Shown one piece after another: positions 1 through 64,000 of a stretch of DNA of 64,000 nucleotides (position 1 is its first letter; the number at the start of each line of letters is the position of its first letter). The position numbers and the translations under genes were made by a program. Under the pieces are notes generated by a model. That model had not been told where the DNA came from, did not search any database, and saw only the letters and a list, made by a program, of their open reading frames with translations. The DNA is taken from the NCBI GenBank assembly GCA_963855995.1, contig OY979728.1, forward strand, positions 2,652,330 to 2,716,329, given 5' to 3'. This stretch comes from Muricea muricata. Taxonomy: Eukaryota > Cnidaria > Anthozoa > Malacalcyonacea > Plexauridae.

Positions 1-261
1 CTTTGAACTCACGGCAGCGCAACTGAACTGACCCTACAGTTACCAGCTACCGGTGCCTACCGGGATAGTTCTCTCCATGAAAGATATCTTTAATAGACTG
101 TGTTGAATTAAAGAACAGTTTAGAGCTGATTTGTTCTCTTGTGTATGTCTAAAGTTTGTTTAATTTAGGTTTTGACATTAGTTATCTGTATTGATAGCTG
201 ACTTAACGGATATAATTTTTACCATATACACCAATATAGACATCAAGAATACAGCTTAGAA
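1..261. other. Non-coding flank upstream of LINE
   Basis: No open frame of note. About 60-190 has weak resemblance to a dispersed repeat seen elsewhere in the window (the text 'ttgttctcttgtgt' followed by 'ctaaagtttg' recurs near 26565 and 27695). The 5' half of the LINE that begins at about 262, including any endonuclease domain, is not present here. Confidence 0.5.
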
Positions 262-1934
262 TTGACTACTCGAATATGTGCATATACAATGTACCCGGAT
301 GATACATTTTTAAGACATTTATTCTTCGCTAAGAAAAAGGAATATAAACGTTTTATTAAAAAGCAAAAAAGACAGTTCCACAGTGCATTGTTAGACAAAA
401 TCGATGCTTTAGCTGATAAAAACCCTAAGGAATATTGGAAATTGGTTAATTCCATCAAGGCAAACCAAACAAAAAAAGTGTCCGATGAAATATCGTCCTC
501 AGAATGGTTCGAATATTTCAAAAATTTAAATAAGGGTGCAAGTCTTTATACTGACGAATCTGGTACTGAAGCCCAAATCGTTAAAGATTTCAATCTATGG
601 GCCAGTGGTAAAAATGACACCCTTGATGAGCCAATTTCAATCAATGAAATACGTAGAATTTCTAAAAAATTGAAAAATGGAAAAGCGTGTGGCAGTGACC
701 CATTGTCCAATGAGATTATCAAACTATCGGTGACAGTTTTGCCATCCTATTTTGTGAAATTGTTTAATGTCATTTTATCCAAAGGGGTATTCCCTGCTTC
801 TTGGTCTAAAGGGTTTATAGTACCCATATATAAAACAGGTAGTACGGATGACCCGAATAATTATAGAGGTATCTGTTTAGCAGCTGTTTAGGGAAATTCT
901 TCACGTTAAAATGAATGAGAGACTTAATCACTATTTGGAACAGCATAAAATTTTAAGCCGATGTCAGATAGGATTTAGAAAGGACTGCAAGACTGCAGAC
1001 CACCTTTTGGTTTTAAAAACGTTAATGGAAATTTACAAAGTTAAACGAAAGCCAATTTTTGCTTGTTTTGTTGATTTTAGAAAAGCGTACGATAGCGTAT
1101 GGAGAGAAGGCTTATTTTTCAAGCTTATAAGCAATGGTTGTAGCAAAAATTTCATGCGAATTTTGTTAAGTATGTACTCTTCTGTTAAATTACACAACGG
1201 AATTACTCCTTTCTTTAAATCTCATATAGGGGTTAAACAGGGATGCAACCTAAGTCCTACCCTTTTCAATATTTTTGTTAATGATATACCCAGTTTATTT
1301 ACTAATTCATGCGCCCCTGTCAAACTTGGTGAAGCAAACCTGAACTGTTTACTTTACGCGGACGATCTGGTCCTTCTATCTGAATCTGAATCTGGCTTAC
1401 AAAAATGTCTGACTAAACTAAATTTGTACACTAAGAGATGGAAACTCAAGATTAATTACAAGAAATCAAAAATCATGGTCCTAGGAACGGCAACCCAAAG
1501 GCGAACATTTTTAACATCGAAATGGTTCTTCGATAACAATGTCTTAGAACAAGTAGAAGATTATACATATTTAGGTATCAATATCCACTTTTCTGGTAGT
1601 TATAAACAAATTTTAAGAGTTTTACATAGTAAAGCACTGAGAGTTTATCATGGTTTATTTAAAAGTTTCTCAAATATCGAGAAAACTCCAGTGAAAACAC
1701 TTACAAAATTATTTTCATCTATGGTGTTGCCTATCTTGCTATACAATTGTGAAATTTGGGGACCGTATTTAATCGGTAAAACAGATTCGATTGACGCGTT
1801 CAAAAACAAAATTTTTAAAATATATAATGATGCCGAAAAATTACACTTAAAGTTTTGCAAACGTATTTTGGGAGTTCACTTAAAATCCACAAATTTGGCT
1901 GTGTACGCCGAATTGGGAAGAATGCCTCTGAGTA
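262..1934 (+). pseudogene. LINE reverse transcriptase, frameshifted 5' part
   Basis: The first open segment (262-891) carries the region before the RT domain, including NNYRGICLA, the usual lead-in to RT motif 1. One missing base near 885 shifts the frame; the protein resumes upstream of the Met at 911 in the +1 frame. The second segment contains motif A (FVDFRKAYDSV, about 1067-1102), motif B (GVKQGCNLSPTLFNIFVND, about 1230-1290), the catalytic motif C YADD (about 1357-1368) and a motif D lysine-rich stretch. Translation is cut off by a stop inside the inserted transposon at 1940-1942. RT copies element RNA into DNA at the nicked target; this copy cannot do so. Confidence 0.85.
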
Positions 1935-1949
1935 CACTGTAAAAACAAA

Positions 1950-2295
1950 CTGGTTAAAATGACCAATTTTTATTGGTTGTAACCAATTTAAATTGGTAAT
2001 TATAACCAATTAAAGAATTGGTTAGTCCAACATAACCAATTAAATATTGGTTGTTTCGACCAATTCTGTATTGGTTGCAATTTTTGACCAATTTGAATTG
2101 GTTAATTGAACCAATTTGAAATTGGTCATGTGTATAACCAATTTTGAATTGGTCAAATGCATAACCAATTTAAAATTGGTAAAATATACAACCAGTTTAA
2201 AATAGGTCAAATACATAACCATTTTAAATTGGTCAAATAATCAACCAATTTAAAATTGGTCAATTTCGCAACCAATTATTAATTGGTCAACTTTA
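1950..2295. repeat. Array of CCAAT/ATTGG palindromes, left subterminal
   Basis: About eleven imperfect palindromes of the type ACCAATTTAAATTGGT, spaced roughly 30 bp apart with variable linkers, occupy the left subterminal region of the transposon. Each carries a CCAAT box on both strands. Subterminal repeats of this sort are commonly transposase-binding sites; that role is inferred. Confidence 0.8.
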
Positions 2296-4774
2296 TGAAT
2301 TCTCTAACGAATTATATATGAGCCTTTGTCACAATCGTCAGAAACATATTTATAAATTGTTTATGATCTTTTCGTGAGAATTTTGGGTTTACACCTGTTG
2401 GAAACAGGCAGCGCAAAAACACCCATGTGCTAAAATAAACCTATTGCGTTTGGCTTGATAATAGCAGCACTGAACTAAGAATTTATATTTATAGTATAAG
2501 GCGTATTCATTATCAATGGACGTTTTTACCAGAGGAAAAATCTCAGTTTATTCCATGTTGGAGAAACACAATGATGGTGTACAGTCAATATACGATCAGT
2601 GGCAGACTCCGCGCGCAATGCAAACCGGGAAGCGTCTCACATGCTTCGAAGCCATATTTTTCATTCTTTCAATTATGAAGTCGCTTTATAGCAAACAAAA
2701 TTGCAATAATAACCGTGATGACGAATGAAATAACTCCTCATACATCAGGAAAGACAGCGTAATACTCAGGTGAGATGGTTGTTATACTTTTTGTGTCGAT
2801 GTCACCGTCATGTATTTCAAACACGTGTTCCAGTTTATATATATTTGAATTTCGCGCGACAGTATTTGAAATAAAACGTTGATATTCACACATTGCCTTG
2901 ACACAAGTTTTTATTTGAATGGAAAGAACTACAAGCGGTAGAAATTGTATTCTGTAGATAGCCAGATGTGGTTATATGCAGACAGATACTGAATGTCTGT
3001 GAATGCATGTCTGAATGCCCATCAGACTATGCAATCAATACATATACATACATAGTTCTATAAATCAAGCGTGCCACTTACTGTTTATTTAAATATCTGT
3101 TATGGGTGGTAGTGTTCATTATAAGGATGTATATTAACGCTATGCATCAGTCAAAGGTTTGTGATGCAGTTTGAATCAGTCAAAGATGCAGTAATGCAGT
3201 TTGAATCTACCAACTTTATCTATTTCTTTCTCAACAAATTTTCTGGGATATTTGCCCTGTATTTGTTATGTGACACTTATTATATTTTCATGTCAAGTGT
3301 TAGCACAGTATTTAGTTAAGTCTTGCTCTCCCTTTGGTAAGTAAAATTGCCTGCCATAATGAAGACACCATAAAATCATAAGGTAGAGAAAATTGCTCCT
3401 TACATGTATATAAAAAATAACCTCATTCAAAAAGTTCCATCGCACTATTGGATGTAAAGCGTCTTACATGCTCGACTTTCAAGTTCTTGTTTTAAAAGAA
3501 GTAATGACCTCCTTGCTTGAATATGTATTTTAGACAAACTCTTATGCCAGATTAGTTTTATTTGTGTATTTATACCTGACCATACAATTCTATTCATCAA
3601 CAGAAGTGCTACAGTATGTGCACTTCTCAAAACTTAGCAAAACAATCTGTTAATGCAATTCTCTAAAGCTTATAAATAACAATGTGACCAAAGCATACCA
3701 TTTTATTACTATATTTTGTTTGATGTCAGATTATTGCACTTAACAAGGGAGTGTCACCAACATTGCATTATTTTCCCTTCTAATTTTGGCAAAGCACCAG
3801 AAAATTTTATTTAGAAAGTTGATTTTAGATTCTTGTTTGTATTGTTGCAATGAATAACTAATTTATGTCTTATTGTTATATATGCTATGTCATATGCTAT
3901 ATAGCTATTTGGTTATTCTAACATAAGATTTTATTAAATTGCAGGCTTCAAGTATATGTTGCATGTAAATGCATGGAAACATCTTTGGTTATGCTTCCGT
4001 CATTGAATAAAAGGCTCGAACAGTTGGTTGCAAGTAGCTGATTGCTGTCAAAAGTATTCAGATTATGAAAGACAGGGAGTTCCAACACAATTTTGAACTC
4101 CAGTTTTGGATATTATAGAAGTAATTAATTTACTAGGTTAGTTACAAACATTGAATGTCCTTGTTGCCTAAAACCATGCTTTTTAGCTGCCAAACCCCAA
4201 AACATTGAAGAGAAGTATGGTATGATAAAATTGAGAGGGACAGCTGGCATGCATTAATGTTTAAGCTGGTACTACTGTCTTGTAGTCAAAAAAGTTTTTT
4301 CCATTGTGAGTTGCTGTATAGCTGTTATTTGGATATTGAATAAATCCTCTAACTTCAAAGCTTAAGTGCATGCTGATGTTTGGTATAGTTTGTTTAATGC
4401 CATAAGATATGAACATAAATTTGACACTTTACTGTTCTTGAATGAAATGGCAAGATCTGATCATTTACTGCATGTCCATTTAAAGTTCAGTACAACTTAT
4501 TTTTGAAACATATATAGGCTATGCATAATAATATAGCTTTCAGGTTAGAGCTGATCATCAGTATAATAGCTGTCAGTTACAGTTTGGTCACTTTTTAATG
4601 AGTCAGCTTTGTAAATATCTTTATGATTCATTGTCCAGTCATTAAATAAATGTTTATGCATTGGGGGTAATCTGTGCAAATATCATAAGCATGTTACTTA
4701 ATGTCATTTCACCTTTTTGTAACACAAATTAAATTTTTGTGTTAAACAGCTCATTAAATGTTCATTTTAATCAT
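2296..4774. other. Interior of TIR transposon, non-coding
   Basis: AT-rich sequence with several AATAAA-like words and no credible coding exon. The 70-codon ORF at 2516-2728 has no recognisable domain and looks like chance. The interior may be captured host non-coding DNA, but nothing in the window identifies a source. Confidence 0.5.
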
Positions 4775-5035
4775 TTTAAAATGACTAACCAATTTAAATT
4801 TGGTCATTTTAAATTGGTTAAAATGACCAAAAAAAATTGGTAGTTTGGATGCATCTGAGACAACCAGTTTAGATTGGTCATTTTAACCAAAACCAAATTT
4901 GGTTAAAACAACCAAAAATGTAATTGGTAAAAATGACCAATTATTTTTTTGGTTAAAGCAACCAATTTAAACTGGTTGTCTCAGATGCATCCAAACAACC
5001 AATTTTTTTTGGTCGTTTTAACCAATCTGTTTTTA
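4775..5035. repeat. CCAAT palindromes, right subterminal
   Basis: Mirror counterpart of the left array: repeated AACCAATTT / AAATTGGTT words, including two copies of the motif GGATGCATCTGAGACAACC in opposite orientation (about 4847-4865 and 4976-4994). The same ATGCATCTGAGACAACCA motif occurs in the relic at about 10987-11004. Confidence 0.75.
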
Positions 5036-5040
5036 CAGTG

Positions 5041-5743
5041 TACCCAAATGTGTACTAGGATAGCGAAATTCTGGTTAAGGATTAAAAACCCAAGGTTTGA
5101 CAATACTTTAGTTGGTAAGGCGAGGGATGTCTGTTTAGACCTGTGTATAAAGCCAGTGTCTTTTATCACGCATTTTCTAAAGTTATGCGATGTAAAAATG
5201 AAAGACTTTAAAAGGTTTAATATATCTCAAAGAGAGTTAGAACATTTTTGCCATGGTTTAAAAGGTAATCTAGAAGAACAATATGTTCGTTTTTGGAAAG
5301 ACCAGATTCAACAGCAAGAAAATCAAGGAAAACTTAGGACATTTAAAAAGTTTAAAACGAATTTGAATTTTGAGGAATATTTGGGTAATATTAGTAATAT
5401 TAAACATCGTCAAGCTGTCACAAAACTCAGAATCTCTTCTCATAGACTGCCGGTTGAGTCTGGCCGCTATAATAATATTCCTTTTGATAAAAGAACTTGT
5501 AAACTTTGCAACTTAAATGAAGTTGGGAATGAGCAACATTATTTAATGCAATGCAGTAACACATTGCTTAAAGAGATTAGATATAGTTTTATCCAGAAGC
5601 TACACCAAATTAATAGCTCATTTTCATTATTTAATGATCAAGACCTGTTTTTATATATCATATCAATGAAAGACAGGTCAATAACGAAATTAGTTGCTAA
5701 ATTCTGTTATGATATATTAGCAGGTTTTGACCATTTACAGTAA
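5041..5743 (+). pseudogene. LINE ORF C-terminal part with zinc knuckle
   Basis: This continues the LINE protein after the inserted transposon, in the frame that matches the sequence before 1935. Near its end is CKLCNLNEVGNEQHYLMQC (about 5498-5554), a C-x2-C-x(n)-H-x4-C knuckle typical of the extreme C terminus of several LINE clades, followed by a short helical tail and a TAA at 5741-5743. The frame is intact, which suggests a fairly recent death of this copy. The reading frame upstream of 5041 (from 4949) is transposon sequence and not part of the protein. Confidence 0.8.
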
Positions 5744-5998
5744 TATATACTTACCTTATATTGTTCTATGTGTTGTATCAAGTTGGGCTAGCTTAACAAC
5801 TTAAATATTTTGTAATTTGTTATTATGTGTAGTATCGAATGTATCTCTTATGATATCTTGTTGATTAAATATTATTATTATTATTATACAGTAGAAATAG
5901 TTAGAATACAGTTAGTTTAGTTTACATTTCTTTCTTGTAGTAGCTTCTATAGCTATAAGTTTTTATACTTTTCTAAAGAGGACAGTTAGCAAAAATTT

Positions 5999-8900
5999 AC
6001 AACTGAATGTTGAATTTCATTAAATTAATCATGGTTTTGAACAATATCTGAACGCTATATGCAAACGCTACCAACACGTAATCATTTTGTTCATACACAG
6101 GTCAATACTACACTGATTGTTGGTCAATTCAATGCTCAATTCTTGTAAGCAGTTGCATAAAATGATCGATATTTGATATAGAATCTTGTTCATTATCTGT
6201 GTAAAATAATTTGGTGGGGAGTTAAAATAAAGATAAATTAATTGTTCCATTTGAACACAACGATATAATTATTACTGGATTATGTCATATCAGCTTTCTA
6301 TACCCACCACGATGGAGGACGACAGCTAGTCACGTTCAAAAATTTAAACAATAAAAATAAAGTTGAAATGTAAATAACCCACACGTTTGAGTAAGTAGTC
6401 ACTTTAAACCGAAGTTTGTTAGTTTTTTCTTTTTCATCAAATTTCATAATTAACCAATAATGTTAATTAGACCGACATAAAGCAATAAAACCATTATAGA
6501 CTCAAACAAGAAAAATTACAATAAACTATTTTATGTGCTTTGATCTTATCAATCTAAATAATAATCCTTTTCATTTACAGTCTGATCAGTATTTTAATTT
6601 TAACAGCAAAAATGATGGTTTGAAGAAAGGTTCAGAAGGTCTTTGAAAAGTGGTATGCTCAAACCTTATAAAGTTAATTTTAACAATCGAATTAAACATC
6701 ACAGTTATGCCAAGCTAGAATTTTCTAGTTTCTTTGGCCAGTAGGTCTGACCTAGTGTAAATAATATAAACACCCGTGTTTGCGGTACCTGGTATCATTT
6801 CGCAAAATATTTGCCGAGAGAAATTTTGTTTGCATGTCCTTCAGACAAATGACAAACGTATCCATTGATGTAAGCCAGTTACAACTGAATGTTGAATTTC
6901 ATTAGATTGATCATGACTTTGAACAATATCAGAACGCTATGCAAACGCTTTAACAACTCGTAGCTACCAGATACATGCATGTTTTAGATCATTTTCTGGC
7001 CTTTTACTCATACACAGGTAAATACAACACTGATTATCGTCAGCTCAATGGTCAAATCTTGTAAGGAGTTGCATAAAATGAACGATATTTTATATAGAAT
7101 CTCGTTCATTCTCTGTGCAAAATAATTTGGTGGCGAGTTAAAATAAAGATAAATTAATTGTTTCATTTGAACACAACGACATAATTATTACTGGATTATG
7201 TCATGTCAGCTTTCTATACCCACCACGATGGAAGACGACAGCTAGTCACGTTCAAAAATTTAAACAATAGGAATAAAGTTGAAATGTAAATAACCCACGC
7301 GTTTGAGTAAGTAGTCACTTTAAACCGAAGTTTGTTAGTTTTTTCTTTTCCATCAAATTTCATAATTCACCAACAATGTTAATTAGACCGACATAAAGTA
7401 ATAAAACCATTATAGCAAAATTACAATATACATATATACATAATATGTATAAACTATTTTATGTGCTTAATTTGACCTTATCAATCTGCCTAATAATGCT
7501 TTTCATTTACAGTCTGACCAGTATTTTAATTTTAACAGCAAAAATGATGGTTTGAAGAAAGGTTCAGATGGTCTTTGAAAAGTGGTATGCTCAGACCTAA
7601 TGAAGTTAATTTTAACAATCGAATTAAACATCACAGTTATGCCAAGCTAGAATTTTCTAGTTTCTTTGGCCAGTAGGTCTGACCTTGTGTAAATAATACA
7701 AGCACCCGTGTCTGCGGTACTTGGTCATCATTTCGCAAAACATTTGCCGAATGAAATTTTGTTTGCATGCATGTCCTTCAGCACGAAATGACAAACGTAT
7801 CCATTGATGTAAGCCAGTTACAACTGAATGTTGAATTTCATTAGATTAATCATCGCTTTGAACAATATCAGAACGCTATGCAAACGCTTTACCAACGCGT
7901 ACCAGATACATGTTTTGGATAATTTTTCTGGCCTTTTACTCATACAATGGTCAATACAACACTGATTATCGGTCAGTTCATTGGTCAATTCTTGTAAGGA
8001 GTTGCATAAAATGAACGATATATGATATAGAATCTTGTTCATTCTCTGTGTAAAATAATTTGGTGAGGAGTTAAAATAAAGATTAATTAGCTGTTGCATT
8101 TGAACACAACGATATAATTATCACTGCATGATTATGTCATGTCAGCTTTCTACCCACCACGGTGGAAGACGACAGCTACTCACGTTCAAAAATTTAAACA
8201 ATACAAATAAAGTTGAAATGTAAATAACCCACACGTTTGAGTAAGCAGTCACTTTAAACCGAAGTTTGTTGGGGGTTTTTCTCGTCAAATTCCATAATTC
8301 ACCATGTAATAATGTGAATTAGACCGATATGAAGCAATAAAACCAATATAGGTTAAACAAGAAAAAATACAATAAACTATTTCATGTGCTTTGACCTTAT
8401 CAATCTGCATAATAATGCTTTCCATTTACAGTCTGACCAGTATTTTAATTTCAACACCAAAAATGATGGTTTGAAGAGCATTGAAAGCACGAAATGCGAG
8501 TATTTTAAAAAGCTTCAAAAACGATCCATTTCATACCCATCTTGTCAGTTTGTCTGTGAAAGAATTTTTAATATAGATGTTGTATAAGCCAAGAAAATCG
8601 AGGCAAAGGTTTTGTGAAAATCTACGTGTGTTTTATCGCATGTAAGGTGCAAAGTAAAAAAAAACTGATGCCCGCCTGCGTCAAATTACCTGCGTATTTC
8701 ATCACGGTTTGTTCCAATGGGTCTACACAGAAGAGATCGTGATTTCTCTCACCCTGTATAAAAACTTCTTCACGGCTCTGATTTCCGTTGTGTTCTGCTC
8801 ATAAATTATTAATGATTTTTTGAAGAAAGGTTCAGATGGTCTTTGAAAAGTGGTATGCTCTGCAGACCTAATGAAGTTAATTTTGACATTCGAATTGAAT

Positions 8901-9090
8901 ATTACAGTTATGTTAAGCTAGGATTTTCTAGTTTCTTTGGCCAGATAGGTCTGACCTTGTGTAAACAATATAAGCATCCGTGTTTGCGGTACCTGGTCAT
9001 CATTTCGCAAAACATTTGCCGAAAGACACTTTGTTTGCATGATCTTCAGCACGAAATGACACATGTATCAATTGATGTAAGCCAGTAGTG
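5999..9090 (+). repeat. Tandem ~0.9-kb promoter-proximal repeat, three-plus copies
   Basis: Each unit opens with ACAACTGAATGTTGAATTTC, at 5999, 6881 and 7820 (periods 882 and 939 bp). All share the same order of landmarks: a stretch around GGTGGGGAGTTAAAATAAAG, a TCACTTTAAACCGAAGTTTG stretch, then GAAGAAAGGTTCAGA, and finally CTTCAGCACGAAATGACA with CATTGATGTAAGCCAGT. The last landmark also lies just upstream of the signal-peptide exons of genes A (about 9070-9088) and C (about 27150-27185). The block therefore looks like the 5' flank of these genes, amplified in tandem upstream of A. No unit has a convincing exon; ORFs inside them are not conserved between units. Confidence 0.75.
8477..8810. 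mobile_element. ~334-bp insertion in third promoter repeat
   Basis: Relative to units 1 and 2, unit 3 carries extra sequence between 'aatgatggtttgaag' (8462-8476) and 'aatgattttttgaag' (8811-8825). These near-identical 15-mers look like a target-site duplication. The insert has a TATAAAA word at about 8758 and no coding potential. It could be a short retroposed sequence; its class is unknown. Confidence 0.4.
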
Positions 9091-9197
9091 TCCCGTTTTC
9101 CAATAAAAAGGCAGTGTGCTTACGAACATTTTGCTACTCCATACAAGTTCGAGCAAGAGAGGGGAATTGGGTACTCACAACTCACAAGTATCAAGAA

Positions 9198-11868
9198 ATG
9201 ATGTTGTTGGCAGGAATTTTGGCTTTGAGTCTTGTTACAACGCTTTGTGCTGTGAGTATAAATAAACAATTTATTTTGAATCTAGTTCAAAATAATTTGA
9301 ATATAAGGCAAGTAAAGTAAAATATATTTTTATTTGAGGTGTTTCTGTTAGTACGATAAAGCCAGATACAAAAGCAGCATGCACTAATTAATTAATTTCG
9401 TTAATGTACTACAATTTTCACTGGACTAATAATTGTGTGTTCAGACTCTTACTGAACCTCTAAATAAAGTCATTATTTAAGTTAGCTCAATTCAGGTCAG
9501 TATAACACTGAATCAATAAAAAGAGATGATACTTAGAGATGGAACTGATAGAGCAATCCAAAAGAAAAAATAGTTTAGTCAGCTTACTATAGTTGTATAT
9601 TAGGCGTATATAGAGGAAAGCCTTGTCGTATTTCTATACATAATAGTATAGGATTAAGAAAGCTTGAACTTAGAGTAAGTTTTAATGTAATGCTCAAGCG
9701 CTATTATAAAGGAACTTAGGTCAAAATTTGATTTAAACACACCAGGAAAATGGTCAACTTTCCTATCGCACAGATGGCAAGTCTGAGTGGAAAATAGTGG
9801 CAACACTAAAAGATGTAAGTTATATCCTGTGTACAACTACATTCACAATATAAAATGCCTGCTCAGAAAGATATGTGGTTGACTTGGGTTCTCTATGAAT
9901 TTGCTCAAGCATATGGAACCATTTTATTGACATAATGGTCTGGGATTCCTGGTGGAATGATTTTTTCTCCTTTACAAATAGATTAAAGATATCCTCAGCA
10001 AACTTGATAAAGTCGACAAGAAACTTACCAACGCAGATACAGCTGCATTTGATAAACTTGATAAATTCGACAAAAAACTGACAAACGCCAATCAAGCTAC
10101 CCTTGACAAACTCAATAAAGTCGACAAAAGACTGACTAATGAAGATACAGCTATCCTTGGTAAACTTCAAAACTTTGAAAACAAACTTAAGAAAGTCGAT
10201 AAAGGTATATTTGTGTATTACTACTTTGGGAGATACCTTGATTCGCCACTTACCTTGTCATGTTTTTTGCCATTAAATAATACACTAATGCCACTATTTT
10301 TCCGCGTAGATGTGAAACGAATCCTGCAAACAAACCAATCCTGCAAACAAATATGGAAGTGTCAAAGGTACAAGAAAAAAGTGGTTTAAAATTTTGATTC
10401 AGTGTTCAGAATCTCAATGTAAACAAAACGAAAATAATCTCGCTGTAATCCTTAAGATCTTTTACTAATTTTTTTACAAGGACGTACCCTTTCCTCATCT
10501 TTCCGATGACTACGTGATGCTACCTTGTTCTTGAATCAGTGAATGTGTTAGTCACGCGCTGCAAGAACGAGGTAGTCTCACGCTTTGTTATTAAGTGCCC
10601 ACCCATCTTTCCGATCTTCCAATGACATTTCTAAGATAATTGGATTCTACTTTATATTACGTAATGTGTTAATTATATTACAGTAACAAGGAAAGTGGTG
10701 TTTATCAGATAAGTACTGGAAACAATCAACACACCAGTGTGTACTGTCAAATGTCGTCAATCTCAGGTTGTTATGGTGGTGGTTGGACATTGGTGATGAA
10801 GGTTGATGGAAGCAAGGTAAGACTATGATAAAAAACTATAATTTTTTGATTAAAATAACTAATTTAAAATTAGTTGTTTCACAAATTTTGTTTTTAAGAA
10901 TACATTTGGCCAAAACAAACAAAAAAAATGGTTGAAATTACCAAATTCCTTGTTGTTTCAACCAGTAAAATATTGGTAAAATAGAATGCATCTGAGACAA
11001 CCAATTTGTTTTTACACTTAAAGGCCTATCTACACAATACGATTTGCAGCATACAATTCTTACTCTGGCGTGTGGAAACGATCGCTGATGCCAGCTTTTT
11101 ACTCGTTCGCTGATGGCCAAAATTTGAAATCTGACGTTTTTACGCGTATTTACTCGATCACATATACCAGAGTAAGAATCATATGCGACAAATCGTATCG
11201 TGTAGATAGGCCTTAAGACATCTTAACTTATGTACAGCTAGTGTTTGTGAATATTGAAACTGTAAAATGTGATAAAATCTTTATGATCTCTTCGGATTAA
11301 ATTCCGGATTAGGACAAAATGTGATCGATTTTTAACGTATTTCGCTTTGCAGACAACTTTCAGTTATGGTTCTTCTTCCTGGAGCAACAAAACAACTTAC
11401 TATGACAACAGTTATGGACGAGACGGAGGTTTAGACAACCGGCAATATAAAGGATCAGCTTATTGGAAAACTTCATTTAAAGAAATTTGTGTTGGTATGA
11501 AATATAACGGCAATCTCAGAGCTTTCTCAATCTCGTATCCTGCCTCATCATTGTATGATTTGATCGCAGACGGCACATATCGACCAACACACCTTGGTCG
11601 CAGCAAATGGAAATCATTAATCTCTGGATCATCCTTGCAGCTAAACTGCAATCGAGAGGGATTTAATGTTTACCACAGCAACACAAGAGCTCGTTTGGGT
11701 ATTGTTTCAAACCAAGAAAATGATTGCGAGACACCCGACTCTCTCATTGGACTTGGAATTTATCGGGGAGGCACGGGAAACGTCGCGGGCAATGTTGCAT
11801 CCTCACATTATTCGCCAGACAACGGAGGAAAGAATCTCAAAGTCATGGGATATATTCTGGTCCGTTGA
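9198..11868 (+). CDS. Gene A: secreted single-domain fibrinogen-like lectin
   Basis: Six exons with GT-AG borders: 9198-9251, 9746-9814, 9982-10204, 10310-10367, 10684-10816 and 11353-11868 (TGA). All phases agree, giving 350 aa. Residues 1-18 (MMLLAGILALSLVTTLCA) are a signal peptide, and the start matches genes B and C. Residues 19-41 are a short linker. Residues 42-115 are a coiled coil made of about four 18-residue repeats (KVDKKLTNAD type). Residues 116-350 form a fibrinogen/intelectin-like domain with the GGGWTLVMKVDG signature, GRDGGLD and a C-terminal VMGYILVR. The last domain resembles cnidarian skeletal organic matrix protein 5-like proteins (family knowledge). Expected role: an extracellular oligomeric recognition or matrix protein; the ligand is unknown. 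Compared with C it lacks the first fibrinogen-like domain. Confidence 0.8.
9395..9640. repeat. Degenerate 120-bp dispersed repeat in gene A intron 1
   Basis: Contains the words 'ctgaacctctaaataaagt' and 'actgaatcaataaaaagaga' followed by 'gaactgatagagcaatcc' and 'agtttagtcagctta'. The same order is seen in the clearer copies at 25690-26010 and 42510-43180. Confidence 0.5.
9982..10204 (+). repeat. Gene A coiled-coil exon: four 54-bp units
   Basis: In-frame tandem repeat of 18 codons (LDKVDKKLTNADTA-type). The exon is 223 bp, against 115 bp in B and 277 bp in C; the differences are exactly two and one units of 54 bp. Confidence 0.85.
10518..10577. other. Short intronic hairpin
   Basis: CTACCTTGTTCTTG (10520-10533) can pair with CAAGAACGAGGTAG (10562-10575), with one mismatch and a 28-nt loop. 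It is too short for a typical microRNA precursor and has no evidence of conservation in B or C. Confidence 0.25.
10845..11017. mobile_element. Relic of the CCAAT-palindrome transposon family
   Basis: Intron 5 of gene A contains AACTAATTTAAAATTAGTT, several ACCAAT/ATTGGT words, ATGCATCTGAGACAACCA and a right end AACCAATTTGTTTTTACAC. This parallels the right subterminal and terminal sequence of the large element at 1935-5040. It is about 170 bp and internally deleted. Confidence 0.65.
11022..11212. mobile_element. 191-bp MITE with ~45-bp TIRs, TTAA target
   Basis: The left arm from 11022 (AGGCCTATCTACACAATACG...) and the right arm ending at 11212 (...CGTATCGTGTAGATAGGCC) are inverted complements over about 45 bp with few mismatches. 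TTAA flanks both sides (11018-11021 and 11213-11216), the target preferred by piggyBac and Kolobok elements. It directly abuts the relic at 10845-11017 inside gene A intron 5. Confidence 0.75.
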
Positions 11869-12061
11869 AATATCAGGTTTATACCAGAGATATGATTTAA
11901 TCATCCTCATATATCAACAAGAATTCGTGCTTAAATTAGTGCCATATAACCATATGACTTGCTTTTGCTTGCACAATAATAGTAAATATATTTAAAATTA
12001 TATCTTTTATAGTCTTAGGGGTGTAATGAGTCTGTATAATCGTGTTACAACGATATAATTT
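11869..12061. other. 3' flank of gene A
   Basis: AT-rich 3' untranslated or flanking sequence between the gene A stop and the 5' truncation point of the next LINE. No canonical AATAAA was found in it; AGTAAATATA at about 11990 is the nearest variant. Confidence 0.4.
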
Positions 12062-13535
12062 CTTTAATTTCTACTATCAAGTTTTTCTAAAATTTTTGAA
12101 AAAGTGATGTATAATCGCATTATTGATTTTGTGGATCGATCTGAAATTCTTTATCCTCTCCAATTTGGATTTCGTACGAATCATTCCACAGTCTCTTCAC
12201 TGACATATCTGATCAATAAAATTTCGACATCTATTGATCAAAATGAAGTTACCGTTGGTGTCTTTCTAGATCTGTCCAAAGCATTTGATACCCTTGATTA
12301 CCAAATTTTGTTTTCAAAACTGGAACATTATGGTATCCGTGGTATAGCATTGCAATGGATCAAAAGCTATTTTTATAACCGCAAACAATTTGTCCAATTC
12401 AATAAGACCCGCTCCCCTGAATGTGTTATCAAGTGTGGTGTCCCTCAGGGTTCAATTTTGGGCCTATCATTTTTCCTACTTTATATTAATGATCTTCCTA
12501 ATGCTATAGAATTGGCAGAGTGTTTACTTTTTGCAGATGATACTAGCATTTTCTTAAGCCATTCCAATTTAAGTTATTTAATTTCTAAAATGAAAGCTGA
12601 ATTAGAAAAAATAAATATTTGGATGAAAATTAATAAATTATCAGTCAATATTGGTAAAACAAATTATATTATTTTCAGACCAAAACAAAAGCCTATCGCG
12701 TTGAACATCACGTCAGTATTATTTGATACAAAACCGCTTAAAAGAGTAAGAGTTGTTAAATTTTTAGGCATTTCTATCGATGAGAATCTTTCATGAAAAA
12801 TTCACATCGATCATGTCTGCAACAAAATTTCTAAGTCTGTTGGAATTATTTCTACAGCACGTTTTGTGTTGTCTACTAAGACAAAACTGTCGTTATATTA
12901 TACCTTAATTTATCCTTACATTAGTTTGATCGTCAACATATGTCACTAGTCTCAATCGCATATGGTTACTTCAAAAACGAACAGTACGAGTTATACTAAT
13001 TCTCCGTACCGAACTCATTCTGCTCCTTTATTCCTCCGGTTGAAAGTATTAGACATATTTAAAGTCAATACTTTTCACATTGCGAGGTTTATGTTTCTTT
13101 ATCATAATCGTTTGCTACCAATATCTTTATTAAATTTATTTGTAACTAATAATCAAATACATAGCCACAATACTAGAAATGCAAACTCTTATCGACCTCA
13201 TTGTTGTCGTACAAACATAAAGCAATTTACGATTCTTTATCAAGGATTCTTTATCAACAATGAAACGTAGTAATAGTCTAAGTTTGTTTAAAAAATTTCT
13301 TCATTGTTTTTTACTCAACGAATAAGCGATTCTGAATGTATTATGTATATGATCTAAAGCTATTATATGTTCCTAACTTCATTATGTTTAATTAAATATC
13401 AACATGTTTTGTATGATATCAATACGAGGTGATCTCGTTTAAAAGCTTTTGCTTCTAGAGATCCCCTCACCACATTTATATTTCTTTTAAATATTGATTT
13501 GCATATACTTTTATATGTGTGGTAAATAAAGCTAG
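12062..13535 (+). mobile_element. 5'-truncated CR1/L2/Jockey-type LINE
   Basis: The protein-coding remnant opens in frame at 12062 with SFSKIFEKVMYNRI, then HSTVSSLTYL, motif A VGVFLDLSKAFDTLDYQIL, motif B KCGVPQGSILGLSFFLLYIND and motif C FADD. The main frame stops at 12794-12796. Coding similarity continues in other frames to about 13270 (for example the THSAPLFLRLKVLDI region), so there are at least one frameshift and one stop. The 3' end is near GGTAAATAAAGCTAGC (13511-13526). PQGS and LDLSKAFDT are characteristic of the CR1/L2/Jockey group; I do not separate these further. Confidence 0.8.
12104..12796 (+). pseudogene. LINE reverse transcriptase fragment
   Basis: An uninterrupted 230-codon segment covers RT motifs A to D, including KINKLSVNIGKTNYIIF and VKFLGISIDENLS, both typical of LINE RT palm-thumb regions. 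It lacks the N-terminal endonuclease and has its thumb and C terminus broken. It is a dead copy, lying between genes A and B on the same strand, inserted close to the 3' end of gene A. Confidence 0.8.
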
Positions 13536-13540
13536 CTTCA

Positions 13541-13694
13541 TTCAAGGGAACACGTTAGAAATAGAAGTTTTGAAATCAAATTTTCTGATTTGGGCGCCTG
13601 TTCTTTAATTTCCGATGGCTATCCCAGTACTATCCGATCAAAGCCGTCGGAAAATTTGATTTCAAAACTTCTATTTCTAACGTGTTTCCTTGAA
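13541..13694. repeat. Foldback: 45-bp inverted repeat, 64-bp loop
   Basis: Arms 13541-13585 and 13650-13694 are reverse complements over 45 bp with one mismatch (the GAAATAGAAGTTTTGAAATC core). It directly follows the LINE 3' end. It could be a small foldback element or an inverted duplication formed at the LINE insertion. Confidence 0.85.
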
Positions 13695-15190
13695 TCACCA
13701 TTTTCAAAAACTTTTATAATCAGCAAACTGACCAGTAAAAAACAAGAATTGTTAAATGTAATCCAACTGTGTTGTATTTTCAAAATGATAAGTGAATAAG
13801 AATTGTATACAATTCTAGGCAGGGTGATCTTCATTAAAACATATAATTAAACAATATTGAAACAATTCAAACAAATCTATACACTATCCTATATAATACT
13901 ATAGCACTATCGGTGATAATGATATCATGGAGTAATATTGTACATATGTGGTAATTATGCCTATATAATTGCTGGTCTCCAGACAACCGAGGCAAGGATC
14001 TCAGAGACAAGGAATTAACGGTGTAAAGTAAGTTAGAGTATACGCCAAGCAGGGATAAAAATGGTATATTGATGTCCCTTTTTATCCATGCCACTGTGTG
14101 TAGTGGAAACAGGCCTTGAATCGTTTTGGTCATAAAATAACACTTTATATTACTTCGTGTATATGAATCTAAAGTGTTAAATAACAGTGTCGTAAAATCT
14201 AAATAATGTAATCCGCTTTACTAAACATATAGTTGACAGCTATAATGCACTAATATATCCCAATACTACAGAATATAGTCAAGCTCCAATCTTTGAACTA
14301 CTAACACGAGACAAGTCAACAACCAGGTGCTTATATTTTCTATGGATGTTTAACATTTTAAAATAGTGGATAAATTTTTTTTAAGATGAAATGCTTGCAA
14401 GTCCAAATACAGACATCTCTCTAATACAGACATCTCTCAAATACAAACATCTCTCAAATCCAGACATTTCTCTAATACACATATCTCTCTGATTATATGC
14501 CTCTGTTATAGGGAAATATAACATGAAATGTAGCGAATTCTATTGTTTCCATATCATTAGTACTGCCTAACTGTTCGTTTCTCTACGATACGGTTGAAGT
14601 GGAAAACGAGCTTAAAATACCAATGGCAGTCAACAAAACAACTTGAACACCAGCCTGGAAAAAGCCTTTATCTGCAAACTCAAAAATGACAGCGAATGAA
14701 ACTTCCCGCAAACCACAAGAATAAAAAATACCGTACTAATTTTCACCGCTATGCAACCGCTAAAAAACTAAAATACCGCGCGCCGTTGAATTGAAGTTTA
14801 ACGCAAAACTATAAAACGCAAGTATTTACCACATTACCGCGTAGTAAAAAGACAATACCGCAAATCCCAAGGAAATTCAAAAGTATAGATATATTAAGCT
14901 CACTGGGAACACACCAAGGGGCCGTTACGGTGCGTAAAACAAATGTAAATAACTAAAGCGTTTTAAACCAGGAAATAGCCACTAGAATCCCGTTTTTCTC
15001 CGCATTTTTTTTACGTGAAACAAACAGTTCACCACCCAATATATTAAGTTTTAGCAATACTACCTAGAACGATACGAAAAAAGCGCCAGCATTGAAAAGA
15101 AAGCGTAAAAACGAACGTTTTCCCATTTTTCTTTGTTAGGTATGTGTAGAATCATGTTAACAGGAATAGACGTGCTTCAGCAAGGAAACC
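13695..15190. other. Intergenic, A-B spacer
   Basis: No coding exon recognised. It contains a short 16-17-bp tandem repeat (14404-14490). The rest is AT-rich; 14560-15170 has somewhat more CpG words and precedes gene B exon 1, so it may include its promoter. Confidence 0.5.
14404..14490. repeat. 16-17-bp tandem repeat, about five copies
   Basis: Degenerate units of the form AATACAGACATCTCTCT repeat head to tail. Confidence 0.75.
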
Positions 15191-15550
15191 TTGTACATCT
15201 ACCGAACAATTGATTTCTCTCAATACAAACACGCCATCCTTAAGAAAATTTCGTCATTTGAGGTCGGTCCTAGCAAGAGAGAGGAACTTTATACTAGAGG
15301 TGCGAAAGTTAAAATGAATTGGTTTACAACATTTCTGGCTTTAACTCTTGTGTCAACGCTTTATGCTGTGAGTAATAAACCATAGTCAAACTTACTTTAA
15401 ACTGTACTGAAAATGAAATCCTATTTCGAAAGAATTTAGTTCAATTACTTTGAAATCGTTTATCTTTTTCAGTATGACGTAGGTATGCAGTGAGGATGTT
15501 GATATGCTGTATTTAGTTAAGTTTTTAGATTTCACAATTTAATATGTCAG

Positions 15551-16152
15551 ACGTATATAATTATTAGTATAGGTAATAGTATAATTTCGAGTGCAATTAC
15601 GGATAAACAAGCACGAGTGAGTTTTTAAAAACTGCAAAATAGCGCGAGTCCGAAGGACGAGCGCTATTTGCGGTTTTTAAAAACTCACGAGTGCTTGTTT
15701 TCCGTAATTGCACTCGAAATTATACTATTACTTATTAATAATATAAAAAGGAAATGTTCAAACAAGCATTTTGTACTTACAACTTCGCATTATGCAAGTG
15801 CACTCATCCTCGAATTTCTTCGCTTAAAAAATTCATGTTTACAAAAGCCATGGCTAAAAGTTTTATGTACAAAGTTCCAGCATACTTTAGAGTTTGTTTT
15901 GTGATCATAATTGTCAGAGAAGAATCCCAAGTTGTGTTGAGATTTCGACGAAATCTTTAAGCAAACGTGAAAATTCGGCCGCCATATTTTTGGTTTTTCA
16001 GCGAGTAAATCCCATCGCTCAAAGAGCTTATTACAGATTTTTGCACTGTTGTTACAGATTTTTGCACTGTTCTGGGTGATGCTTGGGATTAACTGCACTC
16101 GAATCAACCAATCACAGCCCAGAAACATTTCCTTGTATATTATTATATACGT
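15551..16152. mobile_element. ~600-bp MITE-like element in gene B intron 1
   Basis: Ends are related as inverted repeats: ACGTATATAATTATTAGT on the left; the reverse complement of the right end gives ACGTATATAATAATATAC. A TCGAGTGCA-TTA motif lies inside each end (about 15588 and 16097). The left part is a large hairpin (15573-15732). The rest has an open but unrecognised minus-strand frame (15790-16227) which I regard as element sequence, not a gene. Confidence 0.5.
15573..15732. repeat. Near-perfect 70-bp-arm hairpin
   Basis: The left arm (15573-15642) and right arm (15662-15732) are inverted complements with very few mismatches; each arm carries GAGTGCAATTACGGA and GAGTTTTTAAAAAC words. 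The short loop is GAGTCCGAAGGACGA-like and itself part-palindromic. On RNA it would form a long duplex in intron 1 of gene B. Confidence 0.9.
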
Positions 16153-19100
16153 ACGCAGTGCCTGAAGAGAGTTTAAAGTCAATCTAAGTTGATTAAACAT
16201 GTAAGCCAACACTTTCAAAGAGTACACACTCGTTAAAAAGTGCTGCGAAGAGCAAATATCATTTGAAAATTAAGCTGGAGTTCTAAATTCTCAATAAAAT
16301 ATAAACGTTTATGAAGCACTGCATAGCACATTAGTCCATAATATAGTCAGGCAAGAAAGAAACAATTTTAATTTAAACACACCAGGCAAATCCATATGAT
16401 CCTGGAAATTGTACAGAAGTGCGAAGAGGAAAATTCGTGGTAGTTAAAGATCGCAATGATGATGATCAAATAGTGGTTTGTGTCCAACGCCGTGAAAAAT
16501 AACGATGGGACGTGATCAATGGTATTTATATGTACATACAGGGTAGTTTGTTGTTAGGCAGTTTCCTAGCGAGGGATATAATAATGATAACATCGATGCT
16601 ACAAAATTATCTGCACAGGAAACTAATAAACTATAAGATATTTTACTAAACTGCACCACTGGTAATGTTAGCCCAGATTACAAAACGAATAGCACTTTAA
16701 TAGCAGTTTCGGCCTAGTTTACCATCTCAAGATCATGTATTGTGAGGACGTATTATTGACCCACTCAAGATGAGAGAATGGTCAACATTAACACTGACTG
16801 CTTAATTGAGTCTGTATAGACTCTGTGTATACATGATGTCACACTGGCCATCTGGAGGACAAATATACGCTGTGTTTCTTCGTTTTTGTTGTTGAAGCTA
16901 TATGGGGCTTTGAAGCTTGCATATCTATTGAACTGGGAAGCATGTGGAGGGATTATAGTGACATCAGTGCAATTGGTCCATAGTGAAGATAAAAATAGTC
17001 GACTGTCAATGCTTTACTGTTTATGCCCGTCATTGTTTACCAGGTAATTCGTATGGAAACTATTTTGACCCAGCAGAAGATTGTTCACACGTTGTTGACA
17101 ATGTTCCAAAGGCAAAGAGTGGCGTTTACTGGATCCGAACAGCAAATGGTTTGCGAAAAGTGAGTAAAGTTATGTGTTTGTTATGTGTGGTTTAGGTAGT
17201 TTTCCTAGATTTTTTAGATAGGTCCCTTAGCTAGCTCAAAAATATCCTTGTGTGGTGAATGCATCCTTATTAAATTGATTAAAAATTAAGTTTCTGTCGT
17301 TAAAGACTGCATACGTGCACACGTTTAGTGAATATACAATACCGATACAAACAAAGCTGACCACGCCTCCTCTGTGCGTAAATAATAGGGAGCTTAAGCT
17401 GCACGACGGAAACGCGACGTGTACGGTAAAAGCAAACTGACTCAAACTAATGATTGTATAAAAAAATACTCACAGCGAGACATTATTACGCAATAAATTT
17501 ATTATACACTAGGTTATGACGTATAGACATTGTTCTAGTAACTAAAGGCAGGCTTTAGATCTTTGTGAAAATCCACTCCCACTACATTATAGGGAATGAA
17601 CAGAAGTCCTCTTATTTTTTTCGCCCATGCAGAGTAATAGAGGAACAACGTTTGTGCTTGCCAGAAAATGCAACTGACTGGCCAATCCTGCATAATGAAC
17701 ATGCATATTGGGGGCACAAACTTCAAAGGTTGCTTGCGACTTGAGTCACCATTTAGTTTATTTTCTATTCTTTGCCTGTACCTCGTCCCCAGTCGCTTTC
17801 TATTTTAGTACTTTTCAAAGTACTTTTAAGTTAACACAGTTATGTATATAACTCAAAGTAGTTTAATACAGTAATCTATATAGCTCAAATCTCAATAGTT
17901 TATCTTCGCCAGCGCTGATCTCTATATCTACTGCATGCGCATCAAATTACATATTGGCCTTATTAAGAGCCTGCGGAGGAGGCAGTTCTTTGCCTGGACC
18001 TTCAAATTTCAGCACCTCAGATGGCACTCGTTTAGCTTGCCCGTTTCAATTACAAACCCATTCCTTATAATACAAAGAAGAATTTTCCTGGTATTTACAG
18101 TCTTTGGGTGTTCTTAGAGTGCAGAAAAATGGCTTTTAAGTTGCTGGTTTTCAGTCGTTGCCTCAATGAGCTAGGAGGTTTTCTTAGTTGGACCTTACTA
18201 GTTTCTACGTTCGCTTGTTTTAGTTCGACAGGCACACACGAAGGTTATATTCCCATCTTTCTCACACAGTTTGTTCCTCGGGTATCTTAACCCAAGTCTT
18301 AATCTTATGTAGGTGAAGCAGGTATGAATATCGCGCGTAAGCTGGACTATATATTGAGGAAAAGGTGAATAGATAGTAAGATGCGTTATTAATGTCTAAT
18401 TTGATTTAGGGCTGGTGTGATGTTGAAACAGACATGGGTGGATTCCTGTTGATTGGTGTCAAAGATACACCAGAAACCTGGGCCATTCCATCTAGTACTT
18501 CGTTCATTCACCCTCGTGGTCCCGCTGGGTGGTCAAGTGCATTTGGGGATAAAGACGTCTTAGATTTTCGAATCCAGATTTCCACGAGTAAAGATTTTGA
18601 TGATACTCGCGCACACTGGTAAGTAACGTGTGCTTCTTACTGTTGCATGTTGTTGCTGTTATTGTTGAAGTCGTGTGAATTATTATCGCTTTGTGATTGG
18701 TGTAACTTTTTTTTTCTTTCTCGTTGTTCTTGTTGATGTCGTAGAAGACTACAACATTGTAATTGGTGTTACCCTCTTTAAATAAAGTTTATGTTATGTT
18801 TAAGTTTAGGTTCAAAGTTAACAAATATATACATACTCTCCCAATTCTATAGGTATTATCGTTTTAACTCCCCTCGTAATCTTTCCAAACTACTCATGTC
18901 TAATGAAGGAGGATGCAATTATAAATATCCAGGGATTGGCAACATTGAATACGTTAAAGATCTAATCAGCAGAAAGATCAAAACAAGGAACTTTAATTGT
19001 TCGCAATTTGGAACGTCTGGACTGGGATGGGTGTGTATCTTAACGTGCGGCAGGGCGAAGCTACATAGAGCGTTAATTAGGGAGGGGTGTATCCTCATAG

Positions 19101-21052
19101 AGCGTTAATTGGGGAGGAGTGTATCCTCATACATTTAGGTTGCGGCCAACTATTTCCTTTTCAAATAAGGTTGATGTCAAAAGAAATTATTCGGGCATTT
19201 CACAATATAGGAATATAGACCCGGGCAATTAACGCTGCAGGTTCGCCTTTGATCTTAGGTCGATAAAGAAACTTAAAAGGGGAAAAGGCGTTTAGAATTT
19301 CAGTCGTTTTGAATTCCTAACAACCCTGTGGCATAACTCTCATCATCCATTTAATTAGGATAAAATGAACAAGTGTTTCAACGAAGATTGCCGAGTTGGT
19401 TTTGCATATCTTTTGCATTACCACATCGATAAATCTGGCGCTTATAGGTGATTATTATTATTTTCTGGTTTGCAATCTTTATTCAAAATAAAGGTTGGCA
19501 TAACATAGTTACAAAGACTTAGAATAGAATCTAACTGATGTTGAAAAAGAACCGAATGTATCTCTTGAAAATACTCACTATCTTACTTACTTTACTTTTA
19601 GTAAAAAAAGAAACAAAAATCTAACCAAGCATTTATGAAGCGCATGTATAATTATAAACTGCATTTTTTTGTTCTCTCGTACAGCTACAGTGTCGTCAAT
19701 AGACGTTCAGGAATACAGGGTACTCAAACATCATTCATTGGGTGTGATCACGGAGAGGTAGATTTGTTTCTAAAATATTTTATATTTCTATAGCAAATAT
19801 TTATACCCATAAACCTGATCAAATAACGTAACCTATATCACTTTGCAGATAGGGTTAGTCAAAGCCATAGTCCGAATTGCAGTAACCTTAAATGACGAAT
19901 TATCAATATCCAGGCAAACTGTACTAAATTTAATAGTCGAATCCTGAAATTCAAAGTTAAAGTAAAGGCCAATTGAACGTTGGCAATTCACGAAGGGATT
20001 ACTTGTAGCTGACATGTCAAAAGAAATGTTCCAAAATTAAAATAATCCAAGAAGAATGTTACTTCCATTTTATAGTGCTGTGCATGTTTTGGTCCAGACA
20101 CAAAGCAGGATTACTGTGCACCTAAATGTCGAGCAATCAATGGCGGAACAGTTTTGAAAGAAAAAGACAACATTACAGTTTGGTTTTGGATCCGTTCATC
20201 TTTACCAAAACGTGTTTGGAAAAAATGTATGGAGTTTAAAGAAAAGAACAGGGTAGGAAAATTGGAAATATGGCGTGTTGAAGACGGAGTAAGGAGAAAG
20301 GTAATTGATAGTTATTGGTTTGCTTGAACTAAACATATAACTGATAAGATCTCTTGTATGACCTCTGAATATACAGTTAGCAGGTGACAAACTTCAATAA
20401 TCACTTCACATTGCACTTAGTACTTTAAGTATTTTCCTCTTTCGTGTGGATACCATTGCTACATAATACAGTAATTAATATATGAAGATTAATACTTCCG
20501 GGACGTTAATATTATCTCAAATATAAGGTAATATAAGGTATTTAGACGTTTATCTGTATTATTTGTTAAGGGTTCATGTTCAGTTGCTGGAGATGTCACA
20601 ATTAATGATGGGGTAAGCTTATCGAGCATATAAGTACATTGATCTAGCCTATCTCATGAGCTTGTTTACATATTGCACTGTATTGCATTGATCTACAGCT
20701 ACTTTTTACTTAATTTCCATTTAAAATATAATCTGAAAGTGCAGTTATCACACAGGTTGCAGTAGTTGGCAACAATCGATCAATGAATAAACTTCCAAAG
20801 CTAAAGGTTCTACTATCTTACCGTACTGATGATGAAAAGCTTTATCTCAAAGCAAATTCTCAGTGGAAAGCATTGGCGACACAAAACGATGTAAGTTATA
20901 TCCTCTGTATACAACGACATTCAAATAAAATGTCTGCTCTGAGAGATACGAGGCGACCTGCATGGCTTCTGCACGAATTTTCTCAAGCATATGCATGGCT
21001 TTATTTGTTGTTAAATGTCTCGTGAAATTATGTTCTTTTCTCTTACAAATAG

Positions 21053-21167
21053 ATTCAAGATGTCCTCAGTAAACTTGAAAGAGTTGACAAAAAACTGACG
21101 AGTGTAAATACAGCTACCCTTGGAAAACTTGAAAACGTCGACAACAAACTTACGAAGGTCGATAAAG
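21053..21167 (+). repeat. Gene B coiled-coil exon: two 54-bp units
   Basis: The shortest version of the 18-residue repeat exon (115 bp). The difference from gene C is 162 bp, exactly three units, which keeps the frame. Confidence 0.85.
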
Positions 21168-23894
21168 GTATTATTTGGTTTTGATTGTTTTAAGAGAAAT
21201 CTTAGCACATGCATCATTTACCTTATTATGTATTTTGGCATCAAATAATACACTAATGTCACTATTTTTCGGGTAGGTTTGAAAATTCTTACGCACGAGT
21301 CCTGCAGACAAATATGGAAGAGTCAAAGGTACAACGGAAAAGTGAAACAAACCGATTTAATCTATCACGATGCAAGCGAAACAAAAAATAAGGGACCATG
21401 CAAAATTTATTTTTGCACGGACCCGTAGAAAAATCCGAGGCACATACTTTTTTAGTTGCATAGAAGCGGGGCACGAAGATCTTTTCTGTCTAGGCTTTGA
21501 GGTGGGACACACAGTTTATTGGATACCAAGCTAATGAAATAAAATATGCTCATATGTGCATGCGCTTATTAATTAATATCCTTCCACAATAGATCATTAG
21601 AAAATAATATGTCGACCATGAAAGAAGTCATTAGGAACTCCACAATTTTTATTTTGATATGTGAAGCATACAGAGAATTCTTTTGAGAAACTTGAACAAG
21701 TTTTTTTTTTAAAAAAGTACTTAATATATAGCTTCAGCTTTTCTTCAGGAAAGTACAAACTTTCTTTTACTGACGGTAGTGCAGCAGCAAAAAAGCAGAG
21801 CTCGAAGCGGAGAAAGAACTTTTATCCCATGCAAGCAACCCAAGAAGACATGCTTTTTTAACACTGAAAATTGTTTTGCTCTGGCTTAAGACTCTGTTAT
21901 ACTATGCAACTTATTTAGTAGTGGACCCCTTTAATTGCAATCCTGACATTTCCCACCATAATTTTCTAAAAAAAACTTCTTTACTTTACAAATTGCCACT
22001 CTGTAATTAAACTCGATTACACTTCACGTTACGTAATATTTTATTTACATTACAGTAATAATGGAAGTGGTGTTTATCAGATAAGTACTGGAAGCAATCA
22101 ACACACCAGTGTGTACTGTCAAATGTCGTCAATCTCAGGTTGTTATGGTGGTGGTTGGACATTGGTGATGAAGATTGATGGAAGATATGTAAGACTGTGC
22201 AGATACATCATGATTTAATGCACAGCTAGTTTTTGTGAGCATTAAAACCGTGAAATGTGTAAAATCTGTTATCTTCCGTAACGACTTTGATTGATCATCA
22301 ACACTTCGATGACAATATTGACACAATCAGGATGCTCAAGCATCATTTATTTTGCCGTTAAAATGTTTTAGGATTTTGGTAGGATATGAATATTGAAAGA
22401 GAGATAATTTTTAAATTTGTTTTTGCAGAGTACTTTCAGATATGATTCTTCCCTCTGGACGAGCACAAACACCTGGAGTGACTATAGTTATGGACGAGAC
22501 GGAGGTTTAGACGACCGGCAATATAAAGGATCAACTTACTGGAGAACTTCATTTAAAGAAATTTGTGTTGGTATGAAATATAACGGCAATCTCAGAGCTT
22601 TCTCTTTCTCGTATCCTGCCTCGTCATTGCATGATTTGATCGCAGACGGCAGATATCGACCAACACACCTTGGTCGCAACAAGTGGAAATCATTAATCTC
22701 TGGATCATCCTTACAGCGTAACTGCAATCGAGAAGGATTTAATGTTTACCACAGCGGTGTAAGAGTTCGTTTGGGTATTTTTTCAAACCAAGAAAACGAT
22801 TGTAATACACCGACTCTTACATTGGACTGGGAACGTATTTTTCTTGGATCGTTAGGACAACTGCCGGTAATCTAGCGTATTGCTGTTCGCCAGACAACGG
22901 ACACAAGGACCTTAAAGCCATGGGATATATTTTGGTCCGTTAAAAGTGACTCAGTAACTTGATTCATGCCATTCATTTAATTATAGAGATAAATAATTCT
23001 CAATTAGTATTGATAATAATTCTTCATTAATGCTAGTTCTATAGGACCGCGCAAGGGCCAACAGTCTCAAACAGTTTCTATTTAATCAGACAATTGAATG
23101 GTAGAAAATTAATAACTTTTCAATGTAATCTGTCTTAAAAAATCCAGGTGTGCATGAGCATGGAGTTATATATAGCTAATATATCTAAGTAATCTATATG
23201 TAATACTTATTGAACACCTATACAATAAACATATAATCGACCAACTAGTGTACTGAAAAGGATTTAGAATAATTCATACTTATTCTGACTAGTAACGCAG
23301 CCAGAAAAGCACCATTCAACTATCAAACGTGCTGAAACAAAAACACTGAATAGTTTTTTAAGCTTGAAATGTTTTCCACGGAAAAATATTAGGCCCACAA
23401 CAATTATTAGTTGAATAACGAAACGACGTTCAATTTTGAGGGTTACCTGTACAGGTTTTTTTTTCAAAATGAACGCTTTACAAAAAAGAGAGGATCTTTT
23501 GTCAGATATGAAACCCTAGCATAGCAGTCACTTTCCTTTTTGTTATAAATGGTTAACTTTTGAAACATTTTTTACTAAACTAAACCAAATCAAATTTGGC
23601 AGAGCAGAGAAAGAGAATTAATGTGAATTAATATATTTCGATGGCAGCATCACGTGGTATGTTTGTAGCTATGCATAGTGCAACAGTGCACCAGGATTAA
23701 ACATATGGATTAAACAATAGAGGCCCAGATTTGGCTTCCAATACCTCTACCGCTACCTTAATCTATCCTTCAGTCAATCAGATGTGCCGGACCTACCCGA
23801 TTAACCAATCAAATTGTTTAAAAATCGGTAGTGGTAGTGGTAGAGGAAGTCAAATCTGAGCCTCACTAACGTTTTGCTGCTCACATTGTTCATA

Positions 23895-24040
23895 TAGTTG
23901 TCAGGAATATTGAAGAATATTGTTGCGTACGAATCAGGTGTAACAACGCTGAGCAATATTGTTGACAAAATTGAACAACGTAGGCAGCAAAATATTGCTT
24001 AATCCTGTTTTCATCAACACTGTAATAAGTTGATCCAAAT
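23895..24040. repeat. Dispersed repeat (TTGTTGACAA ... GGCAGC), copy 1
   Basis: The core words AATATTGTTGACAA, TTGAACAACGTAGGCAGC and TTTTCATCA recur in the same order at 34700-34850 (its segmental-duplication partner) and 47560-47630, degraded at 37685-37790 and, inverted, near 46905-46965. This is probably an old short interspersed element. Confidence 0.65.
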
Positions 24041-24109
24041 GCTCTGCCAGGTTCAGAGTCACGGTTCGCCAGTCTTTGAATATTTTACCCATGTAAGGAA
24101 ATCCATGAG

Positions 24110-24290
24110 TTTTTTGGATTCCGGATTCAACCTCCAGAATTCCGGATTCTGTATTCCGGATTCCGGATCTACAGAGATTCCAGGACGAAAAATTTCTTCG
24201 ATCCTGCATTTTTTAAAGAGATTGGATTCTGGATTCTGCCATCTGGATTTAAAAGCAAATAAAAAACTGGATTCTGGATTCCAGATTACC
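24110..24290. repeat. Degenerate GGATTC repeat
   Basis: Many copies of GGATTC(C/T) in clustered but irregular spacing, also at 34922-35125 in the duplicated flank. It produces open frames on both strands that are repeat shadows. Confidence 0.75.
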
Positions 24291-25689
24291 TTTCGTGGTG
24301 TAATCACGTTTTTAGGCACCTTCGTGTTGTATATAGCTGGTGGTGAGCCAATCTAATATTATATCCACGCCAGGGAAGCTTGAAAATACGCCTGTCCTTT
24401 GTTCATTATAGCTGCGTATTTAGACAAGAAAGAAACTTACAAATATAAAACTCATAGCTGCACTTTTGTAGTATTTTACTTGATGTAGTATAAATAAAAA
24501 GGTGATTGTGTGTTAATCTGGGCTTGATTCCTGGCAGGGACAAATTTCGACTGATTTAGTCATCAACTGTTCACAGTCACGATTTCGACATGTGTTTAAC
24601 TCCCACTCGAGATCATCAAACATGGACCCTTTATCGTTATGAAACGCGCATATTGTCACTTATCTGATAAAATTGATTGACAATAATTGTCTGCTCTGTT
24701 CTTGGAAGAAAGGAAATTAAGTTATTTATTAATTTGATAATGGACTACTGGGAAACACTTGAATTCGTGAGAGTTGTGGTTACATTATAAAGTTCTTTAT
24801 TTCATTTTTTTCAAAAATAGAAACAGATACATCTCAGTCTGGGCAAGAATATCGTGTATTACCAACAGATTTTGGTAGGCTATTCCGCATGCTAACATTT
24901 CTATTTATAAGTATATCGATGTTATGTGCTTAAAATGCCGGAAATGACGCTAAGTACTTGCAAAATATTAAATAAAAATTATTGCAATTTAAAATTGCGC
25001 AATGAATAAATTATTCACGATATTTTGTTCAAAGTTCATATACGCACGCCACATAATTATAAAAAGATGTTAAATGAAATCAGAAGACTATGATTATTAT
25101 TTGACTAGTAAATCTAACCTTGTAACAATTAGTATTTGATGAAAACGAGACAGAGCATTGTTGACCGGCGAGACGCGATATAAGTACTCTGGCTGACTTG
25201 CTTAAAAGTATTCTTTTTAATTTAATGAGCAGGGGGCGGTTGTATCAGAGGCGTTTATAGCTTTAGCTTAAATGGTAGATAGATCGAGAATACAAAATAA
25301 GTTTGCGCATTGCATGAACAAACCAGAACAATTATGTATTACATGAAACATTTATGCCACAAAACATACGAGTTTGGTTGCGTACAAGATGAAAAAGTAT
25401 TCTTTTAAATTTGACTTATCCAAATGATTGACTTATCAAAATTGACTTATCAATGATAGAACCTGTCACATTTGAATCATACTCCTTTATCTATCTTGTA
25501 AAAGACTGAACTGAGGTTTTAAACACTAAATGTGGACCCTAAATACAATGTTCTTTTCAAGTAGAAATCTTTAAAAATGAATGCGTAGGGTTGTTTGATA
25601 TTTATGTCTTGAAACACTTACAATTTGAAACCTCAAAATAAAGAAACCTTAAAATAAAGCCATTATTTACGTAAGGTTTCCACCTGCAG

Positions 25690-26010
25690 TATAATGCTAT
25701 ATCAATAAGAGATGATCCTTAGTGGATCTCTAGGGAGAACAGTTTAGAACTGATAGAACTATCTAGCATAAATAAAGTTAGCTTAGTTTAGTTTTTCTCC
25801 TGTACTAATACTGGATTAATAAGAGATGATCCTTGCTGGACCTCTAGGGAGAATAGTTTAGAACTGATAGAGCTATCTAGCATAAATGACGTTAGTTTAG
25901 TTTAGGCTTCCTCCTTGATGACCCATACTGACCTCTAGGGAGAACATGCAGTTTAAAACTGATAGAGCTATCCAGTATAAATAAAGTTAGTTACTTCTGG
26001 TAAATACATC
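25690..26010. repeat. ~120-bp tandem repeat, about three copies
   Basis: Units of the type 'gatgatccttactggacc', 'ctagggagaacagtttagaa', 'ctgatagagctatctag', 'tataaataaagttagttt'. Single or partial copies are at 9395-9640, 26690-26790, 27755-27860 and 29305-29420, with a larger array at 42510-43180. Confidence 0.8.
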
Positions 26011-26039
26011 GATATAACATACCTCTGTATCCAAAGAGC

Positions 26040-27190
26040 ACTTTGTCAATCAAGTAAAATTACAATAAACTATATTATTTGGTCCTCATCAGTATGGACA
26101 ATTGATTTTATTTTGCACGGTTGAACTTCCTTCAGCAAGAAATGTCAAACATGCCCATTGATATAACATTGTGGAGTTACATCATATTTGATGTGGAGTT
26201 AAAGGTACAATCGACTCCTCATAAACATGCGGATCCATATTAACATACCTCTTTATGCAAATCTCCTTTCTAGATCAAGTACATAAACCGACCAATCAAT
26301 CAGTCGACACGTTCTGCAAAGATAAACAATTCAAGCAGATTTAAAATGCAAACAACACACACATATTTTAAGTCAGTCAGAACAAGTGCTAACTCAACGT
26401 CTAGATTTCCTCGTTTTTCCCACAAAAAAGTCTACAAATTGTAACAAGTAACTTATTGCAGGCAAACTCGACCATAAACTACTGGTTGTCGAGATGCAAA
26501 CATGGGATCATTGATAGAATTGATTCGATTCAAGAAAGAGAGCAGTATGTAGTTTATTTGTTCTCTTGTGTTCACCTAAAGTTTTATTTAGTTTCTTACG
26601 GGATTTCGACGATTCATTAGCAGACTAGATTTGGTACTAAAGATATTAAGATATTAGCTAGATTCTCTTTCTATAGCAAATGTTGATTAACAAAACACGA
26701 TCCATATTGAACCTCTACATAAAGTTATTATTTAAGATAGTTTAGTTAGTTTAGATAAAAAGTTAGTTTAGTCTAGATTTTCTTCCAATATTTTGATGTG
26801 AGGTTACATCATATATTTTTATGTGTGGAGTTACAACTTTAATCTTTGTAAATCAAGAAGGTATTTAAAGTACCAATTAACCTGTCGACACGTTCTGGAA
26901 AGATAAACAATTCAAGCAAATTTCAAATGTAAATAACACACACATTTCAAGTACTAACTCAAAGTCTAGATTTCCTTGACCTTGATTTTTCTTTTCACAA
27001 AATATCTACAATTCACTAATAAGTAAATGTTCATTGTACTCTTAAAATAAAAAAACAATCACTCAAAGCAAGCCAGAACGAGTAAAATTACAATAAACTA
27101 TATTATTTGGTCCTGATAAGTATGCACAATTTGAACTTCCTTCAGCAAGAAATGTCAAACGTATCTATTGACATAAGTCAGTACAGTTCA
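26040..27190. promoter_or_regulatory. Duplicated gene C 5' flank
   Basis: A landmark with 'aattacaataaactatatta', 'tttggtcct', 'cttccttcagcaagaaatg' and 'tcaaac' occurs at about 26055-26150 and again at about 27085-27165, just before gene C exon 1. This parallels the tandem 5'-flank repeats upstream of gene A. Promoter function is inferred from position and from sharing between genes; no experimental signal is visible. Confidence 0.45.
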
Positions 27191-27290
27191 CTTTTTCAAT
27201 ACTAATGCACTATGCTGACGAAAATTTCGTCATTTGATACCAGTTCGAGCAAGAGAGAGAAGCTTTGTAGTAAGAGCAACGAAACTAAAC

Positions 27291-30200
27291 ATGATGTTGT
27301 GGGCAGCAATTCTGGCTTTGAATCTTGTTACAAAGCTGTGTGCAGTGAGTAAATAACTGCTTTATACACTAGTTCAAAGTAATTTGAAATAAAGCAAGTA
27401 AATTAAATATATTTTTATTTGAGGTGTTTCTGTTTATCATTTTGCTTGTACGATAATGTATGATAAAAAAGCAGGGAGCACTTATTGCCTTATCTTCGTT
27501 AAACGTACTAAAACTTTCTTTTGTTATGCGATTAAAAGACCAAAAATCAAGCAACTTTTTATGCATAGGCTCAAAGTTAACTGTTTATGAATTCCATTGC
27601 AGCTGAAGCCAAATAATTTTATCCTGCTATAACCCGAAAGCCCATTGGGGAATTTATTTGTATCAAAATAGAGAAACGTTTGTAGTTTATTTGCTCTCTT
27701 GTGTTCACCTAGCGTTTAATTTAGTTTCTGAGTAGACCTTGACCATAAGACGAAGTATAAATAAAGTTTAGTTTAGACTCTCTTTCTGTAGTAATAGTGA
27801 ACTAACAAGGCACGATCCTTACTGAACCTGTAAATAAAGTAATTTTCGGCTAATTATCTAAGTTTTGGTTCGTTACTGTATTTGTATTAGACAAATAAGG
27901 AAAGGTGGCACAATATTTTTGTACAAAGGAATACAGGATTAATAAAGAAAGCAATAAAACTCTTAATTTTAACACATCAGGCAAATCGATATGATCCAGG
28001 ATCTTGCACAAAAAGAAAAAGAGGAAAATTTGTGGTTGTCAGAGATCGCAATGATGATGATCAAATAGTGACTTGTGTTCGACGTCATGGAAAATATCGA
28101 TGGAATATGATGAATGGTAGGTAGATCGTTTTACATACTTTTTTGTATTTCCTATTGAATGCATCATTTTTTGTTGCGTTTTTTGTTATACATGCTAGAA
28201 ACGTTAATTGATATCTGGTTTTGATGATAAAATTTAACATCAAGCTGAATAGAAATTGTTGTTTTCACAGCCATGAATAGGAAAATAACTGCACAGCCAA
28301 ATTCTGGTCCAAAGACAGCATATCTCTCACAAATTGTAATTTGTTGAGTTGGAACTGAGCATTTCTTAGCTTCGATTGTTGTTGCATGTGCACTAAATAA
28401 TGCCATCAATAAAATACTGTCTGAACTGCCCTGGCTCGAGCTGTAACGAAATTTACAAGCTGTCGAAAATTGACAACTAACAGTAGACCACTTGCTTAAT
28501 TCATTGCATGAGCATGCGTGGATCTGATGTATAACGGAAATTATAATACATTCTCGTACCAACAGGCTTGTGCTAGCTCACGAACCTCACGCAAGGACCG
28601 ATGTGGGCAAGAGAATGAAATTAATGAGGCGAAAGTTCAATAAACTGCAATTGCATGAATCCAGAATAATAATCTCAAGCTTAAAATCATGACGCCGCTA
28701 CCTTGACCACAAGGGATGGGTTGTTCAAAGGTGGGTTACTAGCTTCACCCTGGGGTAACTCCAAATTCAAAGCAAACATTACAAAAGCTTATTTGTAAAC
28801 TTTTTTTTCATAAAGCTTTCCTGAATCGATCGCCTCTTTTCTCAAGTTTTGAAAAAAGGGATACATAGAAATGCACAAAGTAGAACAGTGGATTAAATTT
28901 TAATCCTAGGTTGATGCTAAACCTACTTAGAACAACTGGTGCCAGGAGTAAAAAAGTTAAAAGACTCAACGTGAACTATAGCTTGGCCAAAATTTTAAAC
29001 TCGCTAATCAAAAACATTGAATCTACAACGAAAAAGCATGTTGGTATAGTCCGGGTAGATTTAGTATGAGAATAATAGCAGAATAAATTGTGAAATCAAT
29101 TGCGCGAAATCATATGCGTTTTCAGGTCATTCATATGGAAACTATTTTGACCCGGCAAAAGATTGTTCACACGTTGTCGACAATGTTCCAGAACCCGAGA
29201 GTGGAGTTTACTGGATTCAGACAAAGAAAGGACCGATTAAAGTACGTAAAACAATGTAGAATGAATTGATAAGAAATCCTTGCCGCTTACTACGCCTGCT
29301 CCATCTCATGGAAAACAGTTCAGAACTTACACAGTTAGCCAGTATAAATAAAGATAGCTTAGTTTCTTGTGTAATTATTCAAAACATGACCAAAATAGGC
29401 ACGATCTTCAACTAGCTTAGATACCTAATAATCTGATGTCATTTAGGCCTGGTGTGATGTTGAAACAGACAACGGCGGATTCCTCTTGATTGGTGTCAAA
29501 GATACACCAGAAACCTGGGCCATTCCATCTAGTACTTCTTTCATTTACCCTCGTGGTCCCGCTGGGTGGTCAAGTGCATTTGGGGATAAAGACGTCTTAG
29601 ATTTTCGAATACAAATTTTGACAAGTAAAGATTTTGAGAATACTCGCGCACATTGGTATGTTTATATGAGTTGGTCTTTTTGACGTCGATTTTTGCACTT
29701 GTGCTACTAGTTTTGCAATTTTGTCGTTTCTTAATGTTTTCGCCGTTAAACTTCATGTTCCAAACGACAAATACTCTCTCTATTCTGTAGGTATTATCGG
29801 TTCAACTCTCCACGAATTCTTTCAAAACTACTCATGTCCAATGAAAGAGGATGTGATCATCAATATCCAGGGATTGGCAACATTGACTACGTTAAAGATC
29901 TGATGAGCAGAAAGATCACAACAAGAAACTTCAATTGTTCACGATTTGGAGCTTCAATTGCGCCTGGACTGGGATGGGTGTGTGCCTTTGACCTAGTTCA
30001 GTTAAATCAAGTCGATTAAAGTAACGCAAATGGAAAAAAAAGTTTAGAATATCTTGCAGTCGATTTCAAGTCAGTTTTCGAAGCACAGTTCGTAAGTTTG
30101 ATTATTCCTGATTACCTTGCCAAATTTGGAATATTGCATGGGAACGTTCAAAGCCAGCCTCACAACTTTTAGAATTAAGTACCGAATTACCGAATTAAAG

Positions 30201-33200
30201 CACGAAACTAATGTACTGAATCAAAATAACTAATGGAAAATTCAACGAATTACAAAAATGTGACGTCAAAAATATGCCTAATTCGTCGCCCTTTTCATCA
30301 TATGTTTTTGTGATCGTAAATTTTCGAAACTTCCCACGCAATATTACAAATTTGGTAAAGTAATTAGCAACAATCAAAACAAACTTGGAAACCGCGCTTT
30401 GAAAAGTGCCCTAAAATCGACTGTAATATGATCTATGAATACTTTGGTAAGTATTTTTTTTGGAAGAATTTCCACTGTAGTCTGCCATCTTGGTTGAATG
30501 GTTTTCACCTGACAACCCTGTGCTCATAATCCAATTCCCATCTCTGTTTCAAGTTTATAAATGATCAACACTATATTCTCTCATTCTGATTGTTATTCTA
30601 TTAGGATAAAATGAACAAGTGTTTCAAAGAAGCTTGCCGAGGTGGTTTTGCGTATCTTTTGCATTACCATATTGATATATCTGGCTCATACAGGTGATTA
30701 TTTTATTCTAGTTTGCGATCTTTATTGAAAATAAAGGTAGACATAACATGGTTAGCAGACATGAATGTCATTCTTATTCTATTTTGTTCAAAATTAAGTT
30801 ATTATCTTACATATTGAGCTCCTTCATATACCAAGCACGAAATCAACAAATATCTTGTTTTGTTCCTTCATACAGCTACAGTGTCGTCAATGGACGTTCG
30901 GGGATACAGGATACTCAAACATCATTCATTGGATGTGATCACGGAAAGGTAGATTTGTTTCTAAAATATTTGATATTTCTATAGCAAAATTTCACCTGCA
31001 CGTGCATATGACCGAACAACTTGACCTAGATTATTTCAAATACGAGATTAGTCAAGCCACAGGGCAAAAAAAAATCCAGTAAATTTAGATGACGAATTAT
31101 CACGCTTTACTGAATTTGATACTTAAAAACCTGCCTTAGAAGTTAAAGTAAAATAGTAAATATCAAGCTGCTGGTAACCGATTGAAGGATTTCATGTTGC
31201 TGATATTTTAGACGAAAATACAAAAATTAAACAATCCAAGAATAATGTTAATTTTATTCACAGTGCTGCGCATGCTTTGGTCCAGACACGAAGCAAGATT
31301 ACTGTGCACCTAAATGTCAAGCAATCAATGGTGGAACAGTTTTGAAAGAAAAGAACAACATTACAGTTTGGTTTTGGATCCGTTCATCTTTACCAAAACG
31401 TGTTTGGAAAAAATGCATGGAGTTTAAAGAAAAGAACAGTGCAGGAAAAATGGAAATATGGCGTGTTGAAGACGGAGTAAGGAGAAAGGTAATTGATTAG
31501 CTTAAACTGCAAACATAACTGATAACAATCTAGATCTTATAAGACATCCATTGTTTGTATAGGGTTCATGTTCAGTTTCTGAAGATGTCACAATTAATGA
31601 TGGGGTAAGCTTATCAAGTGTATGGGTGCATAGATTTTATCGACCTCTTTAATAAAGGCTCAACATTGTAGGCTTGTATAGCTAAGCTTGTAGCCAGTAG
31701 CCACTGCATTAATGTGAACTTGAATTTGTCGCTAGGATGGGTATTCTAAAGTTATACCTGCACTTGCCCTTCTGATGCCACAAATAGAATTTTCAAAATT
31801 GTACAAAATTGTGCACACACAGCTGTATTTTAACATGATTTTCACGTAATTGAAAGATCATTTGAAAGAGCAGTTTTGTACATTGTCCTCACACAGGTTG
31901 CAGTAGTTGGCAACAATCGATCAATGAATAAACTTCCAAAGCTAAATGGTCTACTTTCCTATCGTACTGATAACAGAAAGCTCTATCTCAAAGACATTTC
32001 TCAGTGGAAAGCATTAGCGACACAAAACGACGTAAGTTATACCGCGTGTATCAGAGACATGTTTGGCGACCTGGGTTCCAAATAATTTGTTCAAAAATAT
32101 ATGGCTTTATTCGTTTACATACAATAGTCTCGTCATTTACTGGTGAAATGATACTTTTCTTTTTTACAAATAGATCAAAGACGTCCTTAATAAACTTGAA
32201 AGAGTCGACAAAAAACTGACGAAAGCAGATACAGCTACCCTGGGAAAACTTGATAAAGTCGACAAGAAACTTACAAACGCAGATACAGCTGTACTTGATA
32301 AACTTGATAAAGTCGATAAAAAACTGACAAATGCCAATCAAGCTACCCTTGGCAAACTCAATAAAGTCGACAAAAGACTGACGAACGCAGATACAGCTAC
32401 TCTTGGTAAACTTCAAAATTTTAAAAACAAACTTACGAAAGTCGATAAAGGTATATTTGGGTATTACTATTTTGGGAGATACCTTGATTCGCCACTTACC
32501 TTGTCATGTTTTTTTCCGATTAAATAATATACTAATGCCACTATATTTTGGGTAGATGTGAAAATTCTCACACATGAATCCTGCAGACAAATATGGAAGA
32601 GTCAAAGGTACAACAAAAAAGTAAAACAAAACCGATTTAAATCTGACGTTTGAAATGGCCTAAATCATTATTGGAAATAAATAAATTTTCAATAAGTGCC
32701 TGGATCCCAATGTAACTAAAAAATAATATCGATGAAATCCTTAAGATCTTTTACTTGAACTTGCTCTTTCTTCACATTTCCTGGTCTTCCATCGTCAGTG
32801 ACATTTCTAATTGAACTGGATTGTACCTTACGTCACGTGATATTTTATTTATGTTATAGTAATAAGGGAAGTGGGGTTAATCAAATCAGCATTGGAACCA
32901 ATCAACACACCAGTGTATATTGTAGAATGTCGTCAATCTCAGGTTGCCAGGGCGGTGGTTGGACATTAGTAATGAAGATTGATGGAAGAATTGTAAGTCT
33001 GCGATCCTCCTCATTTTTTTTTATTGACCATCAACACTTCGATTACAAAACTATCATAATCGGAATACTCAAGTTTGATTCATTTTCCCATTAAAATGTT
33101 TTAGGATTACAGTACGATTAAATTAAGGATTAGGCAAATGTTGGATTAAATTAAGATGATTTTTTATTACAGAGTACTTTCAGGTATGACTCTTCCTACT

Positions 33201-33673
33201 GGACGAGTAAAGCAACTTACAATGACAATAGTTATGGACGAGACGGGGGTTTAGATGACCGGCAATATAAAGAATCAACCTACTGGAGAACTTCATTTAA
33301 AGAGATTTGTGTTGCTATGAAATATAACGGCAATCTCAGAGCTTTCTCTTTCTCGTATCCTGCCTCTTCATTGTATGATTTGATCGCAGACGGCAGATAT
33401 CGACCAACACACCTTGGTCGCAGCAAATGGAAATCATTAATCTCTGGATCATCCTTGCAGCGCAACTGCAATCGAGAGGGATTTAACGTTTATCACAGCC
33501 AAATGAGAGTTCGTTTGGGTCTCCTTGCAAATGAACAAAATGATTGTAATTCACCTGACTCTTACATTGGACTGGGAGGGAATCGGAACGCTGCTGGTAA
33601 TCCAGCACCTTGCTGTTCGCCAGACAACGGACACAAGGATCTTAAAGTCATGGGATATATTTTGGTCCGTTAA
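27291..33673 (+). CDS. Gene C: secreted two-domain fibrinogen-like protein
   Basis: Fourteen exons with consistent phases and GT-AG borders give 742 aa: 27291-27344, 27981-28116, 29126-29241, 29447-29655, 29791-29977, 30605-30693, 30876-30948, 31264-31488, 31563-31604, 31897-32031, 32174-32450, 32556-32607, 32860-32992 and 33173-33673. Residues 1-18 are a signal peptide (MMLWAAILALNLVTKLCA). Residues 19-63 are a short Cys-containing module. Residues 64-300 form a first fibrinogen/intelectin-like domain (ESGVYWIQTKKG, AWCDVETDNGGFLLIG, FIGCDHGKCCACFGP). Residues 300-377 are Cys/Trp-containing and unrecognised. Residues 378-422 resemble a multiplexin-type trimerisation module. Residues 423-515 are a coiled coil of five 18-residue repeats. 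Residues 516-742 are a second fibrinogen-like domain (GGGWTLVMKIDG, CNREGFN, VMGYILVR). This predicts an oligomeric extracellular lectin or matrix protein. The ligand is unknown. Confidence 0.85.
32174..32450 (+). repeat. Gene C coiled-coil exon: five 54-bp units
   Basis: Head-to-tail 18-codon units (LDKVDKKLTNADTAVLDK and variants). The spacing of 18 residues equals five helical turns, so leucine and valine positions return to the same helix face. Confidence 0.9.
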
Positions 33674-36520
33674 AAGTCACCCAGTAACTTGATTTATACC
33701 ATTACTTTAATTATAGAGATAAATAATTCTCAATTTGTATTGATAATAATTCTTCATGAAATTAGCAGCCCATGCACTATTTTTTGGTAACAGCCACACA
33801 GGATAACACTGGATATACTTAATTGAATAGACTCACTTAGTTCTATAGGATCGAAGAAGGGACCAACAGTTTCAAACAGATTCTATTTAATCAAACAATG
33901 GTATGGAATGGTAGAAAATCAATAACTTTTCAATGTAATCTATCTTAAAAAATCCACGTGTGCATGAACATGTAGCTATATATAGCTATTATATCTATGT
34001 AATCTATATGTAATATTTATTGAACACATACAATAAACATATAATCGACCAACTAGTGTACTGAAAAGGATTTAGAATAATTCATACTTATTCTGACTAG
34101 TAACGCAGCCAGAAAAGCACCATTCAACTATCAAACGTGCTGAAACAAAAACACTGAATAGTTTTTTTAAGCTTGAAATGTTTTCCACGGAAAAATATTA
34201 GACCCACAACAATTATTAGTTAAATAACTAAACGACGTTCAATTTTGAGGGTTACTTGTACAGGTTTTTTTCAAAATGAACGCTTTACAAAAAAGAGAGG
34301 ATCTTTTGTAAGATATCAAATTCCGGCATAGCAGTTACTTTCCTTTTTGTTATAAATAGTTAACCTTTAAAACATTTTTTACTAAACTAAACCAAATCGA
34401 ATTCAGAGCAAAGAAAGAAAATTAATGTGATTTCATATATTTCGATGGCAGCATAACCATGGCATGCATGTACCTATGCATAGCCCAACAGTGCAGCAGG
34501 ATTAAATTTGCACCAGATTTGGCTTCCAATACCTCTACCGCTAACCTAATCTATCTTTCAGCCAATCAGATGTGCCGGACCTACCCGATTAACCAATCAA
34601 ATTGTTTAAAAATCGGTAGTAGTATGTAGTAGTATGTAGTAGTAGTGGTGGTGGTACAGGAAGTCAAATCTGAACCTCACGAACGTTTTGCTGCTCATTG
34701 TTCATATAGTTGTCCGCAATATTGAAGAATATTGTTGCGTACGAATCAGGTGTAACAACGCTGAACAATATTGTTGACAAAATTGAACAACGTAGGCAGC
34801 AAAACATTGCTCAATCATGTTTTCATCAACACTGTAATAAATTGATCCAAATGCTCTGCCAGGTTCAGAGTGACGGTTCGCCAGTCTTTGAAGATTTTAC
34901 CCATGTAAGGAAATCCCTGAGTTTTTTGGATTCTGGATTTAACTCCAGGATTCCGGATTCTGTATTGCGGATTCCCTTGCTTGGATTCCGGATCTACAGA
35001 GACTCCAGGACGAAAAAGTTCTTCGATCCTGCATTCTTTAAAGATTGGAATCTGGATTCCGTCATCCGGATTCCGGAGTTAAAAGCAAATTGAAAACTGG
35101 ATTCTGAATTCCAGATTACCTTTCGTGGTGTAATCACGTTTTTAGGCACCTTCGTGTTATGTATTGCTTGTAGTGAGCCAATCTAATATTATATCTACGC
35201 CAGGCAAGCTTGAAAATACGCCTGTCCTTTGTTCATTATAGCTGCGTATTTAGACAAGAAAGAAGCTTATAAATATAAAACTCATAGCTGCGCTTTTGTA
35301 GTATTTTACTTGATGTAGTATAAATAAAAAGGTCATTGTGTGTTAATCTGGGCTCGATTCCTGGCGGGGACAAATTTCGACTGATTTAGTTATCAACTGT
35401 TCACAGTTACGATTTCGACATGCGTTTAACTCCCACTCGAGATGATCAAACATGGACCCTTTATCGTTATGAGACAAATATCGCATATTGTCACTTATCC
35501 GATAAAATTGATCGCCAATAATTGTCTGCTCTGTTCTTGGAAGAAAGGAAATTAAGTTATTTATTAATTTGATAATGGACTACTGGGAAACACTTGAATT
35601 TGTGAGAGTTGTGGTTACATTATAAAGTTCTTTATTTCATTTTTTTCAAAAATAGAAACAGATACATCTCAGTCTGGGCAAGAATATCGTGTATTACCAA
35701 CAGATTTTGGTAGGCTATTCCGCATGCTAACATTTCTATTTACGAGTATATCGATGTTATGTGCTTAAAATGCCGGAAATGACGCTAAGTACTTGACAAA
35801 TATTAAATAAAAATTATTGCAATTTAAAATTGCGCAACGAGTAAATTATCTACGATATTTTGTTCATAGTTCATACTGTATACACACGCCACATAATTTT
35901 AAGAAGATGTTAAATGAAATTAGAAGACTATAATTATTATTTGAGCGAGGAAATCTAACCTTGTAACAATTAGTATTTGATGAAAACGAGACAGAGCATT
36001 TTTGACCGGCGAGACGCGATATAAGTACTCTGGCTGACTTGCTTAAAAGTATTCTTTTTAATTTGATGAGCAGGGGGCGGTTGTATCAGAGGCGTTTACA
36101 GCTTTAGCTTGAGTGGTAGATAGATCGAGAATACAAAACAAGTTTGCACATTGCATGAACAATCCAACTATAAATTCTTTTCACCTGAAAAGCTGGAATA
36201 ATTATATATAACATGAAACATTTATGCCACAAAACATACGACTTCGGTTGCCTACAAATGTTAAATTTATTTTTTTTAATTCAACTTACCCACCGTGTAA
36301 ACAAAACGGCCTTCGATACAACTGGTACCATGGGCTCGGTCGTTCGAAGCTCATTTAGTTTAGTTTAAACGGTCGTGGATTAGTTACATTTAAATCTCAC
36401 TGCCATATGTCCGTCTTGTGAAAGACTGAACTGATATTTTAAACGCTCTTTTCAGATTGAAATATTTTTAAATGAATAGAGAGGGCTGTTTGATTTTTAT
36501 GTCTTACATCACTTACAATG
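33674..36520. repeat. 3' flank of gene C, copy of 22944-25640
   Basis: Collinear with the gene B 3' flank, including the dispersed repeat (34700-34850) and the GGATTC repeat (34922-35125). Similarity becomes patchy after about 36250, where a roughly 120-bp stretch is unique to this copy, and fades by about 36520. Confidence 0.85.
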
Positions 36521-37320
36521 TGCACATTGTTACATATATTGTAAAAAATATAGCAGCGATATTTATAATAACAACTGATTGTTAAATTAATTCAAATTAA
36601 TTACGCTATCAAGTGCTTTTTCCTCTGTAACTAAAACAACCTGCCCGCTTCCCACGTCATTCCTAAAGACTTTTTGAGAATGTTTTCGAATAGCGTGAGT
36701 AGTCGAAAGAAAGTAAAAAGTATAAATTCTATAGTTTTCTATCTATTGATGGTTGCTGATGTTAATTTTTTTGTTCGAATCTTTACCTTGCACTAATGTG
36801 AATATTTCTTGGGGCACTGCTTCTGTTTAGGGTACTTGATGATGAGGGTACTCGATGAGTGACAAATCATGAGGAATAGCCCTTAACTCCTTAATAGAAA
36901 AACATTGAAGAGAGTGACCCTCTTCTGATCTTATCTATTTAATGACTATGATATTTGACAAAAGAGGGGAATATCGACAGTGATTTACTGTGAGTCAACC
37001 TGTCTTACTTAAGCCTGGTTAAACTTGTCGTCTCCATCTCACGTATGTGAATAAACATGTCAACAAAGTAAATTATAGGACGAATATTAGATAGCTTTTG
37101 TAATGGTATAGAGTTCACTGAATCACATCGGCCAGAAGATGTCATCTCCGATTTTCACGACATCATCAGCAGAAAAGCTACAAGGTTGCGATACAAAAGT
37201 CTCCTTAAAGCATATACACGTTACGGCTAAAGCTGAGCAGCTAAATGTACTACATAAGATAAGCACATTGTAGAAAACTACCCCGAGGTAATCAATCTGC
37301 TTATATTCTGCTTAACTATT
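36521..37320. other. Non-coding, no feature recognised
   Basis: AT-rich DNA between the end of the segmental duplication and a minisatellite. No exon, RNA gene or repeat recognised. Confidence 0.4.
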
Positions 37321-37673
37321 GAGTCTCATGATCCATGGACGTATTTTTCTAAACAACATTTATCAATCTGGCTTAACTATGGAGTCTCATGATCCAAGGA
37401 CGTATTTTTCTAAACAACATTTATCAATCTGGCTTAACTATTGAGTCTCACGATCGAAGGACGTATACGTATTTTTCTAAACAACATTTATCAATCTTGC
37501 TTAGCTATTGAGTCTCATGATCCAAGGACATATTTTTCTAAACAACATTTATCAATCTGGCTTAACTATGGAGTCTCATGATCCAAGGACGTATTTTTCT
37601 AAACAACATTTATCAATCTGGCTTAACTATAGAGTCTCATGATCCAAGGACGTATTTTTCTAAACAACATTTA
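37321..37673. repeat. 61-bp minisatellite, about 5.8 copies
   Basis: Unit landmarks: GAGTCTCATGATCCAAGGAC, GTATTTTTCTAAACAACATT, TATCAATCTGGCTTAACTAT. Starts are at 37321, 37382, 37443, 37510, 37571 and 37632. The third unit carries a 6-bp insertion (TATACG). Copies are very similar, so the array is young. Confidence 0.95.
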
Positions 37674-39927
37674 ACGATATTGCTGAGCCTAAACGATGCT
37701 GAACATTATTTTTGACAAAGATGACCAACGTGGGCAGCAAACAGTCTTCAATCATGTTGAAAAGATTGCAACAAATTGTGCATTTTTGCTGCGTCATCCC
37801 AGATCTGCCAGTTAGATCACTCAGCACGGCATGGGACATCTGTCTTCTCATGTCTTGCCGAAAATGTTGGCCGATTTAATTTCTTCTTGGAAAAAAGGAA
37901 ATAAAAATATTTTTATTGACTTAATCGGTTACTGAGAAATACTCAAATATATACGTGTTGTATCCGCTTGAAAGTTGCACAAAAGTTTCACAGCATGGGC
38001 ATGTGTCTTCTCACGTTTGCCCGAAATATTTTGTCGATTTAATTTGTTCTTGGAAAATAGGAAATAAGAATATTTTTATTGATTTAATCTTTTACTGAGA
38101 AATACTCGAGTATACGTGTTGTATGCACAGTTTTGCAAAAACTCTTTGTTTATATGAAGGTCAATGATTATTTGGCACGACGATGTGCAATTATGACATT
38201 TTTTAAGATTTCCATTGTCAAGACAATAAAACGTACACATTAACTTTGTCTCAGACCCTCCGTCCTCACGCGACAGTTTGTTTCTACTAAAGAGCATTTT
38301 AAATTTACCGACAAGAATTAGACTACTGCGAAAGATATAGAAATATAAATATATATATAAATATATAAATAAAAAGAAAAAGTGATGGAAAAGTCTGTCT
38401 TCAAATTTACGTGGAACTATATGGTTTGAAAATATGATTATCTGGTGAAATTAAAAACGTTGAAAATCTTACTTTATGGATGAGTTTCACCTGAATGTTC
38501 ATCGCTATGTTTTTTATGATTAACATTCGGTACTTCGGTTTGTCGCGTGCATAATTATGCATGTTAAGTGTATAATTATAAACTCGGCCCCCAATTAGCG
38601 AGGTAATTAATGCCAGTGCGACATGAATTAATAGTCTGAATCATGTCAAAACATTGTTGACTCTGTAATTGTTCTAATCGCTTCAACTTTGTTTGAAATT
38701 TGATTCCATCACACATCGTATTTGTGTCTGATTCTCACCGGTAAAGCTCTTTTCACACAAGTTCCGATTGACCGATATTGGCCGCTGTACCCAGGTCTCA
38801 GTAGAGAGTTCTGTGCATCAGAACACTTCGATATGCAACACTAGATCACTTCAATGTTGTCCCACCTAAATATGACCTACGAATGATCCAACCATCTATT
38901 GGCATGGTTACGTTTAACACCACAGCGACCTATGTATATACTAATTTCACTTTTAAGTTCCTTGTATGCTTGTGGAAACACTTCGTAAATTTATCATGCG
39001 ATGATAAAGTTACGTGGTGTTTCCACAAAATTATATCTTAATTTCACTTTTGCAAGCCAGTACATTCTACTAATAACTTTCATCATACTTCGCTTAATCA
39101 TGAGCTAGGTTTTCTAGCCTTCGTAGACGTATCTATACACAATCACAGGCTAAGGCCAGTACTATTCTTGGGTGTCATGTGACCTTATAATCTCAGCCGG
39201 ATCAACCACCATATCGAGACGCAGTCATCAAAATAAAATAAAACGTTCTTGGCAATAATTTCTTGTTCTCAGTACGCGAAATTAAATCTTAATTCAAGCC
39301 CTAAATCTACTCAAATGTTTAAATCTTCAATCCATCAAAGTTAAAACATGACAAATAGCACCTTGGTTAAGGTTAGAGCTTAATTAAGATTTATATTCGC
39401 CAAACTGAGAACATGGAATTATTACTATGTTCTTAGCATGTGTCGGCGTTGTGTTCAGAAGCAAAAACGAGCAATTTCGTATCATTTGCTCAATCCGGTA
39501 CACCATAAAAGCAGAAGTTGAGGTTGACCTCCACGCAAATTCACAGATAATTGTCGCAGCGAGCTGCAGGATTAACTTACACTGTGCAATTCGAGTTGCA
39601 AGCGAAATGCATGCGACAATTATAAGCAAAAGTTGTGCGATATAAGCTAGGCGCCCTTAACGAAAAGTTGCAAGTCCCTTCTCGTAACATTGATGGGGAT
39701 GTAAACATTGTCCAAATTTCTCACCTTTCGAACTCTTTTTTAATTCCAAACACTGGTTTACATTTATTTACGAGCATAGCAAACCAGAACAGTGTTAGAT
39801 ATTCAGTTAGTAGATCATATTTTATAGATATAAAAGTTCAAAATGTGAATATAAAGCGTACATTATGAAGCGTACATTATAAAGCGTACATTAAGCTTAC
39901 ATTATGGATTCCAATGTATAGGTATAG
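37674..39927. other. Non-coding with repeat relics
   Basis: 37685-37790 is a degraded copy of the TTGTTGACAA/GGCAGC dispersed repeat. 37860-37935 and 38020-38110 are two copies of one sequence (TTAATTTnTTCTTGGAAAA, 'ggaaataa', 'atatttttattga'). A 17-bp repeat (AAGCGTACATTAT) lies at 39854-39900. Short ORFs on both strands at 39384-39868 overlap each other and show no domain. Confidence 0.5.
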
Positions 39928-40095
39928 TACGTCAAGTTTGATCCTGACAAGGCTTGGGGTACATGGGTCATCCCTGTCTCTGATTTCACAATGTCAAGTG
40001 TAATTAAATCACAGTTGCAAACAGGAATCAGCAGCAGATCTGAAGCGCTGGACGACATGGTTCGCAGACGGGGGAAAGAGACGAACAACAACTAA
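39928..40095 (+). CDS. Possible terminal exon, unrecognised
   Basis: An open frame of 55 codons preceded by TATAG and ending in TAA at 40093-40095 translates to coding-looking sequence (YVKFDPDKAWGTWVIPV, then SDFTMSSVIKSQLQTG, RSEALDDMVRRRG). It has no initiator Met, so it would need upstream exons, which I cannot find. The acceptor lacks a good pyrimidine tract. It may be a gene fragment or chance. Confidence 0.25.
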   Translation, partial: YVKFDPDKAWGTWVIPVSDFTMSSVIKSQLQTGISSRSEALDDMVRRRGKETNNN

Positions 40096-42107
40096 CGCGT
40101 AAAATTATTGCGCATTTTAAATTCTCGAAACAATTAACCCGGCAGGTGGCGCTGGGTCTTAATAAAGTTTACGTATGAAGAAAAATGTTAAAATTTTTGA
40201 AAGGAAACGCGCAGTCTGGCACGTGCAGACGACTCTTGATCACAAATTTTTGCATGATTAGGAAAAATAATTTACTGCACAACACTGTAGAGTAGTTCTT
40301 CTTCCACTTGCTCAGTTGTTCTTACTGTTATATTGTAGTCAATTCTCTACGCTTACAAAAATTTTTTGTTCTCTAAGCACACGCTATTTATTTTTTTGTT
40401 AAATTTTAGCTTGCGATGCTGATAGAAAATGTCTATCGTTTTTAATATCTGACGAACTTGCTGATCTACAAACCTTTTGTGGGCATTATATCTCTCGGGG
40501 CTGTCATATCATTTAACATTTAAATAATTATACGTCTAGCTATTATAAGCGAAATGGATATAATTTAAATTGCATAATTTTTTTTATAGTAAAATATTGG
40601 TTATGCTGTGAAGTGAGTGAGCAAATATACCTCTAATACCGCGCACTGGTCTTGTGACTTTTCCACAAGTAACCAGCAGGACTATGAGGGAAAATGTCAC
40701 ATTTAGGTTTTTTAAGGATTTGATTGGTATTCACTGTTACATTGAAATATTACCTGAAAGAAATCCCAAGGCTCAAGCTGGCTACCGATAGGGATTTCAT
40801 TCATATGAGCATTTTAATATCAGGGTCTATCTTAAACATGATGAAATAATTATAGCCCTAACCTTAATCAAATATCAGCTTTCTGATATCATTTTTTACT
40901 GAACATCGTTTCCGACTCCGAGAGTGCAGCAATCCTTCGGATGATCTAAAAAAAAAGGGTAGACGTACTGGTCAATGGACACTTAACAAGAGACATCGGA
41001 TTATAAGACGTGATCGAGCTTTCGACGATCTTTATAAAAAAACTGGAAGGAAGGAAATATCTCAAGGATAGGGCAGGGTTTTACGTTCACTGGATTTGAT
41101 TCCTGGAATATGCACTTGTATAGTTAAACAAAAAACAGGGAATTACTCTGCTTGTAAGATGCACTCTATCAATCATGAACAGAAGATGGTTTGAATTTTG
41201 AGGTCGATTTTTATGTGCCTGCTTTTCAAATTTCACACAACTCCCACGCAAAAGCTAGTTGCTTCTATTGGCACTTCGGTGCGATGTTCGTCATTAAGTT
41301 TATGCAAACTAGTAGATAAACGGTAGTTTCTTGGTAGTTTGTTTAAAAAGCTTTGATTTGTTTATTCGTTCAAAAAGCCGCATTTAGCATCTCAAAAAAT
41401 ACAACGTCTTGCTGGTTCACTGCGGTCGTTCAATTCATCGACGGTAATTTAATCTGGTTGACGCTGGATGACAGCTTTCGCAAATTTGCTCAACCCCCCT
41501 GCAACATTAACATTGTCTCAACATGAATACAAAATGCGGAATTGGAGTAAAAGTACAGAAATGCTTCCGTCTAAGACGTGTACTTTTACACAACTTCGCG
41601 CCAAGATATCACCAATGAAGTTCTCAATCTATCCATCTCAAAATTTCTTTCTCAGGGTCGTTCCACGCGAAATTGGTTGAGAAAATTTGTGGTAAAACTA
41701 TGCTGCCGAAAGGTTACAAAGAATTTGTCGATTGATATACCGTTTGCGGTTGTTGGACGAAGCTTTAAACCTAATTTGCCATTGCGTGAGTTATTCAACA
41801 GCTCGCATTCCTGAAGAAGACAAAGAATCCATTGAGTCAGTCCTTTTTAATATTCATAAAATGGTAAGGAAGTACCAAAATAACCGTTTTCTCGGTAAAA
41901 CCCTAGTATGACAGCATTTAAGCCTTCACTACAAAAGCAACAAAGTCATCTTTAGATAAATATTCGTGCGTTGGCCACTCAAAACTCACGACCAAGGTTA
42001 AAATTGCATTAAAAGTTTCAAACTCGAACAGTTCGATAGAAAATATATTATAGACACAACCCTTAATATATTCTACACGACGTAAGAGGAACCAAGGGCC
42101 CATTTCA
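40096..42107. other. Mostly non-coding; two coding-like fragments
   Basis: 40890-41071 has an open plus-strand frame without a Met, ending in TAG at 41069-41071, with a basic segment (KKKGRRTGQWTLNKRHR, RRDRAFDDLYKKTGRK). 41560-41910 is open in alternating plus-strand frames (DITNEVLNLSISKFLSQ; IPEEDKESIESVLFNIHK), as in a frameshifted pseudogene. I recognise neither family. Confidence 0.3.
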
Positions 42108-45100
42108 ATGGAAAAGCTTTTTCAGGGATTAACTTCACAAGAGTTCCTCGAACTGTACAAACTTCTGGTGAAGACCAATTTGTTAGAAAATAAAACGCTG
42201 TTTACCAGAACTGGCATTTTGGAAACGTTTCCTCTCACGGAAGATTTCATGATTTGTAAGTATTACTTACTGAGAATATTTCATACCGAGAAATACCTGC
42301 GCATGGGTACCGTAGAAATACCTACGGAATACATAGTTTATAACCTTGTGTGACCTTACACAGGGTTCTGATGTGGCATACAGTAATGTCCAGTAAAGAG
42401 CACAGGTTTTATACATTAGGGTAAAGTTAGGTAGAAATATCTCCATTACCACATCAAAATTTAAAACAAAATTGATTAGAAAAGACACAATCATACACTG
42501 TTATCCAATTAGTTTAGTGTAGCTTTCCTCATTTATTAATACTGAATCAAAAAGACGATCTCTACTAGTCTTTACTAGAGCTCTAGGTAAAACAGTCCAG
42601 AACTGATACAGTCATCTAAATAAAGTGTGTCTAGTTTAGGCTTTCTTGCACATCAAAACTAAATCAAAAAGAGATGATCCTGGGAAACACAGCTAATTCA
42701 AAGATAATTGAATTGTTGTTCAGTATGATAAATAAAGTCAGTTTATAGTTTAGGTTTCCTGCTTATTAAAACTGGATGAGTAAAAGCTGATACTAACTGG
42801 AGCTCTAGGAAAGAATTCTGATAGAGCCATTAACAGGTACTATAGTAAGTTAGTTTAGTTTAGTTTAAGGTTTTCTCCTTATTAAACCCAGGACAATACG
42901 AGAAGATCTTTATTGGTCCTCGAGGAAAAACAGTTTAGAACTTCCATGGTGTTGTTTAGTGTGAATAAGTTAGCTTAACTAGTTTAGGTTTCTCCTATAG
43001 TAACACTAGATCAATCTAGAAAAGTGGAAAGAATAATATAGAACTGATACAGAACTTTCCAGCTTAATATAATGTTATAGTTTAGTTTAGGTTTCTCCTT
43101 TGATAATAATGGTTCAATAAAAGATGAATATTGCTGCACTTGTAGGGAAAGCAGTTTGGTACTGAAACATGACATTAACATATCCACCACAAAACGAACA
43201 ATAATATTTAAATAATCTCATGTGAATCTTACAGTAAACCTTTATGAATCTAAAAACAATTATTCAGAACTTGTAGAGCATTCTATACAGTTCTTATTAA
43301 CGTGGGATGTAAAAAATGCACATATGAACTTAATTTATCAAAACATTGGAGACGTAGTAAGATTACAGGGATGATACGATACATTAGGGTACATCTTTTA
43401 GGGTCTGATACATTTAGGTACATTGGAGTACTAGATAATAGGTTGAAGTAGGGGACATTAGGTACAGCACAAATTGCTTCTTAAAAGCAGGTGATACGCT
43501 AATCTCTTCAGATAGAATTAATGTCGAGTAGGTTTTGGTATATATAGACACCTATGTTTTAATATGGGTAACACAGATATTACAAACTAATACTACAGTT
43601 TTCAGTTGTGCAGTTAAAAAGCATTTAGGTATGTAGAAGATAGAATTAAGTAGAAGGTAAAAGCAAAACTTTGACGTTTTAACCATAGGAAGTGCATAAG
43701 TGATTATATAAACTACTCGTTGGGTCTTCGTTGGTGAGATAATGTTATTTTTCGATCTTTTACGTTAGTAGTACATGCTTTAAGGCTTCAGTTTGTAGAA
43801 ATGATCACTATCATAAAAGTTATATAACATTAAACGCCACGAGACAAAGTTAACGTTTCAATCTGAATGTTTTCAATTCGGAATCGCACGATGTGTCGTT
43901 AGTTTTGTACTTGTGTAGTACTTTGTGTCGCTGTAACTTATAATTTTTCTTGAAACCATTGTAATTCAGGTTCGAACTGCAAACTTTGCTATACTAAAAC
44001 GATTTGACGTCTAACTATAGAAGTCAAGCGATGTTCATCTTTAAAAAATATGGAATAGTTCGGCAGATACAATTATTGCAAGCGTAATCTGTGTAAAGTC
44101 GAGTTAGGACGTCTCTTTATTGTGATATGAAAGATATCAGTTGTACTATGTTATCAACGTTAATTAATTGTACAAGGCTCGTTGTATTCTATGCGATTTT
44201 AACAGTTTATGTGACAAATTTTTGAAACTTTACATGACAAATTTTTCTCACGAAGAATTTAGAGACCCGCCTTTAAAGGGTCTTTTATTCAGTTTTTTTT
44301 TATTGACATACTATTGTATCCCAAGAATCACACACACAAAGTGCTTTAATGATTGTATGTTTATTTATCTGGGTAAAATCTTCATATACTTTCCCTAACA
44401 TATACTGAACAACTATTACACCCCTTTCTAATGCTCTAATCATACTACCATATGGAAATTTTCATATAGACTCGGATGAAATGACAGAAAACGAAATGAA
44501 GGAAGATTCAATACTTCCAGAACCTTGTGGAAACTACTGCAATTCTATTATCAACAGAACTCCCCAGTGTACGGTAGAATTCGTAGATTTAAAAGAGATT
44601 TACGAGAAAGTGCAAAGTCGTGCAGGAGGTGGCTCACATCAACGAGTTTCATCGGGGATTATAAACATTAAAGCAACTTCTCAAGGACAATTGTGTGCTA
44701 TAAATGTATTTGTAGAGAGAATGCCTGAAGCGGCCACCTTGTGTGGCGATACTAACGGAAGGGTACTGTTAGAAGTAAATCATGAAGACTATTTTCAGAA
44801 TCAGGTAAAGCTCAACGATTTATGATTCATTCTGTGGGATATGTAGCAAGTTGACAACAAAGCAGTAAATTTTTTGTAAGATTAGAAGTGCATTAACTGG
44901 GCAGCAAAATATGTAACGTGACTAAATTTTCTGTGGCTAAATTTTGTGTGCGAAGCGGATTTAGATGAAAACAACCAACCCACCAATCAACCAACCCACC
45001 AAACAACTAACCAAACAACCAGCCAAGCAAACAACCAACTAACCAACCAACCAACCAAACAAACAAACAACAAACCAAACAACCAGCCAACCAAACAACC

Positions 45101-45629
45101 AACTAACCAACCAGCTAGCTAGCCAGCCAACCAGCCAATCAACCAACCAACCAACCAACCAACCAACCAACCAACCAACCAACCAACCAACCAACCAACC
45201 AACCAACCAACCAACCAACCAACCAACCAACCAACCAACCAACCAGCCAGCCAGCCAACCAATGAGCCAACCAACCAGCCAACTAACCAACCAACAAACC
45301 AACCAATGTTGACTGGCAAATGTTTCAGCATTATTTAGCTATTTAATCTGTAACTTTGTCATTATCTTACCTGGCATAACAACTAAAAAAAATCTCTATA
45401 TTTTCAGCAATTATTCTCGGTAGATCTGGATTCAGTATACAACACCCGCGATGGAACCCCTGTCTACAAGCTAGCCACGGTGGATGCCGAGAGAAGAAAT
45501 CTTTTCCACTTAATTGTCTTTCTCAAATTTATCGATGGCAGTGAAGCAGGACCATTTGTTAGCAAGCCTTTCTTATTGCGAAGTAGAAAACCTTCAGGAA
45601 GTCGATCAAATTCATTTGAAATATTCTGA
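42108..45629 (+). CDS. Unassigned three-exon gene, 234 aa
   Basis: Predicted exons 42108-42255, 44470-44804 and 45408-45629 join in frame (phases 1 and 0) with GT-AG borders. The start ATG at 42108 has an in-frame TAG at 42051-42053 upstream. The protein begins [20 protein letters not shown], has an acidic patch after the first junction ([12 protein letters not shown]), and then a compact region with [27 protein letters not shown] and [17 protein letters not shown], ending in a basic [11 protein letters not shown] tail. The alternating hydrophobic strands suggest a beta-rich fold, but I do not recognise the family. Past the TGA the frame stays open for 40 more codons to TAA 45750-45752, and that stretch also looks coding. 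Intron 1 holds a repeat array and intron 2 a microsatellite. No signal peptide or membrane segment. Upstream exons cannot be excluded. Confidence 0.5.
42510..43180. repeat. Degenerate ~120-bp tandem array, five or six units
   Basis: Within intron 1 of the unassigned gene, units with 'agtttagtttaggtttctcc', 'tattaaaactggatcaat', 'gagctctaggnaaaacagt' and 'ttagaactgatagagc' repeat. Same family as 25690-26010, but more diverged. Confidence 0.75.
44965..45305. repeat. AACC microsatellite (~340 bp)
   Basis: Pure (AACC)n in the centre (about 45137-45244) with interrupted flanks (AACA, AGCC variants) on both sides. It lies in intron 2 of the unassigned gene. On the minus strand it opens GWLV-repeat frames, which are shadows. 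Confidence 0.95.
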
Positions 45630-45752
45630 AGGAGAACGCTTGCAAACCAAGATTGGCTATTTTACTCTTCCCTCAAAAGAGAACTTGTACTCGATGATTA
45701 CTGGTATCGATTTGGTTACCTCGTTAAGGACTATTTCAAATTGAAGAACTAA

Positions 45753-46159
45753 TTTATTAAACTGTTGTTGATATATAAAAACAAAATCGAGCAAAATGTA
45801 TAAAGAGCTGATTCTGACGACCATATCTGACGAAAACATTTTAAATTAAGCACAATTGTAAATACTATTCCTATAAGCATCATTACCCAAAATAGGCGGC
45901 CAGGCGGGAGAGGGGCAAGAAAAAGACATCAAACTAATTTATAAAGAAGTAATAAATGTTAACATGAAAAAGAATGACTGGTGTTTGAATCGACCAGCTT
46001 AATCTTGTCTCAACAACTTAAGAAGGGCAGCATTTCAGCTTTGAAGGCGAAACAGGGGAAGCTATGTGCCAATATCAGTCGCCTATAGTTGTCAAATGTT
46101 GCTACATGATCACGTGTAGTTAGATGTAATAAAGAGAAAACGACTTATTGCATCTTATT
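45753..46159. other. 3' flank of unassigned gene
   Basis: No exon recognised. AGTAATAAATG at about 45947 contains an AATAAA that could serve as a poly(A) signal. Confidence 0.35.
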
Positions 46160-46167
46160 GTTGTTGG

Positions 46168-46591
46168 CAGGGGCGTAGCCAGGGCCCTGACTTTGGGGGG
46201 GGGGGGGGGTGGGGGTGGGGTGGGGTGGGCGAGCTCATTTAAGGGGTGTCGGGCGATATCCCCACCGGCGAAATTTAAAATTCTACATAGGGTTTCTGAA
46301 ATTCTGAAAAATAGGGGTTCCCGCATTCTGGACGTTTAGGCAAGAAGAATTTACGAGACCATCAAGTTGATAGAAAATAGAATGACTTTTTTAGTAATTC
46401 TTTATTTGCCTTAGATTGGAAAATGCGAATAATCGCTTAACTTGGCGATAAATTCCAAAACTGGTCTTCTTTCACTATCAGATAACACCCCCCCCCCCTT
46501 CCGAACAATTTTCTATCCGGATTTCAACGTTTTGAAAAAATGGTTTCTCGGACGATTGGGGGGGCGACCGCCCCCCTTGCCCACGCCCCTG
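46168..46591. mobile_element. 424-bp hAT-type MITE
   Basis: The ends are CAGGGGCGTAGCCAGGG on the left and, reverse-complemented, CAGGGGCGTGGGCAAGG on the right. Perfect 8-bp direct repeats GTTGTTGG flank it (46160-46167 and 46592-46599), the signature length of hAT elements. Poly-G/poly-C runs lie just inside both ends. It has no transposase. Confidence 0.9.
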
Positions 46592-46599
46592 GTTGTTGG

Positions 46600-49500
46600 A
46601 TAAAAACTGAAAAAACCCAACCTTCTTAGAATATTGATACGTCAACAATACATTTGAGTAAGTCCAACTGGGCATGCATCGAGCATACAAAAATGTTCAC
46701 AATTGTCCCAAATATTCCCCATGTACACCTTCATTGGGTACTAAAATACAACCAAATTGTGGTTAGATCTCCCACTCGTTTTTTTTTTTCTTCAATACTT
46801 CGAATCGAAACACAGGAGGCAACAAATCATGCCGGCGTCATTACACTGCTCTGGAGGTGGTACAGGTTTCCGCATCCTAGCTGCAACCAAGCAACGTAAC
46901 GTACACAACCTGTTCTGGAACAACTCAAACAATGTTTTGCTGCCCACATTGTCCAATAGCGGTAAATACCAACCTAAAATCATCAGGCCTTGTGATTGGC
47001 CTTTTGAAACAAAAGTCATCATTGTTTGTGATCAGTGAACTCTATAAATACTGGAACGATAACTCCAGATAAAACCCCTACGTTTGGGTGAAGCCAAGAT
47101 GGCGGCAACAACTACAAATGTCGTAAACAGTCTTAGATGTATTTTTCCGAGGTATTTTTAAAAAAGACTGTATCGCAAACTAGGTTATAAGTTCATAAAT
47201 CATAAAATTAGTACCTCTTAAATCAAAATAAAAGCATCAAATATCGGTACATTCCCAGAAGAATGGTGTCAACCGCGCCGAGAAAACAATAGAAAAGGAC
47301 TGAACTTGATAACCTATTGATAATCAATTTGGCTTCAAAGATGGCGGCCAAGTTATCGTTCCAGTTTAATTTAGAGTTCATTGTTTGTGATTCGTTATTT
47401 AGAAAACCAATTTCTATACTTGTCTTTCATTGTTATAACCAAACACTCGCAAAGCTTGATGGTATAGGTTGGTGGCGACCCGTTCAATGTTGCCAAAATT
47501 GTTGTCAACATTGTTGAGCCTGAATTAGCCTGAATTAGCCTGCAATCAGGTGTACCAATCCACAGCAATATTGTTGACAACCTTGAACAATGTGGGCAGT
47601 AAGACATTGTTCAATGCTGCTTTTATCAGCCCAGAACAGGTTGTTCGTTTTTTTGCTGAGTATATTTTTCTGCTTGCGTGGTCAGTAAAATCTAGACTGG
47701 ATCTGTATAGTACTCGATCAAGCATCCAGAAGCCAACGGAAATGACAAATTTGGAGTACCAAGATGGCGGACAATCAGCATTTTCAACGTGTAAATAAAC
47801 TTCCTTATTTTTAAGGAAATTTACTGAAATTAAAAATTCTGCTTAAAAGTTACTCGCGCACCCGCAAAGAGCACTGGACCTGGAGTACCAAGATGGCGGC
47901 GATGAACTTAATTATGAATGCGTGACCAGTATTATACAGATCAGTGGACTGGATACAAATAACTTGGCCGCCATCTTTAAAACAAAATTGGCGTACATGA
48001 AAAATTTTTTGTTGGTATAGTTGACACCATTTTGCCTCGAGATCTAACATTTAATGTTTTTACTCTGATTTAAAAAGCAATGTTTTTGTTCATCGAATTA
48101 TAATTTTGTTTTCGATACCGTCTTTCGTAATAAAGGGAATAGCTGGAGAAAATAACATTAAAACTATTTACGATGGAGAAGAACAATGGATAAGTCCAAC
48201 CGGTTAACGAAAACATGTTATTTTTATACAAAAACTGTTGTTGTTTATCAGTCAAGGCAAAACTATTTTAGGCATATATTGACAAACGACTGAAAATCAC
48301 GCTGTGCTTATAGTCAAAAATATCCACTGTTCGGTATATTTTTGCTGCTATCAGCACATCTTAACAATGCCCTGTGGAGGGCAAGATAATATGCAAATAT
48401 TAATTGGGCTTTGTAAACTACACAGAACAAGTGAGACCTTTTGGGTGAATTATAGTATCAATATTATTACCCTATACAATTAAAACACAGAATATACGAA
48501 AAAAATTTTGTAAACTGTCAATTTTTATAAGTTTACTTAAGCTCGGATCTTTATATCAGGGCTAATTATTAATTAGCATTATTAGTGCATTAGCTTTTTA
48601 TAATAACGATGCACTTGACCACAGGACCCAAAAGTACCCGCTAGCGTGAGCTGGAGGTATTTCAGAATTTTTTCCAACAATTTTGGTAGACCACCAACGA
48701 TAGTTAATAGAAATTCCAGAGCCTATCAAATCTTACAGAATTTATTTTGTGAGCAATCCATTTTTTTCAGCCAATACTTTGCAACCAACAAGAAGCAGTT
48801 TTAAACAAACTTTCATCTGGCGTGTTATGCACGTTCACATTGAAATTTTCACAATTGTTTTCGCACATTCTAATGTGATTTATTACAGTAGAACAACATA
48901 TATATATAGTGTAGTTAACTACAAATTCTCTTGACGACAGTATTTGTTATGTTCTGCGTGGCATATTATCGTGCATGCCAAACCACCAAGAATATTATTT
49001 ATAATGTCAATTTTGCTTGCTTTAAAGGTTTTCTTGTTTTCACATTTCTTGTTTTTTTACTTACATTACTTACATTATAACTTAATACTGGTTTTTTTTT
49101 CAACAGACAAACTTAACTTGGATTTTGCTTGGTGGCCCAACCAGGCATTCCAAAAAAAATGGTGGCCCATCCAAACAACTGAAATATTTCCATGACCCAT
49201 CCCAAATCACTCCGACCCACCCTAGCAGATAGTTTTTGACCGGTCCTTTTAAGAAATATTCGAGTAGTTTAAAACAATCTTCGTCGATTTCTTTCAAATT
49301 CATCCATGTTGAATTTACCCATGCAACAATTCCTGCTGTTAACTTTGACAGCAGAAACCAACCTTTGAGATGTAAAACGCAAAGCTACGACAGTACTACT
49401 CATTAGAAACAGGCTACAGATGCACCGAAGGAGCATATATAGAATATTAAAAGTACACATCTAATGTGATAGCTTAAAATAACTGATGGCTCAAACTAAT

Positions 49501-50287
49501 ATTGACGTAATGTGCATTAAAATTTCAAAAGTGACATAATTGCCTATTTGGAGGTGATGATCCATGCAAAGCAATGTCACCTAGTGTCTTAGCTGAGACA
49601 ATGAAAACGATATGTGAATGATAAATGACACTCTTGCATCGGAAACATCCTAAACCTTTCTAAGTAGATTGGCCTCCTCAGAGCTGCGAAACCACACAAA
49701 GGTAAAATAATTCAAATAACCACAACACCACATTATAAATCCAACATTTTAATCACATTTCTTTTGACCTCGATCAACTATATTATACTTCATATTCACA
49801 AAACTAGAGAGTTCTTACGAACGATATATTATTATTTTCTAAGACATAACCGGTGAAATATCCAAAGCGAACAAGAGCGCGACACCGCGGCTTGATTACA
49901 AACTCACTTAACGAGGGATAGGCCAGCCCACGCGATATGTATATATGGCAACAATGTTTTACCCAAACGCGTCAAAATTAATATTGACTAAGGACAATGC
50001 TGATCCAACATACTCGCTTTCTCGAAGTGTTTGGTAACAAGTCCTTCCCACAAACTCTCGTTTGTCTCACGAGTCGTCAGCGTTTCAAAACCGACCAATA
50101 CAGGACCCGCCTGACGAGATTGGTCATGATTAAACCTCACTTGTTCTCCTTGATGTTCACGATATGGAAACGGAAATTTATCCTTAAGACATATTTAATT
50201 ACATATTCAGTATCACAGAGACAAAACAACTACAATTTCGACGCATATATAAGTTCTAAGACAGTCACAAGTTGACAACAACAAAAG
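46600..50287. other. Repeat-rich non-coding region
   Basis: Contains dispersed-repeat relics (46905-46965 inverted; 47560-47630), a cluster of AAGATGGCGG motifs (47095-47978), and a GGTGGCCCA repeat pair (49130-49165). None of the short ORFs has a recognisable domain. 50150-50287 may be the 3' UTR of the minus-strand gene that follows. Confidence 0.45.
47095..47978. promoter_or_regulatory. Cluster of YY1-like motifs
   Basis: CAAGATGGCGG at 47095-47105, AAAGATGGCGGCC near 47338, CCAAGATGGCGG at 47759-47770, CCAAGATGGCGGC at 47888-47900, and the inverse GGCCGCCATCTTT at 47966-47978. The metazoan YY1 consensus is AAnATGGCGGC. Two copies share a longer context (GGAGTACCAAGATGGCGG), so part of the cluster arose by local duplication. 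Confidence 0.5.
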
Positions 50288-50527
50288 TTAGTTTCCTGCA
50301 CGATCGAGACCACCAGATCGGCTGTTATTCAGCGAGTCCCCGACAGCCCTGAGAGCCGAGCCGATCTCGCTACATGCTCCTCGTTGCTCGTTTGATACTT
50401 CGTTTTCATTTCCTCGCATATTGGCGGCATTTTGACGAGCTTCTCTGTTTCTTGCTTGTCGCTCCTTGCTCTCGGTGCGACGGAGGCTTCGTCTTCGACT
50501 GTTGCTTCGTTTAAGAGAGATACCCAT
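50288..50527 (-). CDS. Candidate BH3-only protein, 79 aa
   Basis: A single uninterrupted minus-strand ORF: ATG at 50527-50525 in a strong context (TTCACCATGG), TAA at 50290-50288. The N-terminal third is Arg/Ser-rich (KRSNSRRRSLRRTESKE), with possible basophilic-kinase sites. The middle is polar. Residues about 53-68 read SEIGSALRAVGDSLNN, matching the BH3 pattern hydrophobic-x3-L-x2-hydrophobic-G-D-x-hydrophobic exactly. BH3-only proteins bind the groove of Bcl-2 relatives and trigger or sensitise mitochondrial apoptosis (family knowledge). No transmembrane tail and no other BH motif are visible, so it would be a BH3-only type. A splice acceptor-like TATATTACAG about 25 bp upstream suggests a 5' UTR intron. 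The alternative of a bZIP basic region is less likely, as no leucine zipper follows. Confidence 0.6.
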   Translation of the reverse strand: MGISLKRSNSRRRSLRRTESKERQARNREARQNAANMRGNENEVSNEQRGACSEIGSALRAVGDSLNNSRSGGLDRAGN

Positions 50528-51018
50528 GGTGAATTTCGTATGGAATGCTGTAATATAGTAAGGCTAGTGAGCATGGTGAATGCTAAATCGTTCTAAAACG
50601 ATACGATAAATATTATAATGTATTAGCGTATAGAAGCTAGGTTCCCATTTAGCCGTAACTACGGACTTCTGAGAATATAAGATTATAGGCTGTAGGTCAC
50701 CGATGTATTGACAAAATATATAGGTAGATCTCAAAGATTGAACACGGTCTGGTGTTGGAGGACTAAATCCCTCGTCTAAAATGACTTTATAGTCTCTGGT
50801 CGAGAAACTGTATTGTTTCTAATATGTAATAATAAAAAGGGCTTTCTAAGAATAACATTTAATTTGCTATGTTCAAAATATTTAGTCTTTCATCAAGTCT
50901 CCAATCAAAGAACCTCTTGTTGCATTCTTTGTAAAGTGCATATACATACATTATCAAAGATCATAAAGCATCTATTGATCATATATTCAAAATTTTGTAT
51001 GTAATATTATCCACTTGT
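50528..51018. other. 5' flank of BH3-like gene
   Basis: AT-rich; no exon recognised. An overlapping minus-strand ORF (50574-50329) in another frame is a shadow of the BH3-like gene. Confidence 0.4.
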
Positions 51019-51045
51019 CTGAAGATGTCTTAAGTTAAGACGAAA
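51019..51045 (+). other. Hammerhead-core-like motif
   Basis: CTGAAGA (51019-51025), a small hairpin GTCTTAAGTTAAGAC (51027-51041) and GAAAC (51042-51046) follow the conserved order CUGANGA, stem II, GAAA of hammerhead ribozymes, such as those in Penelope-like elements. Stem III and the cleavage-site strand are not evident, and one unpaired base sits at the base of stem II. Confidence 0.3.
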
Positions 51046-54000
51046 CGTCACATAATAAATACTTTCTATTTTAAATCTTATTTTCATGGCTTTACTCAAA
51101 GTATTATGTTGGGCATTGATCTTTATTATAAGAATACGTTTTCCGCCTGGCACGTCTCTGGCTACAGTATCTATTGATCACCGAAACTTTGTTTATACCT
51201 TATATTATTGTCAAAGACAAACGCTAAGCCAAAATACATACGTTTCATTATGTTACTATTTACCCTTATATTTAAACGTTTAATTCTTTACTACAACTGA
51301 ATCCTAGACTTTGTATATGCTTATACACGCATAAAATATCATAATTAGTATATTTTCTTGTCAAACATCAGATCATTTTACTTCAGTGCCAGAGGGAATG
51401 AACGAAAGTGTAAGATCCTTGACAACAGCAAATATTATTCATAAACAATGTGCTTCATCTTCCTAAGTTGGAAATGTCTATAAGTGGTCGTGAAATACTT
51501 AACATCTTAGTGATAAATTTTAATACATGCATCAGTTTGCAATATTTCAAGCTGTTCACAATTAGTTTACACCATATATAGCAAGTATATGCGATCAAAG
51601 TAAGTAAGTGATATATTGTATTGTTGGATAGTTGATACCCGAGCTACCGCGACGGAAATATGATAACGCAACGCCATCTCAATCTCTAACAGGAACTTCG
51701 ACTTTCCTATATATAGCCAAAGAGTTCTCCCAGAAGCTGAAGCTCTTATATGTATCAGACAACAACTTTTTGAAGCTTTGCACTTTGAAGACATTCGTGC
51801 ATTTGCAAAAAGCGTACATTGTCATACAAATTTCAACAATACAAACTTCGATACAAACTGGCATAATGTTACATACATGTTTGAAGTATACTCTGTATTA
51901 ACACGGGCAGAAGGCTAGTCGTGCAATGGGTTTCTCGATATCTCAGTAAAAGGTTAATCTTTATTCGAGCAGCAATGACATAATTTGATCTCTACTTCTA
52001 GCTGACTCTTTTCGCTTCTAAGTCTAAGCATGCTATGGGAAAAGGCGATAAATATGTATACATACACATCATATTCTAGATTGATAGATAACTTTTCAGA
52101 AGTGCCTAGTTCGGCTAGAAAATGATGCAGTAAAGTTCAAATCATTTGCTTGGCTGAACATGTCTGTGTCATCAACGCAACACCAAAATATTTGGCAAAA
52201 ATTTCAAAATAAATTGGCTACAGTACATATAACAATAAGCATAATACTAACCGCTGATACTTTGTAGATCTTGTATATGTTACGATTAAATATCCTTTGC
52301 GGTATAATACGTTTATTTCGCTTTGAGCTTTTGATAATCGATTGTGATTCAATGCTTAAACAGCTCACGGTCATTAAAGCTGTGTCTGTTTTGTCATTTG
52401 GTTGCCGGGTTTATATATGATCTCAAGAAGCTCAAAATAGCTTTAGACGACTGCGCGCATGCGTGCTTCGGAAGTCCAAGGCACAGAGGGGAATTTCTGT
52501 TCGCAAATATGGCACACGGATATCACTAGTTGGGGTCGATTTTGAATCGTGGGGGATAAATTTTGTTGTTGTTCAAACTCAGCATTAAAAATATCAGGCT
52601 TTGTATAGATATGTTCATAGGAAATACATAATATTATGTACTATCTGATAGATTTAATAAAATTTTTTTGAAGGTTTTTTAAAAATGAACGCAACTTTTT
52701 TATCAGCTTACTTTTTTAATAGTTGAATGACAGCCCTTCCTCATTTCAAGTATGATAATATGGGAAACCATCAAACATAAAACATGAGGGTCTATGTAAC
52801 TACAACCTAGGCTAAAATGATTTCCGATACTCCGAGAGTCCTATAGTCAATGGCCAACATTCAAGGACTTGGCAGGTAAAATGTTCCAGTTAGTGAACAT
52901 CATAAAAATCCATGTTTAAATTGAGATAAACTAGCTTATAATAACAAGCTGGCAGTTTTTTCAAACTATGCGACGAAGCATTGGAGACCATTGGAGCATG
53001 ACCAAAGTCATGAGACTATATCTCGCTTACATTACTTCATCAATCGTCATCACTATAGAAATTTAATCGGCTCTCTTCTGCAATTGTAATGCGTGTTTCC
53101 CCATAAGCAATTTATATTTATAGGTATTTATATCATATCGAGTAAAGTGCAAAGCCTTTACTAGCCAGCTTTTTTCACATATATTATTACGTATCTACTA
53201 CCATATATACAGTATTGCGCTATTTTTCTTAATTTGAGGCAAATTGTATAGCGAAAGCAACAATATCTAGATATTCATTTACTCGTACGTAGGCATTTTT
53301 AAGCTGTTCTTAACCAGGCTAGTATAATACACCTAATGAATACTTTTTTGTACATTTTGTTATAGTTTTGTACCTTTCTCCAAGTGTTTTTTGCAAGAAA
53401 TCGTGCGTGACACACTGTTAGCTTAAAGATAACGACAAAGATCTGTCAATAATATTTGCTTAAATTAATAAAACATTTGGGTCTAATCCTTTTTTCGTTC
53501 CGCAGAATGTCTGACCGAAGTGTTTTATTGAGCAAATATTTTGACAACTGTGATATATTTTTTTAATCTTACCCTCAGAGTACTTAAAAATCATAGAAAA
53601 TTCCAATTACTGAAGATGCTGAAAAAATATCTTTATCAGATGACATATTATTGTTTAACAAAACTGAAAATGGCCTAAAATTTGTTGTAAATTTTAATGG
53701 TGGTAAAGCACAGAAAAAGTCTTTCCAATTTCTTTGTTGAAAATTTGATGCTTGATATCTGAATCTACTAAAACAATCAGATTACTCACTCTCAACTCAA
53801 TTTCTATGGGATGATAGTTGATTAGTTGTTTCATCACTGCCCAGAAATGTCGAGCTCGAAATCTAATTTTTACATATAGTGTGTTGTAAGATTGAATATA
53901 TGTGATGTAAAGAATCATGTTGGATATTTTCTGAACCTGAAAAGTTTGAAAACTAATCTTTGCATGAAATCCGTGTGTTGAAAATTTGATTCAATGTTTC

Positions 54001-54484
54001 TAAAGCTTTGTATTTCGGTTTTGTTATCAATAATTAAGCAAACGAAAAAACAGCATAACTTTTTCTTCACAAAGGCGGAAATTTAACCATTAAAAGATCA
54101 TTGGCTACACGGATATATAGGGTATGCCCCACACAGTAATTTCCTACAACATTACAAAAGAGCATTGATAGTGCAACCCACGCGTGTTTAATGTACTGCG
54201 ACAGTCTGTGGTGCAATACTTTTTCGGCACAAGTGAATTATTAACGTGGGATGAAGTCATTTATTTTTTGGTGTAGATTCTGGACACGAACATTCCAATC
54301 CGATGAGTCATGCATTTAACAGCTGTTTGTATATTTATGATAAATATTAAACTCATTAATATATTTAAACAAAATATCTAAAAAATCGTACTTTCAATTT
54401 CAACGCTGGGATAGAAGCTAGCATTAAATACAAAATTTTCTCATGAAATACATCGGATCGTTTTATAAGTATCTTTAAAATTTT
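51046..54484. other. Non-coding, nothing recognised
   Basis: AT-rich DNA with only short ORFs without domains on either strand. No RNA gene or clear mobile element identified. Confidence 0.4.
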
Positions 54485-54516
54485 GTATGTATATATATAT
54501 ATATACACATATATAC
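54485..54516. repeat. AT-rich dinucleotide microsatellite
   Basis: Short (TA)n run with CA interruption. Confidence 0.9.
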
Positions 54517-56111
54517 AGCGCACCCAATAATAATTAAAGTTTTATAAAATATTCAGCCCTAACTGACCACGTATTTTCAACTCATCTCGCGCGGTGCTTT
54601 GAAATCAGATTTCGATAGCTGAAAACATACTTTCATATTTTTACAATGAAATAAACGAATACGATATTTCAAAGTACAAATATATGCACGATGGAAATAA
54701 GTTTATATATACAAACTTTTTTAAACATTGCGTATAGCTTACTCAGCTTTCTAAGTCGCGTTTAATCGCACTTTTAATTATCCTAAATTATCTTGAGTGG
54801 CCTAATGCCTGATCCGGCATGTTCGAATTCTTCAAAGTTTACGAGCCTTAGCAATTCTTTAAAAGTTATCTGTTGAACAAAGGTGTAAAACTCTTGCCAA
54901 AGGTAATGCGCTACAGCGCTTTGAATGCAAAAATACAAAAATAACATATATTTATATAACATGCTGCTAATATCGATGTGAAACGTATTTGAGAATTGAT
55001 AAAAGTCAGCTTGACTTTGAGCCCAACATTCAATACATTAGGTTATTATATACGAGTCAATGAACGAAAAAGCGATAGTCAGCATTCACCGACTGTTACA
55101 TTAATTTGATCCTTTATAATTATAAAACCGACACTGAAGTGGTGAACATTTTAGACAGAGTTCAACGAGCTTTCTAAAACACAAGAACAAAACACCAGAA
55201 TTGTTAAATTTTAGAGTTATACCGACATAGAAACCGAATTTGATTATAAAACAGAACGGTTTGCTTGTAAATAAAAAAAAGAGTGAACTCATAGTCATAG
55301 AGAGCTAACGTTGCGAGAGCATGTGTAAGAAGTGCAGTTAATAATAATAGTACATGAAAATGACATATGCAGTTCTTTTACTACCTGAAGCGATAAAGTG
55401 AACTTACCGATGAAGGAAACATCGATTTTCGCTTTATTTTTTCTGGTAGTGAAAGAGTCTATACGTTTCGTGGGTGTAGTGCAGACTTATATATAGAGCC
55501 AGTTTATATATGATCTCGCTTAACCGGTCGGGCGGAAATAAGAAACGGTCAGGATGATTTTTACATGTAGATCGAGTTACGCTTCATAATTTAGCTAAAC
55601 TGCGTTGTGTTTCAAAGGGTTCATCTCTAGATCTTTTACGTTTTCATCATCATTATTATTATAACTCATCTTTACGCAGGTTAACTTTTTCAGCTATTAC
55701 AGTAAATGCTGTTATCTCACAAGGACCTGTATCTATCTATAACTATTAAAATTGCGGGCTCAGATTGCCAATTTGATATATATATATAGTTTTATACAGT
55801 ACACAATATTATGTCCCATCCGCTTACATAAGGTAACTAATCAATCCATCCACAAGGAGAGAAACTGAGTCAATGAGTAAACGACCAGGAAGGAAGGACA
55901 TCCCTCGTATTTCTACCATCCTACGTTGCGAAATATTCAAGAGCAAGGATCTTAATACATCGATGACTAGACCCTATATCCGAGCAAACTGAGGCGGGAG
56001 TCCTAATGCTTTCAAAAAATGTTTTCTCAACGCTCGCCAATTCATTGCAATATGTTCATTTAGAAATTCACTGAAGAAGGTGATTAGCACATTCAATCGA
56101 TTCATGTAAAT
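54517..56111. other. Non-coding, nothing recognised
   Basis: No exon, RNA gene or repeat that I can support. Confidence 0.4.
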
Positions 56112-56230
56112 GCTCATCGTTTATCGCTCATCGTACTTTATCGTTTATCGCTCATCGTTTGAGGACTTCGCAAGGCGAAGTTTGGAAGAAACTTCGCAAC
56201 AAAGTTTGAAAGAACTTCGCAGCGAAGTTC
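56112..56230. repeat. Two adjacent short repeats, one palindromic
   Basis: 56112-56160 has repeated GCTCATCGTTTATC words. 56164-56230 has three roughly 25-bp units each centred on an ACTTCGC...GCGAAGT palindrome; the second unit is degraded (ACTTCGCAACAAAGT). Confidence 0.8.
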
Positions 56231-59200
56231 AGAATCTTATACAGTGAAAAGCTGGAAAATGACGAAATGAGATTGATGAAATTGAAAGACTGTAAGAATA
56301 TACAGAAACCCAGTGTTTGCATCAAATCACGCCCTTAAATGCTATTAGTCGCGTATCACCATAAACCGCTGTATTGCTGAGTGTTAAGCCAATCACATAA
56401 GCTACATGCATAGACCGCTAATCTCGTACTTTCGTACACTGAACACATCCAAATCTGATAAAACATCGCCTTAACATAGCCATTGTGTTGTGTAATAATA
56501 CTGTGGCACTCCTTAAATTTAATTAATGAAATTAAAAAAATAAATCTATCCATCAAACTAACTGCGGTTAAGTATATAAAATTAAGTCATAAAACCGCAA
56601 CTGATAGAATTGTTTGAAAAACAAAACTGCGGGAAAATAAACGAGTTATACTAATTAAAATCAGATTGAAGTATAGTCTTACATACAATAGTTTTCAAAA
56701 CATTTGAAAGCAAGTATAACAATCATATATGAAAGAGGAAATAATAAAATGATGCATTGAATAAATTCTATAGATTGTGAATTGGGTTTAAACACGACGT
56801 GCAAGCGCGCTGATTACTAAGCATATATTAAGCGCCAAAAAATACACACGGAAAAAGATGATTCTGACAGTAGTATCAATCAAATCAAATAGCCAGTATT
56901 GAATTTTTGATCTTTTCCGGGCTGACGCAAAAGGCACTGAAGCAAAGAAAACGATGATCATCTCACACACTAAATATATATGTAGATAACATATACCTTT
57001 AATACTATTGCGCTATGTAGATTGCCCATAGTATAGTGGTAACTTAACTGTAGTTTGGTACACGCAGTTTGGTAAGTCGACAATCTTTCAATTCAAATTT
57101 GACGTCAATGCAAATTAATTGTAACAAGCTTCTTCAAGCTTATGAATTGTAGTAATTCTTGTGGTAAGTGACATGAAATGTTCTAGATCTACCATACAAC
57201 CACTCGATATAAAGTAAGCTTTAGCAGCTAACACGAATTAACGTCTTACCTGGGCAATTTTAAAGAAAGTCGAACAGAAACTTCACAGCTTTTATCTGAG
57301 ATAAAAATGTCTTGAAATGCTGTAGTAGAGATTGGGGACAGCACGAACGTTCCTTTTGTGACTGAAGTCTTGTTTCCTTCCTCAAGTGTATGCTTGTACT
57401 AATGGCAAGTCTCCAAAAACCTGAGCTAAAATATAATTCTTGGGAGTCATTTGATACAAGGAATGCGCAAATAAATCCCTCCCTAATCGCTTTAAATTGT
57501 CAACCGAGTCAGATGATTGGTCGATCACAAAATAGGATCAGCCCACTTTGACATGAGCTAATCAAGACGGTAAATATCTTGAGGGAGTGTGAGCTCAAAT
57601 ATTTGTCTACACAAAAAAAAACACTTTATTTTTAAAACTTTGATTATGCAAGCAAGCTTGTAACAATTGAAGCTCAGAAACATTGCAAACTATGTGAAAA
57701 TTCAGGCTCAACTGTTGACTTGTTGAGAAGAATTGTTCTCACAGATAATGAAATGATGCAAGAATATTTTGTGCGTATGCAGTACACGGCGTTTCATTTC
57801 AGCACAGATCACGCCTGTTGATTAAACATTCTTTAAAATATGAATAACAAATACACTGCACTTGAAATTCCCAATTAAAATTCAAACGCACAAAGCAAAA
57901 CGTACAGAACAGTTATAGAATGTTCATTTGTTCATTCTACACAAGTAGTGATGACTGACGAATCCTTTCTGGGAGACAGTCCAATACTTTAACAAAGCAA
58001 TAATATTCGAGGTTCTCAACAAATATGGAAGAACAACGTCATAAGTCATGACCGCAGAAATATATTGGGCATGTATAAACAAAAGAAGTACACTTAAATT
58101 TTTTTTCAATTGAAAAGTCAGATACATAAAAAAATCAGAGCGTCGAATATTTCGGCAAAAACAAATCACTCTTGTTTTTTTTTTCTGTTATGCCGTGTTT
58201 TGACAACCGACGTCCGACGTTGCCGGTGGCCGTGGGACAAACTATCTGGAAAGTCTTTGTCCATCTTCGACAATCTAGCAGTCCTTATACAAGGGCAACT
58301 CCGAGACATTCATTTTCAAAGGAAAGTTTCAAGACTTTTTTCCTGTCCTCAAGTAACACTGGCAAGTAACATCACAACTCAGCAACAAGATATTCCACGA
58401 CAAACACAATTTTGGCACAGCCTCAAATTTAAACACTATAACAACTATAGTGTATAACTGTCCAAGCTATATCCACAACTGTAACCAAACTATATCCAAA
58501 GAAAAACATCATAACAAATTTATCAGTGTAAAGAAACGCCTAATCGGAAAACTATCAAAACCTGATGCAAAAGACAATTAACATCGTTACCGATCGAATT
58601 ACTTTGTGTTTTAGTAATGTGTACAACATATTAAAAATAACCTTTACGTATTAAAGGGTACGGCAATTAGGCTTCAGGTAAAACACACGGCTTGCATTTC
58701 TGATATTTCGTAACTTTGTAATTCCATCAAGCGCACCCTAGTTCACCCACGTAAAAAGAAACACATTCCAAGATGCCTCCCAAAAGCTACAGGAGATCAA
58801 TGCCAGCTGTCAACAGAAACTAATTTGACGGAAATACCAATTTTCATCCGGAAAACAATGATGTTCAGAGCTCACTGCAGTTGACTTGCCCGTAGCCAGT
58901 TTGTCCAGACTTTAGGGCTCTCTCAGTCTCGGTATTGTTTTGGTTTCTAAATTGAACATTTTGAATGCAAAGTCTAAATAGTTTTCGTTGAATTAAACCT
59001 AGAGTAGTGAGGCTCAGTATTTAATTCTATGTTTTGAAGAATTCGAAAGAATTAATCGCAGAGGGAACTAAGTCACCAATTCAATTTCTTCGAAATTTCG
59101 TATTGATTCCCACAAATTGATTAGATAAGATTTACCATGCATGGAAAATTTTGATTGTCTGGAATCGATCAGTCCTATACCACTTGTATATTTTAATATT

Positions 59201-59694
59201 TATTACAATACTCTAAAATCGTGGCTTGTTTAAAATATAGAAGTCTGCCAGAGAACTTTGTATATAATATATTGCTTGGCCTTGGCAGCTATCCATCATT
59301 AATGATCATAAATTTAGGCTTTTCGCCATTCCATATACACGGACAGTATGACGCAGCTCAAAGTGTAGAAATTCGTTTAGAAAAATGAACTTTGCATATA
59401 TTGCTGGAAACTGCATGATGACTCGTGAATCAGTAAAGAAATTTGTTACGACAACAAAGACACTTTTGGATACTTTTTTAACTTCGTGCCCTCATTTTAA
59501 GTTCTTCAAAGCTCTTTCAAAATAGTATTATGGGTGCTAAATGAAACAATTGTGAATTGACTGACAGACTATTGCAAAATTTGTACTCCAAGTGTAAATA
59601 TAGGAAGCATATGACAAAGACAGTTAATCACATCAAATTCTCGCAGGAAGTCATGAGGGGGTTTGCATAAGCAAACGCATGCTTTGGTGAGGAC
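56231..59694. other. Non-coding, nothing firmly recognised
   Basis: The longest ORF (58110-58457, plus) has no domain and an overlapping rival frame (58172-58369). No RNA genes seen. Confidence 0.4.
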
Positions 59695-59705
59695 AGCTAT
59701 TTACC

Positions 59706-59813
59706 GAGTTAGGATTCGAGTTGGGATTCGAGTTAGGATTCGAGTTGGGATTCGAGTTAGGATTCGAGTTGGGATTCGAGTTAGGATTCGAGTTAGGATT
59801 CGAGTTGGGATTC
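59706..59813. repeat. 12-bp tandem repeat, nine copies
   Basis: Alternating GAGTTAGGATTC and GAGTTGGGATTC units. Being a multiple of three, it opens an Asn-Pro-Asn-Ser repeat frame on the minus strand. An inverted copy of about 2.5 units is at 60425-60458. Confidence 0.95.
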
Positions 59814-60424
59814 GATGACATTTTATAAAATATGCCGGTATATAGAAGTAAATACTGTGTTTTTGTATCGAGAATAACCTCTAAAGTAATTCCTAATGGC
59901 CTTTTTAAAAAAGCGCAAAGGCTGTGATTGGAACGTGTTATAGGATGCAAAGCTGTAATCTTTCACTCAGAACCTGGTATTCGTAATACAATAATGTGTT
60001 ATACAAATTGTTATAAATGACGCGGTTCTTGAACTAATCTTCAATAAGTGCGCACATACTTAGCCTGCACTCGAGACTGGAACACAGGCTAGCACGTACT
60101 AGCATACTGCATGCAGATTGTTTGCAAGTTAAAGTCTTATTTAAAAAAAGTGAGCTTGTGTATGTTTTCAATGTGAGTCGTAAGTTTAATTTATGACGCA
60201 GCTTGTCAACGTGTCTCCATTTACGTGCTGCTATAATCACTACGATGTCCGTGCTTTCCGTTCAATTTTGAGACTCCGATTATGCCATAACCAGTAAAAG
60301 AAGCCGAAGACTTGGCATTGCGCGAAAAAGGATCTGTTTGCATGGGCGCTTTTTAAAAGATAGATTGTCTATTATATTTTTGTCACATATTTCCCGTTTG
60401 ATTAACATGCGAGTGCAGCCTCAT
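59814..60424. other. Spacer between inverted 12-bp repeat blocks
   Basis: About 610 bp without coding potential, bounded by the repeat and its inverted partner. The whole of 59700-60465 may be one small foldback or MITE-like element. Confidence 0.35.
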
Positions 60425-60458
60425 AACTCGAATCCCAACTCGAATCCTAACTCGGGTA
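60425..60458. repeat. Inverted partner of 12-bp repeat
   Basis: Reads ACTCGAATCCCAACTCGAAT and continues CCTAACTCGGGTAA. It is the reverse complement of the start of the block at 59701-59730, including its TTACC border. Confidence 0.85.
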
Positions 60459-60729
60459 ACTAACTAACTCTGCTTTGGTTTAATATTTCTTGCATTTTTG
60501 TGACCTTATTAACCTCCTAAAAAGAAAGTATATTGAAATTTTAAACTGCAAACAATAATTGTCAAAATACAACGTACGCCCTGCATTGTCTTTTCCTTCT
60601 GTGCCTACTTAAAATCCTAGCAACGACGACCGCAAGAACCACAATACTAAATCCTGTAACGACTTGCACCGCCTTAATATTTCCGTAATACTAATAAACG
60701 TCATTTTCATGATTATGGAATTAGTGTAC

Positions 60730-60804
60730 GTTGTTCTAATTGTTGAAAGAATATGAAATCACATCAGTGTTGTTCTAATTGTTGAAAGAATATGAAACCA
60801 CATA
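60730..60804. repeat. 39-bp tandem duplication
   Basis: GTTGTTCTAATTGTTGAAAG and the following AATATGAAA-CACAT occur twice, at 60730 and 60769. Confidence 0.9.
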
Positions 60805-63800
60805 CTATAAGTGCAAGCTTGCTAGAAAGCATTTTATTGCCAGAAAATGCGTGTGGTCCCGATCTTGTCACTTCACACATTGACCGATCAGTACCTTAAT
60901 CAAAAATAACATCCATACATGCACCATGAATGATGCCTGAAAATCGCAAAAATACACGTCCAGTTCCATATTTTAACGGAGACAATAGCAAAGCGCAGCG
61001 GTAGAATCGAGTCGATATAAAATAATGAAAAGCAGTTCTATTATTGACAAAAAAAAGTTTCATTTCTGTGAAATCATAGGAGCTCGATGTCGACGATTCT
61101 CCCGTCTAAATAAGCCGCGAATTGGCCATGTCGTCGAAGATCCAGTGAAAAAGATTGCAGACATATGCATACCCACTAACATAAAGACTTCTTTCATATA
61201 TTTCAAGATGTGGAATTTCATATTGGTTTGAAAAATTTCACATGTTATATTTTTTGCATGTGGAAAAGTGCTATTTATGTGTAATACACATTTTACGCCT
61301 GAAGTATGGTGGGAACTTAATTTGTTAACACGCCTAAATGTCTTGTTCTCATTCAAATCCTATGTAAATTCCATGAATCATATAAAATTCAGAATGCATG
61401 AAATTTGAGTCGCACATATTCTTGTGAGATTCGCAATTGAAACTTTGGGCGAAAAGCTTATTTCAATCTGAGAAAGTCAATCACTTTTTCAATTATTGGG
61501 GGTCGGTTATACGAAAGGTGAATATACAGCGCTATCCACCAATTTTCAAACTTTCTAAACATGTTTAGTAACAGGTAAAAGCTAACTAAACTTTAGCATT
61601 TTTGAGTTAATTAAAGTCAATTCTTATCCCCTGTGAGCTCGATATCCCTGGTGTCATCACTTTTTATGCGGTATTGCCTTTCTGGGTGGATAGGGATATA
61701 TCCATACAACCGACCCTTGGTGGCTAGCTATCTCGATACTTGAGTTGGTATGATTAACAACACTAAACCACCCAGCATGTCTGACCCTGGTAATAACTTG
61801 ACACGTGACAAACACGTGTGGGATATGCGATAACGAGACAAAATCAATTGATGATAAATAAGGTAATTGAATTAATTCAAAACTTACTGTTACAGAGACC
61901 ACACCCGGTCTTGTGTCTTTTATACGCACTTTTATCAACTTGTTCATCAGCGGTTTGTCCTAAGCCTGACAAAAATATCATAAAGTTCTTTAATCAGTGG
62001 TAGACGATTAAATTGTGTGGAAAGACTAGAAATCAGTGTGGCATCTGGTCCCAAAGGTGTGGTAATGAAAAAGATAAGATAAACAAATGGCACATAGAGC
62101 CGCTGGCTAAGCAAGTGAATTTCAGAAGCAATTCTGTGACATAAATTCGAATAAATTCATAGTATCTACTTTAAACTGAACTTGCTACCACTTTTTTGAT
62201 TGAGAAATATATTTCTAGAAATATTTGACTTTTATGTGATGTTAACTTAACATGAGCGATTCTGTTATACTAATAATAAAATCATTCGCCTTCCACTCGG
62301 ATATATTCAATACAACAAGGCCATTCGTATTGTAAACATTACATAAAAGTGACAACACTTACTCGAGAAATATATTTCTCGTTGAAAATGTGATAGCGGC
62401 TAATTAGAATAATCCCAGATTTTTTGCTGTAAACTGAGCTTACAGACTGGCACCACCGTCGGAGTGGTATTAATATGTCGAACTCACAATCATGCCTTCC
62501 AACATGCGTTTTTAGTTGCATTTCAAGTATTTACCTATAAGAAACTGATATTGTATAATTGCAACGCTTCTAATGACGAGTATAATATGGTAGAACCTCG
62601 TTTTTGATTTTCTACAGCTGCGTAGTGCACCCGCGGGGGGTATACACGCGTGGGAGAAAGGACTAAAACGCAAATATCATGCAAATTTGCCCACGTAATG
62701 TCTCGCGTGCCCGCTCCACGCATTAAAATATCAAAGCACTGGGCACGACGCTGATAAGGTACATCAAACAAACTCTTGTAATTTTCCACATTCGGCAGTT
62801 ACATTTTAATTAAGCACGAAAGAAAGCTTGGAAGTTTATTTAGAAAACCTGATTGGCGCACGATCGCCAGAGCCTGGAGACATAACTGCCTAGTAGGACC
62901 TGGCGACTTTAGCTTGTTGACAACTCGGAGTAATGCAATGTACTCTAAACAGACTAGTCACCTGATTACCCCATGCACTAATAAGGTAAGGCAAATCTAA
63001 AGAATAGATTGGAGACCTGAAGATTGTGATAACGTGCATTGCACGGCAGGTCACACCCATCCACCCACAACAGGGACAAGCCCAGCTATGGCAGATAGAT
63101 GCATGTGTTTTTCAAATTCATTTAATCTTATCTTGGTCTGGAAAACTAATCAATATTATCAGTAATAGCGAGCTCTTTTTAGTGACAAGCCAATGCATTT
63201 ATGTCGATTTTTTAGTTTATCTGCATGCTTACAACTTTTCAATGTACAGTTAGGTCTTGGGCGTGTAATTAGTAACGAAGCAAGTAGAACGATTCAGCCA
63301 TCCTGCTATGCAAATATTTTCGTCTTTATTGACTGTTAAAACAATTGCTAAAGTAATCAATAATGATAATAACTTGAAATTTACAATAGTGGGACAATGA
63401 GTAGGTAGATAAAGGTTGGGTACGCGACTGGATCGTCTGGACATAACTAGTTGAGGCTTACGCCCCCCCCCCCCCCCCCCTTCACTATACTGGATCAGAA
63501 ATTTCATGCGTGGAAACCATTTAAATGTCTCTGTTGGTGTTTCTGTGACGTGTTAATTTAACACACTTTGTCGTGTTAAACACAAAGGAAATCACCTCCA
63601 TATCGTTGTATTGATACCACGGTAATAAACGTTCATAAATTAGCTCAACTTTCGCGCAAAATTTCTCGCTAAATTCAAGTTCGTTTGAGAAGCGATATAA
63701 CAAACTCCTGAAATTGTGTATCACCAGCGTACAAAACACGTTAAAGTACGTCTCAAAAACGCGGCTAGCGCCTTGGTTTTTAACACACTTTTCGGTGCTT

Positions 63801-64000
63801 TACAGCATGGCTTGAGTAGAAATTGACCAATTACATGGTATAATCTTTATCATATAGAGCCATAATAATAACCATCTATTAACACCACTTTGGAAACACA
63901 ATGTACTATAAGCCATAACAGGTGGACTTAAGAAATCTGTTAAATATAAAATGGTTGATCAGTAGTCAGGGATAACACTAATCAGTAAAGCTTTTTCTGG
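60805..64000. other. Non-coding end of window
   Basis: Holds an 18-base poly-C run (63463-63480). A minus-strand frame stays open for about 93 codons without an ATG (63802-63521); it has no recognisable domain and I do not call it a gene. Confidence 0.4.

Follow-up and report, generated by a model that had tools for sequence, protein, structure and literature searches.

Does a 79-residue open reading frame (ORF) in the genome of the anthozoan Muricea muricata encode a BH3-only protein, as an original prediction had proposed? The question bears on corals in general, for which published work reports several multidomain Bcl-2 proteins and describes BH3-only ones as difficult (PMC4083563, PMC4715348). 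In one of these papers no BH3-only protein was identified in Acropora digitifera (PMC4083563), and the other calls the coral BH3-only repertoire "of particular importance", yet challenging (PMC4715348). Such a gene would be useful if real because it would make this coral gap testable and, with a near-consensus BH3 as its candidate, would open the step from stress to cell death to direct test. As a class, BH3-only proteins would be no novelty in cnidarians, candidates having been listed in a paper of 2022.

The open reading frame and its coding potential

The ORF lies on the minus strand of a 64,000-nt stretch of contig OY979728.1, the whole of which is referred to here as the window. On re-reading, its coordinates, strand, length and peptide matched the original prediction exactly, and the Arg/Ser-rich N terminus and the start context that had been described were also present. 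The features of the locus are as follows:

50288..50527, minus strand: candidate single-exon coding sequence, an ATG ORF of 79 aa, stop codon included (ORF list; GC 0.52; RNY 0.388)
50324..50371, minus strand: BH3-like motif SEIGSALRAVGDSLNN, residues 53-68 (pattern scans, permutations, spacing as in BAK and LB-Bak-2)
50408..50527, minus strand: basic Arg/Ser-rich N terminus, residues 1-40, net charge +10 (translation, charge count)
50524..50530, minus strand: start context ACCATGG (letters read directly)
50548..50562, minus strand: possible 3' splice site cttactatattacag, with an exon from 50547 (AG scan)
50329..50574, minus strand: 81-aa ORF in another frame, overlapping the 79-aa ORF and starting at an upstream ATG at 50574

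The length of the ORF is not significant and was dropped as coding evidence, since 477 of 3,000 composition-matched 550-nt regions carried an ORF at least as long. Its GC content (0.52, where the window averages 0.349) is the joint highest among 240-nt stretches sampled every 20 nt, the other GC peaks, near 45.1 and 46.0 kb, overlapping a CAAC array and a G-tract, and its CpG observed/expected ratio is 1.30 compared with 0.87 in the window. RNY codons account for 0.388 of the ORF frame versus 0.215 and 0.127 of the other two frames. This value was reached by 0.0016 of 5,000 Markov shuffles when the frame was fixed, by 0.0034 when the best of the three frames was taken and by 0.0011 of 3,510 shuffles that were open by chance. 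The codon-position composition of the ORF gave 0.0138 and 0.021 in shuffles, and the overall codon-position signal in the ORF frame is modest (p about 0.002-0.02). Along the minus strand, the RNY fraction in this frame was 0.35-0.40 in four 120-nt windows over the ORF (starts between 50540 and 50360) and 0.30 and 0.25 just outside it; a comparable value (0.38) was found in another frame at 49881-50000, and the measure is blind to strand, being equal on both strands in register.

Additionally, the ATG of the ORF stands in ACCATGG, which we take to be a good start context, and the possible 3' splice site cttactatattacag ends 20 nt upstream of it. The same 300 nt contain 19 AGs in all, and this one has a pyrimidine fraction of 0.6, the best of the others having 0.73; the site is put forward as a suggestion only. 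If the acceptor before 50547 were used, the upstream ATG at 50574, which opens the overlapping 81-aa frame, would be removed from the transcript. Taking these data together, we consider it very probable that the 79-aa ORF is coding.

Searches for relatives returned none. The 79-aa protein matched 0 Pfam families at E values up to 10, in agreement with the proposal that it carries no further BH motif; a Bcl-2 fold was likewise not indicated, and no PUMA or NOXA family model was matched in Pfam at the same limit. Used whole as a query against solved structures it gave no match, and a phmmer search with residues 45-75 had as its sole matches a coiled coil of artificial design (E 0.33) and talin-1 (E 0.95), with no BH3 peptide among them. 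In viral contigs, 19 stretches matched the search pattern and in prokaryote genomes 438 did, 0 of which were confirmed as relatives in either collection. An animal orphan is not expected in any of these four collections. Within the window, no further copies of the ORF were found beyond short matches with E 0.45 or worse, repeats in 48500-53500 consisted of short pairs only, and Rfam gave no hit over the whole window. The surroundings had been described as otherwise empty DNA. The nearest exon-like open frame that we inspected ends at 45629 on the plus strand, and 20 further ORFs of at least 60 aa overlap 47000-54000.

The BH3-like motif

By the definition given in a review, a BH3 motif combines four hydrophobic residues with a single acidic one (PMC9171138). 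In the 79-aa ORF the hydrophobic positions HP1 to HP4 are I55, L59, V62 and L66, with G63 as the central glycine, D64 as the acidic residue and N67 following HP4, so that, counting from I55 as i, L59 lies at +4, V62 at +7, G63 at +8, D64 at +9 and L66 at +11. The same spacing of the four hydrophobic residues and the acidic one is found at the positions given for BAK (V74, L78, I81, D83, I85; PMC9171138) and for the sponge protein LB-Bak-2 (V71, L75, F78, D80, V82; PMC5386376); unlike these two, the 79-aa protein lacks a tail and matches none of the Bcl-2 families in Pfam. Furthermore, a structural survey that lists preferences relative to the central Gly gives L/V/I at -8, S/G/A at -7, L at -4, I at -1, D at +1 and N at +4 (PMC9934389). 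The residues of the 79-aa ORF at these positions are I, G, L, V, D and N, the sole departure from the listed consensus being Val instead of Ile at -1.

The claim that every defining position of the consensus is matched thus stands for HP1 to HP4, the glycine and the aspartate, but not for the full PROSITE BH3 pattern, in which 14 of 15 positions fit and N68 falls outside the allowed set. The full pattern gave 0 matches, and the same pattern minus the N68 position gave 1. We do not regard this misfit as disqualifying, because published BH3 patterns are described in the review as poor predictors, of little predictive value (PMC9171138). In the same field, BH3-only status is stated to require demonstrated binding, sequence alone being insufficient (PMC7022251). 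According to that source, human BH3-only proteins span 54-198 residues, a range that includes the 79 aa of this ORF.

The significance of the motif was evaluated with a core pattern consisting of the four hydrophobics plus the glycine and the aspartate. This core, whose residue classes were picked after the sequence had been seen, had 1 match in the six frames of the whole window, which is the 79-aa ORF, and 1 match among the window's 70 ATG ORFs of at least 60 aa. Among 100 shuffled windows it occurred somewhere in the six frames in 25 and in ATG ORFs of at least 60 aa in 0. In 1,200 shuffled windows built from 500-nt Markov blocks, which average 38.5 such ORFs and hence fewer than the 70 of the real window, the core appeared 12 times in ATG ORFs of at least 60 aa and the 14-of-15 form 0 times. 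At 12 per 1,200 windows, dozens of core-bearing ORFs would be expected by chance in a genome whose size is several hundred megabases.

When the 79 residues themselves were permuted, the core arose in 11 of 300,000, 84 of 2,000,000 and 304 of 8,000,000 permutations; with the -7 residue added it arose in 36 of 8,000,000, and with both the -7 and the +4 residues in 3 of 8,000,000. The loosest pattern, which asks for four hydrophobics and any residue that is acidic or an amide, turns up often, being found in 32,580 of 2,000,000 permutations and in 9 additional places in the window's own ORFs, and the very loose Lxxx[GAS]D was uninformative (36 in the six frames of the window versus 42.5 in shuffles). 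The core motif in the 79-aa ORF exceeds chance.

With respect to structure, the charge-hydropathy value of the chain (0.348 versus a boundary of 0.450) places it on the disordered side, which is what a BH3-only protein would be expected to show. AlphaFold2 run without an alignment predicted a single helix over residues 5-77 (mean pLDDT 85.0, pTM 0.47); a predicted helix as long as the chain would allow a BH3 helix and is unspecific to it, and so adds little. A fold search with this model was dropped because one helix would match anything. The hydrophobic moment is high at residue 55, in the BH3 stretch (0.379), and has its chain maximum of 0.393 at residue 12. The motif is followed by 11 residues, and the top 19-residue Kyte-Doolittle mean in the protein is 0.11, so that the membrane tail is absent, as had been proposed. 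N-myristoylation of the N-terminal MGISLK was considered and dropped because Lys at residue 6 is unfavourable. p53 half-sites, considered as a hint of control by stress, were uninformative, with 15 in the window versus 16.4 expected.

Human PUMA shares EIG....LR....D.LN with the 79-aa ORF, and human NOXA is short and has a GDKLN core. Both human proteins have hydrophobic C-terminal parts, which the 79-aa protein lacks.

A candidate BH3-only protein and the alternatives

Our favoured account, to which we give about an even chance, is that a short gene has its coding sequence in this ORF and specifies a BH3-only protein that would be mostly disordered, groove-binding and death-promoting. The proposed reading as a BH3 is supported by the hydrophobic spacing, the Gly-Asp pair, the small residue at -7, the Asn at +4, the low hydropathy, the short length, the codon-position signal and the possible acceptor for a 5' UTR, whereas the chain-long predicted helix is unspecific and no BH3 peptide was matched among solved structures. 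From these data we infer a gene that would be transcribed with an intron in its 5' UTR and whose product would bind a Bcl-2 protein of the pro-survival type, the BH3 helix filling its groove and D64 pairing with the BH1 arginine of the partner. Pore formers of the Bax/Bak/Bok type would thereby be freed and the mitochondria permeabilised, which would be the death-promoting outcome. Having no membrane tail, the protein would act from the cytosol and might be tethered to mitochondria through its Bcl-2 partner, and the Arg/Ser-rich N terminus could be a site of kinase control. The estimate for this account combines the high probability of coding with that of a BH3-only function, which, if the ORF is coding, we place somewhat above even in a rough weighing of a handful of BH3-only genes among some tens of thousands with the probability, about 4e-5, that a protein of this composition shows the core by chance.

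Codon-position signal backs coding and not function, however, and the same ORF could encode a genuine small basic protein, restricted to its lineage, in which an amphipathic helix near the C terminus resembles a BH3 by chance. Such a protein would act in another way, perhaps by binding nucleic acid or forming a coiled coil via its Arg-rich N terminus. The predicted helix spans nearly the whole chain, the spacing i, +4, +7, +11 is a heptad pattern too, the top solved-structure match of the BH3 region is the designed coiled coil mentioned above (E 0.33), and the dozens of chance cores expected per genome point the same way. A plain heptad, on the other hand, has no need of the Gly-Asp pair, the small residue at -7 or the Asn at +4, and the full feature set came up in just 3 of the 8,000,000 permutations, and we regard this explanation as unlikely, if still a serious one.

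The alternative that the locus is a non-coding GC- and CpG-rich patch, open by chance, draws on the frequency of equally long ORFs in composition-matched regions (477/3,000), on the raised CpG ratio and on the lack of relatives in Pfam, solved structures, and viral and prokaryote DNA; the codon-position signal, the start context and the BH3 motif all argue against it, making it improbable. It is also conceivable that the ORF supplies a single exon to the gene of a longer protein, in which case the term BH3-only would be wrong even with a working motif, as in a Beclin-like protein. The frame is indeed open between the possible acceptor and the ATG, where an upstream coding exon could join, but a good start context stands directly after the acceptor, RNY in frame is lower on either side of the ORF, beyond the start codon as well as beyond the stop, and a single GT[AG]A donor-like site is present in the upstream 300 nt, so that very little probability falls to such an exon.

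Returning to a BH3-only protein as the favoured account, comparison is possible with other cnidarians. In Hydra, four BH3-only proteins have been proposed (HyBH3-only 1-4), with a two-hybrid screen (PMC10192318, PMC7022251), and Fig. 5 of PMC8998228 shows cnidarian BH3-only candidates, the accompanying abbreviation list including Hydra, Clytia, Acropora and Nematostella. Compared by description, the 79-aa ORF is like these candidates in its short and putatively intron-free coding frame, in the disorder predicted from charge and hydropathy and in the conserved Leu and Asp of the BH3; it differs from the Hydra proteins in that these are backed by the two-hybrid screen. The gene may itself be orthologous to a candidate in that figure (PMC8998228). 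In the fuller reading, a coral-type animal would have here an unannotated BH3-only gene whose product lacks a tail, has a regulatory N terminus rich in Arg and Ser and carries a canonical BH3 close to the ideal. The gene would then be one missing upstream trigger of the cnidarian mitochondrial death pathway, of which the Bcl-2 and caspase components are known. This reading falls a little short of an even chance. If it is true, such genes would be findable in raw sequence from the combination of motif, codon-position signal and start context.

Other features of the window

Several further features were observed in the window. Three similar lectin-like exon frames lie on the plus strand at 11287-11868, 22408-22875 and 33155-33673 and have stretches such as YPASSL and LIADG in common. 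They matched no Pfam family, and the frame at 33155-33673 had no match among solved structures at E values up to 1; they are reminiscent of cnidarian or coral fibrinogen-like or skeletal-matrix proteins. Tandem repeats of 54 nt, of about KLDKVDKKLTNADTATLG, occupy open frames at 9982-10389 and 32174-32527 (plus strand), each shortly upstream of a lectin-like exon, an arrangement that would fit a gene duplication in which each copy has a stalk of repeats and a head of the lectin-like type. One of these repeat frames gave a weak match to Pfam CdaS_N, under the cut-off.

Reverse-transcriptase fragments, presumably derived from retrotransposons, were found at 881-1942 and 12068-12796 on the plus strand (Pfam RVT_1, E 2.3e-32 and 2.4e-27). 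Two exon-like open frames on the plus strand, 44409-44825 and 45411-45629, flank the 335-nt CAAC-type array (44972-45306), the latter frame being preceded by the acceptor-like sequence attttcag; neither matched a Pfam family at E values up to 1, and they may represent the 3' end of a gene of the host. In addition, the peptide NVGSKTLF is common to the ORFs at 46792-47022 (minus strand) and 47550-47798 (plus strand), and its presence on opposite strands suggests an inverted repeat or the remnant of a mobile element. Lastly, tandem arrays are present at 37310-37673, with a unit of about 61 nt, and at 59705-59815, with a unit of about 12 nt.
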